From Amycolatopsis sp. 195334CR (GTDB taxonomy: Bacteria > Actinomycetota > Actinomycetes > Mycobacteriales > Pseudonocardiaceae), in assembly GCF_017309385.1 (NCBI RefSeq), contig NZ_JAFJMJ010000001.1:3410001-3474000 (forward strand): DNA of 64,000 nucleotides. The letters run 5' to 3'. The translations under genes and the position numbers were made by a program. Position 1 is the stretch's first letter; each line of letters begins with the position of its first letter. The notes below the pieces were generated by a model that was given only the letters and a program-made list of their open reading frames with translations, was not told the DNA's origin and made no database searches. Below, in pieces: positions 1 through 64,000 of the stretch.

Positions 1-218
1 TCGGCCGGGAGGTACTGGCTCATCCGGGCGTCCTGGAGCTGCTCGCCGCGAATGCGTTCCGCGATCGCCGCACGCACGACCAGTACGGCGCCGACCGAAG
101 CCACCGTGATCAGCACCCACAGCCAGGTCGGCCAGGCCAGGCTCAGTCCGGCGGTCACCGGCGCGAACACGGCGAGGAAACCGAGAACGATCAGGAGGGT
201 TTTGTCCCGTTGGGTCAC
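1..218 (-). CDS. Two-helix membrane protein, 3' end outside window
   Basis: The first 72 residues are visible and the rest lies beyond the left edge. Two hydrophobic stretches, at about residues 8-27 and 31-50, look like membrane helices joined by a very short loop, and a charged segment follows. The GTG start at 218 lies 15 bp after the stop of the ATPase-like gene, with GGAG upstream, so it is probably the last visible gene of the operon that begins at 4315. No family is recognisable from this fragment. Its place after a TIR protein and an ATPase-like protein would fit a membrane effector or anchor, but that is inference from context only. Confidence 0.6.
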   Translation of the reverse strand, partial: MTQRDKTLLIVLGFLAVFAPVTAGLSLAWPTWLWVLITVASVGAVLVVRAAIAERIRGEQLQDARMSQYLPA

Positions 219-233
219 CTTGGGCTCCAATGT

Positions 234-2165
234 TCAGCAGGCGGTGGGGTCGAAGTCCTGGGCCTGGTCGATCTGCTCGATGAATCGGGTGAAGGTGTCG
301 CGAGCGGGCACCGGATCCGCGTGTGCGCCGCGGACCCACTCCCTGGCGATGCCGAACATCCGGGAGCAGGCACCGTCCACCTCGCTCGCCGCGACGGCGA
401 GGACTTCGGTGAGCTGGGCGCCGAGCGGGTTCTGCCCGGCCTCGTCGAGCCACGCCGTCACGTGGTCCGGCCAGTTCGACGGTTTCCGCCTCGAGAGCAC
501 GTCGGACCACAGCCGGACCAGCGTGCGGCGGACGCCTTGGTCGGCGAGCAGCGGCTGGGTCCTGCGGTCGGCGCGGGTCACCAGGACCGGGTTCGCGATC
601 TCGAGGAAGAGGCTGAAGTCCGCGGCCCGCCGATTCTCGGCCGGGTAGTGGCCGAGCCGGGCGAGGAGACGCCGGAACAAGCGCCCATCCGGCTCGCACA
701 AGAGCTTGAGCGCGTCGCGGGCCAAGGCGTACGCGTCCCGCGTGCTGTCTTTGCGCCTGGCCAGCCGGTGGAGCCGAACGAGGGCTTGTTCGGGGTAGCG
801 CGGCGCGATGGTGTCCACGCAGAGCTGGATCAACACCTTGGCCAGCGGATCGGGCAGCATCGCCTTGCCACTCCAGTAGTAGAGCTGCTGCCGGAACTCA
901 CCGGCCCAGCGCTCGTCGGTGAGGCCTTGCTGCAGCAGTTGGGCGGCGGGCTCCGGATAGGTGCCCGCCCACGCCTCGGCCAAGTTCCGCAGGTCCGCCG
1001 TCCGGCCGGTGCGCAGGCACTGCACGGCGAGCTTGCCCGCGACCTCGCGGCGTCCCGCGTCGCTCAACTCGCGAAGGCGCACGACCCGGTCGGCCCACGT
1101 GGTCAGCTTGGCCCGCAGGTCCGGGAAGTTGTCCCAGAAGTACCGGAGAACCGCCTCGTCCTTGGCCAGGTCGAGGAAGCGAACCGTTCGCGCGTCCGTG
1201 ATCTCCGCGCGTATACCCCGCAGTCGGGTGCTGAGCGCGTTCCTCGAGAGCACGGGTTCGGGCGGTTCGGGATGGGCGGTGATGCGGAGGATTTCGTTCG
1301 CCGCGTGGTGCACGACGTCAGCGGGACCGTTCTCCAACAGGGCAACGGACAGCATGGCGGCTCTGGCTGGGCCGTCGGTGATGCTTCCCAGCTCCAGCGC
1401 CACATCGCTGTCGCGTTTCAACCACGACTTTTTCGCGGTGGCGAGCCAGCTCTTGAAGTCGAGTTCCGAGTTCTTTTCGCGAGCTGCCTTCACGAGTTCG
1501 ACGAGGCGTGCCAGGCGTTCCAGCGAATCGATTTCGAGTTTCTCGTGGATTTCCTCGTCCACCGCGTCCGGCTCGAACTCGATGCCATCGGCTTTCAGGT
1601 GGCGGAAGAACGCGGTTCGCGCGTGGGGGCGGCCGATCGTGACGACGGAGTCGCGCAGTTCCGGGACCAGGTCCTCGAAGGCGTTGTGCGGGAGCACCAC
1701 CAGCAGATGGGCGCCTCGTTCGGCGATCAGGGGCAGAGCCGTGACGAGGTGCTGCTGTGCCGAACGGAAGGTGGGCCGGTCACTGGCGGAGAGGTCGAGC
1801 AGGAACCGATCGCCCGGCTCGACCTGGGTTTCGTCCAGCAGCGGTTCGTCACCGTCCGAGCGGTCCGGGAGTTCCCGGAAGCCGGTTGTTGTTCTGGCGA
1901 GGCCGTAGAGCAGCATTTTCGCCGCGCTTTGGCGACCACTGCCCGGCGCGCCGCCGAGGAGGACGGTGCCCGGTTCTGCCACGGTCCGCTGTGCTTCGGC
2001 GTAACCGCGGGGGTAGGCGTAGCGCCGGTACAGCCACTGCAGGTAGGTGCGGGCCGCCTGCCGGTGGTTCGCCCTGGGGCGCCGTCCGGGGAAGTCGCCG
2101 TAGTAGACGTGGTTCTGCTGGTTGACCACCGTGCCGGCGGTCGGCGCGGTGGTGTGGCTGGTCAT
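234..2165 (-). CDS. ATPase-like STAND-type protein with degenerate P-loop
   Basis: A 643-residue protein of unrecognised family. The N-terminus has a short polar motif (NQQNHVYYGDF, residues 15-25), then a helical lead-in and a P-loop-like GAPGSGRQS at 72-80 in which the usual Lys is Arg. The segment LLVVLPHNA near residue 165 sits where a Walker B strand would be but lacks an acidic residue. The remaining ~450 residues are Leu/Ala/Arg-rich and look like an alpha-helical solenoid. The start overlaps the TIR gene stop as ATGA, so translation is probably coupled. STAND-like architecture next to a TIR protein suggests a sensor or scaffold in a signalling or defence complex. Nucleotide hydrolysis is doubtful given the altered motifs. 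Confidence 0.6.
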   Translation of the reverse strand: MTSHTTAPTAGTVVNQQNHVYYGDFPGRRPRANHRQAARTYLQWLYRRYAYPRGYAEAQRTVAEPGTVLLGGAPGSGRQSAAKMLLYGLARTTTGFRELPDRSDGDEPLLDETQVEPGDRFLLDLSASDRPTFRSAQQHLVTALPLIAERGAHLLVVLPHNAFEDLVPELRDSVVTIGRPHARTAFFRHLKADGIEFEPDAVDEEIHEKLEIDSLERLARLVELVKAAREKNSELDFKSWLATAKKSWLKRDSDVALELGSITDGPARAAMLSVALLENGPADVVHHAANEILRITAHPEPPEPVLSRNALSTRLRGIRAEITDARTVRFLDLAKDEAVLRYFWDNFPDLRAKLTTWADRVVRLRELSDAGRREVAGKLAVQCLRTGRTADLRNLAEAWAGTYPEPAAQLLQQGLTDERWAGEFRQQLYYWSGKAMLPDPLAKVLIQLCVDTIAPRYPEQALVRLHRLARRKDSTRDAYALARDALKLLCEPDGRLFRRLLARLGHYPAENRRAADFSLFLEIANPVLVTRADRRTQPLLADQGVRRTLVRLWSDVLSRRKPSNWPDHVTAWLDEAGQNPLGAQLTEVLAVAASEVDGACSRMFGIAREWVRGAHADPVPARDTFTRFIEQIDQAQDFDPTAC

Positions 2166-2995
2166 TGGCTGGGGCCGTTGTCGCGGCGGTCGCCGAACTG
2201 CACGTCGCCGTCGACCTTGCCGACGACCGGTCCGTCGCCGAACTCCTGCGAGCCGACGATGGCCCCCTCACCAAACTGCTGCGAGCCGACGACGGATCCC
2301 TCACCGAACTTCGGCGAGCCGACGACGGACCCGTCGCCGAGCGTGGGTGAGCCGACAAAGGATCCGTCGCTGATTGCGGGCGAGCCGATAAAGGATCCGT
2401 TGCCGAGCGTGGGCGAGCCGACGATCGAACCGTCGCCGCCGATGTTGACCGAGCCGACGCCGTGCAGGTTGTGCGACCGGTCGCGGGTTTCGCGCGGTGT
2501 GTCCGGTTCGGGGGCCACCGTCCGGTCCACCAGTCCGGGCACCAGGTCGGCCACGTCCGCCGCGATCTTGTCCAGGCAGGCCGCCGAGTCGCGGGTGTCG
2601 AAGAGCAGGCTCTGGCGCTGGGCCAGTTCGACGAGTTCGGGCGGGAGGTCGCCTTCGCTGAGCCGCTCGGTCTTGCGGCCGACGAGGATCGGGATGACGT
2701 GGACGCCGAAGTCGAAAGCCGTGATGATCTCGCGCCGGGTCCAGTCCGCGGGGTTGTCGATCGCCCGCTCGCCCCGGCTGTTCGCGGCCAGCCAGTCCGG
2801 GCCGATCACGGCCAGCAGCACCGTGCTGCGCCGGACGGCAGGCAGCAGTTCCTTGGTGAAGTTCTCGCCCGACTTGATCGACTGGCTGGCGTAGAAAACG
2901 TGTTCGCGGCCGAACCGGCGGCTCAGGTCGGCCTGGATGTGGTCGGCGACGCCTGCTTGGTCCGCCGTTCGATAGTTGACGAAGATTTCGGGCAT
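2162..2995 (-). CDS. TIR-domain protein with 11-residue repeat tail
   Basis: 277 residues. Residues 1-125 read as a TIR domain: an N-terminal strand with FVNYRTADQ, the FYASQSI segment near 34-40, a strand VLLAVIGPDWL at 59-69, and DWTRREI at 84-90, where Glu89 occupies the position of the catalytic Glu of NAD-cleaving TIR domains. After a linker, residues 187-263 are seven tandem 11-residue units of the form GDGSxVGSPxL/F, followed by a short polar tail. The start has a strong site (GAGGAGGG) upstream, 36 bp after the regulator gene. Bacterial TIR proteins commonly cleave NAD+ or make cyclic ADP-ribose signals. A substrate cannot be read from sequence, and the tail is unlike the usual effector-associated domains I know. 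Confidence 0.8.
   Translation of the reverse strand: MPEIFVNYRTADQAGVADHIQADLSRRFGREHVFYASQSIKSGENFTKELLPAVRRSTVLLAVIGPDWLAANSRGERAIDNPADWTRREIITAFDFGVHVIPILVGRKTERLSEGDLPPELVELAQRQSLLFDTRDSAACLDKIAADVADLVPGLVDRTVAPEPDTPRETRDRSHNLHGVGSVNIGGDGSIVGSPTLGNGSFIGSPAISDGSFVGSPTLGDGSVVGSPKFGEGSVVGSQQFGEGAIVGSQEFGDGPVVGKVDGDVQFGDRRDNGPSQ
2207..2437 (-). repeat. 33-bp in-frame tandem repeat in the TIR gene
   Basis: Seven consecutive 33-bp units encode 11-residue repeats (GDGSIVGSPTL, GNGSFIGSPAI, SDGSFVGSPTL, GDGSVVGSPKF, GEGSVVGSQQF, GEGAIVGSQEF, then a divergent last unit). The units differ at the DNA level but the glycines, GS pair and hydrophobic positions are kept, so selection appears to act on the protein. 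Regular Gly-turns with alternating hydrophobic residues suggest stacked beta-strands (a beta-solenoid or amyloid-like stack). Confidence 0.85.
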
Positions 2996-3031
2996 GGTGA
3001 AGCGATCCCTCCTCTACCGGGTGAACTGATT

Positions 3032-4315
3032 TCAGGCAGTCGGTGCGTGCAGCGCGGCGTCGAGCAGCGGGGAGACCTCGCGCACCGCCGGCTGGCTGCG
3101 GAAGCGCGCCAAGGTCCGCCTGAGTCGCTGCACGTCGAGCGTGATGGTCGCCGAACTGACCACGTCGATGAGGCCGATCAGCTCGTGGGTCAGCGCGCAG
3201 GCGTGGTCGACCTCGTTGGCCGTGGCATGCGCGAGCGCTCGTCTGATGCCGTAGCGAGCCCTGGTGCGCAGCGCCTCCGCCGGGATGAGGTCGACCTCCC
3301 GGTCCAGCACCTCCGCCGCTTCTCGTGCCCGGCCCATGTCGAACATGCACCAGCCGAGCACCATCTTCGCCGGGTTGGGCAGGTTCGTGGTGCCCAGCAC
3401 GGGCCCGGGCGCCGCATCCGCGCGCCCGAGGAGTTCCTGGGCTTCGTCGAGGCTGCGCAGGCAGGCGTCGCGGTCACCGGCGAGCGCGTGTCCCTGTGCT
3501 TCCCGTTGCGCGGCGAGCCCGCGAATCCTGGCTGGTACCGGGAAGGACTGCGCGTGCTGGGCCAGCTCGATCGTCTGCCGCGCGTCGTCCCGGTAGAGGG
3601 TCACCAGTGCGCGGCGGACCAGCGAGTAGGCCGCGAGGTCGTGGTCACCGCCGGCCTCCGCCATCTCCACGGCGCGATCGGTCCACCAGAGCGCGGCCTT
3701 GTCGTCCCCGGACTCCTGAGCCATCCAGCCGGCGTATTCGGCGTACCGGGCCCCGAGCAGCAGCAGGTCGTTCCGGTGGTGCTCGGTGGCCCGCCCGGCC
3801 AGTTGCTGGATCGTATGGGTTTGCGCGACCAGCGCGGGAAGCACGACGCCGGGGCTCGCCGTCTGGCCGAGTCGGCGGAACTGGTCGAAGTGGGCGTGCA
3901 GGGCGGCCAGCGCGGTGGTTTCGCCCGAGGTGGCGCCGAGCCCGGCGGTGCCGAGCCCGAAGCCGATCGCCGAGCCGACGCCCATCGCCATCGCTTCCCG
4001 GCGGCCCATCGGCCGGAACCAGCTCGACCCGTCCGCGGAAAGGTTCATGATCCACACCTCGCTGTCATCTTGGGTTTCCGGAAGCGGAGCTCCGGTCAGA
4101 TGCGCGGGGACGAGCGCGGTGAGCGCGCCCTTGGCGGCGAGAGCGACGTCGCACAGGCGAGCCAGCTCCGGCGGAGGTGGCTTGCGATTCGTCTCGATCT
4201 TGCTCAGATATCCCTTGCTGTAGTGCACCTTGGCGGCCAGCTGGGTGAGGGAGAGCCCAGCCTCGTTCCGGCGCCGCCGGAGCTCCGTACCGAACAGTCT
4301 GCGTCCTTCGGCCAC
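3032..4315 (-). CDS. XRE-family helix-turn-helix regulator
   Basis: 427 residues from the GTG at 4315, chosen because GGAAGGG lies just upstream and the helix-turn-helix begins within the first ten residues; an upstream in-frame ATG at 4603 has no such support. Residues ~8-65 are a Cro/CI-type HTH (LSLTQLAAKVHYSKGYLSKIE). The long C-terminal part is rich in helical TPR-like pairs, as in many actinomycete regulators that sense a partner or ligand. It is the first gene of the minus-strand block that continues with the TIR and ATPase-like genes, and is divergent from upp. It may control the block, which is inference from position. Such regulators are abundant in actinomycetes, so a tie to the TIR locus is not certain. 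Confidence 0.8.
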   Translation of the reverse strand: MAEGRRLFGTELRRRRNEAGLSLTQLAAKVHYSKGYLSKIETNRKPPPPELARLCDVALAAKGALTALVPAHLTGAPLPETQDDSEVWIMNLSADGSSWFRPMGRREAMAMGVGSAIGFGLGTAGLGATSGETTALAALHAHFDQFRRLGQTASPGVVLPALVAQTHTIQQLAGRATEHHRNDLLLLGARYAEYAGWMAQESGDDKAALWWTDRAVEMAEAGGDHDLAAYSLVRRALVTLYRDDARQTIELAQHAQSFPVPARIRGLAAQREAQGHALAGDRDACLRSLDEAQELLGRADAAPGPVLGTTNLPNPAKMVLGWCMFDMGRAREAAEVLDREVDLIPAEALRTRARYGIRRALAHATANEVDHACALTHELIGLIDVVSSATITLDVQRLRRTLARFRSQPAVREVSPLLDAALHAPTA

Positions 4316-4638
4316 GTCGACCCTTCCGTTGCCGGTTGCCTCTTCCGGTCGTTCCCGGGAAACACCCGTGAGCGCAGAATGTGCCTGCTTGCCTACGGAA
4401 GGTAGTGCGGTCACCGGCTCGAGTGGAGCGGGCTGCCGAAGGGAAACTCGAATGGACCAAGGCCGGGTCGTTCGCGCGCTTTCCACCTGGCACCCCCGTC
4501 GACCGCATTCCGGCATTGGCATCACCGTTGCGATTCTGACCAGGTCGAGGCCCGTTTTTGTAGTCGCTCGCCGGGTTTCCTGTTGCCTACTCGCAGGTAA
4601 CAACAGGGGGTGGTGCGGTGGCGGCTACGGTGTCCACC
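4316..4638. other. Divergent intergenic region between regulator and upp
   Basis: About 320 bp with no convincing gene. Near the upp end, CCTGTTG (4579-4585) and CAACAGG (4601-4607) form a perfect 7-bp inverted repeat around TTGCCT and AGGTAA, which are themselves nearly complementary. This could be an operator for the divergent regulator or a hairpin in the upp leader. No convincing -10/-35 pair could be assigned on either strand. The stretch 4551-4560 is the only T-rich run. Confidence 0.4.
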
Positions 4639-5262
4639 ATGGACGTCCACGTCGTCGATCATCCGCTGGCCAAGGCCCGGCTCTCCACCATGCGGGACGC
4701 CCGCACGGACAGCGCGGCCTTCCGGGCGGCGCTGCACGAGCTGACCATGATGCTGATCTACGAAGCCACCCGCGACGCGCCCGTGCGGGTGGAGCGCATC
4801 CACACCCCGGTCGCCCGCACCGACGGCTACCGGCTGGCGAACCCGCCGTTGCTGGTGCCGGTCCTCCGGGCCGGGCTCGGCATGGCCGACGAGGCCCACA
4901 AGCTGATCCCGGACGCCCAGATGGGCTTCGTCGGGTTGGCCAGGGACGAGGAGACGTTGCAGCCGACGCCCTACCTGGAATCACTGCCGGAATCGCTCGG
5001 GGGCCGGCCGGTGCTGGTGCTCGACCCGATGCTCGCCACCGGTGGCTCGATGGCGTACACCATCCGGCTGCTGATCGACCGCGGCGCGACCGACGTCACC
5101 GCGATCTGCGCGCTCGCCGCGCCGGAGGGCATCCGGCACCTGGAGGAGTCCGGGATGCCGGTGCGCGTGGTCACGGCCAGCATCGACGAGCGCCTGAACG
5201 ACTCGGGCTTCATCGTGCCCGGGCTCGGCGACGCGGGCGACCGGCAGTACGGCGCCGTCTGA
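4639..5262 (+). CDS. upp: Uracil phosphoribosyltransferase
   Basis: Converts uracil and PRPP to UMP in cytosolic pyrimidine salvage. The 207-residue product has the family N-terminus with HPL at residues 8-10, [10 protein letters not shown] near 73-82, the PRPP-binding loop DPMLATGGS at 129-137 and the C-terminal [11 protein letters not shown]. The ATG at 4639 is chosen because the family starts a few residues before HPL. A GTG at 4618, seven residues earlier, has a better ribosome site (AGGGGG) and could be the true start. In M. tuberculosis upp is next to pmmB and deoD; here those genes lie 13-16 kb downstream. Confidence 0.96.
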
Positions 5263-5294
5263 GCAGCAGCCGTCGTACGGTGCCGTCCGAGCCG

Positions 5295-5903
5295 TCAGTT
5301 CGGTGCTGGTTGCGTGCGCAGCCAGCCTCGGCCGTTGGCCCGCAGGGCGGCTTCGTACGCACCGCTGACGTCGAAGCCGGGTGGCAGGTTTCCGTTGATC
5401 TCCAGCGAAACCATGCCGTGCGCGATGCCCCACGACGACGCCGCTATCCGTTCGGCGGGCTCGTTGACGAAAACCCCGTCGGCGATGCCCGTGCGAATGG
5501 TGTCCAGCAGCGGGTTCATCGTCGACCGCGCGAGGTCGGTGGCCGATTCGTCCGGTTCGAAGCCGGGCACCGCCTTGGTGAACATGATCGAGTACATGTG
5601 CGGGTCGGCCAGCGCGCTGGCCCGGTAGGCCAGGCCCAGCGACACCAGGTCCTCGAAGTGGTCGCCCGTGCGCACGATGGCCGCCAGCCGCTTCTCGAAC
5701 CGGGCGAACCCCTCCACGTACAACGCGCTGATCAGATCGGGCTTGCTGCCGAACAGCGAGTACACCGCGGTGGTCGAGGTACCGGCGTCCTTCGCGAGCC
5801 GTCGCAGGCTCAGTGCGCCGGGGCCCTCGCCGGAGAGGAGTTCACCGGCGCGGTCGAGCAGCCGGACGCGGAGGCCGTCGTCGTGGGTTCTGGGGCGGGC
5901 CAT
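5295..5903 (-). CDS. TetR-family transcriptional regulator
   Basis: 202 residues. The N-terminal HTH (about 20-60) reads [29 protein letters not shown], a clear TetR signature. The C-terminal ligand domain includes [20 protein letters not shown], as in the group of TetR proteins with a WHG-type C-terminal domain. The ATG at 5903 directly precedes the HTH; longer upstream extensions have no support. It is convergent with upp (33 bp between stops) and divergent from the MerR gene, so both genes start from the 70-bp spacer 5904-5972. Its target is unknown. The short spacer makes cross-regulation with the MerR operon possible. Confidence 0.9.
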
Positions 5904-5935
5904 GCGCGCAGCGTAACGCGGACGGGCTTCGGGAG

Positions 5936-5966
5936 TTGACCTGGAGCGCACTCCAGGTCGTACCGT
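5936..5966 (+). promoter_or_regulatory. MerR-type promoter with operator dyad in 19-bp spacer
   Basis: TTGACC (5936-5941) and TACCGT (5961-5966) are separated by 19 bp, the over-long spacing typical of MerR-activated promoters. The spacer region holds ACCTGGAG and CTCCAGGT as a perfect dyad with a 4-bp centre (5939-5958). The ATG of the MerR gene at 5973 is 7 bp after the -10, about where transcription would start, so the mRNA may be leaderless; no ribosome site lies between. Confidence 0.85.
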
Positions 5967-5972
5967 CGAGAC

Positions 5973-6367
5973 ATGAGCTTTTCGATAGCCGAGGCCGCCC
6001 GCCGGAGTGGCCTGTCGATCGACACCCTCCGGTACTACGAGCGCATCAAGCTGCTCGAGGCCCCGGCCAGGGATACGGCCGGGCGCCGCGTCTACTCCGA
6101 CGACGACCTGGCCTGGTTGGGCTTCCTGACCAAGCTCCGCACCACGGGCATGCCCATCCGGATGATGCGCGAGTACGCCTCGCTGCGCCGCCACGGCGCG
6201 GCCAGCGCCGGCCGCCGCAAGGCGATCCTGGTCGAGCAGCGCCGCTCGGTCCGCGAGCGCATCGAGGAACTGCAGGGCTGCCTCGAGGTGCTCGACTACA
6301 AGATCGACAACTACGACCAGATCGAGCGGAAGTTCACCGAACAGAACGCTCCGATCAAGGAGACCGC

Positions 6368-6371
<4 letters not shown>
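5973..6371 (+). CDS. MerR-family regulator
   Basis: 132 residues with the canonical MerR N-terminus ([26 protein letters not shown]), the wing ([16 protein letters not shown]) and a coiled-coil dimerisation helix toward the C-terminus ([31 protein letters not shown]). There is no cysteine cluster of the metal-binding type; the single Cys near residue 101 is in the coiled coil. It resembles the group that controls aldehyde or alcohol reductases. The operator between its own -35 and -10 implies autoactivation, and its stop overlaps the start of the first aldo/keto reductase, so regulator and enzymes form one operon. Confidence 0.93.
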
Positions 6372-8342
<1,971 letters not shown>

Positions 8343-8351
8343 TCCGGTGCC

Positions 8352-8398
8352 GTGAATGTGGCTTTCACCGCGGAATGCGCGGTGAAAGCCACATTCAC
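8352..8398. repeat. Palindromic repeat, copy 1, probable two-way terminator
   Basis: A perfect inverted repeat with 21-bp arms (8352-8372 and 8378-8398) around a 5-nt loop; the outer arm is GTGAATGTGGCTTTCA. It lies between the convergent ends of the second aldo/keto reductase and hisS. The same 16-bp core occurs at 40059-40113 and 53160-53214. The hairpin lacks a U-tract, as is common in high-GC actinomycetes, but placement suits a bidirectional terminator. Confidence 0.85.
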
Positions 8399-8406
8399 CG
8401 CATTCG

Positions 8407-9693
8407 TCAGAGGAGCGAGGCCACCGAAGCGGCAGCCGAGTCGACGGCGACGGTGGACTGTTCCCGGGTGGCCAGGCTGCGCACGGTGACGTTCCCGGCG
8501 TCCCAGTCCTCCTGACCGACGATGACCACGGCCCGCGCGCCCGCCTTGTCGGCGCGCGTGAGTTCCTTGCCCAGTTTCCGGTGCTCCAGCGGGCTCGACG
8601 TGCGCAGCCCCGCCGACCGCAGCTTCGAGGCGACCGTGCGCGCGGCACCGGTCAGCTCGGCCGTCACCGGGATGACCGCCACGTCGTACTCGCTGCGGGG
8701 CGAGGGCACCAGGCCGTGCGTGGTCAGGAAGTCGATCAGGGTCACGTCACCCATGCCGAAGCCGATGCCCGGGATCTCCTTCGCGGTGAACAAGCCCGCG
8801 AGGTCGCTGTACCGGCCACCGCCGAACAGGGCGCGGTTGTTCTCCGGCGAAGTGTCGAACACCTCGAACACCGTGCCGGTGTAGTACGCCAGGCCCCGCA
8901 CGATCAGCGGGTCGAACTGGACCAGGTCGGCCGCCTCGCTGCGCAGCACCCGCACCAGGTTGGACGCGTCCTTCACCTCGGCGGGCAGCTCGTCCAGCAA
9001 CGCCGTCCCGGCGCCCAGCGTCTCGGCCAGGCGGGCGAACTGCTTGTCGCTCAGGCCGATCTCCTCGGCGTCGGCGGCGAGCTTGTCGCGGTCGTACTTC
9101 TCCCAGCGGTCCACCAGCGAGTACACCGCGGCCAGGTGTTCCGCGGGCACGCCGGCGAGATCGGTGAGCGCGCTGGCCAGCAGCGTCCGGTCGTTCGCGC
9201 GGACCGCGTACATGTCCCGCGTGGCGCCGAACTCGCCGAGCAGCGCGTGGATCACCTCGAAGATCTCGATCTCGCAGCTGGCCGCGTCCGAGCCGAAGAT
9301 GTCCACGTTGAGCTGCCAGTGCTCGCGCACGCGACCGCGCTGCGGGCGCTCGTAGCGGTGGCAGTTCGGGTGGCTGTACCAGCGCACCGGGAACTGCAGC
9401 GAACCCGCGTTGCCGGCGATCATCCGCGCCACCGACGGGGTCATCTCCGGGCGCAGCGCCAGCCGCCGCCCGCCGCGGTCGGTCAGCGTGTAGAGCTGCT
9501 GGTCGGCGATCTCCTGGCCGGACTTGGCCTCGTAGATCTCCGCGGACTCCAGGATCGGCCCGTCGTAGCGCTGGTAGCCGAAGCGCTCGACCACGTCGTA
9601 GAGATGGCCGAACACCTGCGTCCGGACGGACATCTCCGCGGGGAGGAAGTCCCTGGTTCCCCGGTAGGGGGCGGTCGGCAGGTACTCGGGCAC
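8407..9693 (-). CDS. hisS: Histidyl-tRNA synthetase, divergent type
   Basis: 428-residue class II synthetase that charges tRNA-His. Visible are motif 2 (HRYERPQRGRVREHWQ), the HisA-type segment VRGLAYYTGTVFEVF, motif 3 (GIGFGMGDV) and a C-terminal anticodon-binding domain (AVIPVTAELTGAARTVASKLRSAG). The N-terminus (PEYLPTAPYRGTRDFLP) and RGLAYY in place of the usual RGLDYY differ from the standard actinobacterial enzyme, so this may belong to another clade or be a second copy. It is 14 bp from the preceding exporter gene and probably transcribed behind it. Catalytic residues appear intact. Whether it is the main HisRS cannot be decided from the window. Confidence 0.9.
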   Translation of the reverse strand: MPEYLPTAPYRGTRDFLPAEMSVRTQVFGHLYDVVERFGYQRYDGPILESAEIYEAKSGQEIADQQLYTLTDRGGRRLALRPEMTPSVARMIAGNAGSLQFPVRWYSHPNCHRYERPQRGRVREHWQLNVDIFGSDAASCEIEIFEVIHALLGEFGATRDMYAVRANDRTLLASALTDLAGVPAEHLAAVYSLVDRWEKYDRDKLAADAEEIGLSDKQFARLAETLGAGTALLDELPAEVKDASNLVRVLRSEAADLVQFDPLIVRGLAYYTGTVFEVFDTSPENNRALFGGGRYSDLAGLFTAKEIPGIGFGMGDVTLIDFLTTHGLVPSPRSEYDVAVIPVTAELTGAARTVASKLRSAGLRTSSPLEHRKLGKELTRADKAGARAVVIVGQEDWDAGNVTVRSLATREQSTVAVDSAAASVASLL

Positions 9694-9707
9694 GATCGAT
9701 CCTTCGA

Positions 9708-11228
9708 CTAGGTCAGCTGGTCGGCTCCAACTCTAGCTTTCGGCCCGATCAGCAGGGCCAGCAGCGCCCCGCCCGCGCAGAGGAACGCGGTGATCAAGAA
9801 GATCTCGCCGTACTGGTCGAGCAGGGCCTGCTTGAGCGCGGTGGTGTACCGGCTCAGCGCCACCTCGTACTCCTCCGGCGACGGGAACAGCACCTTGATC
9901 GGCGTGTCCAGGTCGGCGGTCAGCTCGTGGAACCGGTGCAGCCCCCACGCCGACAGCGCCGCCACGCCGACCAGCATGCCGGTCATCCGCGCCACCACCA
10001 CGCCCGCCGACGCCACGCCGTGCTGTTCCGCCGGGGTCACCCGCAGCACCGCCGAGGACAGCGGCGCGATCACCAGCCCGAGCCCGAACCCGGTGACCAC
10101 CAGGTCCACGTCGAGCCGGGGCAGGCCGAGCAGCACGCTGCGCGCGGCCAGCACGTCCAGCGGCCACGCCGAGACCAGCACGAACCCGCCCGCCGCGATC
10201 AGCAACCCGGCGAAGGCGACCCAGCGCTCACCGAGCCGCGAGGACACCATCCCGCCGACCACCGCGCCGACCGGCAGCGCGATCAGGAACCGCAGGAGCA
10301 GCAGCACGCTGCCGTGGTCGTCCCGGCCGAGCAGGGTCTGGGCGAACAGGTCCACGTCGACCAGCGTCACCATCAGCGCGGCACCCGCCGCGACCGACGC
10401 CCCGAGCGTGGCGAAGAACGGCCCCAGCCGCAGGCCGGTCGTGTCGATCAGCCGGACCTTCGCCCGCTTCTCCCAGAGCACGAAGGCCACCAGCACCACC
10501 AGCGCCGCGGCCAGCACCGGCCAGCCCCAGCTCGGCAGCACCTGCTCACGCGGGTTCGGGTTGTACAGCCCGACCACCAGCAGCGCGAGCGTGACCGCGA
10601 GCAGGCTCGCGCCGACCACGTCCGCCTTCGGCCGCGGGCCGTCCGGGCGCGGGCTCGACGGCAGCGAGAACCACACCGCGACCATCGCGAGCACGGCCAG
10701 CGGGACGTTCACCCAGAACACCCCGCGCCAGTCGGTCAGCGCGGACAACACGATGCCGTACACCGGGCCGAGCACGCTGCCCAGTTCCTGCGCGCCACCG
10801 ACCACGCCGAGCACGGTGGCGCGACGGCGTTGCGCCCACAGGTCGGCGGCCAGCGCCATGGTCACCGGCAGCAGCGCGCCGCTGGCCACCCCCTGCACCA
10901 CGCGCCCGACGACGAGCACCTCGAGGTTCCCGGCCAGCGCGGTGATCGCCGAACCGGCGAGGAAGCCGCCGAGGCAGAGCTGCAGCAGGGGTTTCCGGCC
11001 GAACCGGTCGGAGGCCTGCCCGAGCAGCGGCATCGCGGCGACGTACCCGAGCAGGTAACCGGTGACCACCGGGGTGACCTGCTCCAGCCGGTTCACCGGG
11101 ATCCGCAGCTCGTCGATGATCTGGCGGAGCAGGCCGATCACCACGTAGGTGTCCAGCGCGCCGAGCAGCACGGCGAGCCCGCCGGCCGCGATCGCGCTCG
11201 CCCGGCCGCGGCGGGTGGTGGTGATCAC
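9708..11228 (-). CDS. P55-like MFS exporter (DHA2-type)
   Basis: 506 residues with about 14 predicted membrane helices. Motif A is present as [15 protein letters not shown], and the helix-5 antiporter region reads [13 protein letters not shown]. The GTG start overlaps the stop of the upstream LppX/LprAFG lipoprotein as GTGA. In mycobacteria the equivalent pair, LprG with P55, moves triacylated lipids and lipoglycans to the outer envelope and affects drug tolerance. The same pairing here suggests a lipid or glycolipid exporter working with the lipoprotein, but assignment rests on pairing and family resemblance, not on specific residues. Confidence 0.85.
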
Positions 11229-11914
11229 GCCGGCGGGGTCACCGTGACGGGCTTGTCCACATCGGACAGCTTGACGTCGACCGTGGCGTTGTCCGGGAAC
11301 TTCGCGGTGGCCTTGACCGGGAGCTTGGTGTCCTTGGCCAGCCAGAAGGTGAGGTCGGCGTCGGCCTGGATGCCGGGCAGCAGGCCGACGAGCACGTCCT
11401 TGCCGATCCGGCCGGAGACCTTCCAGGTGGCCGTGCCGTCGACGTCCTCTTCGGCCTCGGTCTTCGGGTTCTGCAGGCTGGAGACCAGCTTCGCGATGCC
11501 GCGCTGCGGGTCCAGGATGGCCGACGGGTCGTAGACCAGCGCCGCGGTCAGCGCCGGGATCTTCTGGAAGGTGCCGGTCGGGCCCTTGAGGTAGAAGTTG
11601 TCCTGCACCACCACGAACTCGGCCTCGATCAGCTGCCCGCCGACCTCGATCTTGCCGGTGCCCTTGGCCGCGCCGGACGGGCCGCCCTCCTTGGTCAGGT
11701 CGCCGTCGAGGCTCTGCACGCTCAGCCCGGTGATCGACCCGTTCACCTGGAGCGAGAAGTGCGTGCTCCGCACCGCCGAGGTGGCCGCGGTGGCCTCCTG
11801 GACAAGTTGTTCCGCTGGGGGGAAGGAACTGGTGTCCGGCTCGTCCGAGGAACAGCCGGTGGCGGCGGTGACGGCGAGCGCGAGCGCTCCGAGCAGGATC
11901 CGGCGCATGAACAT
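11225..11914 (-). CDS. lprG: LppX/LprAFG-family lipoprotein
   Basis: 229 residues from the ATG at 11914 (a second ATG is two codons later). A lipoprotein signal ends in AATGC with Cys21 as the lipidated residue. The mature part has the alternating-strand pattern of the LppX/LprAFG half-barrel, with [26 protein letters not shown] and a Pro/Thr-rich end. The family binds triacylated lipids in a hydrophobic cavity and acts at the outer face of the membrane. It overlaps the P55-like exporter gene, the classic partner. No strong ribosome site was found at either ATG. The symbol is by family and operon context. Confidence 0.85.
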
Positions 11915-12085
11915 GCGTGCATCGTAGGGCGGCGGGGGTGGCCGTGGAGCAGAGGTTGCCGCTTTCCGGTCCGTGAATTCCTGGTCTGAATCGAGCAATC
12001 CGTCGTGCTCTTCGTAATCGGGTGATTGCTGCGCGTGTCCGCGGAACTTAACATCAAGTCACTCCGTGTGCTGGAGGGAGTGGCC

Positions 12086-13315
12086 ATGTCGGGAAAGGAC
12101 CGCCGGTTGACCTGGCTGCTCTCCGCGAGTTCGGCGTCGAACCTGGGCGACGGCGTCGGCAAGGTGGCCTTCCCGCTGCTGGCGGCCACGCTGACCAGGG
12201 ATCCGCTGCTGATCGCCGGCCTGTCGGCCACCCAGTTCCTGCCCTGGCTGCTGTTCGCGCTGCCGGTCGGCGCGCTGCTCGACCGGGTGGACCGGCGGCG
12301 CGCGATGGTGGCCGCGAACGCCGCCCGGGCCGTGCTGGTCGGGCTGCTCGCCGTGCTGGTGCTGAGCGGCGCGGTGTCCATCTGGGTGGTCTATGCCTTC
12401 GGCCTGCTGCTCGGTGTGGTGGAGACGGTCGCGGACAGCGCGGCGAACGTGCTGCTCCCGTCGGTGGCGGGCCGCGGTGGGCTGGAGAGCGCGAACAGCA
12501 AGCTGCAGGCGGTCGAGGTGGTCGGGCAGAACTTCCTCGGCGGACCACTCGGCGGGGTGGCGTTCGCGGTGTTCGCCGCGTTCCCGTTCCTGCTGAACTC
12601 GGCCGGGTTCGCGCTGGCCGCCGCCCTGCTGCTGGGCGTCACCGGCTCGTACCGGCCGGAGGCAGCCGAGCGCGGATCGGTGCGCGCCGAGATCGCCGGC
12701 GGGCTGGGGTGGCTGCGGCGCAACCCGTTCCTGACCCGGCTGGTGCTCATCGCCGGGGCGACCGCGCTGCTGGTGGAAATGCCGATGGCGCAACTGGTCC
12801 TCTACGGACTGGAGGACCTGCGGTTGTCCGAAGTGGTGTTCGGGGTGTTCGCATCGGGTGCGGGGGCGGGCGGCCTGCTCGGTGCGGCGGTGGCGCCGAG
12901 GCTGATCTCGCGGTTCGGCCGTCGGGGGGTGCTGCTGGGCGGGATGCTGGCAGTCGCCGTGCTGATCGGCGGCATGGGCTTGGTGGCGCATCCAGTGGTG
13001 GCCGGGGTGCTGTACGGGCTGTTCGGTGCCGCGGTGGTGGTGGTCAACGTGGTGCTCGCGACGCTGCGCCACCTGCTGGTGCCGAGTGAGTACCTCGGCC
13101 GGGTGATGGGGGCCTGGCGCACGGTGGTCTGGGGGGCGGTGCCGCTGGGCGCGTTGCTCGGCGGGCTGGCCTCGTCGCTGCTGGGCAGCGCGAGCGCGAC
13201 GTTCGTGCTCTCGGGTGCGCTGCAGGTGGGGTTGGCGGTGGTGGCGGCCGTGGCGTTGCGGCGCCGGGCCGAGGAGTTCGCGGCGAAAGCGGAGCCGGTG
13301 CTGCACGACGGCTGA
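12086..13315 (+). CDS. MFS permease (12-helix drug-efflux type)
   Basis: 409 residues with about 12 hydrophobic helices, in the MFS group that includes macrolide and enterobactin exporters: short motif-A region LLDRVDRRRAMVAANAARA, then a second half with RFGRRGVLLGGML. The ATG at 12086 is chosen because GGAGGGAG ends 5 bp upstream; the frame is open further but lacks a site. Divergent from lprG with a 170-bp gap, which contains an imperfect dyad ACTT-N6-AAGT around 12047-12060. Substrate unknown. Confidence 0.88.
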   Translation: MSGKDRRLTWLLSASSASNLGDGVGKVAFPLLAATLTRDPLLIAGLSATQFLPWLLFALPVGALLDRVDRRRAMVAANAARAVLVGLLAVLVLSGAVSIWVVYAFGLLLGVVETVADSAANVLLPSVAGRGGLESANSKLQAVEVVGQNFLGGPLGGVAFAVFAAFPFLLNSAGFALAAALLLGVTGSYRPEAAERGSVRAEIAGGLGWLRRNPFLTRLVLIAGATALLVEMPMAQLVLYGLEDLRLSEVVFGVFASGAGAGGLLGAAVAPRLISRFGRRGVLLGGMLAVAVLIGGMGLVAHPVVAGVLYGLFGAAVVVVNVVLATLRHLLVPSEYLGRVMGAWRTVVWGAVPLGALLGGLASSLLGSASATFVLSGALQVGLAVVAAVALRRRAEEFAAKAEPVLHDG

Positions 13316-13372
13316 GGCCGCCGGAAAGAACAAGACTGTTTCTTGCCGGGTTCGCCGCGCATTCTCGTCGGC

Positions 13373-15532
13373 ATGAGCAGTGGGGAACTCGCGGTCGAGC
13401 AGCGCTATCTGACCGAGCTCTACCGGCGGGTGGACGCCCTGCGCGCGGAGGCGGCCGAGGGGGAGGGCGAGTTCTGGCGCGGTGAACTGGCGCGCCTGGA
13501 GTCGGTGGAGGACGGGTTGTGCTTCGGGCGGCTGGACCTGACCGACGGCCGTCGTGTCTACATCGGACGCATCGGGTTGTTCGACGGGGACGAGCCGCTG
13601 CTGCTCGACTGGCGGGCCCCGGCGGCCAGGCCGTTCTACACTGCGACCGCGGTCGACGCGCAGGGCGTGCGGCGGCGGCGCCGGATCACCACGCGCGGGC
13701 GGACGGTGGTCGCACTGGACGACGAACTGCTCGACACCCCGGCCGGAGACGACGAACTGGTCGGCGAGGCGGCCCTGTTGTCCGCGCTGACCGCGGACCG
13801 CACCGGGCGGATGCGCGAGATCGTCACCACCCTGCAGGCGGAGCAGGACCGCATCGTGCGCGACGAGCACCTCGGCGTGCTGGTGGTGCAGGGCGGTCCC
13901 GGCACCGGGAAGACCGCCGTCGCCCTGCACCGGCTGGCGTACCTGCTCTACACCCGGCCGCACCTGCGGTCACGCGGCGTGCTGGTGATCGGTCCCAGCC
14001 GGGTCTTCCTCGACTACATCGGCCAGGTCCTGCCCGGTCTGGGCGAGCACACCGTGGTCACGGCGACGCTGCCGGACCTGTGGCGCGGTGGGGTCGAACG
14101 GGTCGAAGTCAACGTGGAGAAGGGCCGCGCGGAGATGGCCGAGCGGGTGGCCGCCGCGGTATGGGCGCGGATCCAGGAAGAGACCGTCGAATTCGAGTTC
14201 GAGCAGCAGGTGGTGCGGTTGGAACCGGCTACCTGGAAGCGAGTCGTGGCGACTGCCAAGGGGTTGCCGTACCGCCAGGCGCGGCTCGTCTTCGAGCGGG
14301 GAGTCGTGGTGCTGCTCGCGCGGGAGTTGGGCGACCGCATGGAGAGCGTCGTGCTCACCGAGGCGGGCGAGGCCATCGACGGGGGCGACGCCGACGGCAG
14401 CCTGAGCGCGGCCGACCTGCGGGCACTGGCGGCGGCGGGCGTGGTGGTCGATCCGGACGAGCCCCAGGGGCCGCGGCACGTACTGGACGACACCGACCGG
14501 GCCGGCCTGCGGGCCGCGTTGCTGGCCGACGCCGGGGTGCGGGAGGTGCTGGACCGGGTGTGGCCGCCGTTGACCGCGGAACAGGTGGTGGCCGGTCTGG
14601 TCGGCACCACCGCGTGGAGCACCGCGGACGTCCCGCTGCTGGACGAAGCCGCCGCGGTGCTCGGCGAGGGCGTGCCGACGTTCGGGCACGTGGTGGTCGA
14701 CGAGGCGCAGGAACTGTCCGAAATGGACTGGCGGATGCTGGTGCGGCGGTGCCCGGCCAGGTCGATGACGATCGTCGGTGACCTGGCGCAGACCGGGAGC
14801 GCGGCGGGCGCGTCCGGGAGTGCGGCGGGCGCGTCCGGGAGTGCGGCGGGCGCGTCCGGGAGTGCGGCCGGCGCGACTGGCTGGGCGGCGGGCGCGACCG
14901 GCTGGGCGGAGGTGCTGCGGCCGCACGTGGCCGACCGGTGGCGACTGGCCCAGCTCACCGTCAACTACCGCACGCCCGCGGAGATCATGGCCGCCACCGA
15001 GGAGCTGTTCGCCGCGCACCACCCGGGGCTGCGGCCGCCCCGGTCGGTGCGCTCGACGGGCGAACAACCGTGGCGGCTGGGGACCACCGCCGCCGAACTG
15101 GCCGACGTCGTCGCCCGCCTGGTCGCGGCCCACCAGGAGGGCAGATGGCCGGTGTGCGCACCGCCAGCGCACCAGGAGGAAGGCCCGGCGGTGATCGCAC
15201 AGCCGGGCCACCACGCGGGCAACCTGGCGGTGATCGCACCGCCCGTGCACCGCGAGAGGCTCGCGGAGGTGTTGCCGGTCGCGGGGCCGCCCGAGCTCAC
15301 CGAACCGGTCGTCCTGCTCACGCCCGGCGAGGCCAAGGGCCTGGAGTTCGACGCGGTGCTGATCGTCGACCCGGCGGCGATCCTGGCCGCCGGGCCGTTG
15401 GGGCACAACGATCTCTACGTCGCGATGACGCGGGCCACGCGGCGCCTCGGTGTGGTGCACCCCGGCCCGTGCCCGGCCGTGCTGGCCGGGCTCGCCGCCT
15501 CCCCCGGTGGAGGGAATGCATTCCCGCCTTGA
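13373..15532 (+). CDS. HelD-like UvrD/Rep-family helicase with repeat insertion
   Basis: 719 residues. The N-terminus (ELAVEQRYLTELYRRVDALR) is a coiled-coil arm like that of HelD, the RNA-polymerase-recycling factor. Walker A is GGPGTGKTAVALHRLAYLLY near 174; Walker B is FGHVVVDEAQELSEMDW near 440; C-terminal helicase motifs are GLEFDAVLIVDP and LYVAMTRATRRLGVVH. HelD proteins pull stalled RNA polymerase off DNA and can confer rifamycin tolerance in actinobacteria. After GDLAQTG lies an in-frame 21-bp repeat array coding Ser/Gly/Ala units. The last residues are encoded by a GGGAATGCATTCCC palindrome. No rifamycin-associated promoter element was recognised upstream. Start at 13373 by family; no clear ribosome site. 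Confidence 0.88.
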   Translation: MSSGELAVEQRYLTELYRRVDALRAEAAEGEGEFWRGELARLESVEDGLCFGRLDLTDGRRVYIGRIGLFDGDEPLLLDWRAPAARPFYTATAVDAQGVRRRRRITTRGRTVVALDDELLDTPAGDDELVGEAALLSALTADRTGRMREIVTTLQAEQDRIVRDEHLGVLVVQGGPGTGKTAVALHRLAYLLYTRPHLRSRGVLVIGPSRVFLDYIGQVLPGLGEHTVVTATLPDLWRGGVERVEVNVEKGRAEMAERVAAAVWARIQEETVEFEFEQQVVRLEPATWKRVVATAKGLPYRQARLVFERGVVVLLARELGDRMESVVLTEAGEAIDGGDADGSLSAADLRALAAAGVVVDPDEPQGPRHVLDDTDRAGLRAALLADAGVREVLDRVWPPLTAEQVVAGLVGTTAWSTADVPLLDEAAAVLGEGVPTFGHVVVDEAQELSEMDWRMLVRRCPARSMTIVGDLAQTGSAAGASGSAAGASGSAAGASGSAAGATGWAAGATGWAEVLRPHVADRWRLAQLTVNYRTPAEIMAATEELFAAHHPGLRPPRSVRSTGEQPWRLGTTAAELADVVARLVAAHQEGRWPVCAPPAHQEEGPAVIAQPGHHAGNLAVIAPPVHRERLAEVLPVAGPPELTEPVVLLTPGEAKGLEFDAVLIVDPAAILAAGPLGHNDLYVAMTRATRRLGVVHPGPCPAVLAGLAASPGGGNAFPP
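14792..14917 (+). repeat. 21-bp tandem repeat inside the HelD-like gene
   Basis: Six 21-bp units in frame encode TGSAAGA, SGSAAGA (three times), TGWAAGA and TGWAEVL. The last unit looks like the ancestral end of this segment, and the upstream units look like expansions of it. Units 2 and 3 are identical and unit 4 differs by one base, so expansion is recent. The insertion sits just after the GDLAQ helicase motif and would form a flexible surface loop. Confidence 0.9.
15512..15525. repeat. Perfect GGGAATGCATTCCC palindrome at gene end
   Basis: A 14-bp perfect palindrome in the last codons of the HelD-like gene (coding GNAFP). It could be a terminator stem or a member of a dispersed palindrome family that has been read into the reading frame. 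Only one copy was noticed in the window. Confidence 0.55.
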
Positions 15533-15571
15533 GGGGAGGCGGTTGCGCCGTCCGCCGGACAGCCTGGACGG

Positions 15572-16030
15572 ATGAAAAGAGCACTGATCACCTTGCTGGG
15601 CGCCACCGCCCTCGCACTGTCCACTGTGGGCACAGCGGCCGCCGCGACGGGCGGCTCGGTGCTGGGCGGCGCCGAGATCGAACTCACCGACCCCTACTCG
15701 GTCTTCGAGTTCTCCGTGCACGCCTCCGGCGACGGCCGCGCCGGTCAGGGCGTGGTCTGGCTGGCGCACCGCGACGACCAGCGGATCGGCTGGATGGTCG
15801 CCAGGGTCGACTGCGTCCGCGTGACGGGCTCGCTGGGCGTGGTGACCGGGGTGGTCAGCGACGCGCAGGACTTCGCCGTGGCCGCTCCGGGCGACCCCAT
15901 CGCGCTGACCGTGCGGGACGGCGCGAAGGACAGCATCAGCTTCGCGTCCAGGGAAGAAGCGCGGAAGTGCGGCCGCTCGCCCGCGCCCGCGCACGAGATC
16001 ACCCGGGGCGACTTCCGCGTTCTTCGCTGA
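15572..16030 (+). CDS. Small secreted protein of unknown function
   Basis: 152 residues. A clear Sec signal peptide (MKRALITLLGATALALSTVGTAAAA) is cut near residue 24, leaving a ~128-residue mature protein with two cysteines (in ARVDCVRV and EARKCGRS) that could form a disulfide. The composition suggests a small beta-rich domain. I do not recognise the family. It stands alone, 41 bp after the helicase gene and 20 bp before the HAD gene. No lipobox and no other membrane segment, so it is probably released or wall-associated. Confidence 0.8.
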   Translation: MKRALITLLGATALALSTVGTAAAATGGSVLGGAEIELTDPYSVFEFSVHASGDGRAGQGVVWLAHRDDQRIGWMVARVDCVRVTGSLGVVTGVVSDAQDFAVAAPGDPIALTVRDGAKDSISFASREEARKCGRSPAPAHEITRGDFRVLR

Positions 16031-16050
16031 CGGGCTGGTACTCCTGGAAC

Positions 16051-16710
16051 ATGACCGAACTGCGGGCAGTCGTGTTCGACTGGCGAGGCACCCTGGTGAC
16101 CGGGCTCGGCGGCAAGGAGTGGGTGGCGGAGGCGCTGCGGCGACTCGGCCGGGACGCCTCTCCGGACCGGGTCGGCGCGGTGTGGGAGCTGATCGCGGAA
16201 GCCGCCGGGGACCCGGACCGGCTGGACGCCCCGGGGGTGGACAGCGACCGGGACCGGCACCGGGCGGTGTACTACGACGTCTTCGCCGACGCGGGCGTCG
16301 ACGCGAACCTGGCCGACGCGCTCTACGCCGTGGAGTCGGACGCGTCGCACAACCGGTTCGCCGTGGACGTGGAACCGACCTTGCGCGCGATCGCCGCGAA
16401 GGCGCGCAAGATCGGCGTGCTCAGCGACATCCACTTCGATCTGCGCCCGGCCTTCCGGGCGGCCGGGCTCTCGGACTTCGTCGACCTGTTCGTGCTGTCC
16501 TACGAGCACGGGGTGCAGAAACCCGATCCGGCGATCTTCCACGTGGCGCTGGACGGGCTCGGCACCCGCGCGGAGGAGACGCTGATGGTCGGCGACCGGC
16601 CGGTGCAGGACGGCGCGGCGGTGGCGGTCGGCATGCCGGTCCTGCTGGTGCCGCAGCTCGGTGACGTCGCCGAGCGCCGGCTCGGCCTGGTCCGGACCCT
16701 GCTGGGTTAG
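16051..16710 (+). CDS. HAD-superfamily protein with altered motif I
   Basis: 219 residues with the HAD layout: motif I at VFDWRGTL (Asp10), motif II in LSDIHF, Lys in QKPDPAIF and motif IV MVGDRPVQDGAA. In motif I the second Asp, the general acid/base of HAD phosphatases, is replaced by Arg12 (DWRGT for DxDGT). The nucleophile Asp10 and metal ligands remain. This predicts poor phosphatase activity or a different reaction. The ATG at 16051 directly precedes the first strand. Its stop overlaps the stop of the convergent reductase gene by 4 bp. Physiological substrate unknown. Confidence 0.85.
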   Translation: MTELRAVVFDWRGTLVTGLGGKEWVAEALRRLGRDASPDRVGAVWELIAEAAGDPDRLDAPGVDSDRDRHRAVYYDVFADAGVDANLADALYAVESDASHNRFAVDVEPTLRAIAAKARKIGVLSDIHFDLRPAFRAAGLSDFVDLFVLSYEHGVQKPDPAIFHVALDGLGTRAEETLMVGDRPVQDGAAVAVGMPVLLVPQLGDVAERRLGLVRTLLG

Positions 16711-17159
16711 GGCATCAGCGTCGCGGCGACCGTGGCGCCGAGTTCCCAGCAGGCGGCGAGGTCGTCCTTGCTGGGTTCACCGGTGACGGTGACCGCGGCG
16801 GCGGCCGACGCCCAGCCGAGGCCGGTGGTGATCGACTCGATGCCGCGGACGGTGCCGGAGACGTCGCTGCCGCCGTGCACGTAGTACCCGAACGGGCGTC
16901 CCTTGGTCGTGTCCAGGCACGGGTAGTACACCGTGTCGAAGAAGTGCTTGAGCGCGCCGCTCATGTAGCCGAGGTTCGCCGGGGTGCCGAGCAGGTAGCC
17001 GTCCGCGGCGAGCACGTCGGCGGCGGTCGTGGCCAGCGCGGCCCGCCGGACCACGTCCACGCCGTCGATCTCCGGGTCGGTGGCGCCCGAGACGGCGGCC
17101 TCGAACATCGCCTGCATGCCCGGCGACGGCGTGTGGTGGACGATCAGCAAGGTGGCCAC
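16707..17159 (-). CDS. Flavodoxin-like NAD(P)H-dependent reductase
   Basis: 150 residues of flavodoxin-like fold. The N-terminal strand TLLIVHHTPSPG precedes the FMN phosphate loop, and YLLGTPANLGYMSGALKHFFDTVYYP matches the FMN/dimer segment of the NADPH-dependent FMN reductase family; YYVHGGSD follows. The GTG at 17159 is chosen because the first strand starts at residue 3. It is convergent with the HAD gene and divergent from the small protein at 17205, with only 45 bp between starts. Likely a quinone or flavin reductase in the cytosol; the substrate is not predictable. Confidence 0.85.
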   Translation of the reverse strand: MATLLIVHHTPSPGMQAMFEAAVSGATDPEIDGVDVVRRAALATTAADVLAADGYLLGTPANLGYMSGALKHFFDTVYYPCLDTTKGRPFGYYVHGGSDVSGTVRGIESITTGLGWASAAAAVTVTGEPSKDDLAACWELGATVAATLMP

Positions 17160-17204
17160 CCCGCCATCCTCGGCTACGCTGGTGCTGACGCGAAAGGGGG
17201 AGTC

Positions 17205-17480
17205 ATGCTCACGCTGCTCTTCCCGGCACTGGTGGCCACGGCCGCCGACCTGCTCGGCAACCCCGCCGCGCTGCTCGCGCTCGCCCTCGGCCTGATGCTG
17301 GTCATCGCCGTGCACCAGGTGCACGGTTCGGACCTCGACCTGTGGGCGCTGCCCGCCCGCGGTCGGGCCAGCGCGTTGACCGAATGCGCCCGTCAGGCCG
17401 CTTTCCTGCGCCTGCGCGATCCCCGCGCACCCGGCAGGCGGCAACCCCGCGCACCTTCCGCGGCCCTCCTGGCCGCTTAG
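17205..17480 (+). CDS. DUF6412-type small membrane protein
   Basis: 91 residues. An N-terminal hydrophobic stretch (residues 1-36) contains one long or two short membrane helices, then a basic tail with LRDPRAPGRRQPRAP. The ATG at 17205 has an excellent ribosome site (AAAGGGGGAG). Small proteins of this type commonly precede a YidC paralogue in actinomycetes, as here (72-bp gap), so the pair may act together in membrane protein insertion. The DUF assignment is from memory of the context and motif. Confidence 0.75.
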   Translation: MLTLLFPALVATAADLLGNPAALLALALGLMLVIAVHQVHGSDLDLWALPARGRASALTECARQAAFLRLRDPRAPGRRQPRAPSAALLAA

Positions 17481-17552
17481 TCCACCTCACGCAGCGGCCA
17501 CTCCCGGTCCGTTTTCTCGCCATCCGAACCCCGGAAAGAGTGCTGCGCAAAA

Positions 17553-18254
17553 ATGTTCGAATTCCTCGACGTGCCGGTTTCCGGCGCGCTCTTCCTCGTC
17601 GACCGCTTCGCCGGATTCATCGACCCCGTCACCGCGCCGATCAGCGTGGCGGCGACCATCGTGGTGTTCACCGCCGCCGTCCGCCTGCTGCTCCTGCCGT
17701 TGAGCCGGGCCGCGGTGCGCGGGGAGAAGGCCCGCGCCAAGCTCCTGCCCGAACTCAAGAAGCTCCAGGAGAAGCACAAGAACGACCCCGAGAAACTGCG
17801 CGCGGCCGCGGCCGATCTGCAACGCGAATCCGGCACCTCGTTCTTCGCCGGGTGCCTGCCCTCGCTCGCGCAGATCCCGTTCTTCATGGTGATGTACCGC
17901 CTGTTCGCCTTCCCCACGGTCGGCGGGGCACCGAACCCGCTGCTCGACGACACGCTGTTCGGCACCCCGCTGGGCGCGCACTTCGGCAGCGCGGCCGGGC
18001 CGGTGTTCTTCGGCCTGTTCGCGCTGCTCGCCGTGGTCGCCTGGGTCTCCTCGCGCTGGCAGGCGAAGCTCATGGCAGGTAACCCGGCGCCCGGCGGCGC
18101 GCTGCTGCGGCTCCTGCCGTTCGGCACGCTGCTGGTGGCCGCGTTCGTGCCGCTGGCCGCCGGGCTCTACCTGCTCACGACCACCACGTGGACGCTGGTA
18201 GAACGGGCCGTGCTCCGGCGTGAACCCGGGCTCACGACCCCAGTAGCGGGCTGA
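17553..18254 (+). CDS. YidC/Oxa1-family membrane insertase paralogue
   Basis: 233 residues. The YidC core is visible: a helix with a conserved basic residue in the groove (VVFTAAVRLLLLPLSRAAVRGEKARAKL), the cytosolic coiled-coil hairpin (LLPELKKLQEKHKNDPEKLRAAAADL), then CLPSLAQIPFFMVMYRLF and three further hydrophobic helices. It is shorter than the main YidC next to rnpA/oriC, so it is likely a second copy. It inserts small membrane proteins without or with SecYEG. The 3' end overlaps the end of the convergent phosphosugar mutase gene by 23 bp. Confidence 0.88.
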   Translation: MFEFLDVPVSGALFLVDRFAGFIDPVTAPISVAATIVVFTAAVRLLLLPLSRAAVRGEKARAKLLPELKKLQEKHKNDPEKLRAAAADLQRESGTSFFAGCLPSLAQIPFFMVMYRLFAFPTVGGAPNPLLDDTLFGTPLGAHFGSAAGPVFFGLFALLAVVAWVSSRWQAKLMAGNPAPGGALLRLLPFGTLLVAAFVPLAAGLYLLTTTTWTLVERAVLRREPGLTTPVAG

Positions 18255-19872
18255 GGTCCGCGCGCAGGGCGGCCAGTCGTTCGGCCGCCCCGCGCCGGGC
18301 GTCCGCCAGCGAATCGGCGTCCGGTACCGGCTCGGAGACCTCCAGGTACGCCTTCAACTTCGGTTCCGTGCCCGACGGGCGCACCACCACCCGAAGGCCG
18401 TCGGCACGCAACCGCAGCACGTCGGCCTCGGGCAGCAAGTCCTCTGTGGACACCGCGAGCCCGGCCAGTTCGGTGGGCGGGGTGGCGCGCAGCTGGGCCA
18501 TCACCGCGCCGATCCGGCTCAGGTCCGTCACCCGCACCGAGATCTGGTCGGTCAGGTACACCCCGTGCCGCACCGCCAGCTCGTCCAACGAGTCCACAAG
18601 GGACTTACCGGCCGCCTTCAGCGTGGCGGCCAGGTCACAGGCGAGCGTGGCGGCGGCGATGCCGTCCTTGTCGCGCACGAAATCCGGGTTCACGCACAGG
18701 CCGAGCGCCTCTTCGTAGGCGAAGACCAGGCCGTCCCCGGCGCGCGCCAGCCATTTGAAGCCGGTGAAGGTCTCCTTGTACCGGGCGCCGTGGGCCTTCG
18801 CGATCTCCGCCAGCATCGACGAGGACACGATCGTGGTGGCCACCAGCGGATCCGGCGTGGACACCGTGTCCAGCACGTGCGAACCGAGCAGCACACCCGT
18901 TTCGTCACCCCGCAGCATCCGCCACGAGCCGTCGCGGTCCCGCACGCCGAGTGCGCACCGGTCGGCGTCCGGGTCGAGCGCGATGGCGAGGTCGGCGTCC
19001 TTCTCCTCGGCGAGCGCGAGCAGGAGGTCCGTCGCGCCCGGTTCCTCCGGATTGGGGAAGGAAACCGTCGGGAAGTCCGGATCGGGCGTCGCCTGCTCGA
19101 CGACGAGGTGCACATCGGTGAAACCGGCGCGGTTCAACGCGGCTTCGAGCGGCGCGGCGCCGACGCCGTGCAACGCGGTGGCGGCCACCCGCAGTTCGCG
19201 CGCGGTGCCGCGCGGCAGTTCGGCGACCTTGCCGAGGTACTCGTCCAGCACCTCGTCGCCGAACACCCGGAACCCCGGCGTGCGCGGCACGGAAACCGCG
19301 CCGGGCGCGGCCGCGATCGCCGCTTCGATGCGGGCGTCGGACGGCGGCACGATCTGCGTGGCGGTGCTGTCGTAGAGCTTGTACCCGTTGTCCGCCGGGG
19401 GATTGTGCGACGCGGTGATCTGGATCCCGGCCACCGCGGCGAACCGCTTCACCGCGAACGCCAGCACCGGCGTCGGCAACGGCCCCGGCAGCATCCGCAC
19501 GTCGAACCCGGCCGCGGTGAGCACCTCGGCCGCGGCGGTCGCGAACGCCTCCGAGCCGTGCCGCGCGTCCCGGCCGATCACCACCGTGCCGCCGTCACGA
19601 CCGTCCTCGACCAGCCAGCGCGCCACCCCGGCGGTGGTCCGGACGACCACCGCGCTGTTCATCCCGTTGGGCCCCGCCCGCACCGGCCCGCGCAGGCCGG
19701 CGGTGCCGAATTCGAGCGGCCCGGCCATCCGGTCCTCGAGTTCGGCGAGTGCTTCGGCTTCGCCGCCCATCGCCCGCGCCAGCACGGTTTGCAGTTCCGT
19801 GCGGGCGTCCGCGTCGACGTCGTCGGCGATCCAGCGGAATGCGCGGTCGCGCAGTTCGGGAGTCAGCTTCAC
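18232..19872 (-). CDS. pmmB: Phosphoglucomutase/phosphomannomutase
   Basis: 546 residues of the alpha-D-phosphohexomutase family, interconverting 1- and 6-phosphosugars (or ribose phosphates). The phosphoserine loop is ITASHNPPADNGYKLY (Ser155), the metal loop ALDPDADRCALGV, the sugar loop FAYEEALG and the phosphate-binding end RPSGTEPKLKAYLE. Start at GTG 19872 because AGGG lies 8 bp upstream and family members begin just before PELR; GTG codons at 19881 and 19905 are alternatives. In M. tuberculosis pmmB is directly beside deoD and upp. Here a glycosyltransferase lies between pmmB and deoD. Near deoD, its role may be ribose-1-phosphate conversion in nucleoside salvage. Confidence 0.93.
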   Translation of the reverse strand: MKLTPELRDRAFRWIADDVDADARTELQTVLARAMGGEAEALAELEDRMAGPLEFGTAGLRGPVRAGPNGMNSAVVVRTTAGVARWLVEDGRDGGTVVIGRDARHGSEAFATAAAEVLTAAGFDVRMLPGPLPTPVLAFAVKRFAAVAGIQITASHNPPADNGYKLYDSTATQIVPPSDARIEAAIAAAPGAVSVPRTPGFRVFGDEVLDEYLGKVAELPRGTARELRVAATALHGVGAAPLEAALNRAGFTDVHLVVEQATPDPDFPTVSFPNPEEPGATDLLLALAEEKDADLAIALDPDADRCALGVRDRDGSWRMLRGDETGVLLGSHVLDTVSTPDPLVATTIVSSSMLAEIAKAHGARYKETFTGFKWLARAGDGLVFAYEEALGLCVNPDFVRDKDGIAAATLACDLAATLKAAGKSLVDSLDELAVRHGVYLTDQISVRVTDLSRIGAVMAQLRATPPTELAGLAVSTEDLLPEADVLRLRADGLRVVVRPSGTEPKLKAYLEVSEPVPDADSLADARRGAAERLAALRADLSPLLGS

Positions 19873-19927
19873 GGAGTTCACCCTACGGCCGTGGCGACCG
19901 GCCACGGGAATGGCTACGCTCGATGCA

Positions 19928-21091
19928 GTGCGAATTATTTTCTCGAGCCTGGACGCATTCGGGCATTTCTACCCTTTGCTCCCGCTCGCGACGGCCGCCG
20001 GGGAAGCCGGGCACGAAGTCGCTTTCGCCACGGGGGAGCAGTTCCACCCGACCCTGACCGAACTCGGCATCGAACCGCTGACCGCGGGCAAGAGCATGCG
20101 CGAGGTGATCGCCGAAGCCAGCGGCGATCCGAACCACGATCCGCGGCACACCAGGGAACACGCCAGTCCCGAGGAACTGGAGCGGCTGATCGCACGGGCG
20201 TTCGGGCGGGTGCTGCCGAGGGTGTGGGTCGAGCACCTCGCTCCCATTCTGGCCGAGCGTGAACCCGATCTGGTGGTGCAGGAGGTCGGGGCCGCCGGGG
20301 CCGCCTTCGCCGCCCTGCTCGCCGGGGTCCCGGTGATCGGGCACGGCTTCGGCCGGGTCAGCACCGACGACAGCACCACCCGCGCGATCGCCCGCGAGCA
20401 GCACGAGTTCGCCCGCGAACTGGGCCTCGACCTGCCCGAGGACTTCGCGCACGGCCTGCCGTTCGTCGACATCGCGCCGCGGTCGCTGCAGGACAAGACC
20501 TTTCTCGCCACAGCGAACCGGATCGAGCTGCGCCCGGTGCCGTTCGCGACGCCGGGCCCGCTGCCCGCGCTCGCCCGGGCCGACCGGCCGCGCCCGCTGG
20601 TCTACCTGACCCTGGGCACCGCGTTCGGCGCGGCCGAACTGCTGCGCGAGGCCATCGACGGGCTCGCCCCGCTCGACGCCGACGTGCTGGTCGCCGCCGG
20701 GCCGACGGTCGACCTCGCCTCGCTCGGCGAACTGCCGCCGAACGTGGTCGTCGAATCGTGGGTGCCGCAGGCGGACCTGCTGCCGTTCACCGATCTGGTG
20801 GTGCACCACGGCGGCAGCGGCACCACGCTGGGCGCGCTGGCCGCCGGTGTGCCGCAGCTCGTGCTGCCCCAGGGCGCCGACCAGTTCACCAACGCCGCGG
20901 CCGTGCTCGAAGCCGGGGCGGGGGACCGGCTGCTGGCGGGTCAGCTCGGCGAGCTCACCGCGCGGGCGCGGGCGCTGCTGTCCGATGTGGACGTCCGGAC
21001 CGCCGCGCGGGCCTTCGCCGGGGAGATCGCGGCGATGCCGTCCCCGGCCGAGGTCGCGCGGCGGTTGCCGGAGTACGTCAAGCGCGGGTGA
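19928..21091 (+). CDS. GT1/MGT-type glycosyltransferase
   Basis: 387 residues with the two-domain GT-B fold. The N-terminus [33 protein letters not shown] is the acceptor domain of macrolide-type glycosyltransferases. The C-terminal donor motif is [31 protein letters not shown]. Such enzymes move sugars from NDP donors onto small molecules, often natural products or antibiotics for self-protection. No biosynthetic cluster is nearby. Start GTG 19928 fits homologue N-termini; ATG 19910 is an alternative. It starts 55 bp from divergent pmmB, and its 3' end overlaps deoD's end by 14 bp, so it sits tightly between two salvage genes. Confidence 0.9.
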
Positions 21092-21866
21092 CCAGCTCGC
21101 GGAGCAGGGCGCCCATGCGCTCGGCCGCGGCCTGCCCGGCTTCGAGCACTTCCTGGTGGTTGAGCGGCGCCCCGGTGATGCCGGCGGCGAGATTGGTCAC
21201 CAGGGAGAGGCCGAACACCTCGAGCCCGGCCGCGCGGGCGGCGATCGCCTCCAGCACGGTGGACATGCCGACCAGGTCCGCGCCCATGGTGCGCAGCATG
21301 CGGATCTCGGCCGGGGTCTCGAAGTGCGGCCCGGGGAAGCCCGCGTAGACGCCCTCCTCCAGGCTCGGGTCGATCTCCTTGGCGATCGCCCGCAGCCGGG
21401 CGGCATACAGATCGGTCAGGTCGACGAAGTTCGCGCCGACGATCGGGGAGCGGGCGAGCAGGTTGATGTGGTCGGAGATGAGCACCGGCTGGCCGACCTC
21501 GAAGCCCTGGCGGAGCCCGCCGGCGGCGTTGGTCAGCAGTACCGTGCGCGCCCCCGCGGCGGCGGCGGTGCGCACGTTGTGCACCACCGGTTCGACGCCC
21601 TTGCCCTCGTAGAGGTGGGTGCGGCCGAGCAGGATCAGCGCGCGCTTGTCGCCGACCTGCACCGAGCGGGCGGTGCCGCCGTGGCCGACCGCGCTGGGCG
21701 CGATGAAACCGGGGAGCTCGCCGAGCGGGATCTCCGCTTCGGCGGTGCCGATGACGTCGGCGGCCGGGCGCCAGCCCGAGCCCAGCACGACCGCGATGTC
21801 GTGCTTCTCGACTCCGGTGCGCGCGGCGATCGCCGAGGCAGCCGCCGCAGCTTGTTCTTGACTCAT
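21078..21866 (-). CDS. deoD: Purine nucleoside phosphorylase
   Basis: 262-residue trimeric-type PNP that splits inosine or guanosine with phosphate to base and (deoxy)ribose-1-phosphate. Motifs: [13 protein letters not shown] (phosphate loop), [40 protein letters not shown] and the base-binding [31 protein letters not shown]. The ATG at 21866 begins the typical helical N-terminus. It is the Rv3307 (deoD) equivalent; punA is another name in use. Ribose-1-phosphate could be passed to the nearby phosphohexomutase, although the two genes are no longer adjacent. Confidence 0.95.
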
Positions 21867-21974
21867 GGAGCCGGAGCCTAGTCGGCCACGCGCTGTGTCG
21901 CGGGTCACGCGGCGCCGGAGTTGAGTGTGCCGTCGCGGCCGGGTGTCTGCTGGTGCCAGCCGAGAGGAGACACC

Positions 21975-22607
21975 ATGAACCCGACCTTGCCGCAACGGCT
22001 CTACCTGCTCGTTTTCCGCCCGGAGGAGAACAAGCTCGACTCCGCCAGCGCGCTGGTCCGCGGTCAGCTGGTGCGAGCCGGGGCGGTGGCCGAGCTGAGG
22101 CTGACCGGGCTGCTCCACGACCACGGCGGCAAGGCCGTGCCGAACCCCGCCACCCCGCCGCCGCGCGATCCCTTCCTGGCCGAGGTGTTCCACGACGCGC
22201 CGCGGACCTGGTTCAACCTGGTGGACCGCAACTGGCACAAGGCCGAACGCACCGTGCGGGACCAGCTCGAAGCGGCGGGCGCGGTCACCGTCGGCAAGGG
22301 CCGGGCGCTGGGGCTCTTCCCGACCCGCGAGCCCAGCCTCGCCGAGCCGCGGCGGGTGGGGGCGCTGCGGGAGCAGGTGCGCAACGCGGTGCTGCTCGGC
22401 CACGACCCGGCCGGTGTCCCGGTGGCGGACGCGGTCATGGCCGTGCTCACCGCCGACTGCGACGTCCGCAGTGTGTTCACGCCCAAGGAACGCCGGGCGC
22501 ACAAGCCCGCGCTCACCGCGTTGCGGAACCACGTCGACGCCGTGCTGCCGGGCTTGCGCAAGGCGACCGAGCTCTCGATAGCCGCCCGTCGAGCAGGCGC
22601 GGCCTAG
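21975..22607 (+). CDS. GPP34 (GOLPH3-like) family protein
   Basis: 210 residues. [41 protein letters not shown] is the signature beginning of the bacterial GPP34 domain, an alpha-helical fold known from the yeast and human Golgi protein that binds phosphatidylinositol-4-phosphate. Bacterial members are abundant in actinomycetes and of unknown function, perhaps membrane associated. The ATG at 21975 follows AGAGGAGA. The 3' end overlaps that of the convergent kinase gene by 4 bp. No membrane segment is visible. Confidence 0.88.
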
Positions 22608-24388
22608 TCCGCCGGGTCGAAGGTGGGCTGGATGCGGTCGAACAGCTCCCGGCGGCCCGAGTCCTCCTGCTCGGTGGGCACGGTGACGCGCACCGACCAC
22701 AGGCTGGTGCCCCGGCGGAAGACGTGCGCGAAGGTGGTCCGGCCCATGCTGCCCGCGGTGGGCGCCTCCTCCCGCGTGCGGTAGGTCAGCATCAGGTCGT
22801 CCGAGATGCCCTGAGTGGGGGTGTACTCGTTGAGCCGGAACGCGCCGAGGGGCCAGCCGGTCTGCAGGCTGGCCACGTAGTCGTCGATCTTGCTCGTGGT
22901 GAAGAAGTTCGCGAAGCGCTCCACGCTCAGCGTCTGCCGCCCGTCGACCGAGACGTACTGCACCAGCGTGCTCGGCGGCAGCGGTTTCGCCGCGCGCTGG
23001 GTGACGAACGGGGTCCAGTCGCGCGGCACGTCCACCGAGAACAGGCCGCCGGTGGTGCCCTTGAGATTGGTGGCGTCACCGTTGCGCGTGACCAGCTCGG
23101 CCAGCGGTGGCGCGGGCACGCTGGGCGCGGACGCCGGGACGGGCGGGGTCAGCGGCTGCGCGGCCATCAGCCTGGTCATGGTGAAGCCCCCGGCGGCGGC
23201 CGCGAGGAAGATGAGGACCGCGGCGATGGTCAGCGCGGTCCCGGCCAGCGCGCTGCGGCCCGGCCGTTCCTCGGCCACCGCGACCGGGGCCGCGGTGGCG
23301 GCGGGAGCGGGTGCGGGTGCTGGGCTGGGGGTCGCCGCGGGAGCGGCCGAGCCGTCCACGGCGAACGGCAGCGGACCGGGGTCGGCGGCCAGTGCCGGAC
23401 CGTCGTCGGCCGAAGCCGCCGCCGAAGCCGCCGCCGACGGTGGTGCGATCGGCTGCGGCGCGATGACCTGGGTGTCCCCGCCATCCAGCTGGTCGGGGTC
23501 ACGCGGCTTGACCGGCGTGGCGAACAGCGCGGCCTCGAACAACCGGTCGCGCGGGGTGGTCAGCAGCGGGTGCAGCCGCCGCCGGACCTCGGCCAGCGAG
23601 AGCCGCTTCTTCGGCTCCTTCGCCATCAGCCCGCGGATGATCGGCTCCAGCGGACCGGGCTTCGGCTTGGGCACCTTGCCGTGCACGACCTCGGTGACCG
23701 TCTGCAGCGGATCACCGTTCACGTCGTAGGGCGGACGGCCTTCGAGCACCGCGAACAGGGTCGCGCCGAGGCCCCACAGGTCGGCGGCGTGGGTGACCTC
23801 GCCGCCGGAGGCCACCTCCGGCGCGATGTAGGCGGGTGAACCCAGCATCATCCCGGTGCTGGTCATGGTCGCCTCGGAGACGTTGCGCGCGATGCCGAAG
23901 TCGGTCAGCTTGATCCGGCCGTCCTCGGCGAGCAGCACGTTGCCGGGTTTGACGTCGCGGTGCGTGATGCCCGCCGCGTGCGCGGCCTCCAGCGCGGCGG
24001 CCACCGCGTCGGCGATCGCGGCCGCCTGCTCGGTGGTGAACGCGCCGTGGTCCCGCATGAGCGTGGCGAGGCTGTGCGAGGGCAGCAGCTCCATCACCAC
24101 GAACGGCTCGCCGTTCTCCCTGGCCACGTCGTGCAGGATGATCACGTTCGGGTGGGACAGCACGGCGATCGCCCTGGCCTCCCGCAGGGTCCGCTCGCGC
24201 AGCTCGTCGGCCTGCGTGACCTGCACACCCGGCGGCAGGCGGACCTCCTTCACCGCGACCGGGCGGTGCAGGAACTCGTCGTAAGCCGCCCAGACGGTGC
24301 CCATCGAGCCTGAGCCGAGCACGGACCGCAACCGGTACCGCCCGGCGACCACACGTGACTCTTCGGCTGAGGCAGACACAGCGCACAT
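22604..24388 (-). CDS. Membrane-anchored Ser/Thr protein kinase
   Basis: 594 residues. An N-terminal Hanks-type kinase domain (15-280) has [17 protein letters not shown] (Lys47), [11 protein letters not shown] (Asp145), DFGIA (163-165) and YIAPEV. A Pro/Ala-rich juxtamembrane linker (~310-375) leads to one membrane helix near 385-410, and a ~185-residue extracellular domain follows ([16 protein letters not shown]...) of a kind seen in lipoprotein-like or Mog1/PsbP-like folds. The intact catalytic residues predict an active receptor-type kinase. ATG at 24388 or GTG at 24379 could be the start. Divergent from mutA with a ~100-bp gap; no evidence links it to that operon. Confidence 0.93.
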
Positions 24389-24487
24389 TCTGTCGGATCA
24401 CCCGTCCGGGCGGCCTGTCGGACACCCCGTGCGGACGGGACGAGTGTCACAGGTAGGGGTTGTTCACGGGCCCTAACATCAATGGGT

Positions 24488-26373
24488 ATGACGAACGTGG
24501 GTGAGAAAGCCGGGTCAGCGCCGACCCCGGTGGACCCCGAGGAGCCGGGCAGGCTGGCCCTCGCCGCCGAGTTCCCCGCCGCCGACCAGGAGAAATGGCG
24601 TGACCTGGTGGCCGGGGTGCTGCGCAAGTCCGGTGCGCTGGAAGAGGACTTCGACGGGCTCCCGGAGAGCCTGCTGAACACCCGCACCTACGACGGCTTC
24701 GACATCCGCCCCCTCTACACCGCCGAGGACGCCGCGCCCGCCGCCGGCTTCCCCGGCCTGCCGCCGTTCGTGCGCGGCGGGGTGCCGGAAGGCCGCGTCG
24801 CCACCGGCTGGGACCTGCGGCAACGGCATTCCGGCACGGATCCGGCGGCGGCCAACAAGGCCATGCTCGCCGACCTCGAAGGCGGGGTCAGCTCGCTCTG
24901 GCTGCGCGCGGGCACCGGCGGCATCCCGGTCGGCTCGCTGGCCGACGCGCTGAACGGGGTCTACGTCGAGCTGGCGCCGGTGGTGCTGGACGCGGGCGCG
25001 GAGTACGAGGCCGCCGCCGAGGCGCTGCTGGAGGTCTTCCGCGAGCGCGAGATCCCGGCGAGCGCGGTGACCGGCGGGCTCGGTGCCGACCCGATCGGCC
25101 TGCGGGCGCGCACCGGTGAAGCCCACGACGTCCGGCCCGCCGCCGAACTCGCCGCGCGGCTCAACGGCCAGTACCCCAAGTTGTCCGCGCTGGTGGTCGA
25201 CGGCCTGCCGGTCCACGAAGCCGGTGGTTCGGACTCGCAGGAGCTGGGCGCGGCGGTCGCCGCGGGCGTGGCGTACCTGCGTGCGCTCACCGAGGCCGGG
25301 CTGAGCGTGGACGACGCGGCGGCCCAGCTGGAGTTCCGGCTCGCCGCCAGCGCCGACCAGTTCCTCACCATCGCCAAGCTGCGGGCCGCGCGGAAGCTGT
25401 GGGCCAGGGTCACCGAGGTCTCCGGGGCCGGGGTCGCCGCGCGCGGCATGCGCCAGCACGCGGTCACCTCGCCCGCCATGTTCACCCAGCGCGACCCGTG
25501 GGTGAACATGCTGCGCGGCACGGTCGCCTGCTTCGGTGCCGCGGTCGGGGGTGCCGACGCGATCACCGTGCTGCCGTTCGACGCGGCCATCGGCGAACCG
25601 GACGCCTTCGCCAGGCGGATCGCCCGCAACACCAGCGTCATCCTGCACGAGGAGTCGCGGCTGGGCGGTGTGATCGACCCGGCGGGCGGCTCCTGGTACG
25701 TGGAGAACCTGACCGCCGAACTGGCCAGGGCGGCCTGGGCGGAGTTCACCGCGATCGAGGAGGCGGGCGGCATCGAGTCCGCTTTGGACTCCGGTTTCCT
25801 CGGTGAGCGCCTGGCCTCGACGTGGGCGGCGCGCTCGAAGCGGATCGCCCGGCGCAAGGACGCCATCACCGGGGTCAGCGAGTTCCCGAACCTGACCGAG
25901 AAGCCGGTGGCCCGACCCGAGTCCACTGTGGAGCCTTCGGGTGGGCTGCCGCGGATCCGGTACGCCGAGGCGTTCGAGCGGCTGCGCGACCGGTCCGACG
26001 CGCAGGCCGAGCGCCCCCGGGTCTTCCTCGCCACGCTGGGCCCGATCGCCGCGCACACCGCGCGGGCGAGCTTCGCGGCGAACCTGTTCGCGGCGGGCGG
26101 CATCGAGTCGGTCAACGGCGGCGCCACCTCGTCCACCGAGGACGTGGTCAAGGGCTTCACCGAGAGCGGCGCGCGGATCGCCTGCGTCTGCGGGACCGAC
26201 AGCCAGTACGCCGAGCAGGCGGCCGAAGTGGCCGCCGCGCTGAAGGCGGCCGGTGCGCAGCGAGTTCTGCTGGCCGGACGCGGGGAACACCCCGAAGTGG
26301 ACGAGAACCTCTACGCCGGTTGCGACGCGCTCGCGGTGCTGACCGGCACCCTCGCCGAGCTGGGAGTCGAGTG

Positions 26374-26374
<1 letters not shown>
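24488..26374 (+). CDS. mutA: Methylmalonyl-CoA mutase small subunit
   Basis: 628 residues. The small (beta) subunit shares the mutase barrel of MutB but lacks the cobalamin-ligating DxHxxG motif. Visible are [69 protein letters not shown], and a decayed B12 domain ending [26 protein letters not shown]. It partners MutB in converting methylmalonyl-CoA to succinyl-CoA, the last step of propionate use. ATG 24488 is taken; ATG 24482 is two codons earlier. No ribosome site is obvious. Its stop overlaps the mutB start by one base (TGATG), so the subunits are coupled for equal synthesis. Confidence 0.95.
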
Positions 26375-28554
<2,180 letters not shown>

Positions 28555-28560
28555 GCCCGC

Positions 28561-29553
28561 ATGCCACGGACCATCGACGTCACCGCGTACGCCAAGGGCG
28601 TGCTCGCGGGTGATCGCGGCCTGCTGTCCAAGGCGATCACGCTGGTCGAGTCGCAGCGCGCCGACCACCGCGGGCAGGCCCAGGACCTGCTGGTGGAGCT
28701 GCTGCCGCACGCCGGTGGCGCGCAGCGCGTCGGCATCACCGGCGTGCCCGGCGTCGGCAAGTCGACCTTCATCGACCAGCTGGGCACCGAGCTGACCGAG
28801 GCCGGGCACAAGGTCGCGGTGCTCGCCGTCGACCCGTCGTCCACCCGGACCGGCGGCAGCATCCTCGGCGACAAGACCAGGATGGCGCGGCTGTCGGTGG
28901 ACCCGTCCGCGTTCATCCGGCCGTCGCCGACCTCGGGCACGCTCGGCGGCGTCGCCCGCGCCACCCGCGAGACGATCGTGCTGATGGAGGCGGCCGGGTA
29001 CGACATCGTGCTGGTCGAGACGGTCGGCGTCGGGCAGTCCGAGGTGACCGTGGCGAACATGGTCGACTGCTTCCTGTTCCTCACCCTGGCCCGCACCGGC
29101 GACCAGCTGCAGGGCATCAAGAAGGGCGTGCTGGAGCTGGCCGACGTGATCGCGGTGAACAAGGCCGACGGCGACCACGAGCGCGAAGCCAAGCGCGCGG
29201 CCCGCGAGCTGTCCGGGGCGCTGCGGATGATCTACGGGCCCGAGGCCGACTGGACGCCGCCGGTGCTGACCTGCAGCGCGCTGCACGGCGTCGGGCTCGG
29301 CACGGTGTGGGAGCAGATCGGCAGGCACCGGGACGCGTTGTCGGCCTCCGGTGAGCTGGCGGAGAAGCGGCGGCGGCAGAACGTCGACTGGACCTGGTCG
29401 ATGGTCCGTGAGCAGCTGCTCGGCCGGTTGTCCGCGCACCCCGGCGTGCGCTCGGTGGTGCCGGAGGTCGAGCGGGCGGTCCGCGAGGGCGAACTGACCG
29501 CGACTTTGGCCGCCGAGCAGATCCTCGAGGCTTTCACCGGCCCCGTCGAGTGA
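28561..29553 (+). CDS. meaB: MeaB GTPase, mutase chaperone
   Basis: 330 residues of the G3E GTPase family (ArgK/MeaB/MMAA). Walker A is GVPGVGKST (61-69). Further motifs are [23 protein letters not shown], the ETVGVGQSE switch, and NKADGD for guanine recognition. MeaB gates delivery of intact adenosylcobalamin to the mutase and ejects damaged cofactor. It is third in the mutA-mutB-meaB operon, with a 6-bp spacer after mutB. All catalytic motifs look intact. Confidence 0.96.
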
Positions 29554-29612
29554 CTCGCGGTCGCCGGGGCGGCACACTGAGGAGCAACCGTTCGTCGGAA
29601 AGGGTTGCCGTC

Positions 29613-29897
29613 TTGATCACGAAGCTGCGCGGACTGCTGCCGGCCGTTCTGCTGGGCCTGCTGGTGCTGCTGCCCGCTCCCGCGCTCGCCGCCGGGGAAC
29701 CGGCCACCGCGGTCTCGGTGGTGGTGGCCCAGGACCCGAGCCCGCCGCCGGGCCCGGTCCTCGACCCCGCCGAGAGCGAGCGCGCGAACAGCGAGAAGAC
29801 CAAGAACCAGCTGATCGCGGGTGGTGCGGCGGTGGTGTTGCTCGGCATCGTTCTGTGGGGGAGGCGGGTGCGCGCCAAGCGCCGCAAGTCCGGTTGA
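29613..29897 (+). CDS. Small type I membrane protein
   Basis: 94 residues from a TTG start at 29613, chosen because GGAAAGGG lies 8 bp upstream and the frame then begins directly with a signal peptide (ITKLRGLLPAVLLGLLVLLPAPALAAG). A Pro-rich extracytoplasmic stretch, a C-terminal membrane helix (LIAGGAAVVLLGIVLWG) and a basic tail (RRVRAKRRKSG) follow. This looks like a small surface-exposed anchored protein. Family unknown. It follows meaB by 59 bp and may share its transcript. The start codon is rare, so the exact N-terminus is less certain. Confidence 0.65.
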   Translation: MITKLRGLLPAVLLGLLVLLPAPALAAGEPATAVSVVVAQDPSPPPGPVLDPAESERANSEKTKNQLIAGGAAVVLLGIVLWGRRVRAKRRKSG

Positions 29898-30108
29898 TCA
29901 CCGGGGAAAGATCTACAGCCAGGCCGAATTCCGCTACGCCGTTCAGCGCAGATCCACTACCGGCCGTCTCGTGATGGCTCGCCGCTTGAGCGGCTTGCCA
30001 GGTGCATGGTGCAGGATCAAGGCAAATGCGTACGACTTTGCTCACATTTCGAACGGCAGGCCGGGTGCTCGGCGCCCAGTTGGCCCGCGCTACGAACGGC
30101 GGTGCGGC
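29898..30108. other. Intergenic region before amidohydrolase
   Basis: About 210 bp, less GC-rich than its surroundings, with no supported gene. A short stem GCCGCT/AGCGGC (29979-29992 area) followed by TTGCC could end the meaB transcript. The A/T-richer stretch near 30025-30055 is a plausible place for the amidohydrolase promoter, but no convincing -10/-35 pair was found. Confidence 0.4.
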
Positions 30109-31407
30109 GTGACAGTGCTCGACTCCCGATGGGACATCCCCGGGGATCACAGCGGTGGTGAAGGTGCCCCATCCGGTGGCCCCGCCGCGCTGCTGTCCTC
30201 GGATGGGGTCAGCATGGCACCCGTGGGAGATGTCGGAAGTGGCCGTGGTCCGTTCTGGCTGGACGAGTGGCTCGAGAAGAACGCGGCCGACGTGATCGCC
30301 TGGCGGCGGCACATCCACGCGCACCCGGAGCTGTCGCGGCGCGAGTTCGCCACCACCGAGCTGGTGCTGAAGGTGCTCAGCTCGGCCGGGTTGAAGCCGC
30401 AGGTGCTGCCGGGCGGCACGGGCGTGCTGTGCGACATCGGCGACGGGCCGCGCTGCGTGGCGCTGCGCGCCGACATGGACGCGCTGCCGCTGACCGAGGC
30501 CACCGGGCTGCCGTACGCCTCCACCGTGGACGGCGTGGCGCACGCCTGCGGGCACGACGCGCACACCACGATCCTGCTGGCCGCGGCGCTGGCGCTGAAC
30601 TCGGCGCCCGAGCTGCCCGGCCGGGTGCGGCTGATCTTCCAGCCCGCCGAGGAGGTCATGCCCGGTGGGGCGCTGGACGCCATCGCGGCCGGTGCGCTCA
30701 ACGGCGTCGGCCGGATCTTCGGGCTGCACTGCGACCCGCGGCTGCCGGTCGGCAAGGTCGGTACCCGGGTCGGCGCGCTGACCTCGGCCGCCGACCTGAT
30801 CGAGCTGCGGCTGACCTCGCCGGGTGGGCACACCTCGCGCCCGCACCTGACCGCCGACCTGGTGCACGCGCTGGGCACGGTGATCACCTCGCTGCCCTCG
30901 GTGCTGTCCCGGCGGGTCGACCCGCGGTCGGGCACGGTGCTGGTGTGGGGCGCGGTGCACGCCGGCGAGGCGGCGAACGCCGTGCCGCAGGAGGGGCTGC
31001 TGCGCGGCACCCTGCGGACGGCGGACCACGAGGTGTGGAGCGCGCTGGAACCGCTGGTCGCGGCGGCGGTGGAGTCGCTGCTGGCGCCGACCGGGGTGGG
31101 GTTCCAGCTGGACTACCGGCGGGGGGTGCCGCCGGTGGTGTCGGATCCGCTGTCCACCGACGTGCTGCGCGCCGGGGTGGAGGCCGCGCTGGGCGAGGAC
31201 TCGCACGCGGCGACCGAGCAGTCTTCGGGTGGGGAGGACTTCGGGTGGTACCTGGAGCACGTGCCGGGCGCGTTCGCGCGGCTGGGCGTGTGGCCGGGCG
31301 AGGGCCCGATGCGCGACCTGCACCAGCCGACGTTCGAACTGGACGAACGGGCTCTGCTGGCCGGGGCGCGGGTGATGGTGCACACGGCACTGGCGGCGTT
31401 GGCCTGA
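30109..31407 (+). CDS. M20-family amidohydrolase
   Basis: 432 residues if GTG 30109 is used. Metallo-amidohydrolase of the AmiA/HipO/ILR1 type: AWRRHIHAHPELSRREF, ALRADMDALPL, metal ligands in HACGHDAHT, FQPAEEVMPGGA, LHCDPRLP, GGHTSRPH and GGEDFGWYLEHV. It hydrolyses N-acyl amino acids or related amides in the cytosol. The first ~40 residues are a polar extension absent from the fold; ATG 30214, with GGATGGGG upstream, is an alternative start. M. tuberculosis has the paralogues amiA1/amiB1 (Rv3305c-Rv3306c) between lpdA and deoD, and this gene appears to be their counterpart. Only one copy is present here. Confidence 0.9.
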   Translation: MTVLDSRWDIPGDHSGGEGAPSGGPAALLSSDGVSMAPVGDVGSGRGPFWLDEWLEKNAADVIAWRRHIHAHPELSRREFATTELVLKVLSSAGLKPQVLPGGTGVLCDIGDGPRCVALRADMDALPLTEATGLPYASTVDGVAHACGHDAHTTILLAAALALNSAPELPGRVRLIFQPAEEVMPGGALDAIAAGALNGVGRIFGLHCDPRLPVGKVGTRVGALTSAADLIELRLTSPGGHTSRPHLTADLVHALGTVITSLPSVLSRRVDPRSGTVLVWGAVHAGEAANAVPQEGLLRGTLRTADHEVWSALEPLVAAAVESLLAPTGVGFQLDYRRGVPPVVSDPLSTDVLRAGVEAALGEDSHAATEQSSGGEDFGWYLEHVPGAFARLGVWPGEGPMRDLHQPTFELDERALLAGARVMVHTALAALA

Positions 31408-31627
31408 GGCTGGCGCTCGGCTGCGGTCGGTGCTCGGTGCTCGGCTGATGCTCACCGGATGTTGGCGCTCGGAGGTTGGTGCTCGCCGGAGGTCGGTGCT
31501 CGCCGGACGTTGGCGCTCGGCGGAGGTCGGTGCTCGCCGGACGTTGGTGCTCGGCTGGGGCTGGTGCTCGCCCATCCTCGGCGCTTGCCGAAGGTTGGTG
31601 TTCGCCGAGGGTGGGCGCTCGCCTGAG
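31408..31627. repeat. Degenerate 17-bp tandem repeat (minisatellite)
   Basis: A run of about a dozen units related to GTCGGTGCTCGCCGGAC fills the space after the amidohydrolase. Several units are near identical (around 31480-31550), and the outer ones decay. Most have the core YGGYGCTCG. No reading frame across it has support. It ends directly at a cluster of DnaA-box-like 9-mers. Such an array is prone to slippage and may vary between strains. Confidence 0.8.
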
Positions 31628-31666
31628 TTGTCCACATCCCCCGGGTTATCCACAGGCTTGCCCACA
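31628..31666 (+). promoter_or_regulatory. Cluster of three DnaA-box-like 9-mers
   Basis: TTGTCCACA (31628-31636), TTATCCACA (31646-31654) and TTGCCCACA (31658-31666) lie in the same orientation within 39 bp. The first two match the actinobacterial and E. coli DnaA box consensus exactly; the third differs by one base. A fourth, TTATCCACA, lies at 32021-32029 in the next gene. No oriC genes (dnaA, dnaN) are present, so if functional this would be a DnaA titration or regulatory site. Confidence 0.55.
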
Positions 31667-31707
31667 AGCCCTTGGCTCCCACCCCCACCCGGTGTGACGG
31701 TGGACCC

Positions 31708-32733
31708 ATGTTCCCGTTTCCCGAGGGCAGCCACGGCGCCCACCAGCGTTCGGCGCTCGAAGCCACGATCGGCGTCGAGCGCGTCCGAGCCGCGCTCGCG
31801 CAGGGCTGGTTGTCCCGCTATTCGGCCTCTGTACTGGTAGAACGCCGGCGGTTCGCGGAGTTCCGCACGCGGGCCGCCGCCGCTCTGCTGCACGCCGGCC
31901 CCCAGGCCGCGCTGACCGGCGACTCGGTCTTCGCACTGGCCGGGTTCACCTCCGCCGCGGGCCGGTGGGTCGAGGTCCTGGTACCGGATCCCCGCCCGGT
32001 CCGGCGAAGACCGGGCCTGGTTATCCACAGCGCCGAGTTCTCCGAAATCGACGTCGACGTGCATGCCGGCCTTCGAGCGATGACCCCGGATTTCGCACTG
32101 GCCGAGCTGTTGAGCCGGGACCGCGGCTTCGCCTGTCTGGAGGAGGCGCTGGCATCTTGCCCACCCTCCCGGCGCGAGGGCCTCCGGACCAGCGTGCTGG
32201 CCAGGATCATGGCGCGCCCGGACTCGGGCGGCCGGGCGCGGGCGCGCTTCCTGGTGGACCTGGGTACCGGCCTGACGAGGTCGCCCCTGGAAAGCCGGGT
32301 GCTCCTGCTCACCGTCGATGCAGGCTGGCCGCGGCCCGTCGCACACTTCCCGATCCGGGGTTCTGCCGGTCGGACCCTGTACCACTTACCGCTGGCCTGG
32401 CCAGATGCCCGAGTGGCCCTCGCCCCAGAGCCCGCCCCGGCCCCCGAGCCCACCCTTGCCCCCGGACCCTCCGCTGCTCCCGGGACCGCCGCCGCTGAGC
32501 CCGGGACCGCCGCCGGGGAGGCTCGCGCTGACGAGATCGATGCTGCTCGCGAGGCGACTGCTGCTGCTCGCGAGGCGGCCGCTGTTGCTCGCGAGGCTGC
32601 CGCTGCCCAGGACGAGGACCTATGGCGCCGCGGCTGGACGATTCTCCGGCCCACCGCCGCCGATCTGCGGGCCCCGGTGCACTTCCTCTCCGATCTGCAT
32701 GCCGCCCTCACCCAAGGCGGACTCGCCGCATGA
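31708..32733 (+). CDS. Decayed DUF559-type protein with low-complexity insert
   Basis: 341 residues. Residues ~1-200 match the actinobacterial layout of a winged-helix, AbiEi-like N-part (ALEATIGVERVRAALAQGWLSRYSASVLVERRRF) followed by the start of a DUF559 restriction-endonuclease-like domain (SPLESRVLLLTVDAGWPRPVAHFPI, LPLAWPDARVAL). Where the family normally continues with an acidic catalytic motif of the EYDG type, this protein has APEP followed by ~65 residues of Pro/Ala/Glu repeats. The fold's end (LWRRGWTILRPTAADL) then resumes. Nuclease activity is probably lost. Start at ATG 31708 is likely but has no strong ribosome site. It lies just after the DnaA-box cluster. Confidence 0.65.
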   Translation: MFPFPEGSHGAHQRSALEATIGVERVRAALAQGWLSRYSASVLVERRRFAEFRTRAAAALLHAGPQAALTGDSVFALAGFTSAAGRWVEVLVPDPRPVRRRPGLVIHSAEFSEIDVDVHAGLRAMTPDFALAELLSRDRGFACLEEALASCPPSRREGLRTSVLARIMARPDSGGRARARFLVDLGTGLTRSPLESRVLLLTVDAGWPRPVAHFPIRGSAGRTLYHLPLAWPDARVALAPEPAPAPEPTLAPGPSAAPGTAAAEPGTAAGEARADEIDAAREATAAAREAAAVAREAAAAQDEDLWRRGWTILRPTAADLRAPVHFLSDLHAALTQGGLAA

Positions 32734-32791
32734 GCCCGTACGCACGTAGAACTCCCCTACCCGAACGAGGGGCCCGGCCAGCGCGGAGAAA

Positions 32792-33244
32792 TCAGGGGGT
32801 GATGCCCGTACAGGGCCGCGTCCGCAGGGCTTCCACGTAGTCCGCCGGGGCCGAGGCCGCTTCGGCCGCATCGGCCAGGGCGCCCAGGTACCGCGCCGAC
32901 GGCAGGCCGCCTTCGTAGGCGTCGAGCACGTACAACCACGCGAGCACCGAACCCTCCAGGGTCTGCACGCGCAGCCGGATCTTGTTGTGCATTCCCAGCT
33001 CGCCGCCCTCCCAGCGGTCCAGCCGGGCCTCGTCCTGGGGGAGCACGTCGTAGAGCACCACGAAAACCCGGGAATCCGGGGCCTCGACGATCGTCGCCAG
33101 CGCGCCTTCCCAGCCGATGTCCTCGCCGCCGAAGGTGAGCCGCCAGCCTTCGAGCCAGCCGGTCCCCGCCATCGGCGAGTGCGGCGCGCGCTGCATCATC
33201 TGGTTGGGATCCATGTTGGACCCGTACGCGGCATACAAGGGCAC
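32792..33244 (-). CDS. Gamma-glutamylcyclotransferase-like protein
   Basis: 150 residues. The N-terminus LYAAYGSNMDPNQMMQRAP carries the YGSN loop that defines the gamma-glutamylcyclotransferase fold; EGALATIVEAPDSRVFVVLYDV and a Glu-rich stretch follow. Family members release 5-oxoproline from gamma-glutamyl groups. GTG start at 33244. It is divergent from lpdA with a ~135-bp gap, the arrangement of Rv3304 and lpdA in M. tuberculosis, so it is probably the Rv3304 counterpart. The exact substrate is not predictable. Confidence 0.8.
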   Translation of the reverse strand: MPLYAAYGSNMDPNQMMQRAPHSPMAGTGWLEGWRLTFGGEDIGWEGALATIVEAPDSRVFVVLYDVLPQDEARLDRWEGGELGMHNKIRLRVQTLEGSVLAWLYVLDAYEGGLPSARYLGALADAAEAASAPADYVEALRTRPCTGITP

Positions 33245-33379
33245 GGCGACAGCCTAGCGACCTTCCGCCGCCGAAGCGGACGCACTCCGCGTGTCCGGCC
33301 ACTCGACCGGACGAACGGTCCTCCGCGTACGGTGAGCGCGAGCCGGTGACCCACGGCGCACAGAAGGAGGAGAGCACAG

Positions 33380-34783
33380 GTGACCAGGATCGTCATCATG
33401 GGCGGCGGACCCGCGGGCTACGAGGCCGCGCTGGTGGCCGCGCAGCACGGCGCCAACGTGACCGTGGTCGAGCGCGATGGCCTGGGCGGCGCCTGCGTGC
33501 TGTACGACTGCGTGCCGTCGAAGACGTTCATCGCCTCCTCCGGGGCGCGCGCCAGCCTGCACGGGCTGCACGAGCTCGGCATCGCCACCGATCTGGCCGA
33601 CACCAGCGTCGATCTGCACACCGTGCACGGGCGCGTCCGGGGCCTGGCGCTCGCCCAATCGGCTGATATTCGGGCCAGGGTGCAGCGCGAGGGCGTCCGG
33701 GTGATCACCGGCACCGCCCGCTTCTGCGACGAGGAGCCCGGCCTGGCCACCCACAAGGTCGCGGTCAAGGCCGACAACGGCGACGAAGAGGTGCTCGACG
33801 CCGACGTCGTCCTCATCGCCACCGGCGCCACCCCGCGCGTGCTGCCGGGCGCGGTGCCCGACGGCGAGCGCATCCTCGACTGGCGCCAGCTCTACGACCT
33901 GCCCGAACTGCCCGAGCACCTCGCCGTCATCGGCTCCGGTGTCACCGGCGCCGAGTTCGCCTCCGCCTACACCGAGATGGGCGTCAAGGTCACCGTCGTC
34001 TCCAGCCGCGACCGCGTGCTCCCGCACGAGGACGCCGACGCCGCCGCGGTGCTGGAGGAGGTCTTCTCCCAGCGCGGCACCACGGTGGTCAAGCACGCCA
34101 GGGCCGACCGCGTCGAGCGCACCGCCGACGGCGTGCTGGTGCACCTCGCCGACGGCCGGGTGATCGAGGCCAGCCACGCGCTGATGACCGTCGGCTCGAT
34201 CCCGAACACCACCGACATCGGCCTGGAGACCGTCGGTATCGAGCCCGGCCCCGGCGGCTTCATCACCGTCGACCGGGTCTCGCGCACCAACGTCTCCGGC
34301 ATCTACGCCGCCGGTGACTGCACCGGCGTGCTGATGCTCGCCTCGGTCGCCAGCATGCAGGGCCGCATCGCGATGTGGCACGCGCTCGGCGAGGGCGTGG
34401 CCCCGATCAAGCTGAAGACGGTCGCGGCGAACGTGTTCACCCACCCGGAGATCGCCACCGTCGGCATCAGCCAGCAGGCGATCGACTCCGGCGAGGTGCC
34501 CGCCCGCACCATCATGCTGCCGCTGGCCACCAACGCCCGCGCCAAGATGGAGGGGCTGCGCCGCGGTTTCGTCAAGCTGTTCTGCCGCCCGGCGACCGGG
34601 GTGGTGGTCGGCGGCGTGGTGGTGGCGCCGACGGCGAGCGAGCTGATCCTGCCGATCGCGCTGGCCGTGCAGAACCAGCTCACCGTGGAGCACCTGGCGC
34701 TCACCTTCTCGGTGTACCCGTCGCTGTCCGGGTCGATCACCGAGGCGGGCCGCCAGCTCATGCGCCACGACGACCTGGACTGA
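33380..34783 (+). CDS. lpdA: LpdA-type NAD(P)H:quinone reductase
   Basis: 467 residues of the flavoprotein disulfide reductase family. FAD site IVIMGGGPAGYEAALVAAQHG, redox-pair region GGACVLYDCVPSK, NAD(P) site AVIGSGVTGAEFAS and GIYAAGDCTG. The C-terminal motif that normally supplies the active-site His (HAHPTLSE) reads VYPSLSGS, so lipoamide dehydrogenase activity is not expected. The same loss is known for M. tuberculosis LpdA (Rv3303c), which reduces quinones. Start GTG 33380 lies 8 bp after AGGAGGAGAG. In M. tuberculosis lpdA is followed by glpD2; here a VOC protein and glpF-glpK lie between them. Confidence 0.92.
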   Translation: MTRIVIMGGGPAGYEAALVAAQHGANVTVVERDGLGGACVLYDCVPSKTFIASSGARASLHGLHELGIATDLADTSVDLHTVHGRVRGLALAQSADIRARVQREGVRVITGTARFCDEEPGLATHKVAVKADNGDEEVLDADVVLIATGATPRVLPGAVPDGERILDWRQLYDLPELPEHLAVIGSGVTGAEFASAYTEMGVKVTVVSSRDRVLPHEDADAAAVLEEVFSQRGTTVVKHARADRVERTADGVLVHLADGRVIEASHALMTVGSIPNTTDIGLETVGIEPGPGGFITVDRVSRTNVSGIYAAGDCTGVLMLASVASMQGRIAMWHALGEGVAPIKLKTVAANVFTHPEIATVGISQQAIDSGEVPARTIMLPLATNARAKMEGLRRGFVKLFCRPATGVVVGGVVVAPTASELILPIALAVQNQLTVEHLALTFSVYPSLSGSITEAGRQLMRHDDLD

Positions 34784-34926
34784 CCCGCCGCCCATTTTCG
34801 CCGTCCCGAATTCGGTTCGTTTATCGCGGACCGCGGCGAAACACGCCCGCATTTCGAGTGGGTGGAAAATGGTGGGTGGTGTGCTAGAAAATCCCGGCGT
34901 AGCAGGGTCAACGGCGGGAGCTCGGG

Positions 34927-35688
34927 ATGCCCATTCGTTATTCACCGTGGCCGCGCGGCATGCCGTGCTGGGTCGATCTGATGATTTCCGACCTGACCAA
35001 GGCCAAGGAATTCTACGGACAGTTGTTCGGGTGGGAGTTCGAACACCGGGCCGGCCGGCTGCGCTGCACGATCGGGGGACGCGAGGTGTCCGGGATCGGG
35101 GAGCGGACCGGTCCGGAGACCGCCGCGGTGTGGACCACCTACTTCGCCGTGCCCGATCTCGACGCCACGCTGCGCGCGATCACCGGCGCCGGTGGCCGCG
35201 TCCTCCGGCCGGCCACCGAAGTCGGGAACGACTGCCGGTTCGCCGTGGTGGGTGACCCGAGCGGCGCGGTGTTCGGGCTGTGGCAGGCCGGGGCGCGGAT
35301 CGGCGCCCAGGTCACCGACGAGCCCGGCGCGCTGGTGTGGAACGACTGCTTCACCGCGAACGTGACCGCCGCCGCGGCCTTCTACACCGGGATCTTCGGC
35401 TACGGCTCGGCGGACCTGTCCGCGCCGGGGTTCAGCTACACCGCGCTCACCCTGGGCGGGGAGGCGGTGGGCGGACTGGCCGAACTGCCCGCCGACGTGC
35501 CGGGTGAGGTGCCCGCGCACTGGGTGACCTACTTCGCCGTCGCGGACGCCGACGAAAGCACCGAGAAGGTGCGGGAACTCGGCGGCAGCGTGCTGAACCC
35601 GCCGTTCGACTCACCGGACGGGCGGCTGGCCGCGGTGACCGACAACCAGGGCGTGTCGTTCTGCCTGGTCGGCCCGAGCGCGGGCTGA
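34927..35688 (+). CDS. Two-domain VOC (glyoxalase-fold) protein
   Basis: 253 residues composed of two VOC modules. The first (11-120) reads CWVDLMISDLTKAKEFYGQLFGWEF ... VVGDPSGAVFGLWQ; the second (133-250) reads VWNDCFTANVTAAAAFYTGIFGYG ... VTDNQGVSFCLVG. Such proteins are dioxygenases, isomerases or resistance proteins; a His/Glu metal set like that of glyoxalase I is not obvious. The ATG at 34927 follows GGGAGC. The 3' end of the gene, including the stop, is duplicated 54 bp downstream. Function unknown. Confidence 0.85.
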   Translation: MPIRYSPWPRGMPCWVDLMISDLTKAKEFYGQLFGWEFEHRAGRLRCTIGGREVSGIGERTGPETAAVWTTYFAVPDLDATLRAITGAGGRVLRPATEVGNDCRFAVVGDPSGAVFGLWQAGARIGAQVTDEPGALVWNDCFTANVTAAAAFYTGIFGYGSADLSAPGFSYTALTLGGEAVGGLAELPADVPGEVPAHWVTYFAVADADESTEKVRELGGSVLNPPFDSPDGRLAAVTDNQGVSFCLVGPSAG

Positions 35689-35750
35689 GGCGGACCGACC
35701 AAGGTGGTGTCGTTCTGCCTGATCGGCCCCAGCGCGGGCTGAGGCCGACC
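35653..35750 (+). repeat. Tandem duplication of the VOC gene 3' end
   Basis: Bases 35653-35696 (last codons and stop of the VOC gene) recur at 35707-35750 with only three differences, keeping the in-frame TGA. The second copy is outside any gene, just before the glpK stop at 35763. This is a recent partial duplication with 54-bp period. Confidence 0.9.
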
Positions 35751-35762
35751 AGGCAGCCGGGC

Positions 35763-37268
35763 TCACTCCACCCAGTCGAAGGTCTTGGTGACGGCCTTCT
35801 TCCAGTTCTTGTACTGGCCCTCGCGGGTGTCCGCGTCGAGCTCCGGCGTCCACTCCTTGTCCTTGGCCCAGTTGGTGCGGATGTCGTCCTCGCTCTTCCA
35901 GAAGCCGACCGCCAGGCCAGCCGCGTAGGCGGCGCCGAGCGCGGTGGTCTCGTTGACCACCGGCCGGATCACCGGCACGCCGAGGATGTCCGCCTGGAAC
36001 TGCATGAGCAGCTCGTTGACCACCATGCCGCCGTCCACCTTCAGCGAGGTCAGCTCGACCCCGGAGTCGGCGTTCATCGCGTCGATGACCTCGCGGGTCT
36101 GGAAGGCCGTGGCCTCCAGCACCGCCCGGCACAGGTGGCCCTTGTTCACGAACCGGGTGAGGCCGACGATCGCGCCGCGGGCGTCGGACCGCCAGTACGG
36201 CGCGAACAGGCCGGAGAACGCGGGCACGAAATAGGTGCCGCCGTTGTCCTCGACCTTGCGGGCGTGCTCCTCGATCTCCGCGGCCGAGCCGATCATGCCG
36301 AGGTTGTCGCGCAGCCACTGCACCAGCGAACCGGTGACCGCGATCGAACCCTCCAGCGCGTACACCGTGTCGTTCGAACCGATCTTGTAGCAGACCGTGG
36401 TGAGCAGGCCGTTCTCCGAGAGCACCTTCTCGGTACCGGTGTTCAGCAGCACGAAGTTGCCGGTGCCGTAGGTGTTCTTGGCCTCACCGGGGGACAGGCA
36501 CGCCTGCCCGAAGGTGGCCGCCTGCTGGTCACCGAGGATGCCGGCGATCGGCACCCCGGCCAGCGCGCCGCGCTCGCGGACCTTGCCGAACTCCTCCGAG
36601 GAGGACCGGATCTCCGGCAGCATGGACAGCGGGATGCCCATGTCCTCGGCGATCGAGGCGTCCCAGGACAGCGTGTCCAGGTCCATCAGCAGGGTGCGCG
36701 AGGCGTTGGTCGGGTCGGTCGCGTGCACGCCGCCCTCGGGGCCGCCGGTCATGTTCCACAGCACCCAGGTGTCCATGTTGCCGAACAGCAGGTCACCGGC
36801 CTCGGCGCGGGCGCGCGCACCGTCCACATTGTCCAGGATCCACTTGATCTTCGGCCCGGAGAAGTAGGTGGCCAGCGGCAGCCCGGTCTTGGCGCGGTAG
36901 CGCTCCTGCCCGCCACCGAGCGCGCCCAGCTCCTCGACGATCTTGTCGGTCCTGGTGTCCTGCCAGACGATCGCGTTGTACACCGGCTTGCCGGTCTTGC
37001 GGTCCCAGACCAGCGTGGTCTCGCGCTGGTTGGTGATGCCGACCGCGGTGATGTCGGCGGCGGTGATGTCCGCCTTGGCCAGTGCGCCGGCGGCGACCGC
37101 GCGGGTGTTCTCCCAGATCTCCTCGGCGTTGTGCTCGACCCAGCCCGCCTGCGGGAAGATCTGCTCGTGCTCACGCTGGTCCACCGCGATCGAGCGGCCG
37201 GCGTGGTTGAAGATCATCATGCGGGTGGACGTGGTGCCCTGGTCGATCGCGGCGACGTAGGAAGTCAT
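35763..37268 (-). CDS. glpK: Glycerol kinase
   Basis: 501 residues, phosphorylates glycerol to glycerol-3-phosphate. FGGY-family motifs: [16 protein letters not shown] at the N-terminus, [31 protein letters not shown], the sugar site [44 protein letters not shown] and the C-terminal ATP site [21 protein letters not shown] and [16 protein letters not shown] start at 37268. It lies 29 bp after glpF on the same strand, so uptake and phosphorylation are co-expressed. Length and motifs are standard. Confidence 0.97.
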
Positions 37269-37297
37269 TTCGCTTCAACTCTCCGGTGTCAGTGGGG

Positions 37298-38047
37298 TCA
37301 GGCGGCCGTCGGCAGCACGAGGAACAGTAGGGCCGCGAGTGCCCCGCCGACCAGCGGGCCGAGCACCGGAACCCAGGAGTAGCCCCAGTTCGGGTTGGCC
37401 TTGCTGCGGATCGGCAGCAGGAAGGCGTAGGCGATGCGCGGGCCGAGGTCACGGGCGGGGTTGATGGCGTAGCCGGTCGGCCCGCCGAGCGAGGTGCCGA
37501 TCACCAGCACCACGAAGGCGACGCCGGCGTAGCCCAGCGCCGAGTTGCCGAAGTCCGGCACCCCGCCGTCGCCCGCCTTGACCACCGGGCTGAGCAGGAT
37601 CCAGGCCACCAGCACGAAGGTGCCGATGATCTCGGTCACCAGGTTCCACACCTTGTGCGGGATCTGCGGCGCGGTGGAGAAGATGCCGAGCGTGTTCTCC
37701 GGCTCGGGGTGGTCGTCGAACTGCAGTTTGTAGGTGGCCCAGCACAGCGCCGCGCCGATGATCGCGCCGAGCATCTGCGCGAGGAAGTAGATCGGCACGT
37801 CGGCCCACGCGGTCTTCCCGGCGACCGCGAGGCCGAGGGTCACCGCCGGGTTGAGGTGCGCGCCACTGGGCGCGGCGATGCTGGCGCCGGCGAACACGGC
37901 GAAGGCCCAGCCGATGTTGACAAAAAGGAAGCCGGTGTTGTGCCCGTTGTTCTTGCGCAGCACGTGGTTCGCCACGACACCGTTACCGAGCAGGATCAGC
38001 ACCGCCGTGCCGATCAGCTCCCAGATGAAAATTTCCCCAGCTGCCAT
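37298..38047 (-). CDS. glpF: Glycerol facilitator (aquaglyceroporin)
   Basis: 249 residues with six membrane helices and the two half-helices marked by NPA boxes: HLNPAVTLG and AINPARDLGPR. The Asp after the second NPA box is the residue that widens the pore for glycerol. The ATG at 38047 is preceded by GGAGGGACG; the frame extends five codons more without a site. Forms a glycerol channel in the cytoplasmic membrane, first gene of glpF-glpK, divergent from glpD. Confidence 0.95.
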   Translation of the reverse strand: MAAGEIFIWELIGTAVLILLGNGVVANHVLRKNNGHNTGFLFVNIGWAFAVFAGASIAAPSGAHLNPAVTLGLAVAGKTAWADVPIYFLAQMLGAIIGAALCWATYKLQFDDHPEPENTLGIFSTAPQIPHKVWNLVTEIIGTFVLVAWILLSPVVKAGDGGVPDFGNSALGYAGVAFVVLVIGTSLGGPTGYAINPARDLGPRIAYAFLLPIRSKANPNWGYSWVPVLGPLVGGALAALLFLVLPTAA

Positions 38048-38132
38048 CTCGTCCCTCCACAACGGACACTTCGCGCGCAGGGTCGATCACGGCGTGCCAC
38101 GGCGCCGTTGCCGACCCACGATCATGGGAACG

Positions 38133-38146
38133 CTACTAGTTGGTAG
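38133..38146. promoter_or_regulatory. Candidate operator between glpF and glpD
   Basis: CTACTAGTTGGTAG is an inverted repeat (CTAC and GTAG arms around a 6-bp centre) about 85 bp upstream of glpF and 145 bp upstream of glpD. The 244-bp divergent spacer is where a shared glycerol regulator would bind. Evidence is only the symmetry and location. Confidence 0.3.
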
Positions 38147-38291
38147 TCGAACCTTCCAGGCGCGAACGGCGTCAATTTTTCAAGATCAGGTGAACCGCCG
38201 GAAGACTGCTCAGTCACACTCGGACGCTCGCCGGGATGCGGGCGCTTGAAGACGTGACATGCTGGACGGCGAGCATGTCGAGGAGGATGCG

Positions 38292-40025
38292 GTGACCGAT
38301 TCTGCACGCGGGGCTGGCCAAGCCGAACTGGGGCCGCGGACCCGTGAGGACTCATGGCGGCGACTGGGCGGGGAGAGCTTCGACCTGGTGGTCATCGGCG
38401 GTGGCGTGGTGGGCGCCGGGGTGGCGCTCGACGCGGCGACGCGCGGGCTGCGCGTGGCGCTGGTCGAGGCTCGGGACCTCGCCTCCGGCACGTCGAGCCG
38501 GTCCAGCAAGCTGTTCCACGGTGGGTTGAGGTACCTCGAACAGCTGGAATTCGGGCTGGTGCGCGAGGCGCTGCGCGAGCGCGAGCTGATGCTCACGCGG
38601 CTCGCCCCGCACCTGGTCAAGCCGGTGAGCTTCCTCTACCCGCTGACCAAGCGCGTCTGGGAGCGGCCGTACACCGCGGCCGGGCTGTTCATGTACGACA
38701 CCATGGGCGGCGCGCGGTCGGTGCCCGGGCAGAAGCACCTGACCAGGGCGGGGGCGCTGCGCATGGTGCCCGCGCTCAAGCGGGACGCGCTGATCGGCGG
38801 CATCCGCTACTACGACGCGCAGGCCGACGACGCGCGGCACACCATGACGGTGGCCCGCACCGCCGCGCACTACGGCGCGGTGGTCCGCACGTCCACCCAG
38901 GTGGTGCGCTTCCTGCGGGAGGCCGACCGGATCTCCGGCGTGCGCGTGCGCGACGTCGAGGACGGCCGCGAGACCGACATCCAGGCCAGCGCGGTGATCA
39001 ACTGCACCGGGGTGTGGACGGACGAACTGCAGCGGCTGTCCGGCAGCCGCGGCCGGTTCCGCGTGCGCGCCAGCAAGGGCGTGCACATCGTGGTGCCGCG
39101 CGACCGGATCGTCTCGGAGTCGGGCATGATCCTGCGCACCGAGAAGTCCGTGTTGTTCGTCATCCCCTGGCGCAACCACTGGATCGTGGGAACCACCGAC
39201 ACCGACTGGAACCTGGACCTCGCGCACCCGTCGGCCACCAAGCACGACATCGACTACCTGCTCGAACACGTCAACACCGTGCTGGCCACGCCGCTCACGC
39301 ACGACGACATCGAGGGCGTGTACGCCGGGCTGCGGCCGCTGCTGGCCGGGGAGAGCGAGGAGACCTCGAAGCTCTCGCGCGAGCACGCGGTGGCCAGGGT
39401 GGCGCCGGGGCTGGTCGCCATCGCGGGGGGCAAGTACACCACCTACCGGGTGATGGCGGCGGACGCCGTCGAGGCCGCGGCGGTGGACCTGCCCGGGCGC
39501 CCGCAGCCGTCGATCACCGACAAGGTGCCGCTGCTCGGCGCCGACGGGTACCACGCGCTGGTCAACCAGGCGGACCACCTGGCCGCGCAGCACGGCCTGC
39601 ACCCGTACCGCGTGCGGCACCTGCTCGACCGCTACGGCTCGCTGGTGCACGAGGTGCTCGCGCTCGGCGAGGGGCGTCCCGAACTGCTCAAGCCGCTCGA
39701 AGCCGCGCCGGACTACCTGGGCGTGGAGGCGGTGTACGCGGTCAGCCACGAGGGTGCGCTGCACCTGGAGGACGTGCTGGCCCGGCGGACGCGCATCTCG
39801 ATCGAGTACCCGCACCGCGGGGTGGACTGCGCGCGGCAGGTCGCGAAGCTGATGGGCGAGGTGCTCGGGTGGTCCGATGAGGAGACCGCACGCGAGGTCG
39901 AGGTGTACATCGCCCGGGTCGAAGCCGAACGGGACTCCCAGTCGCAGCCGAACGACGAGGCCGCCGACGAACGCCGCAACGCCGCCCCCGAAGCCCGCTC
40001 GCGCCTGACCGAACCCGTCAGCTAG
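38292..40025 (+). CDS. glpD: Glycerol-3-phosphate dehydrogenase (FAD)
   Basis: 577 residues. Oxidises glycerol-3-phosphate to dihydroxyacetone phosphate at the membrane and passes electrons to quinone. FAD site DLVVIGGGVVGAGVALDAATRGLRVALVE, DAO-domain landmarks SSRSSKLFHGGLRYLEQLEFGLV, IPWRNHWIVGTTDTDW and AGGKYTTYRVMAADAVEAA, then the C-terminal helical domain. GTG start at 38292 after AGGAGG is well supported. The last ~40 residues are a polar, charged tail. Divergent from glpF-glpK; with them it completes glycerol catabolism. Counterpart of glpD2 beside lpdA in mycobacteria. Confidence 0.95.
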   Translation: MTDSARGAGQAELGPRTREDSWRRLGGESFDLVVIGGGVVGAGVALDAATRGLRVALVEARDLASGTSSRSSKLFHGGLRYLEQLEFGLVREALRERELMLTRLAPHLVKPVSFLYPLTKRVWERPYTAAGLFMYDTMGGARSVPGQKHLTRAGALRMVPALKRDALIGGIRYYDAQADDARHTMTVARTAAHYGAVVRTSTQVVRFLREADRISGVRVRDVEDGRETDIQASAVINCTGVWTDELQRLSGSRGRFRVRASKGVHIVVPRDRIVSESGMILRTEKSVLFVIPWRNHWIVGTTDTDWNLDLAHPSATKHDIDYLLEHVNTVLATPLTHDDIEGVYAGLRPLLAGESEETSKLSREHAVARVAPGLVAIAGGKYTTYRVMAADAVEAAAVDLPGRPQPSITDKVPLLGADGYHALVNQADHLAAQHGLHPYRVRHLLDRYGSLVHEVLALGEGRPELLKPLEAAPDYLGVEAVYAVSHEGALHLEDVLARRTRISIEYPHRGVDCARQVAKLMGEVLGWSDEETAREVEVYIARVEAERDSQSQPNDEAADERRNAAPEARSRLTEPVS

Positions 40026-40058
40026 CCCGTATCCGCCTGACCGAACCGGTCAGCTGAG

Positions 40059-40113
40059 TGCAGTGAATGTGGCTTTCACAGCGTCAGACGCTGTGAAAGC
40101 CACATTCACTGCA
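40059..40113. repeat. Palindromic repeat, copy 2, 27-bp perfect arms
   Basis: Arms 40059-40085 and 40087-40113 are exact inverted copies around a single base; they contain the GTGAATGTGGCTTTCA core shared with copies at 8352 and 53160. It lies between the convergent glpD and acyl-CoA ligase genes. The TGA inside the right arm is the stop codon of the ligase gene, so the repeat also sets that protein's C-terminus. Confidence 0.9.
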
Positions 40114-41434
40114 GACGTTTCCGGTCGAGCTTGCCGATGTGGGTGAGTGGTAGCTCGGCAACGAACTCCACGGTGGCCGGGACGAAGTGCGGCTGCCCCA
40201 GCGTGGTGGCCACGTGAGCACGCAACACCGAGGCGGTCACCGGGCCCTCGGCGACCACCATGGCGTGCAGCACAACACCGTCCGGAGTGGACCGTCCGAG
40301 GACGGCTGACTGCCGCACGCGGGGGTGCGCACCCAGCGCCTCCTCCACCCGCGCCGGGTGGACCTTCGTGCCGTGTTCGCCGGTGATGATCACGTCGTCC
40401 GAGCGGCCGTGCAGGTAGAGGTAACCGTCCTCGTCGAACTCCCCGAGGTCGCCGGTGCGCAGCCACTCCTGGTCGAACGGCCGGTCCAGGTAACCGTCCA
40501 TCAAGGACAGTCCCTGCACCAGCACCTCGCCGTCCTCGGCGACGCGGGCGCGCATGCCGGGCACGATGCGGCCGACTGAGGCGAGTCGCGAAGGGTGCCC
40601 CTCGTACTCGGCCGCGGTGATGGTGGCGATCATCGGCGCCTCGGTCAGGCCGTACCCCTGGCCGACGATCGGGCCGAACACCGCCAGCGCCTGCTCCAGC
40701 CGGTGCACCGGCAACGGGCTGGCGCCGAGCGAGACCGCGCGCAACGCGCTCAGGTCGGCCTCGGCGAGCCCCGGGTGGTCCAGCAGCGCGCCGAGCCGCG
40801 CCGGGGTCAGGCTGAACCGGGTGATCCGGTCCCCGGCCAGCGCGGCGACCACCGCACCGGGCTCGAAACCGTCGTGCAGCACCACGGTGTCCCCGCAGAG
40901 CAGGGCGCCGAGCACCGCGGCGTTCCCGGTCAGGTGCGAGATCGGCGCGACCACCAGGATCCGGTTCGGGCCCGCCGGATCGGGGTGGAAGACGTGCACC
41001 ATGCCCTCGTACGTGCCGGAGTGCCGGATCAGCTTGGGCGGGCCGGTGGTGCCGCCCGAGGTGAACACCGTCTCGGCGCGTTCGGGCAGCTCGATCTCGA
41101 CCGGATCCGCGTCCAGCGAAGCGGGGTCCAGCAGGACGGCGTCAGCCGCGTCGAGCGCGGCCTGGCGGTCGGAAGGCGCGGCGGACGCGGCGATCAGCAG
41201 CACCCGGCCCCCACGCAGTTGCGCGGCCAGCTGGGTGAGCACCGCGTCCGGCTCGTTGCCCGCGGCGATCGCGACGGTCCGGCCGTCCAGTGGAGGCAGC
41301 GCGGCGTGCAGCCGTCGCAGGCGCTGCCCGGCTTCCGCGTACGTCAGGTCCATTGTGGAGTGACGGAACAGGACCCGCCCGGCGTACTCGTCGAAGACCT
41401 CGAGCACGCGGTTCAGGAAGAAGCTTTTGTCCAC
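40106..41434 (-). CDS. AMP-binding acyl-CoA ligase-like enzyme
   Basis: 442 residues of the ANL (adenylate-forming) superfamily: A3 loop VFTSGGTTGPPKLIRHSG, A5 GYGLTEAP, A7 WLRTGDLGEFDEDGYLYLHGR and the C-terminal catalytic Lys in LTHIGKLDRKRLQ. It is shorter than most family members (about 500 or more), mainly in the N-terminal part. Likely activates a carboxylic acid as acyl-AMP; the substrate is unknown. GTG start 41434, with AAGG upstream, lies inside the end of the GNAT gene (22-bp overlap), so the two are co-translated. The stop lies in a palindromic repeat. Confidence 0.85.
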   Translation of the reverse strand: MDKSFFLNRVLEVFDEYAGRVLFRHSTMDLTYAEAGQRLRRLHAALPPLDGRTVAIAAGNEPDAVLTQLAAQLRGGRVLLIAASAAPSDRQAALDAADAVLLDPASLDADPVEIELPERAETVFTSGGTTGPPKLIRHSGTYEGMVHVFHPDPAGPNRILVVAPISHLTGNAAVLGALLCGDTVVLHDGFEPGAVVAALAGDRITRFSLTPARLGALLDHPGLAEADLSALRAVSLGASPLPVHRLEQALAVFGPIVGQGYGLTEAPMIATITAAEYEGHPSRLASVGRIVPGMRARVAEDGEVLVQGLSLMDGYLDRPFDQEWLRTGDLGEFDEDGYLYLHGRSDDVIITGEHGTKVHPARVEEALGAHPRVRQSAVLGRSTPDGVVLHAMVVAEGPVTASVLRAHVATTLGQPHFVPATVEFVAELPLTHIGKLDRKRLQ

Positions 41435-41943
41435 ACCAGGTCCTTCTCGCCCGCGGTCGGCACCACGGCTTCACCGATGTGCGTGAACCCGCAGCGCCGC
41501 GCGATCTTCGCCGACGCCTCGTTCGTCTCGGCGTGCCGGTATTCGACCAGCTTCAGGTCCAGCGCCCCGAACCCGAACCGCAGCGCCGCGGCCACGGCCA
41601 GCGTGCCGATCCCCTTGCCACGCCCGCGCGGGTGCACCCAGATCGCCGCCTCGGCGGTGCCCGCGGTCAGGTCGACCTGCTTCAGCCCGACCTCCCCGAG
41701 CAGGTCGCCGGTGGTCGGCTCGGCGATGGCCCACGAGCAGCGCGTGCCGTCGGCCCACTCCCGCGCCCGCAGCGCCACGTACTCCCCGGCTTCTTCGAGC
41801 GTGTCGATCGGGTAGTTCGGCACGTACCGGCGGTGCACCGGATCGCCGAACGCCTCCACCAGCGCGGGCCGGTCGTCCATCAGGTCGTCCGCGCGCAACT
41901 GCCGCAGGTAGTACGTGCCCGCGTTGATCTCCACCGGTTCCAC
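41413..41943 (-). CDS. GNAT-family acetyltransferase
   Basis: 176 residues. The acetyl-CoA site is AAIWVHPRGRGKGIGTLAVAAALRFGF and the C-terminal part ETNEASAKIARRCGFTHIGEAV is typical of RimJ/RimL-type N-acetyltransferases. It is 5' of, and overlaps, the acyl-CoA ligase-like gene. Target (ribosomal protein, amino acid or small molecule) cannot be told. Confidence 0.88.
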   Translation of the reverse strand: MEPVEINAGTYYLRQLRADDLMDDRPALVEAFGDPVHRRYVPNYPIDTLEEAGEYVALRAREWADGTRCSWAIAEPTTGDLLGEVGLKQVDLTAGTAEAAIWVHPRGRGKGIGTLAVAAALRFGFGALDLKLVEYRHAETNEASAKIARRCGFTHIGEAVVPTAGEKDLVWTKASS

Positions 41944-41965
41944 GCGATGAAGATACCCGCGCCGA

Positions 41966-42589
41966 TCAGCTCAGCAGGCCGCGCCGGTACGCCTCGCCGA
42001 CCGCCGCCGCGCGGTCGCGCACCTCCAGCTTCGCGTAGATGTGCAGCAGGTGCGTTTTGATGCTGGCCTCGCTGATGAACAGCTTCGCCGCGGCCATCCG
42101 GTTGGTGGCCCCGTCGGCGACCAGTTCGAGCACCTCCATCTCGCGCTTGGTCAGCGTGTTCTTCGGCGCGGGCGCCCGCATCTGGCCGAGCAGCTTGACC
42201 GCCACCGTCGGTGAGAGCACCGACTCGCCCTTGGCCGCCGCGCGCACCGCGCGCAGGAGTTCGGCGGTGGGCGCGTCCTTGAGCAGGTAACCGGTGGCAC
42301 CCGCTTCGATCGCGGGCAGCACGTCGGCCTCGGAGTCGAAGGTGGTCAGCACCAGCACCTTGGTGTGCGGCGCGATCTCGCGGAGTTCGCGGATCGCGGA
42401 CACCCCGTCCATCCGCGGCATGCGCAGGTCCATCAGCACCACGTCCGGGGCGAGCGCGCCCGCCAGCACCAGCGCTTCGGCGCCGTCGGCGGCCTCGCCG
42501 GCGATCTCCAGGTCGGTCTCGCCGACGAACGCGCCACGCAGGCCGTCCCGGACGATCGGGTGGTCGTCCACCAGCAGCAGCCTGATCAT
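41966..42589 (-). CDS. NarL/LuxR-type response regulator
   Basis: 207 residues. Receiver domain with acidic pair VDDH at 8-9, phospho-acceptor Asp54 (VVLMDLRMPRMDG), Thr in VLVLTTFD and Lys in YLLKD. The C-terminal LuxR-type HTH is LTKREMEVLELVADGATNRMAAAKLFISEASIKTHLLHIYAKL. The ATG overlaps the sensor kinase stop as ATGA. Its binding site may be the 20-bp palindrome upstream of the kinase gene (43896-43915), a common autoregulatory arrangement in this family. Confidence 0.94.
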   Translation of the reverse strand: MIRLLLVDDHPIVRDGLRGAFVGETDLEIAGEAADGAEALVLAGALAPDVVLMDLRMPRMDGVSAIRELREIAPHTKVLVLTTFDSEADVLPAIEAGATGYLLKDAPTAELLRAVRAAAKGESVLSPTVAVKLLGQMRAPAPKNTLTKREMEVLELVADGATNRMAAAKLFISEASIKTHLLHIYAKLEVRDRAAAVGEAYRRGLLS

Positions 42590-43821
42590 GTGGGCTCTCC
42601 GTTCGCGGTGACGATGGCCGGTAGCTGGGCGTTGATCGTGGTGCCTTCGCCGGGGGTGCTCTCCACGGCGAGCGTGCCCGCCACGCGCTGCACCCGCTGG
42701 CGCATGCCGGACAGGCCGAACCCGCCGCTGTCCGACGGCGCTCCCGGGGTGAAGCCGACGCCGTCGTCGCGCACGTCCAGCATCACCACGTCGTCCACAT
42801 AGGACAAGGTGAGCGCGACGCGGCTGGCCTTCGCGTGCTTGCCGGTGTTGGTCAGCGCCTCCTGCGCGACGCGGTAGAGGGTGACCTCCAGGTCCGGCAG
42901 CAGCGGGCGCGGGTCGCCGGTGACCTCCACCTTGACCGGCACACCGGAGGTGTCGGTCCAGGTGCGGCCGAGTTCGGCCATCGCGTCCGGCAGGCGGGAG
43001 TCGGCCAGGCGTTCCGGGCGGAGCGCGCGCACCGAGCGCCGCGCCTCGGTCAGGTTCTCCCTGGCCAGGGCGTGCACGTTGTCGAGGTGGCGCTGGCGTC
43101 GTTCGGCGTCGGCACCGCTGCGTTCGGCGGCCTGCAACTGGGTGATGATCCCGGCCAGGCCCTGGGCGATGGTGTCGTGGATTTCCCCGGCCATGCGCTG
43201 GCGTTCGTCGAGCACGCCGGTTTCCCTGGCCTGGCTGAGCAGCTGGGCGTGCAGTCCGGCGTTCTCCTCCAGCGCGGTTTCCAGCTTGGCGTTGGCTTCT
43301 TCGAGCTGGGCGTTGGACTTGCGGCGCTTCTCGCTCTCCGAGCCGACCACCCAGCCCGCGTAGAGCAGGGGCGCGGCCACCGAGACCAGGGTCACCCAGG
43401 TCGGGCCGTCCGTGCCGCCGCGCGCGACCATCGGCAGGATCGCGGTCGCGGCCACGCCGAAGAAGCTCATCCGGGGCGTGAGCAGGCCGAAGGCCAGCGG
43501 GTAGCCGACCGAGGCGAACACCGCGAAGCCGTCGCCGCGCGGGCTCAGCGCGGTGGCCAGTGCGAGGAAGCCGAGGTAGTAGAGCACCACCAGCCCCGGG
43601 GTCGACGTCCGGCGGGGGAACACCCAGATCACCAGCGGCATCCAGAGGGTGGCCGCGCCGATCAGCACGAGCGTGCTGGTGGCGGTGGTCGCGTCGGGGG
43701 CGGTGAGCACGTGCCAGACGGCCGAGATGGCCAGCCCGGCGAGCCCGACCGCGGCGAACACGCAGCCCGCACGCCGCTCGTCGCGGCGGGACAGCGTTCT
43801 CGGCAGCACTCCGACCAACAT
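42586..43821 (-). CDS. Sensor histidine kinase (NarL-group)
   Basis: 411 residues from ATG 43821, chosen for GGAGGTGAGG directly upstream; ATGs at 43848 and 43851 lack a site. The N-terminal half has five to six membrane helices without a large extracellular domain, suggesting sensing within or at the membrane. A coiled coil (SNAQLEEANAKLETALEENAGLHAQLL) leads to the HisKA_3 box RQRMAGEIHDTIAQGL with the phospho-His, and an HATPase domain (EALTNTGKHAKASRVAL, DDGVGFTPG, GFGLSGMRQR). Cognate to the overlapping response regulator. The stimulus is unknown; envelope stress is plausible given the DUF1707 neighbour. Confidence 0.93.
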   Translation of the reverse strand: MLVGVLPRTLSRRDERRAGCVFAAVGLAGLAISAVWHVLTAPDATTATSTLVLIGAATLWMPLVIWVFPRRTSTPGLVVLYYLGFLALATALSPRGDGFAVFASVGYPLAFGLLTPRMSFFGVAATAILPMVARGGTDGPTWVTLVSVAAPLLYAGWVVGSESEKRRKSNAQLEEANAKLETALEENAGLHAQLLSQARETGVLDERQRMAGEIHDTIAQGLAGIITQLQAAERSGADAERRQRHLDNVHALARENLTEARRSVRALRPERLADSRLPDAMAELGRTWTDTSGVPVKVEVTGDPRPLLPDLEVTLYRVAQEALTNTGKHAKASRVALTLSYVDDVVMLDVRDDGVGFTPGAPSDSGGFGLSGMRQRVQRVAGTLAVESTPGEGTTINAQLPAIVTANGEPT

Positions 43822-43895
43822 CCTCACCTCCCGTTTCCCGCGATTCATCATCGCAGCGGAAAACTGGGTGAAAGGTCGGCGATCTCGTCAATCCC

Positions 43896-43915
43896 CATCC
43901 ACCGATCGGTGGATG
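43896..43915. promoter_or_regulatory. Perfect 20-bp palindrome upstream of two-component operon
   Basis: CATCCACCGATCGGTGGATG is fully self-complementary. It lies 75 bp upstream of the kinase start and 3 bp beyond the stop of the DUF1707 gene. The length, symmetry and position fit a dimer-binding operator, most simply for the response regulator at 41966-42589. Confidence 0.65.
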
Positions 43916-43917
43916 AA

Positions 43918-44328
43918 CTACCCACGTCGATTGCCGCGCTGGAAGCCGCCAGCCAGCAGGGCGGCGGCCGCGGGCAGCAGGAACACCGGCCAGAAGCCGC
44001 GCGCCACGGTGAAGAAGAGGACCAGCGCGATCACCGCGGTGATCGGCACCGCCTTCGCGGCCAGCGCCTGGGCCGGGGTCAGCCGCGGCGCCGGGCCGGT
44101 GATCGACGGGGTGAACAGCTCGCGGCTGAGCACGCTCGGGTGCGGCGCGGGGAGGTCCGCGAACAGCGGTTCCAGCTCCCCGCGCCGGGTGGCCACGGTG
44201 ACCTTCGCCGAGCGGTCGGCGTACTCGTCCACGTCGAGCCTGCCGGTGCGGACGTGCTCTTCGAGCGCGTCCAGCGCCTCCTGCCGCTCGGCGTTGCTCA
44301 GCCGCATCTCGCCCGGGTTGTCACCCAT
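43918..44328 (-). CDS. DUF1707-domain membrane protein
   Basis: 136 residues. Residues 8-60 are a DUF1707 domain (MRLSNAERQEALDALEEHVRTGRLDVDEYADRSAKVTVATRRGELEPLFADLP), a short helical module common in actinobacterial envelope-stress proteins. The C-terminal part has two close membrane helices (AVIALVLFFTVARG, PVFLLPAAAALLAGG). It sits directly upstream of the two-component operon in the same direction, a frequent pairing, and may be part of that sensory unit. Function unknown. Confidence 0.85.
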   Translation of the reverse strand: MGDNPGEMRLSNAERQEALDALEEHVRTGRLDVDEYADRSAKVTVATRRGELEPLFADLPAPHPSVLSRELFTPSITGPAPRLTPAQALAAKAVPITAVIALVLFFTVARGFWPVFLLPAAAALLAGGFQRGNRRG

Positions 44329-44404
44329 GGGACGAGTCTACGGTTGGAATCGAGGCCGAGCGCGCAGCGCTTCCGTTGAGGGTGGTGGTGGGCTGGCGGG
44401 CGGG

Positions 44405-46204
44405 TCAGTCCTTCAGCTCCAGCAGCGCGGTGCCCTGGGAGACCGCCGCGCCGACCTCCGCGGTCAGGCCGGTGACCGTGCCCGACTTGTGCGCGGTGAC
44501 CGGGTTCTCCATCTTCATCGCCTCCAGCACCACGATCAGCTCACCGGCCTCGACCTGCTGGCCCTCTTCGACCGCGACCTTGACGATGGTGCCCTGCATC
44601 GGCGCGGTCACCGCGTCGCCGCTGACCGCGGTCTTGCCGCCGCCGCTGCGCTTGCGCGGCTTGGCCTTGGCCACCGCGGCACCGGCGCCACCGCCACCAC
44701 CGAGGGCCAGGTTGCCGGGCAGGCTGACCTCCAGCCGCCGCCCGCCGACCTCGACCACCACGTTCTGCCGCGGCTGCTCCTCGTCCTCGACCTCGGCCGG
44801 GGAGGTGAACGGCTCGATCTGGTTGTCGAACTCGGTCTCGATCCAGCGGGTGTGCACGCTGAACGTCGTGCCGTCGCCGATGAACGCCGGGTCGCGCACG
44901 ATCGCGCGGTGGAACGGGATCACCGTGGCCAGGCCCTCGGCGACCAGCTCGTCCAGTGCGCGGCGGCTGCGCTCCAGCGCGTTCTCCCGGTCGGAACCGG
45001 TGACGATCAGCTTCGCCAGCATCGAGTCGAACTGCCCGCCGATCACGCTGCCGGACTCGACGCCCGAGTCGACGCGGACACCGGGACCGCTCGGCGCGAC
45101 GAAGTTGGTCACCGTGCCGGGCGCGGGCAGGAAGTTGCGGCCGGCGTCCTCGCCGTTGATGCGGAACTCGATCGAGTGGCCGCGCGGCTCCGGGTCCTCG
45201 GTGAAGCGCAGCTTCTCGCCGCGCGCGATGGCGAACTGCTCGCGCACCAGGTCGAGGCCGGTGGTCTCCTCGGACACCGGGTGCTCCACCTGCAGGCGGG
45301 TGTTCACCTCCAGGAAGGAGATGGTGCCGTCGGTGCCGACCAGGTACTCGACCGTGCCGGCGCCGGAGTACTGCGCCTCGGCGCAGATGGCCTTCGCCGA
45401 GCTGTGGATGGTGGCGCGCTGCTCGTCGGAGAGGAAGGGCGCGGGGGCCTCCTCCACCAGCTTCTGGTGCCGCCGCTGGAGCGAGCAGTCACGCGTGCCG
45501 ACCACGATCACGTTGCCGTGCTGGTCGGCCAGCACCTGCGCCTCGACGTGGCGCGGCTTGTCCAGGTAGCGCTCCACGAAGCACTCACCGCGGCCGAACG
45601 CCGCCACCGCCTCGCGGGTGGCCGACTCGAACAGCTCGGGGATCTCCTCGATGGTCCTGGCCACCTTCAGCCCGCGGCCACCACCACCGAACGCGGCCTT
45701 GATGGCCACCGGCAGCCCGTGCTCCTCGGCGAAGGCGATGATCTCCTCGGCTCCGGCCACCGGCTCCTTGGTGCCCGGCACCAGCGGCGCGCCGGCCTTG
45801 AGCGCGATGTGCCGCGCGGTCACCTTGTCGCCGAGGTCGCGGATGGCCTGCGGGGTTGGGCCGATCCAGGTCAGCCCGGCGTCCAGCACGGCCTGCGCGA
45901 AGTCGGCGTTCTCGGAGAGGAAGCCGTAACCGGGGTGCACCGCGTCGGCGCCCGAGCGGGCGGCGACGTCGAGCAGCTTGTCGAAGACCAGGTAGCTCTC
46001 CGCCGCGGTGGTCCCGCCCAGTGCGAAGGCTTCGTCGGCCAGCCGGACGTGGGGTGCGTCGCGATCGGGATCGGCGTAGACCGCGACGCTGGCGATGCCC
46101 GCGTCCTTGGCCGCTCGGATGACCCGTACCGCGATTTCGCCGCGGTTGGCGACCAGCACCTTCGTCACCGGTCCGCCCTGGCTCGCGCTGGCTGCTTCGG
46201 GCAC
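44405..46204 (-). CDS. accA3: Acyl-CoA carboxylase alpha subunit (BC-BCCP)
   Basis: 599 residues. An N-terminal biotin carboxylase ([36 protein letters not shown]-grasp loop [27 protein letters not shown]) is followed by a Gly/Ala hinge and a biotinyl domain with EAMKM for Lys biotinylation. Carboxylates biotin with bicarbonate and ATP for acetyl-/propionyl-CoA carboxylases; the beta subunit AccD5 and epsilon AccE5 lie at 63.4-64 kb. GTG start at 46204 after GGAGGTAGG. Counterpart of Rv3285. Supplies methylmalonyl-CoA for lipid synthesis or receives propionyl-CoA for mutA/mutB. Confidence 0.96.
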
Positions 46205-46242
46205 GCCCTACCTCCATGTGTGGCTACTGGCTTCGCAGCAGT

Positions 46243-46836
46243 TTACGGACTTGGCGTCGAGTTCGTCTTGAGAGCCGAGTCACCCTCGCGGGTCAGCTCG
46301 TCCATCGGCGGGAAGCGATCCGCGATGGATTTCTCCAGGAAATCCCCGACCCAGCCATCTGTATCGTGGAAGAACCGAATGGACACGTAATCCGGCTTCG
46401 TGCCCATGTCGAACCAGTGCGTGGTCTTCGCCGGCACGCTGAGCAGATCGCCCGCGGTGCACAGCACGGCGTGCACCTTCCCCGCCAGGTGCAGGTAGAA
46501 CACGCCGGAGCCGCGCGCGAAGAAGCGGTCCTCGTCGTCGTCGTGGGTGTGCTCGCTGAGGAACTTCGCCCGCGCTTCGGCCGCGCCGGGATCCTCCGGG
46601 CTGAGGCTCTTGACGTCGACGAAGGTGTAGCCCTCGGTGCGGATCACCTCGTCGACCTCGGCGCGGTAGGCGTCGAGCACCTGCTCCTCGGTCGGCGTGG
46701 CGGGCAGCTCCCGCACCGGCCACCGGTCGAACTTGACCCCCAGCTCGCCCAGCACGGCGCCGATCTCCTCGGCGTCGGTGGTGCGCCGGAGCACCGTGGC
46801 GGGATCTTGCTCCGCCCAGACGGTCAGCAGGGTCAT
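46243..46836 (-). CDS. mtnD: Acireductone dioxygenase
   Basis: 197 residues, cupin metalloenzyme of methionine salvage that cleaves acireductone with O2 to the keto-acid precursor of methionine (Fe form) or to an off-pathway product with CO (Ni form). The metal motif is HTHDDDEDRFF (His, His, Glu), with a further His in TTHWFDMGT. ATG at 46836 is chosen for AAAGGTGG upstream; GTG 46845 is an alternative. It follows mtnB by 22 bp, last gene of the salvage run. Confidence 0.95.
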   Translation of the reverse strand: MTLLTVWAEQDPATVLRRTTDAEEIGAVLGELGVKFDRWPVRELPATPTEEQVLDAYRAEVDEVIRTEGYTFVDVKSLSPEDPGAAEARAKFLSEHTHDDDEDRFFARGSGVFYLHLAGKVHAVLCTAGDLLSVPAKTTHWFDMGTKPDYVSIRFFHDTDGWVGDFLEKSIADRFPPMDELTREGDSALKTNSTPSP

Positions 46837-46858
46837 GATGGCCACCTTTCACCTGTTC

Positions 46859-47479
46859 TCACTGGGGAGACCCCTCGAATGCACGGTACAAGCGGGTTCT
46901 GAAGCGGAGCAGCCATTCGAGGCACTCGAGGCGCTGGCGGGCGTGGGCGAGGTCGTCGCCCCAGACGTAGATGCCGTGCCGCGCGACGATCAGCGCCGGG
47001 GTGTCGGCGCGGAACCCGGCTTCGAAGGCGTCCCCGAGCACGCGCATGTCCTGGTCGTTCGGCACCACCGGCACGGTGACCAGGTCGTCGTGCGCGCGGC
47101 GGCCGAAGCCCTTGAGCATCTCCAGGTCGCGCAGTTCGACGCCGTCCGGCCAGAACTCGGCGGCGAGCACCGGCGCCATCGCGTGGACGTGCACCACCGC
47201 GCCCGCGCCGGCCACCCCGGCGATCCGCGCGTGCAGGCCCGCTTCGGCCGACGGCGCCTGGTCCTGGCCGGGCACGGCCTGGCCGTCGGCGTCCACTTCG
47301 ACCACGTCCTTCGCGGTCAGCGCGCCCTTGTCCAGCCCGCTCGCGGTGACCGCCAGCCGCAGCGGATCCCGGGAGAGCGTGACCGAGAGGTTGCCCGAGG
47401 TGCCGCGCATCCAGCCCATCGCCTCGTAGCGCGCGGATTCGGTGGCGAGTGCGCGTCCGGCCAGGTCGAGCACGCTCAT
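46859..47479 (-). CDS. mtnB: Methylthioribulose-1-phosphate dehydratase
   Basis: 206 residues of the class II aldolase/adducin family. GWMRGTSGNLSVTLSRD is the phosphate-binding start; metal ligands lie in VVHVHAMAPV and VARHGIYVWG. Removes water from 5-methylthioribulose-1-phosphate in methionine salvage. The start overlaps the mtnC stop by 4 bp (ATGA), fixing both ends and the operon. Confidence 0.94.
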   Translation of the reverse strand: MSVLDLAGRALATESARYEAMGWMRGTSGNLSVTLSRDPLRLAVTASGLDKGALTAKDVVEVDADGQAVPGQDQAPSAEAGLHARIAGVAGAGAVVHVHAMAPVLAAEFWPDGVELRDLEMLKGFGRRAHDDLVTVPVVPNDQDMRVLGDAFEAGFRADTPALIVARHGIYVWGDDLAHARQRLECLEWLLRFRTRLYRAFEGSPQ

Positions 47480-48195
47480 CCGAGCCCGATTTCAAGGTCG
47501 TCGAACGAAGCCACCGTGCGGTGCAGGCCGAAGTCGGCCTTCTCGTACGGCTCGCCGGACCGCGCCAGGCCGACGACCTGCCAGCCCGCGGTCTTCGCGG
47601 CGTCCAGTTCGGCCGGGACATCGGAGAGGAACAGGATCTCCGAGGGCAGCGGGTCGCCGAGGCCGTGCGCGATGGCGTGGTAGGAGGCGGCTTCGCGCTT
47701 CGGGCCCGCGTTCACCGTGTCGAAGTGGTGCTGGAAGAACGGGCGCAGATCGCCCTCGGTGGTGTTGGAGAAGGAGGCGATCTGGCCGGGCACCGAGCCG
47801 GAGGAGAACACGGCCAGCGCCAGGCCGCGGTCGCGCCACGCCCGCAGCGCCGGGACCACGTCCGGGAAGTACTCCGAGGTCAGTTCCCCTCGGGCGTAAC
47901 CCTGTTCCCAGATCAGTCCCTGCAAGGTCTTGAGCGGGGCGGCTTTTTTGTCCTCGTCCATCCAGGAATGCAGTACGCGCACCACTTCCCCGGTACCCGC
48001 GTCGGCGGGCAGGCCGCCCTCGGTGCGGGTCGCCTCGACCGCCTCGGTGACCCGCGGGTCCTCCGGGTGCTCGTCGATCCACGGGCCGAGCCGGGGCCGG
48101 GCGTAGTCGTAGAGCACCACGTGGACCTGGCTGGTGGCGGTCAGCGTGCCTTCGATGTCGAGGACCACCCAGCGGGTGGTCAGCTGCTCGCTCAC
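47476..48195 (-). CDS. mtnC: Acireductone synthase (enolase-phosphatase E1)
   Basis: 239 residues of HAD type, converting the diketone phosphate to acireductone by enolisation then dephosphorylation. Motif I is VVLDIEGTLT, the DxEGT form typical of MtnC. Later motifs are FSSGSVPGQ, GPKREAASY and LFLSDVPAELDAAKTAGW. GTG start at 48195 after AAGGAG; the frame remains open upstream through a hairpin-rich spacer, but that extension has no family similarity. Stop overlaps mtnB start. Confidence 0.94.
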   Translation of the reverse strand: MSEQLTTRWVVLDIEGTLTATSQVHVVLYDYARPRLGPWIDEHPEDPRVTEAVEATRTEGGLPADAGTGEVVRVLHSWMDEDKKAAPLKTLQGLIWEQGYARGELTSEYFPDVVPALRAWRDRGLALAVFSSGSVPGQIASFSNTTEGDLRPFFQHHFDTVNAGPKREAASYHAIAHGLGDPLPSEILFLSDVPAELDAAKTAGWQVVGLARSGEPYEKADFGLHRTVASFDDLEIGLG

Positions 48196-48347
48196 GATTC
48201 TCCTTGTCGTCGGCCGCGCCTTCGGCGCGGCGGGCGAGGTCGCCGGGAAGCCGAGGGCTTCCCTCGGCACGTCAGACCGCTGGGCGGCCTGACGCACCTC
48301 AGTCCAGCCCTCGGCGCGACCTCGCGATGTAAGTGGTGAAGCGGTCG
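48196..48347 (-). other. Hairpin-rich spacer between mtnA and mtnC
   Basis: About 150 bp on the operon's transcript able to form three successive stems: GTCAG/CTGAC around CCGC/GCGG, a strong GCCGAGGG/CCCTCGGC with 3-nt loop, and CCGCGCC/GGCGCGG with loop GAA ending 15 bp before the mtnC start. It may be a dispersed repeat, an RNA-processing or attenuation site, or an untested riboregulator; I see no match to a SAM riboswitch. Confidence 0.5.
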
Positions 48348-49358
48348 TCACGGTTCTACTTGCTCGTAGTACTGGTTCAGGTGCGCCGGGCCCAGTGGAC
48401 CACGGTCGGTGACCACGGTGGTGACGAACTCCGGCGGCGTCACGTCGAAGGCGGGGTAGAGGCCCTGGACGCGGGTGCTCGCGGTCCGCCGCCCCAGGGT
48501 GTGCAGGACGTCGTCGCCGTCGCGGTATTCGATCGGGACGTCGGCGGCGGTCGGCGCGGCGCGGTCGGGGGCCTGCACCTGGGCGTGGAACGGCACGCCG
48601 AACGCCTTGGCGGCCACCGCCAGGCCGAGCGTGCCGATCTTGTTGACCACGTGCCCGTCCATGCTGACCCGGTCCGCGGCGGTGACCAGCGCGTCCACCA
48701 GGCCCTGGCTGAACAGCGAGGCCCCCATGCCGTCGGTGACCAGCGTGGTCGGCACGCCCATCTCCGCCAGCGTTTCCGCGGTCAGCCGGGCGCCCTGCAG
48801 GTACGGGCGCGTTTCGGTGCAGAAGAAGCTCAGCTCCTTGCCGCGCCGCTGGGCCGCGGCCACGGTCTCGGTCAGGTACAGATCGGCCCAGCAGTGCGTG
48901 AGCACCCTGGCGCCGTCCGGTAGCAGGTCCACTGTGTACTCACCGAGCGCGCGGCTGCGGGCGCGGTACAGCTCGTCCCCGGCCCGGGCGCCCCGGAGTG
49001 CCGACTCGACGACATCGCCGTCGTCTTTGTCCACTTCGGACAGCACGGCGCGCACGGCCTTGCCGAGGTGGTTGTTCGTCGACCGGCTGGCGATCAGCCG
49101 GTCGCCCGCCACCCCCAGCGCCGCCCGCGCCTCGTCCCGGGGCAGGTCCGCGGCCGCGCGCGCGGCCAGCACCATGCCCCACAACGCCGCGAAGTACGGG
49201 CCGGAGGACTGGGTGACCATGTCCTCGATCGCCTTGGCCACCTCCTCGACCGTGCGGCAGTGCACCCACACCCGCTCGAACGGGAACACCCGCCGGTCGA
49301 GGATGTGCACGCCGTCGTCGGCCAGGCGCACGCTGTCGGCCAGGATCGGGGTGGCCAT
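48348..49358 (-). CDS. mtnA: MtnA-like methylthioribose-1-phosphate isomerase
   Basis: 336 residues of the eIF2B-alpha/MtnA/ribose-1,5-bisphosphate isomerase family. Catalytic Cys is in VLTHCWADLYL and Asp in LVTDGMGASLF; ETRPYLQGARLTAETL and DGHVVNKIGTLGLAVAAK are family signatures. The usual CNTG around the Cys is CWAD, so it is a variant clade. Isomerises methylthioribose-1-phosphate to the ribulose form. ATG 49358 overlaps the stop of the monooxygenase-like gene by one base (TGATG). Context with mtnB, mtnC and mtnD supports the role; a ribose-1,5-bisphosphate isomerase is the alternative. Confidence 0.85.
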   Translation of the reverse strand: MATPILADSVRLADDGVHILDRRVFPFERVWVHCRTVEEVAKAIEDMVTQSSGPYFAALWGMVLAARAAADLPRDEARAALGVAGDRLIASRSTNNHLGKAVRAVLSEVDKDDGDVVESALRGARAGDELYRARSRALGEYTVDLLPDGARVLTHCWADLYLTETVAAAQRRGKELSFFCTETRPYLQGARLTAETLAEMGVPTTLVTDGMGASLFSQGLVDALVTAADRVSMDGHVVNKIGTLGLAVAAKAFGVPFHAQVQAPDRAAPTAADVPIEYRDGDDVLHTLGRRTASTRVQGLYPAFDVTPPEFVTTVVTDRGPLGPAHLNQYYEQVEP

Positions 49359-50515
49359 CAGCTGTACCCGGTGACCGGCGGGAACTCGCCGTCGAGCAGG
49401 TTCCGGCCGACCTCGGTGGCCTTGTAGGCGACCGGATCGTGCAGGGTCAGCGTGCGGGCGTTGCGCCAGAACCGGTCCATGCCGTACTTCGCGCCGGTGG
49501 CCCGCGCGCCGGTCAGCTCGAAGACCCGGTTGCCGATCTCCAGCGCCACCTCGGTGCTGACCACCTTCGCCTTGGACAGCAGGATGCCGAGTTCGCCGCG
49601 CTTGTGCTCGTCGATCTCGCGCGCGGCGTCGTCGAACGCCGCGGCCGCCGCGTCCACCAGCAGTTCCGCCGCGGTCAGCCGGGAGGCCAGCGTGCCGTAG
49701 GCGGCCAGCACGTGCGGGTCGTCGGCTGCTCTGTCCACACCAGACAGTGGCCAGGCGCGGGAGCTCTCACTGGTGTAGCGCGCGCCTTCGGCCAGCGCAC
49801 CACCGGCGATGCCGACCTGCACCTGGGCGAGCAGCAGCTGGAAACCCAGCGGGGCCAGCGAATCCCGCCAGCGCCGGGGTTCACCCTCGCCGGGCTGGTG
49901 GCCGAGCAGTTCGGTCTCGGGCACGAAGACGTCGGTGAACTCGACGCCGCCGCTGGCCGACAGGCGCTGCCCGAGGTTGTTCCAGTCACCGAGGAACCGG
50001 ACGCCCTCGGTGCGCGCGGGCAGGGTGAAGGTCGCCTTGCGGTCGCTGCCCGTCCAAGTGCCACTGACGATCAGTTGGTCGGCCACCGAGGCGCCGGTGG
50101 CGAAGAACTTGCGGCCGTGCACGGTGAACCCGCCGTCGGCGGGGCGCAGTTCGAGCGCGGCGTCCCGCGGATTGCTGACCCCGGCCCAGAACCAGTTGCC
50201 CGCCGCGCTGTCCCGCTCCAGCCGGTCCGCGATCGGGGTGTCGAAGAGCCTGGTGCGCCACAGCTGGAAGTAGTGGTACCCGAGCAGGTGCCCGAGCGAG
50301 CCGTCCGCGACGGCGATCCGCCGGATCACCCGGTGGGCCAGTGGCCAGTCGCCGCCCGCGCCACCGTGCTCGGCCGGGATGAGCAGGCGCAGCAGGCCGG
50401 ACTCCCGCAGCAGCTCGATCTCGGCACGGGGTTCGGCCCCGCGTTCCTCCCGCTCGACCGCGTCCCCGCGCAGCTTCTCGGCGACCTCCGCCGCCACCGC
50501 CTGCCAGTCACTCAT
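49358..50515 (-). CDS. Acyl-CoA dehydrogenase-fold flavin monooxygenase (DszC/SfnB-like)
   Basis: 385 residues with the acyl-CoA dehydrogenase fold: RLLIPAEHGGAGGDWPLAHRVIRRIAVADGS, FFATGASVADQLIVSGTW, FNLGQRLSASGG-type middle strand (WNNLGQRLSASGGVEFTDVFVP) and a helical C-domain (SRLTAAELLVDAAAAAFDDA). The catalytic Glu of true acyl-CoA dehydrogenases is not evident, and sequence resembles DszC/SfnB, FMNH2-dependent oxygenases acting on organosulfur compounds. It overlaps both the nucleoside phosphorylase (8 bp) and mtnA (1 bp). An organosulfur oxidation linked to methylthio salvage is a reasonable inference. The flavin reductase partner is not in the operon. Confidence 0.8.
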   Translation of the reverse strand: MSDWQAVAAEVAEKLRGDAVEREERGAEPRAEIELLRESGLLRLLIPAEHGGAGGDWPLAHRVIRRIAVADGSLGHLLGYHYFQLWRTRLFDTPIADRLERDSAAGNWFWAGVSNPRDAALELRPADGGFTVHGRKFFATGASVADQLIVSGTWTGSDRKATFTLPARTEGVRFLGDWNNLGQRLSASGGVEFTDVFVPETELLGHQPGEGEPRRWRDSLAPLGFQLLLAQVQVGIAGGALAEGARYTSESSRAWPLSGVDRAADDPHVLAAYGTLASRLTAAELLVDAAAAAFDDAAREIDEHKRGELGILLSKAKVVSTEVALEIGNRVFELTGARATGAKYGMDRFWRNARTLTLHDPVAYKATEVGRNLLDGEFPPVTGYS

Positions 50516-51254
50516 CCGCCTGCCCCATCCCGATCAACGCGTCCAGCACCACACCGGTGGCCCGGTGCACCCCGTCGGCGACCACGTCGCGGTGGGGGTC
50601 GTAGGTCGACGGCCCCACGTCGTCGCCCGCCGCGTTGCCGTCGATCACCAGCGCACCACCCGCCGCCAATCCATTCAACCCGGCGAAAACGAACAGTGCC
50701 GAAAGCTCCATCTCGATCGCGATCACGCCGGCGGCGAGGTACTCGCGCATCGGCAGCCGCAGCACGCCGGGGGAGAACGCGGCCCGCGTCCAGACCACGC
50801 CGCGGTGGAACGGCACCTGGTGCGTGCGGGACGCGCCGACCAGCGCCGGAACGGTTTCCGCGGTGGCGAAGGCCGGGTACTCCGCGGGCACGAGCTGCTG
50901 GCTGACGCCGTCGTCGCGGACCGCCGCCTCGGCGATCACCAGGTCGCCGCTGTGGATGTCCTTGCGCAGCGAGCCCGCCGTGCCGAGCCGGAGGAAGGTG
51001 TGCACGCCCGCCTCGGCGAGTTCGGCGAACGAGCAGACCGCGCCCGGTCCGCCGACCCCGTGCGACGCCACCGTGACCGGAGTCCCGCGCCAGGAACCGG
51101 TGTACGTGCGGTACTCGCGGTTCTCCCCGGCTAGTTCGGCGTCGTCGAGCCGGGCCGCGATGTCGGTCGCGCGCTGTGGCGCGCCGACCACCACCGCCAG
51201 CGGGGGCAGCCCCGATCGGGGGATGCCGGTGACCGGCAGCGTCGAACCTGTCAT
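50508..51254 (-). CDS. NP-I family nucleoside phosphorylase
   Basis: 248 residues, uridine phosphorylase/DeoD-like hexameric type rather than the trimeric PNP at 21 kb. Signatures: ASHGVGGPGAVCSFAELAEAG, LRLGTAGSLRKDIHSGDLVIAEAAVRDDG and the ribose-binding IEMELSALFVFAGLNG. Splits a nucleoside with phosphate to base and ribose-1-phosphate. ATG start overlaps the permease stop (ATGA). Between a nucleoside-type ABC importer and methionine-salvage genes, methylthioadenosine or a relative is a likely substrate, giving methylthioribose-1-phosphate for MtnA. That assignment is inference. Confidence 0.85.
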   Translation of the reverse strand: MTGSTLPVTGIPRSGLPPLAVVVGAPQRATDIAARLDDAELAGENREYRTYTGSWRGTPVTVASHGVGGPGAVCSFAELAEAGVHTFLRLGTAGSLRKDIHSGDLVIAEAAVRDDGVSQQLVPAEYPAFATAETVPALVGASRTHQVPFHRGVVWTRAAFSPGVLRLPMREYLAAGVIAIEMELSALFVFAGLNGLAAGGALVIDGNAAGDDVGPSTYDPHRDVVADGVHRATGVVLDALIGMGQADE

Positions 51255-52105
51255 GTGGTGCTCCTTTCGCGGCGGAAGAGCCGCTGGGAAAACAGGGCCA
51301 GCAGGGTGACCACGTACGGCGCTGCGTCGGTCGCCTGCTGCGGCAGGCCGAGGCCCTGCAAGCGGAAGCCGAGGCCTTCGGCCAGGCCGAACAGCAGCGC
51401 GGCCAGCAGCACGCCGACCGGTGCGGCCATGCCGAGCATCACCGCGACCACGGCGATCCAGCCGCGTCCGGCGGTCATGTTCTCGGAGAACAGCGTCACG
51501 TTGCCCAGCGCCAGTTGCGCGCCGCCGAGCCCGCACAACGCACCGCCGGCGATGATCACGCGGTAGCGCTCGCGGGCCACGTTCACCCCGAGATTGGCCG
51601 CCGCCTCGGCGTTCTCACCGATGCCGCGCACCTTCAGGCCCCACGTGGTGCGGTAGAGCAGGAAGGCGAGCACGGCGACGGCCACCCACGCGGCGTAGAC
51701 CAGCGGCGAATGCCCGAACAGCACCGGGTCCAGCCCGCGCAGGCCGGGGTCGCTGAAGCTGCCGGTGGTGCCGAAGACGGTTCGCAGCAGGAAACCGGTC
51801 AGGCCGACGGCCAGCAGGTTCATCGCGATCGACAACACGATCGGGTCCCCGCCGAGCGCCACCGAGCCGATCGCCAGGATCAGCGAGTACGCCGCCGACG
51901 CGAGCACCGCGGCCAGCACGCCGAGCCACGGGTTGCCGGTGAACCAGCTGCCAGCCACCGCGGCGAAGCAGCCGACCAGCATGGTGCCTTCGAGCGAGAT
52001 GTTGAACACGCCCGCGCGCTGGCACAGTGCCCCGGCCAGCGCGGCGAACAGGATCGGCGTGACCGCGCGCAGCACGGACGAGAGCAGGGCGAGGTCGAAG
52101 TTCAC
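51251..52105 (-). CDS. ABC importer permease (BMP/nucleoside type, second)
   Basis: 284 residues, about eight to nine membrane helices, branched-chain/nucleoside permease family (YufQ/NupQ-like). ALCQRAGVFNISLEGTMLVGCFAAV and the cytoplasmic coupling segment RTTWGLKVRGIGENAEAAANLGVNV are characteristic. GTG start at 52105 overlaps the stop of the first permease gene; its own stop overlaps the phosphorylase start. Confidence 0.93.
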   Translation of the reverse strand: MNFDLALLSSVLRAVTPILFAALAGALCQRAGVFNISLEGTMLVGCFAAVAGSWFTGNPWLGVLAAVLASAAYSLILAIGSVALGGDPIVLSIAMNLLAVGLTGFLLRTVFGTTGSFSDPGLRGLDPVLFGHSPLVYAAWVAVAVLAFLLYRTTWGLKVRGIGENAEAAANLGVNVARERYRVIIAGGALCGLGGAQLALGNVTLFSENMTAGRGWIAVVAVMLGMAAPVGVLLAALLFGLAEGLGFRLQGLGLPQQATDAAPYVVTLLALFSQRLFRRERSTT

Positions 52106-53130
52106 CGCGCACCCGCTTTCCGCCGGTTGAGCAGCCCGGTCGCGGCGGCCAGGAAGATGATGATCACGGCTTGCAGCACCGCCGTCAGTTCGCGGGGGGC
52201 CTGCGTCACGCGTTCGGCCTCGAAGCCGCCGTTGGTCAGCGCCGCGAAGAAGAACGCGGCGATCACCGTGCCCAGCGGGTGGGCCCCGGCGAGCAACGCG
52301 GCCAGCAGGCCGATCCAGGTGTAGGTGGGGGTGATCAGCGCGCCGTCGATGAACCGGTGCGGGAAGCCGAGCACCATGATCGCGCCGACCAGCCCGGCGA
52401 GGCCGCCGGAGGTGGCGAGCACGCGCAGCGTCAGGCGTGGCCTGCTGATCCCGGCGTACGCGGCGAACCGCGCGCCGAGGCCGGTCATCCTGATCTCGTA
52501 GCCGATCGGGGCGCGGGCGTCGATCACCACGTACGCGACCGCGGCGACGGCGACCAGGACGAGCCCGATCCCGGTGACCTCGATGGCCACGCCGTCCGGC
52601 AGCCGTTCCGACTGGGGCAGGCTCGAACCGGCGTCCGCCAGCGGGAACCGCACCAGGTAGGAGGCGAAGGACATCGCCGGGTAGCTCAGCAGCAGCGTGC
52701 TCACCAGGAGCGGGACGCCGAGCTTGTTCTCGAAGAACGCGGCGAGCGCGGCGTACGCGGCCCCGGCGAGCGAGCCGCCGAGGAGCGCGAGGATGACGGT
52801 CGGCACGGCGGGCAGTGGACTGGACAACCCGATCACGGTGCCGGCGATCGCGCCGAGCACGAGCTGGCCCTCGCCGCCGAGGTTGACCATGCCCGCCCGG
52901 AGCGGGACCGCCAGCGCGACGGCCATGCCGACCACGGGCACCGCGTACGCGAGCGTGCCGGGGAAGCCGTCGGCGCCGAACGCGCCGGTGATGATCGAGG
53001 AGTACGCGCTGAGGGGGTCGGCGCCGGTGCCGGCGAGGATGAGCGTGCCCAGCACGAAGGCCCCGAGCAAGGCGACCACCACCGCCCAGCGGCGCCGCCC
53101 GGAGGAGGCCATCCCGGTCCAGCGGCTCAT
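52102..53130 (-). CDS. ABC importer permease (BMP/nucleoside type, first)
   Basis: 342 residues, about ten membrane helices, YufP/NupP-like. Landmarks are AVPLRAGMVNLGGEGQLVLGAIAGTVIG and the coupling helix IGYEIRMTGLGARFAAYAGIS. Pairs with the following permease. It is separated from the ATPase gene upstream by ~110 bp holding palindromic repeat copy 3, the only real gap inside the importer genes. Confidence 0.93.
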   Translation of the reverse strand: MSRWTGMASSGRRRWAVVVALLGAFVLGTLILAGTGADPLSAYSSIITGAFGADGFPGTLAYAVPVVGMAVALAVPLRAGMVNLGGEGQLVLGAIAGTVIGLSSPLPAVPTVILALLGGSLAGAAYAALAAFFENKLGVPLLVSTLLLSYPAMSFASYLVRFPLADAGSSLPQSERLPDGVAIEVTGIGLVLVAVAAVAYVVIDARAPIGYEIRMTGLGARFAAYAGISRPRLTLRVLATSGGLAGLVGAIMVLGFPHRFIDGALITPTYTWIGLLAALLAGAHPLGTVIAAFFFAALTNGGFEAERVTQAPRELTAVLQAVIIIFLAAATGLLNRRKAGAR

Positions 53131-53159
53131 GCGAGGCCTCCCGGTCGCGGCCTCGGTCG

Positions 53160-53214
53160 TGCAGTGAATGTGGCTTTCATAGCGTCAGGCGCAGTGAAAG
53201 CCACATTCACTGCA
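53160..53214. repeat. Palindromic repeat, copy 3, imperfect, inside ABC operon
   Basis: Same outer arm (TGCAGTGAATGTGGCTTTCA) as copy 2, with mismatches near the centre. It lies between the ATPase and first permease genes, both on the minus strand, unlike copies 1 and 2, which sit between convergent genes. As a stem-loop it could reduce read-through into the permeases or mark a processing site. Confidence 0.85.
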
Positions 53215-53239
53215 TCGGCCACCACAGCGCAGCGGCGGG

Positions 53240-54679
53240 TCATGAGGGTTCTCCTGCCATGGCCAGGCCGAGGCGTTCCTCGGTGGCCTCTTCGCGGGAC
53301 AGTGAAGCGACGATCCGGCCGTCGAAGAAGACGATCACGCGGTCCGCCAAGCCCCGGATTTCGCTCAGCTCCGCGGAAACCACCACGATCGCGTGTCCGG
53401 CGTCCCGGTGGGCGACGAGTTCGGCGTGGATGTCGCGCACCGAACCGATGTCCACACCCCGGGTCGGCTGCTCGGCGATCAACAATGGCGCGTCGCGCGT
53501 GAGTTCCCGGCCCAGCAAGGCTTTCTGCTGGTTCCCACCGGAGAGCACCCCGATCGGAGCGGTCACCGAAGCCGCCTTCACGTTGAACCGCGAGACGATC
53601 TTCTGCGCGTGCGCGCGCATCTTCGCGGGCGAAAGCAGGCCGCTCCGGTGATATCCGACGACCAGGTTCTCGGCGAGGCTCGCCGTCTGCGCCGAGCCGA
53701 CCTCACCCCGGTCCTCCGGCAGGTACGCGACCGCGGCACGCGTGAGCGGCTTACCCAGCAACGAGACGCTGCCCGTGAACGCCCGCAGGCCCGCGAGTGC
53801 TTCGGCGAATTCGCTCTGCCCGTTGCCCGCGACCCCGGCTACCCCGAGGATCTCCCCGGCCCGGACGGTCACCGAAGCGTTGTCCACCAACGGTTTCGTC
53901 CCGCCCGCCACGGTCAGCCCGCGCACGTCCAGCACCACGTCGCCCGGGGTTCCCGGCGGCTGGATGACGTCGAGTTCGATGTCGCGGCCGGTCATCGCGC
54001 GGGCGAGGTCGGCGGCGGTGGTGTCCGCGGTCCGCAACCCGGCGACACGACGGCCGTCTCGCAGCACCGTCACGCGAGAGCTGATCGCCAGCACCTCGCG
54101 CAGCTTGTGGGTGACCAGGATGACGCTGCGGCCTTCGGCGGCCAGCTCGCGCAACACCTCGAACAGCCGGTCGGCCTCGGCGGGCGTGAGCACCGCGGTC
54201 GGCTCGTCCAGGATGAGGATCCGGGAATCGCGGTACAGCAGCTTGAGGATCTCGACCCGCTGCCGCACGCCGATCGGCAGGTCCCGCACGCGGGCGTCCG
54301 GATCGAGGCCGAGGCCGTACCGCTCGATCAGCCCGGCCACCTCGGCACGTGCCTTCCGCGCCAGCACACCCCGGTTGTAGACCACGTTCTCGGTCACGGT
54401 CAGCCCGCCGAACAGCATGAAGTGCTGGTGCACCATGCCGATCCCGGCGGCGATCCGGTCGGCGGGCCCGTGCCCGCGCGCCGGTTCGCCGAGCAGTTCC
54501 ACGCTGCCTTCGTCCGGCCGTTGCGTGCCGTACAGAATGGACATCAGCGTGGTCTTGCCCGCGCCGTTCTCCCCGACCAGCGCGTGGATCTCGCCGCGGT
54601 CGACGCTCAGGTCCACGCCGTCGTTGGCCAGGACCCCGGGAAAGCGCTTGGTGATCCCGCGGAGTTCGACCGCGGTCAT
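53240..54679 (-). CDS. ABC importer ATPase with two nucleotide-binding domains
   Basis: 479 residues, fused double ATPase of the sugar/nucleoside (RbsA, YufO/NupO) type. First domain: Walker A GENGAGKTT near 36, Q-loop HQHFMLF, Walker B ILILDEPTAVLTP, and a divergent signature (IGVRQRVEILK). Second domain: degenerate Walker A (GVAGNGQSE), intact signature LSGGNQQKALLGREL, and LLIAEQPTRGVDIGS. Having one degenerate site is normal for this type. The ATG at 54679 overlaps the substrate-binding lipoprotein stop (ATGA). Confidence 0.94.
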   Translation of the reverse strand: MTAVELRGITKRFPGVLANDGVDLSVDRGEIHALVGENGAGKTTLMSILYGTQRPDEGSVELLGEPARGHGPADRIAAGIGMVHQHFMLFGGLTVTENVVYNRGVLARKARAEVAGLIERYGLGLDPDARVRDLPIGVRQRVEILKLLYRDSRILILDEPTAVLTPAEADRLFEVLRELAAEGRSVILVTHKLREVLAISSRVTVLRDGRRVAGLRTADTTAADLARAMTGRDIELDVIQPPGTPGDVVLDVRGLTVAGGTKPLVDNASVTVRAGEILGVAGVAGNGQSEFAEALAGLRAFTGSVSLLGKPLTRAAVAYLPEDRGEVGSAQTASLAENLVVGYHRSGLLSPAKMRAHAQKIVSRFNVKAASVTAPIGVLSGGNQQKALLGRELTRDAPLLIAEQPTRGVDIGSVRDIHAELVAHRDAGHAIVVVSAELSEIRGLADRVIVFFDGRIVASLSREEATEERLGLAMAGEPS

Positions 54680-55707
54680 CCGGCGGCGGGGTCGGTCACC
54701 TTGATGGTGCCCGCCACGATCTCGTCCCGCAGTTTCCGCACCTGCTCGATGACCTCCGGGTGCTGCGCGATGACGCACTGCGAGGTGGCCACGTCCGGCA
54801 GCAGGCCGTTGAGCCCGAGCCCGTCCTCGGCCAGGCCGTACGACCGCGCGGTGCCCGGCTGACCGTCCAGAATGGCCTTGATGCCGTCCGCGATCACCAC
54901 GTCGGTGCGCTTGACCACGTTGTCCACCACCTGACCGGGGCTGGCCGGGCACTGGTTGGCGTCCACCCCGTAGGCGAAGAACCCGCCCGCCTTGGCCGCC
55001 TCGAACACGCCGAGGTTCCCGGCCGCCGAAGCCGCGCCCATCACCTGGTCGACGCCGTTCCCGGCGAGCGTGCCCGCCAGTTCCTTCGCCCTGGCCGGGT
55101 CGTTGAACGGGTTCTGCCCGCCGATGAACAACTGGCTGAACACCACGTCCGGGCGGGTCTTCCTGGCGCCCTCGCCGAACGGGTCGGAGAACCGGTGGAA
55201 CTGCGGGGAATCCAGCACCACCACCGCGCCGACCTTGCCGGTCTTGGTCAGCAGGCCCGCCTGCGCGCCGGCCAGGTAGCTGGCCTCGTACTCGCGGAAG
55301 GTGGCGCAGGTGACGTTCGGGAACTGCTTCTCGGTGCAGGAGTCGACGAACAGGAACTGCTGCTGCGGGTTGCGCTCGGCCTCCTGCGCCAGCACGTCGG
55401 CGAAGTTGAAGCCGACCGCGACGATCACGTCCGGCTTGTCGCGCACGGCGGCGGCGACGTTCTGCTGGATGCTCGCCGGATCGCTGCTCTCGTAGGTCCG
55501 GGTGGTGGCGCCGTGCGCCTGCGCGGCGTCACCGATGCCCTTCACGGACAGCTTGAGGAAGTCGTTGACGCCGACCGGGTTCGGGGTGACGAGCACGAAC
55601 GACTTGCCGTCGGCCGCGGGCGCGGCGGCCTGGTTCGAGGACGCGTTGCAGGCCGCGGTGGCGAGCAGCACGGCCGCGGCGATGGGGAGCAGTACAGGGC
55701 GGGGCAT
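54676..55707 (-). CDS. BMP-family substrate-binding lipoprotein
   Basis: 343 residues. Lipoprotein signal ends in LATAAC (Cys20). The mature protein matches the BmpA/PnrA family of nucleoside-binding proteins: VGVNDFLKLSVKGIGDAA, DVIVAVGFNFADVLAQEA, SYLAGAQAGLLTKTGKVGAV and AGGFFAYGVDANQC. First gene of the importer run; ATG with GAAGGA upstream. BMP proteins bind purine nucleosides, which with the downstream phosphorylase suggests nucleoside or methylthionucleoside import. Confidence 0.93.
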   Translation of the reverse strand: MPRPVLLPIAAAVLLATAACNASSNQAAAPAADGKSFVLVTPNPVGVNDFLKLSVKGIGDAAQAHGATTRTYESSDPASIQQNVAAAVRDKPDVIVAVGFNFADVLAQEAERNPQQQFLFVDSCTEKQFPNVTCATFREYEASYLAGAQAGLLTKTGKVGAVVVLDSPQFHRFSDPFGEGARKTRPDVVFSQLFIGGQNPFNDPARAKELAGTLAGNGVDQVMGAASAAGNLGVFEAAKAGGFFAYGVDANQCPASPGQVVDNVVKRTDVVIADGIKAILDGQPGTARSYGLAEDGLGLNGLLPDVATSQCVIAQHPEVIEQVRKLRDEIVAGTIKVTDPAAG

Positions 55708-55761
55708 GGGGATCCTTCGCTAGCCGGGAGTCCACATGCTAAAGCCGATTCGGCACGGTGA

Positions 55762-55794
55762 AGAGGCACTTCCCGGGTGGTGGGAAGTGCCTCT
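55762..55794 (-). terminator. Strong hairpin after the SAV_915-like gene
   Basis: Perfect 13-bp arms (55762-55774 and 55782-55794) around a 7-nt loop; arm sequence AGAGGCACTTCCC. It lies 13 bp after the stop at 55807 and upstream of the BMP lipoprotein gene, so it would separate the two minus-strand transcripts. Confidence 0.75.
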
Positions 55795-55806
55795 CCGGGC
55801 GGGTGG

Positions 55807-56097
55807 TCAGCTGATCCGGTGCGAGGCCGGGATGTCCAGGTCGAGGTAGGCGACGTCGAACGGTTGCGCCGCGTGGATCTTGTCCAGTTTGTCGGTGCGC
55901 ATCAGCACCCAGGACTGCTGGTCACCGCAGCAGTTGACCAGCCGGTCGAGTGCCGAGTACGCGAGCAGGGCCGTGCGGCCGTCCGCGGTCCGGCGCAGCT
56001 CGACGATGGCTTCGGTCTCGGAGGCGTACCTCGGCCCGGTCGGCAGGTACACGGCGGGCGGGAATCCCTGTGTCTGCTTGAGCATGGTCACCGTCAC
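55807..56097 (-). CDS. SAV_915-type (SseB-like) small protein
   Basis: 96 residues from GTG 56097 (ATG 56085 is four codons later). PPAVYLPTGPRYASETEAIVELRRTADGRTALLAYSALDRLVNCCGDQQSWVLM is the pattern of a short SseB-like domain seen in many actinomycetes, next to secretion or signalling genes. Two adjacent Cys near the middle. Function unknown. Single gene, with its own terminator hairpin downstream and a divergent anchored protein upstream. Confidence 0.75.
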   Translation of the reverse strand: MTVTMLKQTQGFPPAVYLPTGPRYASETEAIVELRRTADGRTALLAYSALDRLVNCCGDQQSWVLMRTDKLDKIHAAQPFDVAYLDLDIPASHRIS

Positions 56098-56274
56098 GAT
56101 TCTCGCAGACCCGAATACGGGGAGCGACGCCGACTCCCGCCTTCCCAGCCGTCGGGAGCACCTTGTCAGGCGGTGTCCGGTGTGAGTCCGCTCGATGGGC
56201 CGCCTGGGCGCGGAGACCGCGAGCCGACTCGCCGGACAGCGCCTACGCTGCGGAAGGCGGGAGAGGAGGGGAAA

Positions 56275-56982
56275 GTGGCTGCTCCGCGTTCGATCGTGGT
56301 CACCGCGGTGCTGGCGGTGCTGGTGACGGCGGGTGCGCTGGTGACCGCGGTGCTGTTGCGCCCGGACGCGCCGCGCACCGCCGTGCCGGGGGCGGGCGGG
56401 GTGCCGACGTCCTCCGGCACCGGTTCCGAATGCGGGCCGAGGGCGTGCCAGGTGCTGGCCAGCCAGCCGGTCAAGGGCACCACGGCCGAACTGCTCGCCG
56501 ACCCGGAGGGCCGCTCGGCGCACGTGCGCTTCGGCGGGCTCGGCTCGGACTTCGTGCTGGAGAGCGCACTGGCCTCGATGGAGGTGGCCGTCGGCCAGGA
56601 CTCGCTGCAGTGCGTGGACGGCCCGCTGGCGGCCTGCCTGGTGCACGGCGACTACCAGGGCGGCGAGATCGCCGAACTGCTGGTCGCGCCCGCGGACACC
56701 TGGCGCCAGTCGGACCGGCTGTACTTCTCCGACGCCGGCCGCGTGCTGCTCGCGCAGGTGGCCGGGGACGCGGCGCCGGAGGTGGTGGTCGTGCGGCACG
56801 AATGCGCCTCGGCCGCACCGGCCGCGCCGGGGTGTCCGCGCGGGCCGGTGCTGGCCGAGGTCTTCGATCTGAGTGGGAAGCAGACCGGCTGCACCAAGCG
56901 CTACTCGACGCCGTCGCAGCTGCGGGGCTGGCCGGACGTCCGGCTCAGCGAAGCCGATCTGCGTCCCTGCCCGACTTCGTGA
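56275..56982 (+). CDS. Membrane-anchored extracytoplasmic protein, unknown function
   Basis: 235 residues from GTG 56275, set by AGAGGAGGGG upstream. An N-terminal hydrophobic helix (SIVVTAVLAVLVTAGALVTAVLL) without a clear cleavage site anchors a ~205-residue outer domain with seven cysteines (in SECGPRACQV, LQCVDGPLAACLV, HECASAAPAAPGCP and QTGCTKR), plus one near the C-terminus, so several disulfides are likely. No family recognised. The 3' end is 6 bp from the stop of the convergent symporter. Confidence 0.8.
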   Translation: MAAPRSIVVTAVLAVLVTAGALVTAVLLRPDAPRTAVPGAGGVPTSSGTGSECGPRACQVLASQPVKGTTAELLADPEGRSAHVRFGGLGSDFVLESALASMEVAVGQDSLQCVDGPLAACLVHGDYQGGEIAELLVAPADTWRQSDRLYFSDAGRVLLAQVAGDAAPEVVVVRHECASAAPAAPGCPRGPVLAEVFDLSGKQTGCTKRYSTPSQLRGWPDVRLSEADLRPCPTS

Positions 56983-56988
56983 CCGGGA

Positions 56989-58335
56989 TCAGGCGGGCGC
57001 GGGTTCCGGGCGGCGGCTGGGCGTCGCGCCGGTGTCGCTGAGCAGCGGCGGCGTGCTCGGGGTGTTGAGCACCTCGTCGTCGAGCAGGCCCTCGCCGCGG
57101 GCGACGATGGTCGGCACCACGATCTGCCCGGCCACGTTGGTCGCCGTGCGCGCCATGTCCATGATCGGGTTCACCGAGTAGATCAGCGCGATGCCCAGCG
57201 CCACCTGCTCCGGGGCCAGCCCGATCAGGCCGGTGGTCAGGGTCAGCGCGGTCAGCCAGCCGGTGGTGCCCGCGGTGGCCAGCGCGCCGAAGATCGCCAC
57301 GAAGACGATGCCGACGTACTGCCACACGTTCAGCGTCACCCCGGAGATGTTCGCGATGAAGATCGCGCCGATGGCCGGGAAGACCGCCGCGCAACCGTCC
57401 ATTTTGGTCGCGCTGGCCAGCGGGGTGGCGAAGCTGGCGTACCCGGGGTTGACGCCGAGGTTCACCGCGGACTGGCGGGTCAGCGGCAGTGTCGCGGCCG
57501 AGGACTGCGAGACGAAGGCGAACTGGATGGCCGTCCACGCCTTGCCGAAGAACTTGGCCGGCGAGACCTTCGCGACGAACCGCAGCAGGATCGGGTACAC
57601 CACGAAGAGCACCAGCCCGGCGCCGATCCACACCGCGCCGGTCAGCCAGGCGAGCGGCCCGAGCAGGGCGTCGCCGTAGTTGGCCACCGCCGCGCCGATC
57701 AGGCCGAGCACGCCGATCGGGGCGAGCCGGACGATCCAGCCGAGGTAGCGCTGCACGATCTCGAACACGCTGGTGGTCAGGTCGACGAACGGCTTGGCGC
57801 GCTCACCCAGGCTGTAGGCGGCGGCACCGAACAGGATGGCCAGGAACAGCACCTGCAGCGTCTCGCCCTCGGCGAAGGCGGCGAAGAAGTTCTGCGGCAG
57901 CAGGCCTTCGATGAAGGCGGTCCAGGAGCCGCCGGTGGCCTTCGCGGCGCGTTCGGCGTTCTTCGCGGTGGCCTCGGCGGCGAACCCGCCGCTACCGGGG
58001 TCGACGATCTTGCCGACCGCGATGCCGATCAGCACCGCGATGAACGAGGTGATGGCGAACCACATCACCGTCTTCCCGCCGAGCCGCGCCGCGGTCTTGC
58101 CGCCGCCGAGGTTCCGCAGGCTGCTGATGCCCACCACGATCGCGGTGAACACCAGCGGGATCACCGCGATCTGCAGCAGCGTGGTGAACGCGCTGCCGAT
58201 CTGGTCCAGGGTGTCGGTCAGCCACTGGGTCTCGGTGGTCCTGGCCAGCACACCCAGCAAGGCGCCGACGACGAGTCCGCCGAGCACGGCTCCGGCGAAC
58301 ACCGACGGCTTGTTGTAGGTCCGTATGAAAGACAC
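56989..58335 (-). CDS. Dicarboxylate/amino acid:cation symporter
   Basis: 448 residues of the DAACS family (GltP/DctA-like), eight helices plus two re-entrant hairpins. Hairpin 1 is FAFVSQSSAATLPLT (the serine-rich motif), hairpin 2 region ATAGTTGWLTALTLTTGLIGL, and substrate/cation residues fall in FATPLASATKMDGCA and MDMARTATNVAGQ. Imports C4-dicarboxylates or acidic amino acids with Na+ or H+. ATG 58335. Substrate specificity cannot be fixed by eye. Confidence 0.92.
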   Translation of the reverse strand: MSFIRTYNKPSVFAGAVLGGLVVGALLGVLARTTETQWLTDTLDQIGSAFTTLLQIAVIPLVFTAIVVGISSLRNLGGGKTAARLGGKTVMWFAITSFIAVLIGIAVGKIVDPGSGGFAAEATAKNAERAAKATGGSWTAFIEGLLPQNFFAAFAEGETLQVLFLAILFGAAAYSLGERAKPFVDLTTSVFEIVQRYLGWIVRLAPIGVLGLIGAAVANYGDALLGPLAWLTGAVWIGAGLVLFVVYPILLRFVAKVSPAKFFGKAWTAIQFAFVSQSSAATLPLTRQSAVNLGVNPGYASFATPLASATKMDGCAAVFPAIGAIFIANISGVTLNVWQYVGIVFVAIFGALATAGTTGWLTALTLTTGLIGLAPEQVALGIALIYSVNPIMDMARTATNVAGQIVVPTIVARGEGLLDDEVLNTPSTPPLLSDTGATPSRRPEPAPA

Positions 58336-58449
58336 GGGCTCGCTCCGGTGCGTGAAAGTTTCGTGAACTGCCGAGCGGGTTCAACGCTCGGCGCTGGGAG
58401 ACTCTTCCGCAACCGGGGGTCGTGTGGGGCGGCTCTCAGAATGTGAGAG

Positions 58450-59070
58450 CTATTCACGCCAGAGGTCGGTGACCCGCACGCCGACCTCCGCCAGCAGGTT
58501 CCTGGTCAGCGGCAGGCTGATCCCGATCACGCTGGACGGGTCGCCGTCCACGCCTTCGACGAACCAGCCGCCCAGACCGTCCAAAGTGAACGATCCGGCT
58601 ACGGAAAGTGGTTCGCCCGTTGAGATGTAGCGCTCCAGTTCCTCTTCGGACGGAGCGGCGAAGCGCACCGTGGTCGACCGGGACCCGGCGGCCTCGGCCA
58701 CGCGCTCGCCGTTGCGCAAACGGATCACCGAGTGCCCGGTGAGCAGGTCGCCGGAACCGCCGGACATCGCCGCCCAGCGCTTCCGCGCCACCTCCGGCTG
58801 ACCCGGTTTGCCGACCATTTCCCCGCCGATGGACAGCATCGAGTCGCAGCCGACGACCACCGCCTCGGCGTGCGTGGCGGCCACCTCGTCGGCGACCACG
58901 GCCGCCTTGGCCCTCGCGAGCGCGACCACGAGTTCGCTGGGTGAGGGGTCGGTCAGCGCCGCGGCAACGGCGTCCTCGTCGACACCGGAGACCACGACGC
59001 TGGCGTCGATGCCGGCGGCGCGGAGCACCGCGAGACGGGCGGGTGAGGCGGAAGCGAGAACGAAGCGCAC
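58450..59070 (-). CDS. maf: Maf-family nucleotide pyrophosphatase
   Basis: 206 residues. N-terminal VLASASPARLAVLRAAGI, the catalytic Asp in VVGCDSMLSIGGEMVGKP, and the C-terminal FTLDGLGGWFVEGVDGDPSSVIGISLP are Maf signatures. Hydrolyses (d)TTP/UTP or modified NTPs to prevent misincorporation. GTG start 59070 is set by the family N-terminus. In M. tuberculosis maf follows accD5-accE5; here a glucosidase and an exporter pair lie between. Confidence 0.94.
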   Translation of the reverse strand: MRFVLASASPARLAVLRAAGIDASVVVSGVDEDAVAAALTDPSPSELVVALARAKAAVVADEVAATHAEAVVVGCDSMLSIGGEMVGKPGQPEVARKRWAAMSGGSGDLLTGHSVIRLRNGERVAEAAGSRSTTVRFAAPSEEELERYISTGEPLSVAGSFTLDGLGGWFVEGVDGDPSSVIGISLPLTRNLLAEVGVRVTDLWRE

Positions 59071-59191
59071 GAGGCGAAAGGTTAACGGACCTGCCGCTGT
59101 TATCGAATTGTGACTCCTGTGGGCCAGGTCACGGTCTACTTTGTTGTCGCGCGCAACATATGCCCGAAATCCCTCTCCCCGGAGGACACCG

Positions 59192-61054
59192 ATGTCCCTT
59201 CGTCTCCGTGCCAGGAGATCGTCCCGAATGGCGGGCGTACTGGTCAGCGGCCTGCTGCTGACCGGCGCTGTGCTCACCCCGGCCACCGCGTCCGCCGCGC
59301 CCGAGGCGTTCTGGCCGCTGTACAAGAACCCGTACCTGCCGGTTCAGCTGCGGGTGCACGACCTGATGAACCGGATGAGCCTGGACGACAAGATCGGCCA
59401 GATGACCCAGGCCGAGCGGCAGGCGGTCACCCCGCAGCAGGCCGCCGACCTGCGGCTCGGCTCGATCCTGTCCGGCGGTGGCTCGGTGCCGACGCCGAAC
59501 ACCCCGGCCGCGTGGGCCGACATGTACGACGCGTACCAGAAGGCGGCGGTGTCCACGCCGCTCGGCATCCCGAGCCTCTACGGCGTCGACGCGGTGCACG
59601 GCCACAACAACGTCTACGGCGCGACGATCTTCCCGCACAACGTGGGCCTCGGCGCCGCGCACGACCCGAAGCTGGTCGAGAAGATCGGCAAGGTCACCGC
59701 GTCCGAGGTCCGTTCGACCGGTCCGACCTGGGACTTCGCCCCTTGCCTGTGCGTCTCCCGCGACGACCGCTGGGGCCGCGCGTACGAGTCGTTCGGCGAG
59801 ACCCCGAAGGACGCCATCGACAACGCGACCATCGTCAACGGCCTCCAGGGCCGCTCGCTGAAGGCGAAGGGCTCGGTGCTGGCCACCGCCAAGCACTACG
59901 TCGGCGACGGCGGCACCACCGGCGGTGACGACCAGGGCAACACCGAGATCAGCGAGAGCGAGCTGCGGAAGATCCACCTCCCGCCGTTCCAGGAGGCGCT
60001 GAAGCGCGGTGCCGGTTCGGTGATGATCAGCTTCTCCTCGTGGAACGGCCAGAAGGCCCACGGGCACAAGTACCTGATCACCGACGTGCTCAAGAAGGAG
60101 CTGAAGTTCTCCGGGCTGGTGGTCTCCGACTGGAACGGCATCCACCAGCTCAACGGCAACAACGACGACCTCACCGCGGAGGAGGTGCGGGAGTCGGTCA
60201 ACGCGGGCATCGACCTGTTCATGGAGCCCTACGACGCGCCGAAGTTCATCTCGCTGCTGCGCGCCGAGGTGGACGCGGGCCGGGTGTCGAAGGCCCGGAT
60301 CGACGACGCGAACCGCCGCATCCTGACCAAGAAGTTCGAGTCCGGGCTGTTCGAGAACCCGTACGCGGACCGCTCGCTGCAGAAGGACTTCGGCAGCGCC
60401 GAGCACCGCGCGGTGGCGCGTGAGGCGGTCAAGAAGTCGCAGGTGCTGCTGAAGAACGAGGGCGCGCTGCCGATCAAGAAGGGCAGCAAGGTCTTCGTCG
60501 CGGGCAAGAACGCCGACGACATCGGCAACCAGTCCGGTGGCTGGACCATCACCTGGCAGGGCAGCAGCGGCCCGATCACCACGGGCACCACGATCCTGCA
60601 GGGCATCCAGCAGGTCGGCGGGGCGAAGACGAAGGTCACCTACGACCGCGAGGGCGACGGTGCCGACAAGAGCTACGACGTCGCGGTCGCGGTGGTCGGC
60701 GAGACGCCGTACGCCGAGGGTGAGGGCGACCGGCCCAACGGCCTGAAGCTGGACGCCGAGGACCTGTCGACCATCGCGAAGCTCAAGGCGACCGGCGTGC
60801 CGGTGGTCGTGGTGACGGTGTCCGGGCGGCCGCTGGACATCACCTCGGAACTGGGCGGCTGGAACGCGCTGCTCGCGGCGTGGCTGCCGGGCACCGAAGG
60901 TGCCGGTGTCGCCGACGTGCTCTTCGGTGACCACAAGCCGAGCGGCAAGCTGACCTTCTCCTGGGCGGAGAACTTCAGTCAGCTGCCGATCAACGTCGGC
61001 GACGGCAAGAAGGCGCTGTTCCCGTACGGGTACGGCCTGACCTACCAGAAGTAG
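59192..61054 (+). CDS. Secreted GH3 beta-glucosidase
   Basis: 620 residues. A signal peptide (arginine-rich start RLRARRSSRMAG, then VLVSGLLLTGAVLTPATASA) ends near residue 36. The first GH3 barrel has MSLDDKIGQMTQAERQAV, GVDAVHGHNNVYGATIFPHNVGLGA, KHYVGDGGTTGGDDQGNTE and the nucleophile in VVSDWNGIHQL. The second domain has ESGLFENPYAD, KNEGALPIKKGSKVFVAGKNADDIGNQSGGWTI and AWLPGTEGAGVADVLFGDHKPSGKL. Releases glucose from beta-glucans or cello-oligosaccharides outside the cell. ATG 59192 follows GGAGGACACC. Confidence 0.95.
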   Translation: MSLRLRARRSSRMAGVLVSGLLLTGAVLTPATASAAPEAFWPLYKNPYLPVQLRVHDLMNRMSLDDKIGQMTQAERQAVTPQQAADLRLGSILSGGGSVPTPNTPAAWADMYDAYQKAAVSTPLGIPSLYGVDAVHGHNNVYGATIFPHNVGLGAAHDPKLVEKIGKVTASEVRSTGPTWDFAPCLCVSRDDRWGRAYESFGETPKDAIDNATIVNGLQGRSLKAKGSVLATAKHYVGDGGTTGGDDQGNTEISESELRKIHLPPFQEALKRGAGSVMISFSSWNGQKAHGHKYLITDVLKKELKFSGLVVSDWNGIHQLNGNNDDLTAEEVRESVNAGIDLFMEPYDAPKFISLLRAEVDAGRVSKARIDDANRRILTKKFESGLFENPYADRSLQKDFGSAEHRAVAREAVKKSQVLLKNEGALPIKKGSKVFVAGKNADDIGNQSGGWTITWQGSSGPITTGTTILQGIQQVGGAKTKVTYDREGDGADKSYDVAVAVVGETPYAEGEGDRPNGLKLDAEDLSTIAKLKATGVPVVVVTVSGRPLDITSELGGWNALLAAWLPGTEGAGVADVLFGDHKPSGKLTFSWAENFSQLPINVGDGKKALFPYGYGLTYQK

Positions 61055-61059
61055 GCGCG

Positions 61060-61091
61060 GTGGGTGCGCGGGGTCAGTCCCGCGCACCCAC
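61060..61091. terminator. Hairpin between glucosidase and DHA2 exporter
   Basis: Perfect 13-bp arms (61060-61072 and 61079-61091, arm GTGGGTGCGCGGG) around a 6-nt loop. It starts 5 bp after the glucosidase stop and overlaps the last codons and stop of the convergent exporter gene, so it could terminate both. Confidence 0.75.
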
Positions 61092-62627
61092 TTTGCCGCG
61101 TGCCCTGCGCATGGTGAACGCGGCCGCCACGCCGGCCAGCAGCACGACCGCGGGCAGCAGCAGCGCGCTCTTCGCCGAGCTGACCAGTGCGTCGAGGATG
61201 ATCCCGGCACCGAGTTCGGCGTACTTCCCGCCGGTCGGCGGTGGCCCGAACTCGCTCCCGCTGCCCGCCGCCTCGGTGAGCCCGCCCACGAACGCCGCGC
61301 GGTCTTCTGCGGGCAAAAGCAGGCTCGCCGAGGTCGCCGAGCCGGTGATCGCCGAGGTGATCCTGGCCTGCAACAGCACCCCGACGCCCGCGCTGCCGAG
61401 CACCCCGCCGACCTGCCGCGCGGTGTTGTAGACCCCCGACGCCGAGCCGGTCAGCTCGCGGTCGACCGAGCCCATGGTCAGCGTGCTCATCGGCGGGAAC
61501 AGCGATCCGATGCCGACCCCGCACAGGAACAGCGCCGGGACCAGTGCCCACGGGCTGGTGCCCGCTTCCGCCTGCGTCGACAGCAGCGTCAGCCCGCCCG
61601 CCAGCGCCACCAGTCCGGCGATCAGCACGTACCTGGCGTCGAACCGATCGGACAGCTTGCCCGCCAGCGGGGCGACAAACCCCTGCGTGAGGCACATCGG
61701 GATGGTCACCAGCGCGGCTTCGGTCGGGCTCAGGCCCAGTCCGCCCTGGAGGTAGATGACCAGCGGGATGAAGATCGCGGTCATCGCGAAGCCGACGGTG
61801 ATCGAGACGAAGGTGCCCGCGGAGAAGTCCCGGTTGCCGAACAACCGCAGCGGCATCAGCGGTTCCTTGCGGTTGCGCCGCTGCCAGAACACGAAGACGA
61901 GCAGGCAGAGCACGCCGGCGCCGATGATCTCGGGCACGGTGATCGGACCGGCCACGGTGCCCCAGTCGTAGTGCTGGCCGTTCTGCAGGCCGAACACGAC
62001 CAGCGTCAGCCCGGCCGCGGAGAGCAGGATGCCGGGCAGGTCGAAGGAGTGCGCGTGCTTCGGTTGCCAGTCCGGCACCAGCACCAGCGCGGCGACCAGG
62101 GCGATCACCCCGACCGGCAGGTTCACGAAGAAGATCCACTCCCAGCCGAGGTGGTCCACCAGCACCCCGCCGAGCAGCGGGCCGGAGATCGTGGCGATCC
62201 CGGCGACCGCGCCCCAGAAGCCCATCGCCGCGCCGCGGCGGGCCGGCGGGAACAGGTGCGTGATGAAGGCCAGCGTCTGCGGGGTCATCAGCGCCGCGCC
62301 GATGCCCTGGAACGCCCGCGCCACGATCAGCGTGGTGATCGAACCGCTCAGCCCGCACCACAGCGAGGCCGCGGTGAACAGGACGAGTCCGGTCAGGTAC
62401 ATCCGCTTGGGGCCGAACCGGTCGCCGAGGCGGCCCGAGAGCAGCATCGGTACCGCGTAGGTGAGCAGGTAGACGCTGGTCACCCAGACCACCGAGTTCA
62501 GGTCGGCGCGGAGGCCGGTGATCATCGACGGGATCGCGATCGACACGATCGTGGTGTCCAGCAGGATCATGAAGAAGCCGAGGCACAGCGCGACCAGCGC
62601 GGCCCAGGGATTAGCCGTTCTGGGCAC
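61074..62627 (-). CDS. DHA2-family multidrug exporter
   Basis: 517 residues with about 14 helices, EmrB/QacA type: LDTTIVSIAIPSM at helix 1, motif A GRLGDRFGPKRMYL, motif B-like VARAFQGIGAALMTPQTLAFI, motif C GAVAGIATISGPLLGGVLVDHLGWEWIFFVNLPVG. Proton-driven efflux of lipophilic compounds. GTG start 62627 overlaps the end of the upstream PadR gene by 17 bp, so repressor and pump are one unit. Confidence 0.94.
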   Translation of the reverse strand: MPRTANPWAALVALCLGFFMILLDTTIVSIAIPSMITGLRADLNSVVWVTSVYLLTYAVPMLLSGRLGDRFGPKRMYLTGLVLFTAASLWCGLSGSITTLIVARAFQGIGAALMTPQTLAFITHLFPPARRGAAMGFWGAVAGIATISGPLLGGVLVDHLGWEWIFFVNLPVGVIALVAALVLVPDWQPKHAHSFDLPGILLSAAGLTLVVFGLQNGQHYDWGTVAGPITVPEIIGAGVLCLLVFVFWQRRNRKEPLMPLRLFGNRDFSAGTFVSITVGFAMTAIFIPLVIYLQGGLGLSPTEAALVTIPMCLTQGFVAPLAGKLSDRFDARYVLIAGLVALAGGLTLLSTQAEAGTSPWALVPALFLCGVGIGSLFPPMSTLTMGSVDRELTGSASGVYNTARQVGGVLGSAGVGVLLQARITSAITGSATSASLLLPAEDRAAFVGGLTEAAGSGSEFGPPPTGGKYAELGAGIILDALVSSAKSALLLPAVVLLAGVAAAFTMRRARGKVGARD

Positions 62628-63228
62628 CGGAACCGTCCTCGGTGAGCAGGGTCAGCGCGGGTTTGTCCTCGTGCCAGGAGATGCGCCCGTGCTTCAGGTC
62701 GTCGATCAGCTGCCGGGTCCACTCCAGCTCGAACTCGCGGCGGGCGGCGGAGTACCGCCAGTGGAGCTGGTGCACGCCGGCGACCTGCTGCTCGTGCAGC
62801 TTGGCCAGGATCACCTGGTCGGCGGCGACGCCGGTGGCCAGCTCCAGCTCGCGGCGCCGCAGCTCGACGATGGCCTCTTCGGCGCCGAGCTCGTCGATGA
62901 GGGAGAGGCCATTGACGAACTCGGGGTACTCCTCGGCCGGGGTGCTCAACATGGCGCGGGCGCGTTCGAGCACTGCGTCGCGCCCGGCGGGGGTGATCCC
63001 GTAGACGGTGCGTTCGGGGCGTTTGCCGTCGCGCTGCGTGCCGACGACCTCGATCAGTTCGGCGGCCGCGAGCCGGTCGACGGTGTGGTAGAGCGAGCCG
63101 GCCTTCACCTTGACGTGGTGGTCGGTGAAGCGCTCGCGCATGAGCTGGGCCATCTCGTACGGGTGCATCGTCTTCTCGTGGAGCAGCGAGAGCACCGCGA
63201 CGGCCAGCGGGGTGAGCTTGGCGCCCAT
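62611..63228 (-). CDS. PadR-family transcriptional repressor
   Basis: 205 residues, PadR subfamily 1: N-terminal winged helix AVLSLLHEKTMHPYEMAQLMRERFTDHHVKVKAGSLYHTVDRLAAAELIE and a longer helical C-terminal domain for dimerisation (EWTRQLIDDLKHGRISW). ATG 63228. Cotranscribed with and overlapping the exporter it presumably represses; a drug that binds PadR would induce the pump. Confidence 0.93.
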   Translation of the reverse strand: MGAKLTPLAVAVLSLLHEKTMHPYEMAQLMRERFTDHHVKVKAGSLYHTVDRLAAAELIEVVGTQRDGKRPERTVYGITPAGRDAVLERARAMLSTPAEEYPEFVNGLSLIDELGAEEAIVELRRRELELATGVAADQVILAKLHEQQVAGVHQLHWRYSAARREFELEWTRQLIDDLKHGRISWHEDKPALTLLTEDGSGAQNG

Positions 63229-63323
63229 CCTGGATCCCCCAGAGGTAGTCCTTACCGTTTATTCCATGCGGACTATACGGCGGGGATCATTCCCCTGTCG
63301 ACCAGGACAAACCGGGCGGGCTG

Positions 63324-63382
63324 AATGCTATGAGTGGGGCATTACTTGCATTCAACGCAAGTAATGCCCCACTCATAGCATT
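63324..63382. repeat. Second palindrome family, 26-bp perfect arms
   Basis: Arms 63324-63349 and 63357-63382 are exact inverted copies around a 7-nt loop; the core is ATGAGTGGGGCATTACTT. It lies 9 bp after the accE5 stop and upstream of the PadR gene, so it would terminate the accD5-accE5 transcript. Sequence is unrelated to the GTGAATGTGGCTTTCA family; only one copy is in the window. Confidence 0.85.
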
Positions 63383-63391
63383 GGGCTGGGG

Positions 63392-63610
63392 TCAGCGGGG
63401 GAGGGCGGAGGCGCGCCAGGCGCCCGGGCCCGGCTGCATCGGCTGCCGCAGGTTCGCGGTCCGGTCGGCCCACCTCGACCGGCGCCTCGGTGGCTCGGAC
63501 CGGCTTTCGCCCGCGGAAGCCGCCGCGGCGATCACGGCGGCCAGCGCGGCCAGTTCGTCGTCGGCCGGGGTGCCGCGCACCACGCGCAGCAGCGGTCGGT
63601 TCTCGGACAT
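63392..63610 (-). CDS. accE5: Acyl-CoA carboxylase epsilon subunit
   Basis: 72 residues. LLRVVRGTPADDELAALAAVIAAAA is the start of the small epsilon subunit that stabilises actinobacterial AccA-AccD5 complexes; the end is Arg-rich with SRWADRTANLRQPMQPGPGAWRAS. ATG 63610, 11 bp after the accD5 stop, with AGGGGG upstream. Counterpart of Rv3281, though shorter. Confidence 0.92.
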   Translation of the reverse strand: MSENRPLLRVVRGTPADDELAALAAVIAAAASAGESRSEPPRRRSRWADRTANLRQPMQPGPGAWRASALPR

Positions 63611-63621
63611 GCGGTACCCCC

Positions 63622-64000
63622 TTACAGCGGGATGTTGCCGTGCTTCTTGGGCGGCAGGGTCTCGCGCTTGTCGTTGAGCAGCCGCAGCGCGCGGGCCAGG
63701 TGGCTGCGGGTGTGCGCGGGCACGATCACCGAGTCGACGTACCCGCGCTCGGCGGCCACGTACGGGTTGCACAGGGTGTCCTCGTACTCCTGGATCAGCT
63801 TCGCGCGCAGGCCGTCGACGTCGCCGTTCTCCTTGGCGGCCTCTTCGGCCAGCGTCTTCCGGTGCACGATGTTCGCCGCGCCCTGCGCGCCCATCACCGC
63901 GATCTGCGCGGTCGGCCACGCCAGGTTCAGGTCGGCGCCGAGGTGCTTCGAGCCCATCACGTCGTACGCGCCGCCGTAGGCCTTGCGCGTGATCACCGTG
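63622..64000 (-). CDS. accD5: Acyl-CoA carboxylase beta subunit, C-terminal part
   Basis: The last ~126 residues of the carboxyltransferase; the start is beyond the right edge. [46 protein letters not shown] and the end [23 protein letters not shown] match propionyl-/acetyl-CoA carboxylase beta chains. Transfers CO2 from biotin on the alpha subunit to propionyl- or acetyl-CoA. Followed by accE5 in the same operon. Confidence 0.94.

Follow-up and report, generated by a model that had tools for sequence, protein, structure and literature searches.

Why should a nucleoside importer and a phosphorylase lie in one run with the genes of methionine salvage? The window (the whole stretch of 64,000 nucleotides of the soil actinomycete Amycolatopsis sp. 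195334CR that we analysed) indeed holds ten minus-strand genes at 46243-55707, in the order given by the preliminary description: BMP lipoprotein, double ATPase, permease 1, permease 2, NP1 (our label for the operon's NP-I phosphorylase), flavoprotein, mtnA, mtnC, mtnB and mtnD. All ten are present, each with domain matches (Table 1). MTA salvage is usually treated as internal recycling; MtnA, MtnB, MtnC and MtnD take 5-methylthioribose-1-phosphate to 4-methylthio-2-oxobutyrate, and a transaminase then gives methionine. In our opinion, it is fairly probable that the locus serves the uptake and phosphorolysis of exogenous 5'-modified purine nucleosides by a dedicated cassette, set before the methionine-salvage core. 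The substrate would most likely be MTA or 5'-methylthioinosine, and perhaps 5'-deoxyadenosine.

Table 1. Genes of the run and the removable stretch, with window positions and supporting evidence
Feature	Position	Strand	Evidence
BMP/PnrA-family nucleoside-binding lipoprotein (importer receptor)	54676..55707	-	Pfam PF02608 131 bits; PDB matches; alignment
Double ATP-binding cassette protein of importer	53240..54679	-	ABC_tran 151 bits, two stretches; ATG at 54679; ATGA overlap with BMP
Permease 1	52102..53130	-	BPD_transp_2 88 bits
Permease 2	51251..52105	-	BPD_transp_2 126 bits
NP1, NP-I family nucleoside phosphorylase with purine-type Asp205	50508..51254	-	PF01048 (PNP_UDP_1) 135 bits; alignments; model pLDDT 86
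DszC/MsuC/SfnB-like flavin monooxygenase, first core gene	49358..50515	-	acyl-CoA-dehydrogenase-fold domains; alignment
mtnA, methylthioribose-1-phosphate isomerase family, divergent subfamily	48348..49358	-	IF-2B 168 bits
mtnC, acireductone synthase (enolase-phosphatase), GTG start	47476..48195	-	TIGR01691 211.6, cut-off 128.1
mtnB, methylthioribulose-1-phosphate dehydratase	46859..47479	-	TIGR03328 167.9, cut-off 137.05
mtnD, acireductone dioxygenase (ARD)	46243..46836	-	PF03079 93.6, cut-off 27
Importer and NP1 cassette	50539..55722	-	stretch absent from congener G406

The ends had been described as mostly overlapping, and they do overlap at six of the nine junctions (BMP/ATPase, permease 1/permease 2, permease 2/NP1 and mtnC/mtnB by 4 bases each, NP1/flavoprotein by 8, flavoprotein/mtnA by 1), the rest being gaps of 109 (ATPase/permease 1), 152 (mtnA/mtnC) and 22 bases (mtnB/mtnD). 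By gene calls made here, the gaps along the whole run of Actinophytocola xinjiangensis (L118) are 7, -4, -4, -4, -4, -1, -4, -4 and 12. For four genes the longest ORF starts too early, and later starts were adopted from reading the sequence: ATG 51254 for NP1 (longest ORF 51536), ATG 54679 for the ATPase (54952), GTG 48195 for mtnC (48351) and ATG 46836 for mtnD (46845). ORF 46833-47621 was rejected as mtnB, the real gene being 46859-47479. The operon call is based on gene overlaps and conserved order only. Because our search of the sequence found no promoter-like site at the operon, and terminator-like sites no commoner than at the shuffled level, we only infer that all ten genes share one transcript. 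Riboswitch control is rejected, as neither the window nor any of seven related loci gave an Rfam match. Downstream of mtnD, accA is found in L066-L068 and was not found in the other loci compared; it is not counted as part of the operon.

The term "superoperon", used in the preliminary description, overstates the unity of the run. There are two layers, a core operon (flavoprotein-mtnACBD) and an optional cassette of importer and NP1. The core is found in 34 of the 35 loci of Pseudonocardiaceae that were read; importer genes and a complete NP1 accompany it in 13 of these 34, and neither is complete in the other 21. As to the choice of loci, 31 came from flavoprotein matches (giving 10 of the 13 and 20 of the 21), L220, L225 and L226 were taken for having NP1 and L224 for a flavoprotein without NP1; L075 shows permease 2 only, at a contig edge, and in L073 and L101 the sequence before the flavoprotein runs to only about 1.1-1.4 kb. 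One congener (G406, locus L068) is without exactly window 50539-55722, with flanks matching at 86-91% identity in a blastn of the window; its core is present, importer and NP1 are absent. In another (G393) the importer is lost and a broken fragment of NP1 is left, again with the core present. The family search found NP1 in 29 of 390 genomes, and coordinates place it next to the flavoprotein in 25 of these 29; for G299 the locus read is L220. Fourteen of 26 family genomes have no complete NP1 beside the core (13 were read, and G542 was judged from flavoprotein and mtnA coordinates). Six of the fourteen (G383, G308, G376, G368, G680 and G674) have a single PF01048 gene, which matches MtnP weakly (67-85 bits), as does the PunA-type PNP of the Amycolatopsis genome, and none of the six has an MtnK over cut-off.

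Within the core, methionine salvage is indicated by mtnB, mtnC and mtnD, each over its family cut-off. There is no NCBIfam match for mtnD, and it is the sole match over the PF03079 cut-off in the genome. The mtnA product is above the cut-off of PRK05720 (282.3 against 271) and below that of TIGR00512 (204.2 against 279). The genome has a second, canonical MtnA at G000:C1:4095945; in G296-G298, G368, G680 and G674, all of which keep the core, the window-type mtnA is the only IF-2B family match. The flavoprotein is a relative of SfnB and DszC and not an equivalog of either, its scores being far below the cut-offs (269.9 against 430.9 and 266.8 against 850). It shares its nearest solved relatives (8cda, MsuC 6u76, TdsC 5xb8, DszC 3x0x) with the DszC/MsuC/SfnB two-component flavin monooxygenases, and differs from them in these low scores and in its methionine-salvage setting. 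The view that it acts on what is imported is rejected. It belongs to the core and not to the cassette, since it is kept beside mtnACBD in the 21 loci without importer or complete NP1. Furthermore, among the best 80 of 112 NP1 loci, those outside Pseudonocardiaceae hold no flavoprotein except for one weak match on the other strand (L169). With some reserve, we would say that it is probably an FMN-dependent monooxygenase acting on an organosulfur by-product of salvage.

What does the importer carry? In the PDB the BMP lipoprotein matches Lbp (7x0r), 4pev, BmpD (6shu) and PnrA (2fqw). The published nucleoside contacts of a BMP-family receptor include a stacking Phe pair and a ribose-binding Asp/Asp/Lys (PMC13325309), the set by which we recognise a BMP nucleoside importer. 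The conserved F50, F201, D122, D249 and K266 agree with it, by a numbering that we infer from the PDB-match alignments. The system resembles the PnrA, BmpD and BmpA importers in having a receptor, a double ATPase and two permeases and in keeping the base-stacking Phe and ribose-binding Asp/Lys. It differs from them in a Leu (L51) for the Asn adjoining the first stacking Phe, found in all 12 aligned NP1-linked BMPs, in four Cys common to nearly all of these 12, and in the linkage to methionine salvage. The NCBIfam name, putative vitamin B6 ABC transporter, is rejected, as all four proteins are below the equivalog cut-offs (BMP 71.4 against 400, ATPase 399.4 against 670, permeases 126.2 against 465 and 136.0 against 400). 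Given that the genome has a second BMP importer, of general type and adjoining a pyrimidine phosphorylase gene, the operon's importer is an extra one.

NP1 scores nearest to uridine phosphorylase, its best NCBIfam name, at 156.5 against a TIGR01718 cut-off of 280.3. Aligned against 5znc, 2bsx, 8w7h and 1sq6, its D205, present in 90 of 90 rows, falls on residue 206 of P. falciparum PNP (PfPNP), where Asp is what we take to be the mark, and use as the criterion, of a purine-type NP-I phosphorylase. Uridine phosphorylase has Gln/Arg at its uracil site; where E. coli Udp has Gln166, the residues printed for the 90 NP1 rows include V, L, F, P and H, and Gln never occurs. Hence we reject a true uridine phosphorylase, and the residues support a purine-type enzyme. 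Position 8 is I, V or L in all 90 rows, hydrophobic where relatives carry an N-terminal His (it aligns with the His of DeoD and stands one before the PfPNP stretch compared), and NP1 may be specific for 5'-modified (5'-methylthio or 5'-deoxy) nucleosides. Neither TIGR01694 (MtnP, MTA phosphorylase) nor PRK09136 (the methylthioinosine phosphorylase model) is among its 14 NCBIfam matches. NP1 is not MtnP by the former model, and the genome's real MtnP is encoded away from the operon, as is a PunA-type PNP. One could object that this MtnP makes NP1 superfluous for endogenous MTA; that is true of this genome but not of the family, in which MtnP exceeds its cut-off in 3 genomes out of 26. Structural ranking of NP1 did not separate the rival readings.

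A two-peptide pattern scan gave 112 NP1 loci. In the best 80 of these, which were examined, the importer occurs with at least one mtn gene in 64, in other orders than in the window, and all four importer genes with an mtn gene in 62; an MTA-deaminase-like gene is present in 60, in every case on NP1's strand within 200 bases, with NP1 first. The closest solved structure to the deaminase of L120 is the MTA/SAH deaminase 4f0r. Thus conserved linkage in relatives, proposed earlier as a check and whose lack would have counted as a refutation, is indeed seen: several families keep importer, NP1 and mtn genes together, with the gene order varying. We consider the linkage beyond chance, as BMP loci number just two in this 9.9 Mb genome and relatives show the linkage again. 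The recurrent linkage, together with the purine-type residues and position 8 of NP1, supports a dedicated route of uptake and salvage for 5'-modified purine nucleosides. To this extent the original idea of a dedicated MTA uptake and recycling system survives, without the flavoprotein.

It may be asked whether the upstream genes are simply an ordinary nucleoside importer and phosphorylase (for adenosine, inosine or uridine, in carbon or base salvage), with an upstream promoter merely common with the mtn core. The BMP relatives of known ligand do bind ordinary nucleosides (PMC7093131, PMC13325309), and the best name of NP1 points the same way. We nevertheless regard this as unlikely, given that a general BMP importer, by a pyrimidine phosphorylase gene, and a PunA-type PNP are present in the genome already, that NP1 has the purine-type Asp and not the Gln of Udp, that the mtn linkage recurs in other orders, and that an MTA-deaminase-like gene is linked too.

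We would call it quite unlikely that the true substrate is 5'-deoxyadenosine, a radical-SAM by-product, cut to 5-deoxyribose-1-phosphate, with the mtn core a partner by history. Such a reading has its parallel in 5-deoxyribose disposal clusters, which combine a phosphorylase or kinase, an MtnA-like isomerase and a class II aldolase, four of them showing putative sugar transporter genes (PMC6079011). Loci L124, L128 and L221 look of like kind, with importer, window-type mtnA, NP1 and a class II (fuculose-aldolase-like) aldolase together (the aldolase was not found in L222), and the linked deaminase also matches the 5'-deoxyadenosine deaminase model, below cut-off. The operon differs from these clusters in having a BMP nucleoside importer as its transporter and in leading to mtnB, mtnC and mtnD where they have an aldolase. 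Against the reading stands that these three, the partners in the window as in most Streptomyces loci, act on methylthio intermediates. Finally, an S-oxidised nucleoside, e.g. MTA sulfoxide, might be imported, with partner redox enzymes setting the state of the sulfur. In 11 loci among the best 80 of the 112 with NP1, and in 7 of these 11 together with the importer, a molybdopterin-domain protein (a weak MsrP match) and an FAD/NAD reductase do directly follow NP1 or the deaminase, and the window's flavoprotein falls in a sulfur-oxidising group. But a monooxygenase oxidises sulfur and does not reduce it, the flavoprotein persists in 21 loci without the importer, and no such molybdoprotein pair turned up in the remaining 69 of those 80 loci; we hold this to be very improbable indeed.

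The dedicated cassette that we favour would work as follows. Judging from family and linkage, the BMP lipoprotein would capture the nucleoside and the ABC importer take it in. In Streptomyces-type relatives the linked deaminase may turn MTA into methylthioinosine; the window's operon has no deaminase. NP1 would phosphorolyse the purine nucleoside to 5-methylthioribose-1-phosphate, the purine type being supported by residues and the 5' specificity suggested. By the known pathway, the families of MtnA, MtnB, MtnC and MtnD, all in the run, would lead to 4-methylthio-2-oxobutyrate, and a transaminase, of which the operon has none, would turn this into methionine.

How does this compare with known systems? 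The mtnA, mtnB, mtnC and mtnD families of universal methionine salvage (MtnP/MtnA/MtnB/MtnC/MtnD) are all here in one run, whereas the first-step enzyme is an NP-I of the uridine-phosphorylase/PfPNP branch and not MtnP, and an ABC importer and a flavoprotein are in the run. The P. aeruginosa-type route, of MTA deaminase and methylthioinosine phosphorylase (Guan et al. 2011, 2012, cited by PMC6302742), has a counterpart in Streptomyces-type relatives, which pair a deaminase with the purine-type NP1; here, in contrast, an importer is attached, and NP1 scores as a uridine-phosphorylase relative. R. rubrum uses MTA as sulfur source by an uptake route left unsettled, a methionine transporter being offered as a guess (PMC4958253). 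PMC6302742 points to work on a methylthioribose transporter. In PMC13325309, the sole mention of methylthioadenosine concerns a nucleosidase. Among the titles and abstract openings listed by our searches of open-licence literature, we found none joining a BMP importer with methionine salvage and none naming a bacterial MTA importer. The evidence points to a dedicated scavenging route for sulfur-bearing nucleosides, of which no description was found in the literature searched.

More tentatively, and with doubts outweighing confidence, we suggest for Actinobacteria at large a portable cassette that takes up and cleaves 5'-methylthio and 5'-deoxy purine nucleosides of other organisms, joined according to lineage to full methionine salvage, to an MTA-deaminase route or to an aldolase (DHAP) shunt, sometimes with enzymes of sulfur oxidation state. 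The gene set so defined is testable, and natural pairs with and without the cassette in one genus allow a direct test of its role. A dedicated importer would also mean correcting annotations that now suggest a uridine phosphorylase or a vitamin B6 transporter. We know of no earlier dedicated bacterial importer for MTA-type nucleosides; if our reading is true, this would be the first known to us. MTA and its relatives would become traded nutrients if there is an importer dedicated to them that has its own phosphorylase, and the portable cassette would imply that this sulfur waste is exchanged in the soil.

The preliminary description had placed ten minus-strand genes in one run with mostly overlapping ends, and this order is borne out: six of the nine junctions are overlaps of 1-8 bases each, and the remaining three are gaps of 109, 152 and 22 bases (start codons of some longest ORFs had been placed too early, and corrected ends are used here). 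We refer to the flavoprotein gene with mtnACBD as the core, and to the importer genes (BMP receptor lipoprotein, ATPase, two permeases) with the NP-I family phosphorylase gene, NP1, as the cassette. No promoter-like sites were found and terminator-like sites did not exceed those in shuffled sequences; that the ten genes form one transcript is thus something we infer. The 152-base gap separates mtnA from mtnC and has a similar length in L067 and L068; in the congener locus L066 the two genes abut without it.

Positions of the gene run and of other features (window coordinates unless a locus is named)
Feature	Position	Strand	Content
Ten-gene run	55707 down to 46243	minus	BMP lipoprotein, double ATPase, permease x2, NP1, DszC/MsuC/SfnB-like flavoprotein, mtnA, mtnC, mtnB, mtnD
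mtnA/mtnC spacer	48196-48347		
Inverted repeat, copy	8352-8398		
Inverted repeat, copy	40063-40109		
Inverted repeat, copy	53164-53210		
tRNA-Thr(cgt) call	52806-52897		
Divergent ORF	56296-56982	plus	
Stretch missing from G406	50539-55722		
Flavoprotein and mtnA pieces in locus L220	10286-11448 and 11558-12570		

An inverted repeat with arms GTGAATGTGGCTTTCA and 15 bases between them occurs three times in the window (6 arm matches observed against 0.01 expected). One copy sits in the ATPase/permease gap; in L067 the repeat occupies the corresponding gap, each arm carrying one mismatch; it is absent from L066, and the copy in L068 is elsewhere. The ARAGORN tRNA call falls within the permease 1 gene and is probably spurious. 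The divergent ORF upstream of the operon was retained by the gene caller and has no Pfam match.

Flavoprotein matches at E <= 1e-60 occur in 218 of 390 genomes of the Pseudonocardiaceae, many of them being more distant paralogs. We read 35 loci, 31 of them chosen from flavoprotein matches, three (L220, L225, L226) for having NP1 and one (L224) for a flavoprotein without NP1. The five core genes stand together on one strand in 34, the exception being L105; L075 is cut by contig ends on both sides, before mtnD and at permease 2, the only importer gene it shows. The core has importer genes and a complete NP1 upstream of it in 13 of these 34 loci, and neither was found in the other 21, save an NP1 fragment in L224 (13/0 against 0/21, Fisher p 1e-9, the loci being related, partly chosen and not independent events). 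The importer's absence is less certain in L073 and L101, which stop 1.1-1.4 kb upstream of the flavoprotein. Among the 31 loci chosen by flavoprotein alone, ten have the cassette and 20 do not. In L220 (G299) the flavoprotein and mtnA each match as two overlapping pieces, which looks like a frame break in each and may be a sequencing error.

In the congener G406 (L068) the missing stretch extends from shortly before the start of BMP to shortly before that of the flavoprotein gene, and the parts of the window on either side of it align at 86-91% identity. In G393 (L224) flavoprotein-mtnACBD is kept, no importer was found and NP1 lies in broken pieces; its congener G381 (L225) has everything. 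These natural absences show that the cassette is gained or lost independently of the core, and that NP1 travels with the importer.

NP1 itself is present at E <= 1e-50 in 29 of the 390 family genomes and, by coordinates, adjoins the flavoprotein in 25 of them; in one more, G299, this was confirmed from its locus. Two of the other three, G580 and G596, combine importer and NP1 with the window-type mtnA, a subfamily divergent from the canonical TIGR00512 type; an aldolase then follows in G580 (L221), and none was found in the G596 locus (L222). In G342, NP1 is alone within the 19.5 kb examined. A phylum sample of 296 genomes gave, besides the own genome, three matches above 150 bits (227, 167 and 157 bits; 51, 46 and 42% identity). 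No BMP or mtn genes were found at two of these loci, L090 and L091; at the third, L092, a related importer occurs along with a deaminase, and the stretch contains no mtn genes.

When the genome_contigs collection was scanned with two peptide patterns taken from the NP1 alignment, 112 relatives came up, and we retained the best 80. The suggestion that BMP importers and mtn genes co-occur finds support here: at least one mtn gene is present in 67 of these 80 loci, importer genes in 67, both in 64 and neither in 10. All four importer genes are present in 63, and 62 of those also have an mtn gene. A deaminase stands in 60 of the 80, always on the strand of NP1 and no more than 200 bases from its end; a flavoprotein match occurs in 14, of which 13 are real (that of L169 is distant, 34%, and on the opposite strand), and the two never share a locus. 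In most Streptomyces loci the order is mtnD-mtnC-mtnB, an mtnA on the opposite strand, and finally BMP-ATPase-permease-permease-NP1-deaminase; this mtnA shares 66-71% identity with that of Yinghuangia (L116), which passes TIGR00512. The best solved relatives of the L120 deaminase are the MTA/SAH deaminase 4f0r (289 bits; MTA, 5'-methylthioadenosine) and the amidohydrolases 4dzh (285) and 4dyk (261). In P. aeruginosa, according to PMC6302742, MTA is deaminated to methylthioinosine, which then undergoes phosphorolysis.

A further arrangement is seen in L124, L128 and L221, where importer and NP1 are accompanied by a class II aldolase and an mtnA of the window type, with no mtnB, mtnC or mtnD in the stretch. 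This looks like a nucleoside-fed DHAP-type shunt, and it resembles the 5-deoxyribose disposal clusters of PMC6079011, four of which show putative sugar transporters. In 11 of the best 80 loci (L116, L122, L123, L126, L127, L130, L167, L175, L177, L178, L185) a molybdopterin-domain protein that weakly matches MsrP and an FAD/NAD reductase directly follow NP1 or the deaminase, a pair that may mean S-oxide chemistry. In Streptomyces and relatives, NP1 also lies near the glycerol genes glpF and glpD (L126, L130, L138, L139, L142, L145, L160, L166, L172, L174, L181, L184); no importer genes were found at these twelve loci except permease 2 in L138 and L181.

The NP1 tree (96 rows, 92 different, several representing one genome twice, as L079 and L108 do) places the flavoprotein-type NP1 of the Pseudonocardiaceae in one group, with the long-branched L223 within it (97/96). 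L124, L128, L221 and L222 form one clade (100/98), labelled 'aldo' though L222 is without an aldolase in its stretch. Support for placing the deaminase-type pair from Actinomadura with the flavoprotein group is weaker (95/65).

With regard to its identity, NP1 scores best in NCBIfam with the uridine phosphorylase model, where its 156.5 bits fall short of the 280.3 cut-off, and the MtnP model is absent among its NCBIfam matches. In a profile alignment to P. falciparum PNP, D205 of the window protein falls on residue 206, the purine-binding Asp of that enzyme. Over 90 rows, at least four of them duplicates, D205, G206, E181-M182-E183 and Arg 28, 46 and 89 are invariant, the three Arg being presumably phosphate-binding, and where E. 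coli Udp has Gln166 no Gln is seen. Ile, Val or Leu occupies position 8 throughout; His7 of PfPNP, like the corresponding His of DeoD, holds the 5'-OH. Taken together, these residues mark NP1 as purine-type, with a 5' pocket that seems unusually hydrophobic. In its predicted structure (pLDDT 86) NP1 is about as close to uridine phosphorylases as to MTA phosphorylases and apicomplexan PNPs, so the structure does not decide.

Mapped by alignment, the BMP protein retains both stacking Phe residues as well as the two Asp and the Lys described for BmpA (PMC13325309). In BmpD the Asn after the first Phe takes part in a base water network (PMC7093131); there, all 12 aligned BMPs that are linked to NP1 have Leu. 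The genome's other BMP has Asn at this place, and its importer adjoins a pyrimidine phosphorylase gene and fits a general nucleoside role. Against the salvage reading, NCBIfam names would suggest uridine for NP1 and vitamin B6 for the importer genes, in both cases below cut-offs.

It must be considered whether NP1 serves endogenous MTA instead. A canonical MtnP is encoded in the own genome, along with a second, canonical MtnA outside the operon; the MtnA of the operon is of the divergent type. Elsewhere in the family, MtnP exceeds its cut-off in three of 26 genomes checked, and no MtnK did so among those checked; G383, G308, G376, G368, G680 and G674 have the core without NP1, a single PF01048 gene and neither MtnP nor MtnK over cut-off. 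The operon-type MtnA is the only MtnA found in six genomes. Some genomes might therefore use NP1 on endogenous MTA.

The component parts are of known kinds, and in the titles and abstracts of the open-licence literature searched we found no description of a removable cassette joined to different downstream routes. We somewhat favour, as the most likely reading, that a 5'-methylthio (or 5'-deoxy) purine nucleoside from outside the cell would be imported, that NP1 would phosphorolyse it, and that the mtn core would turn the product into methionine.
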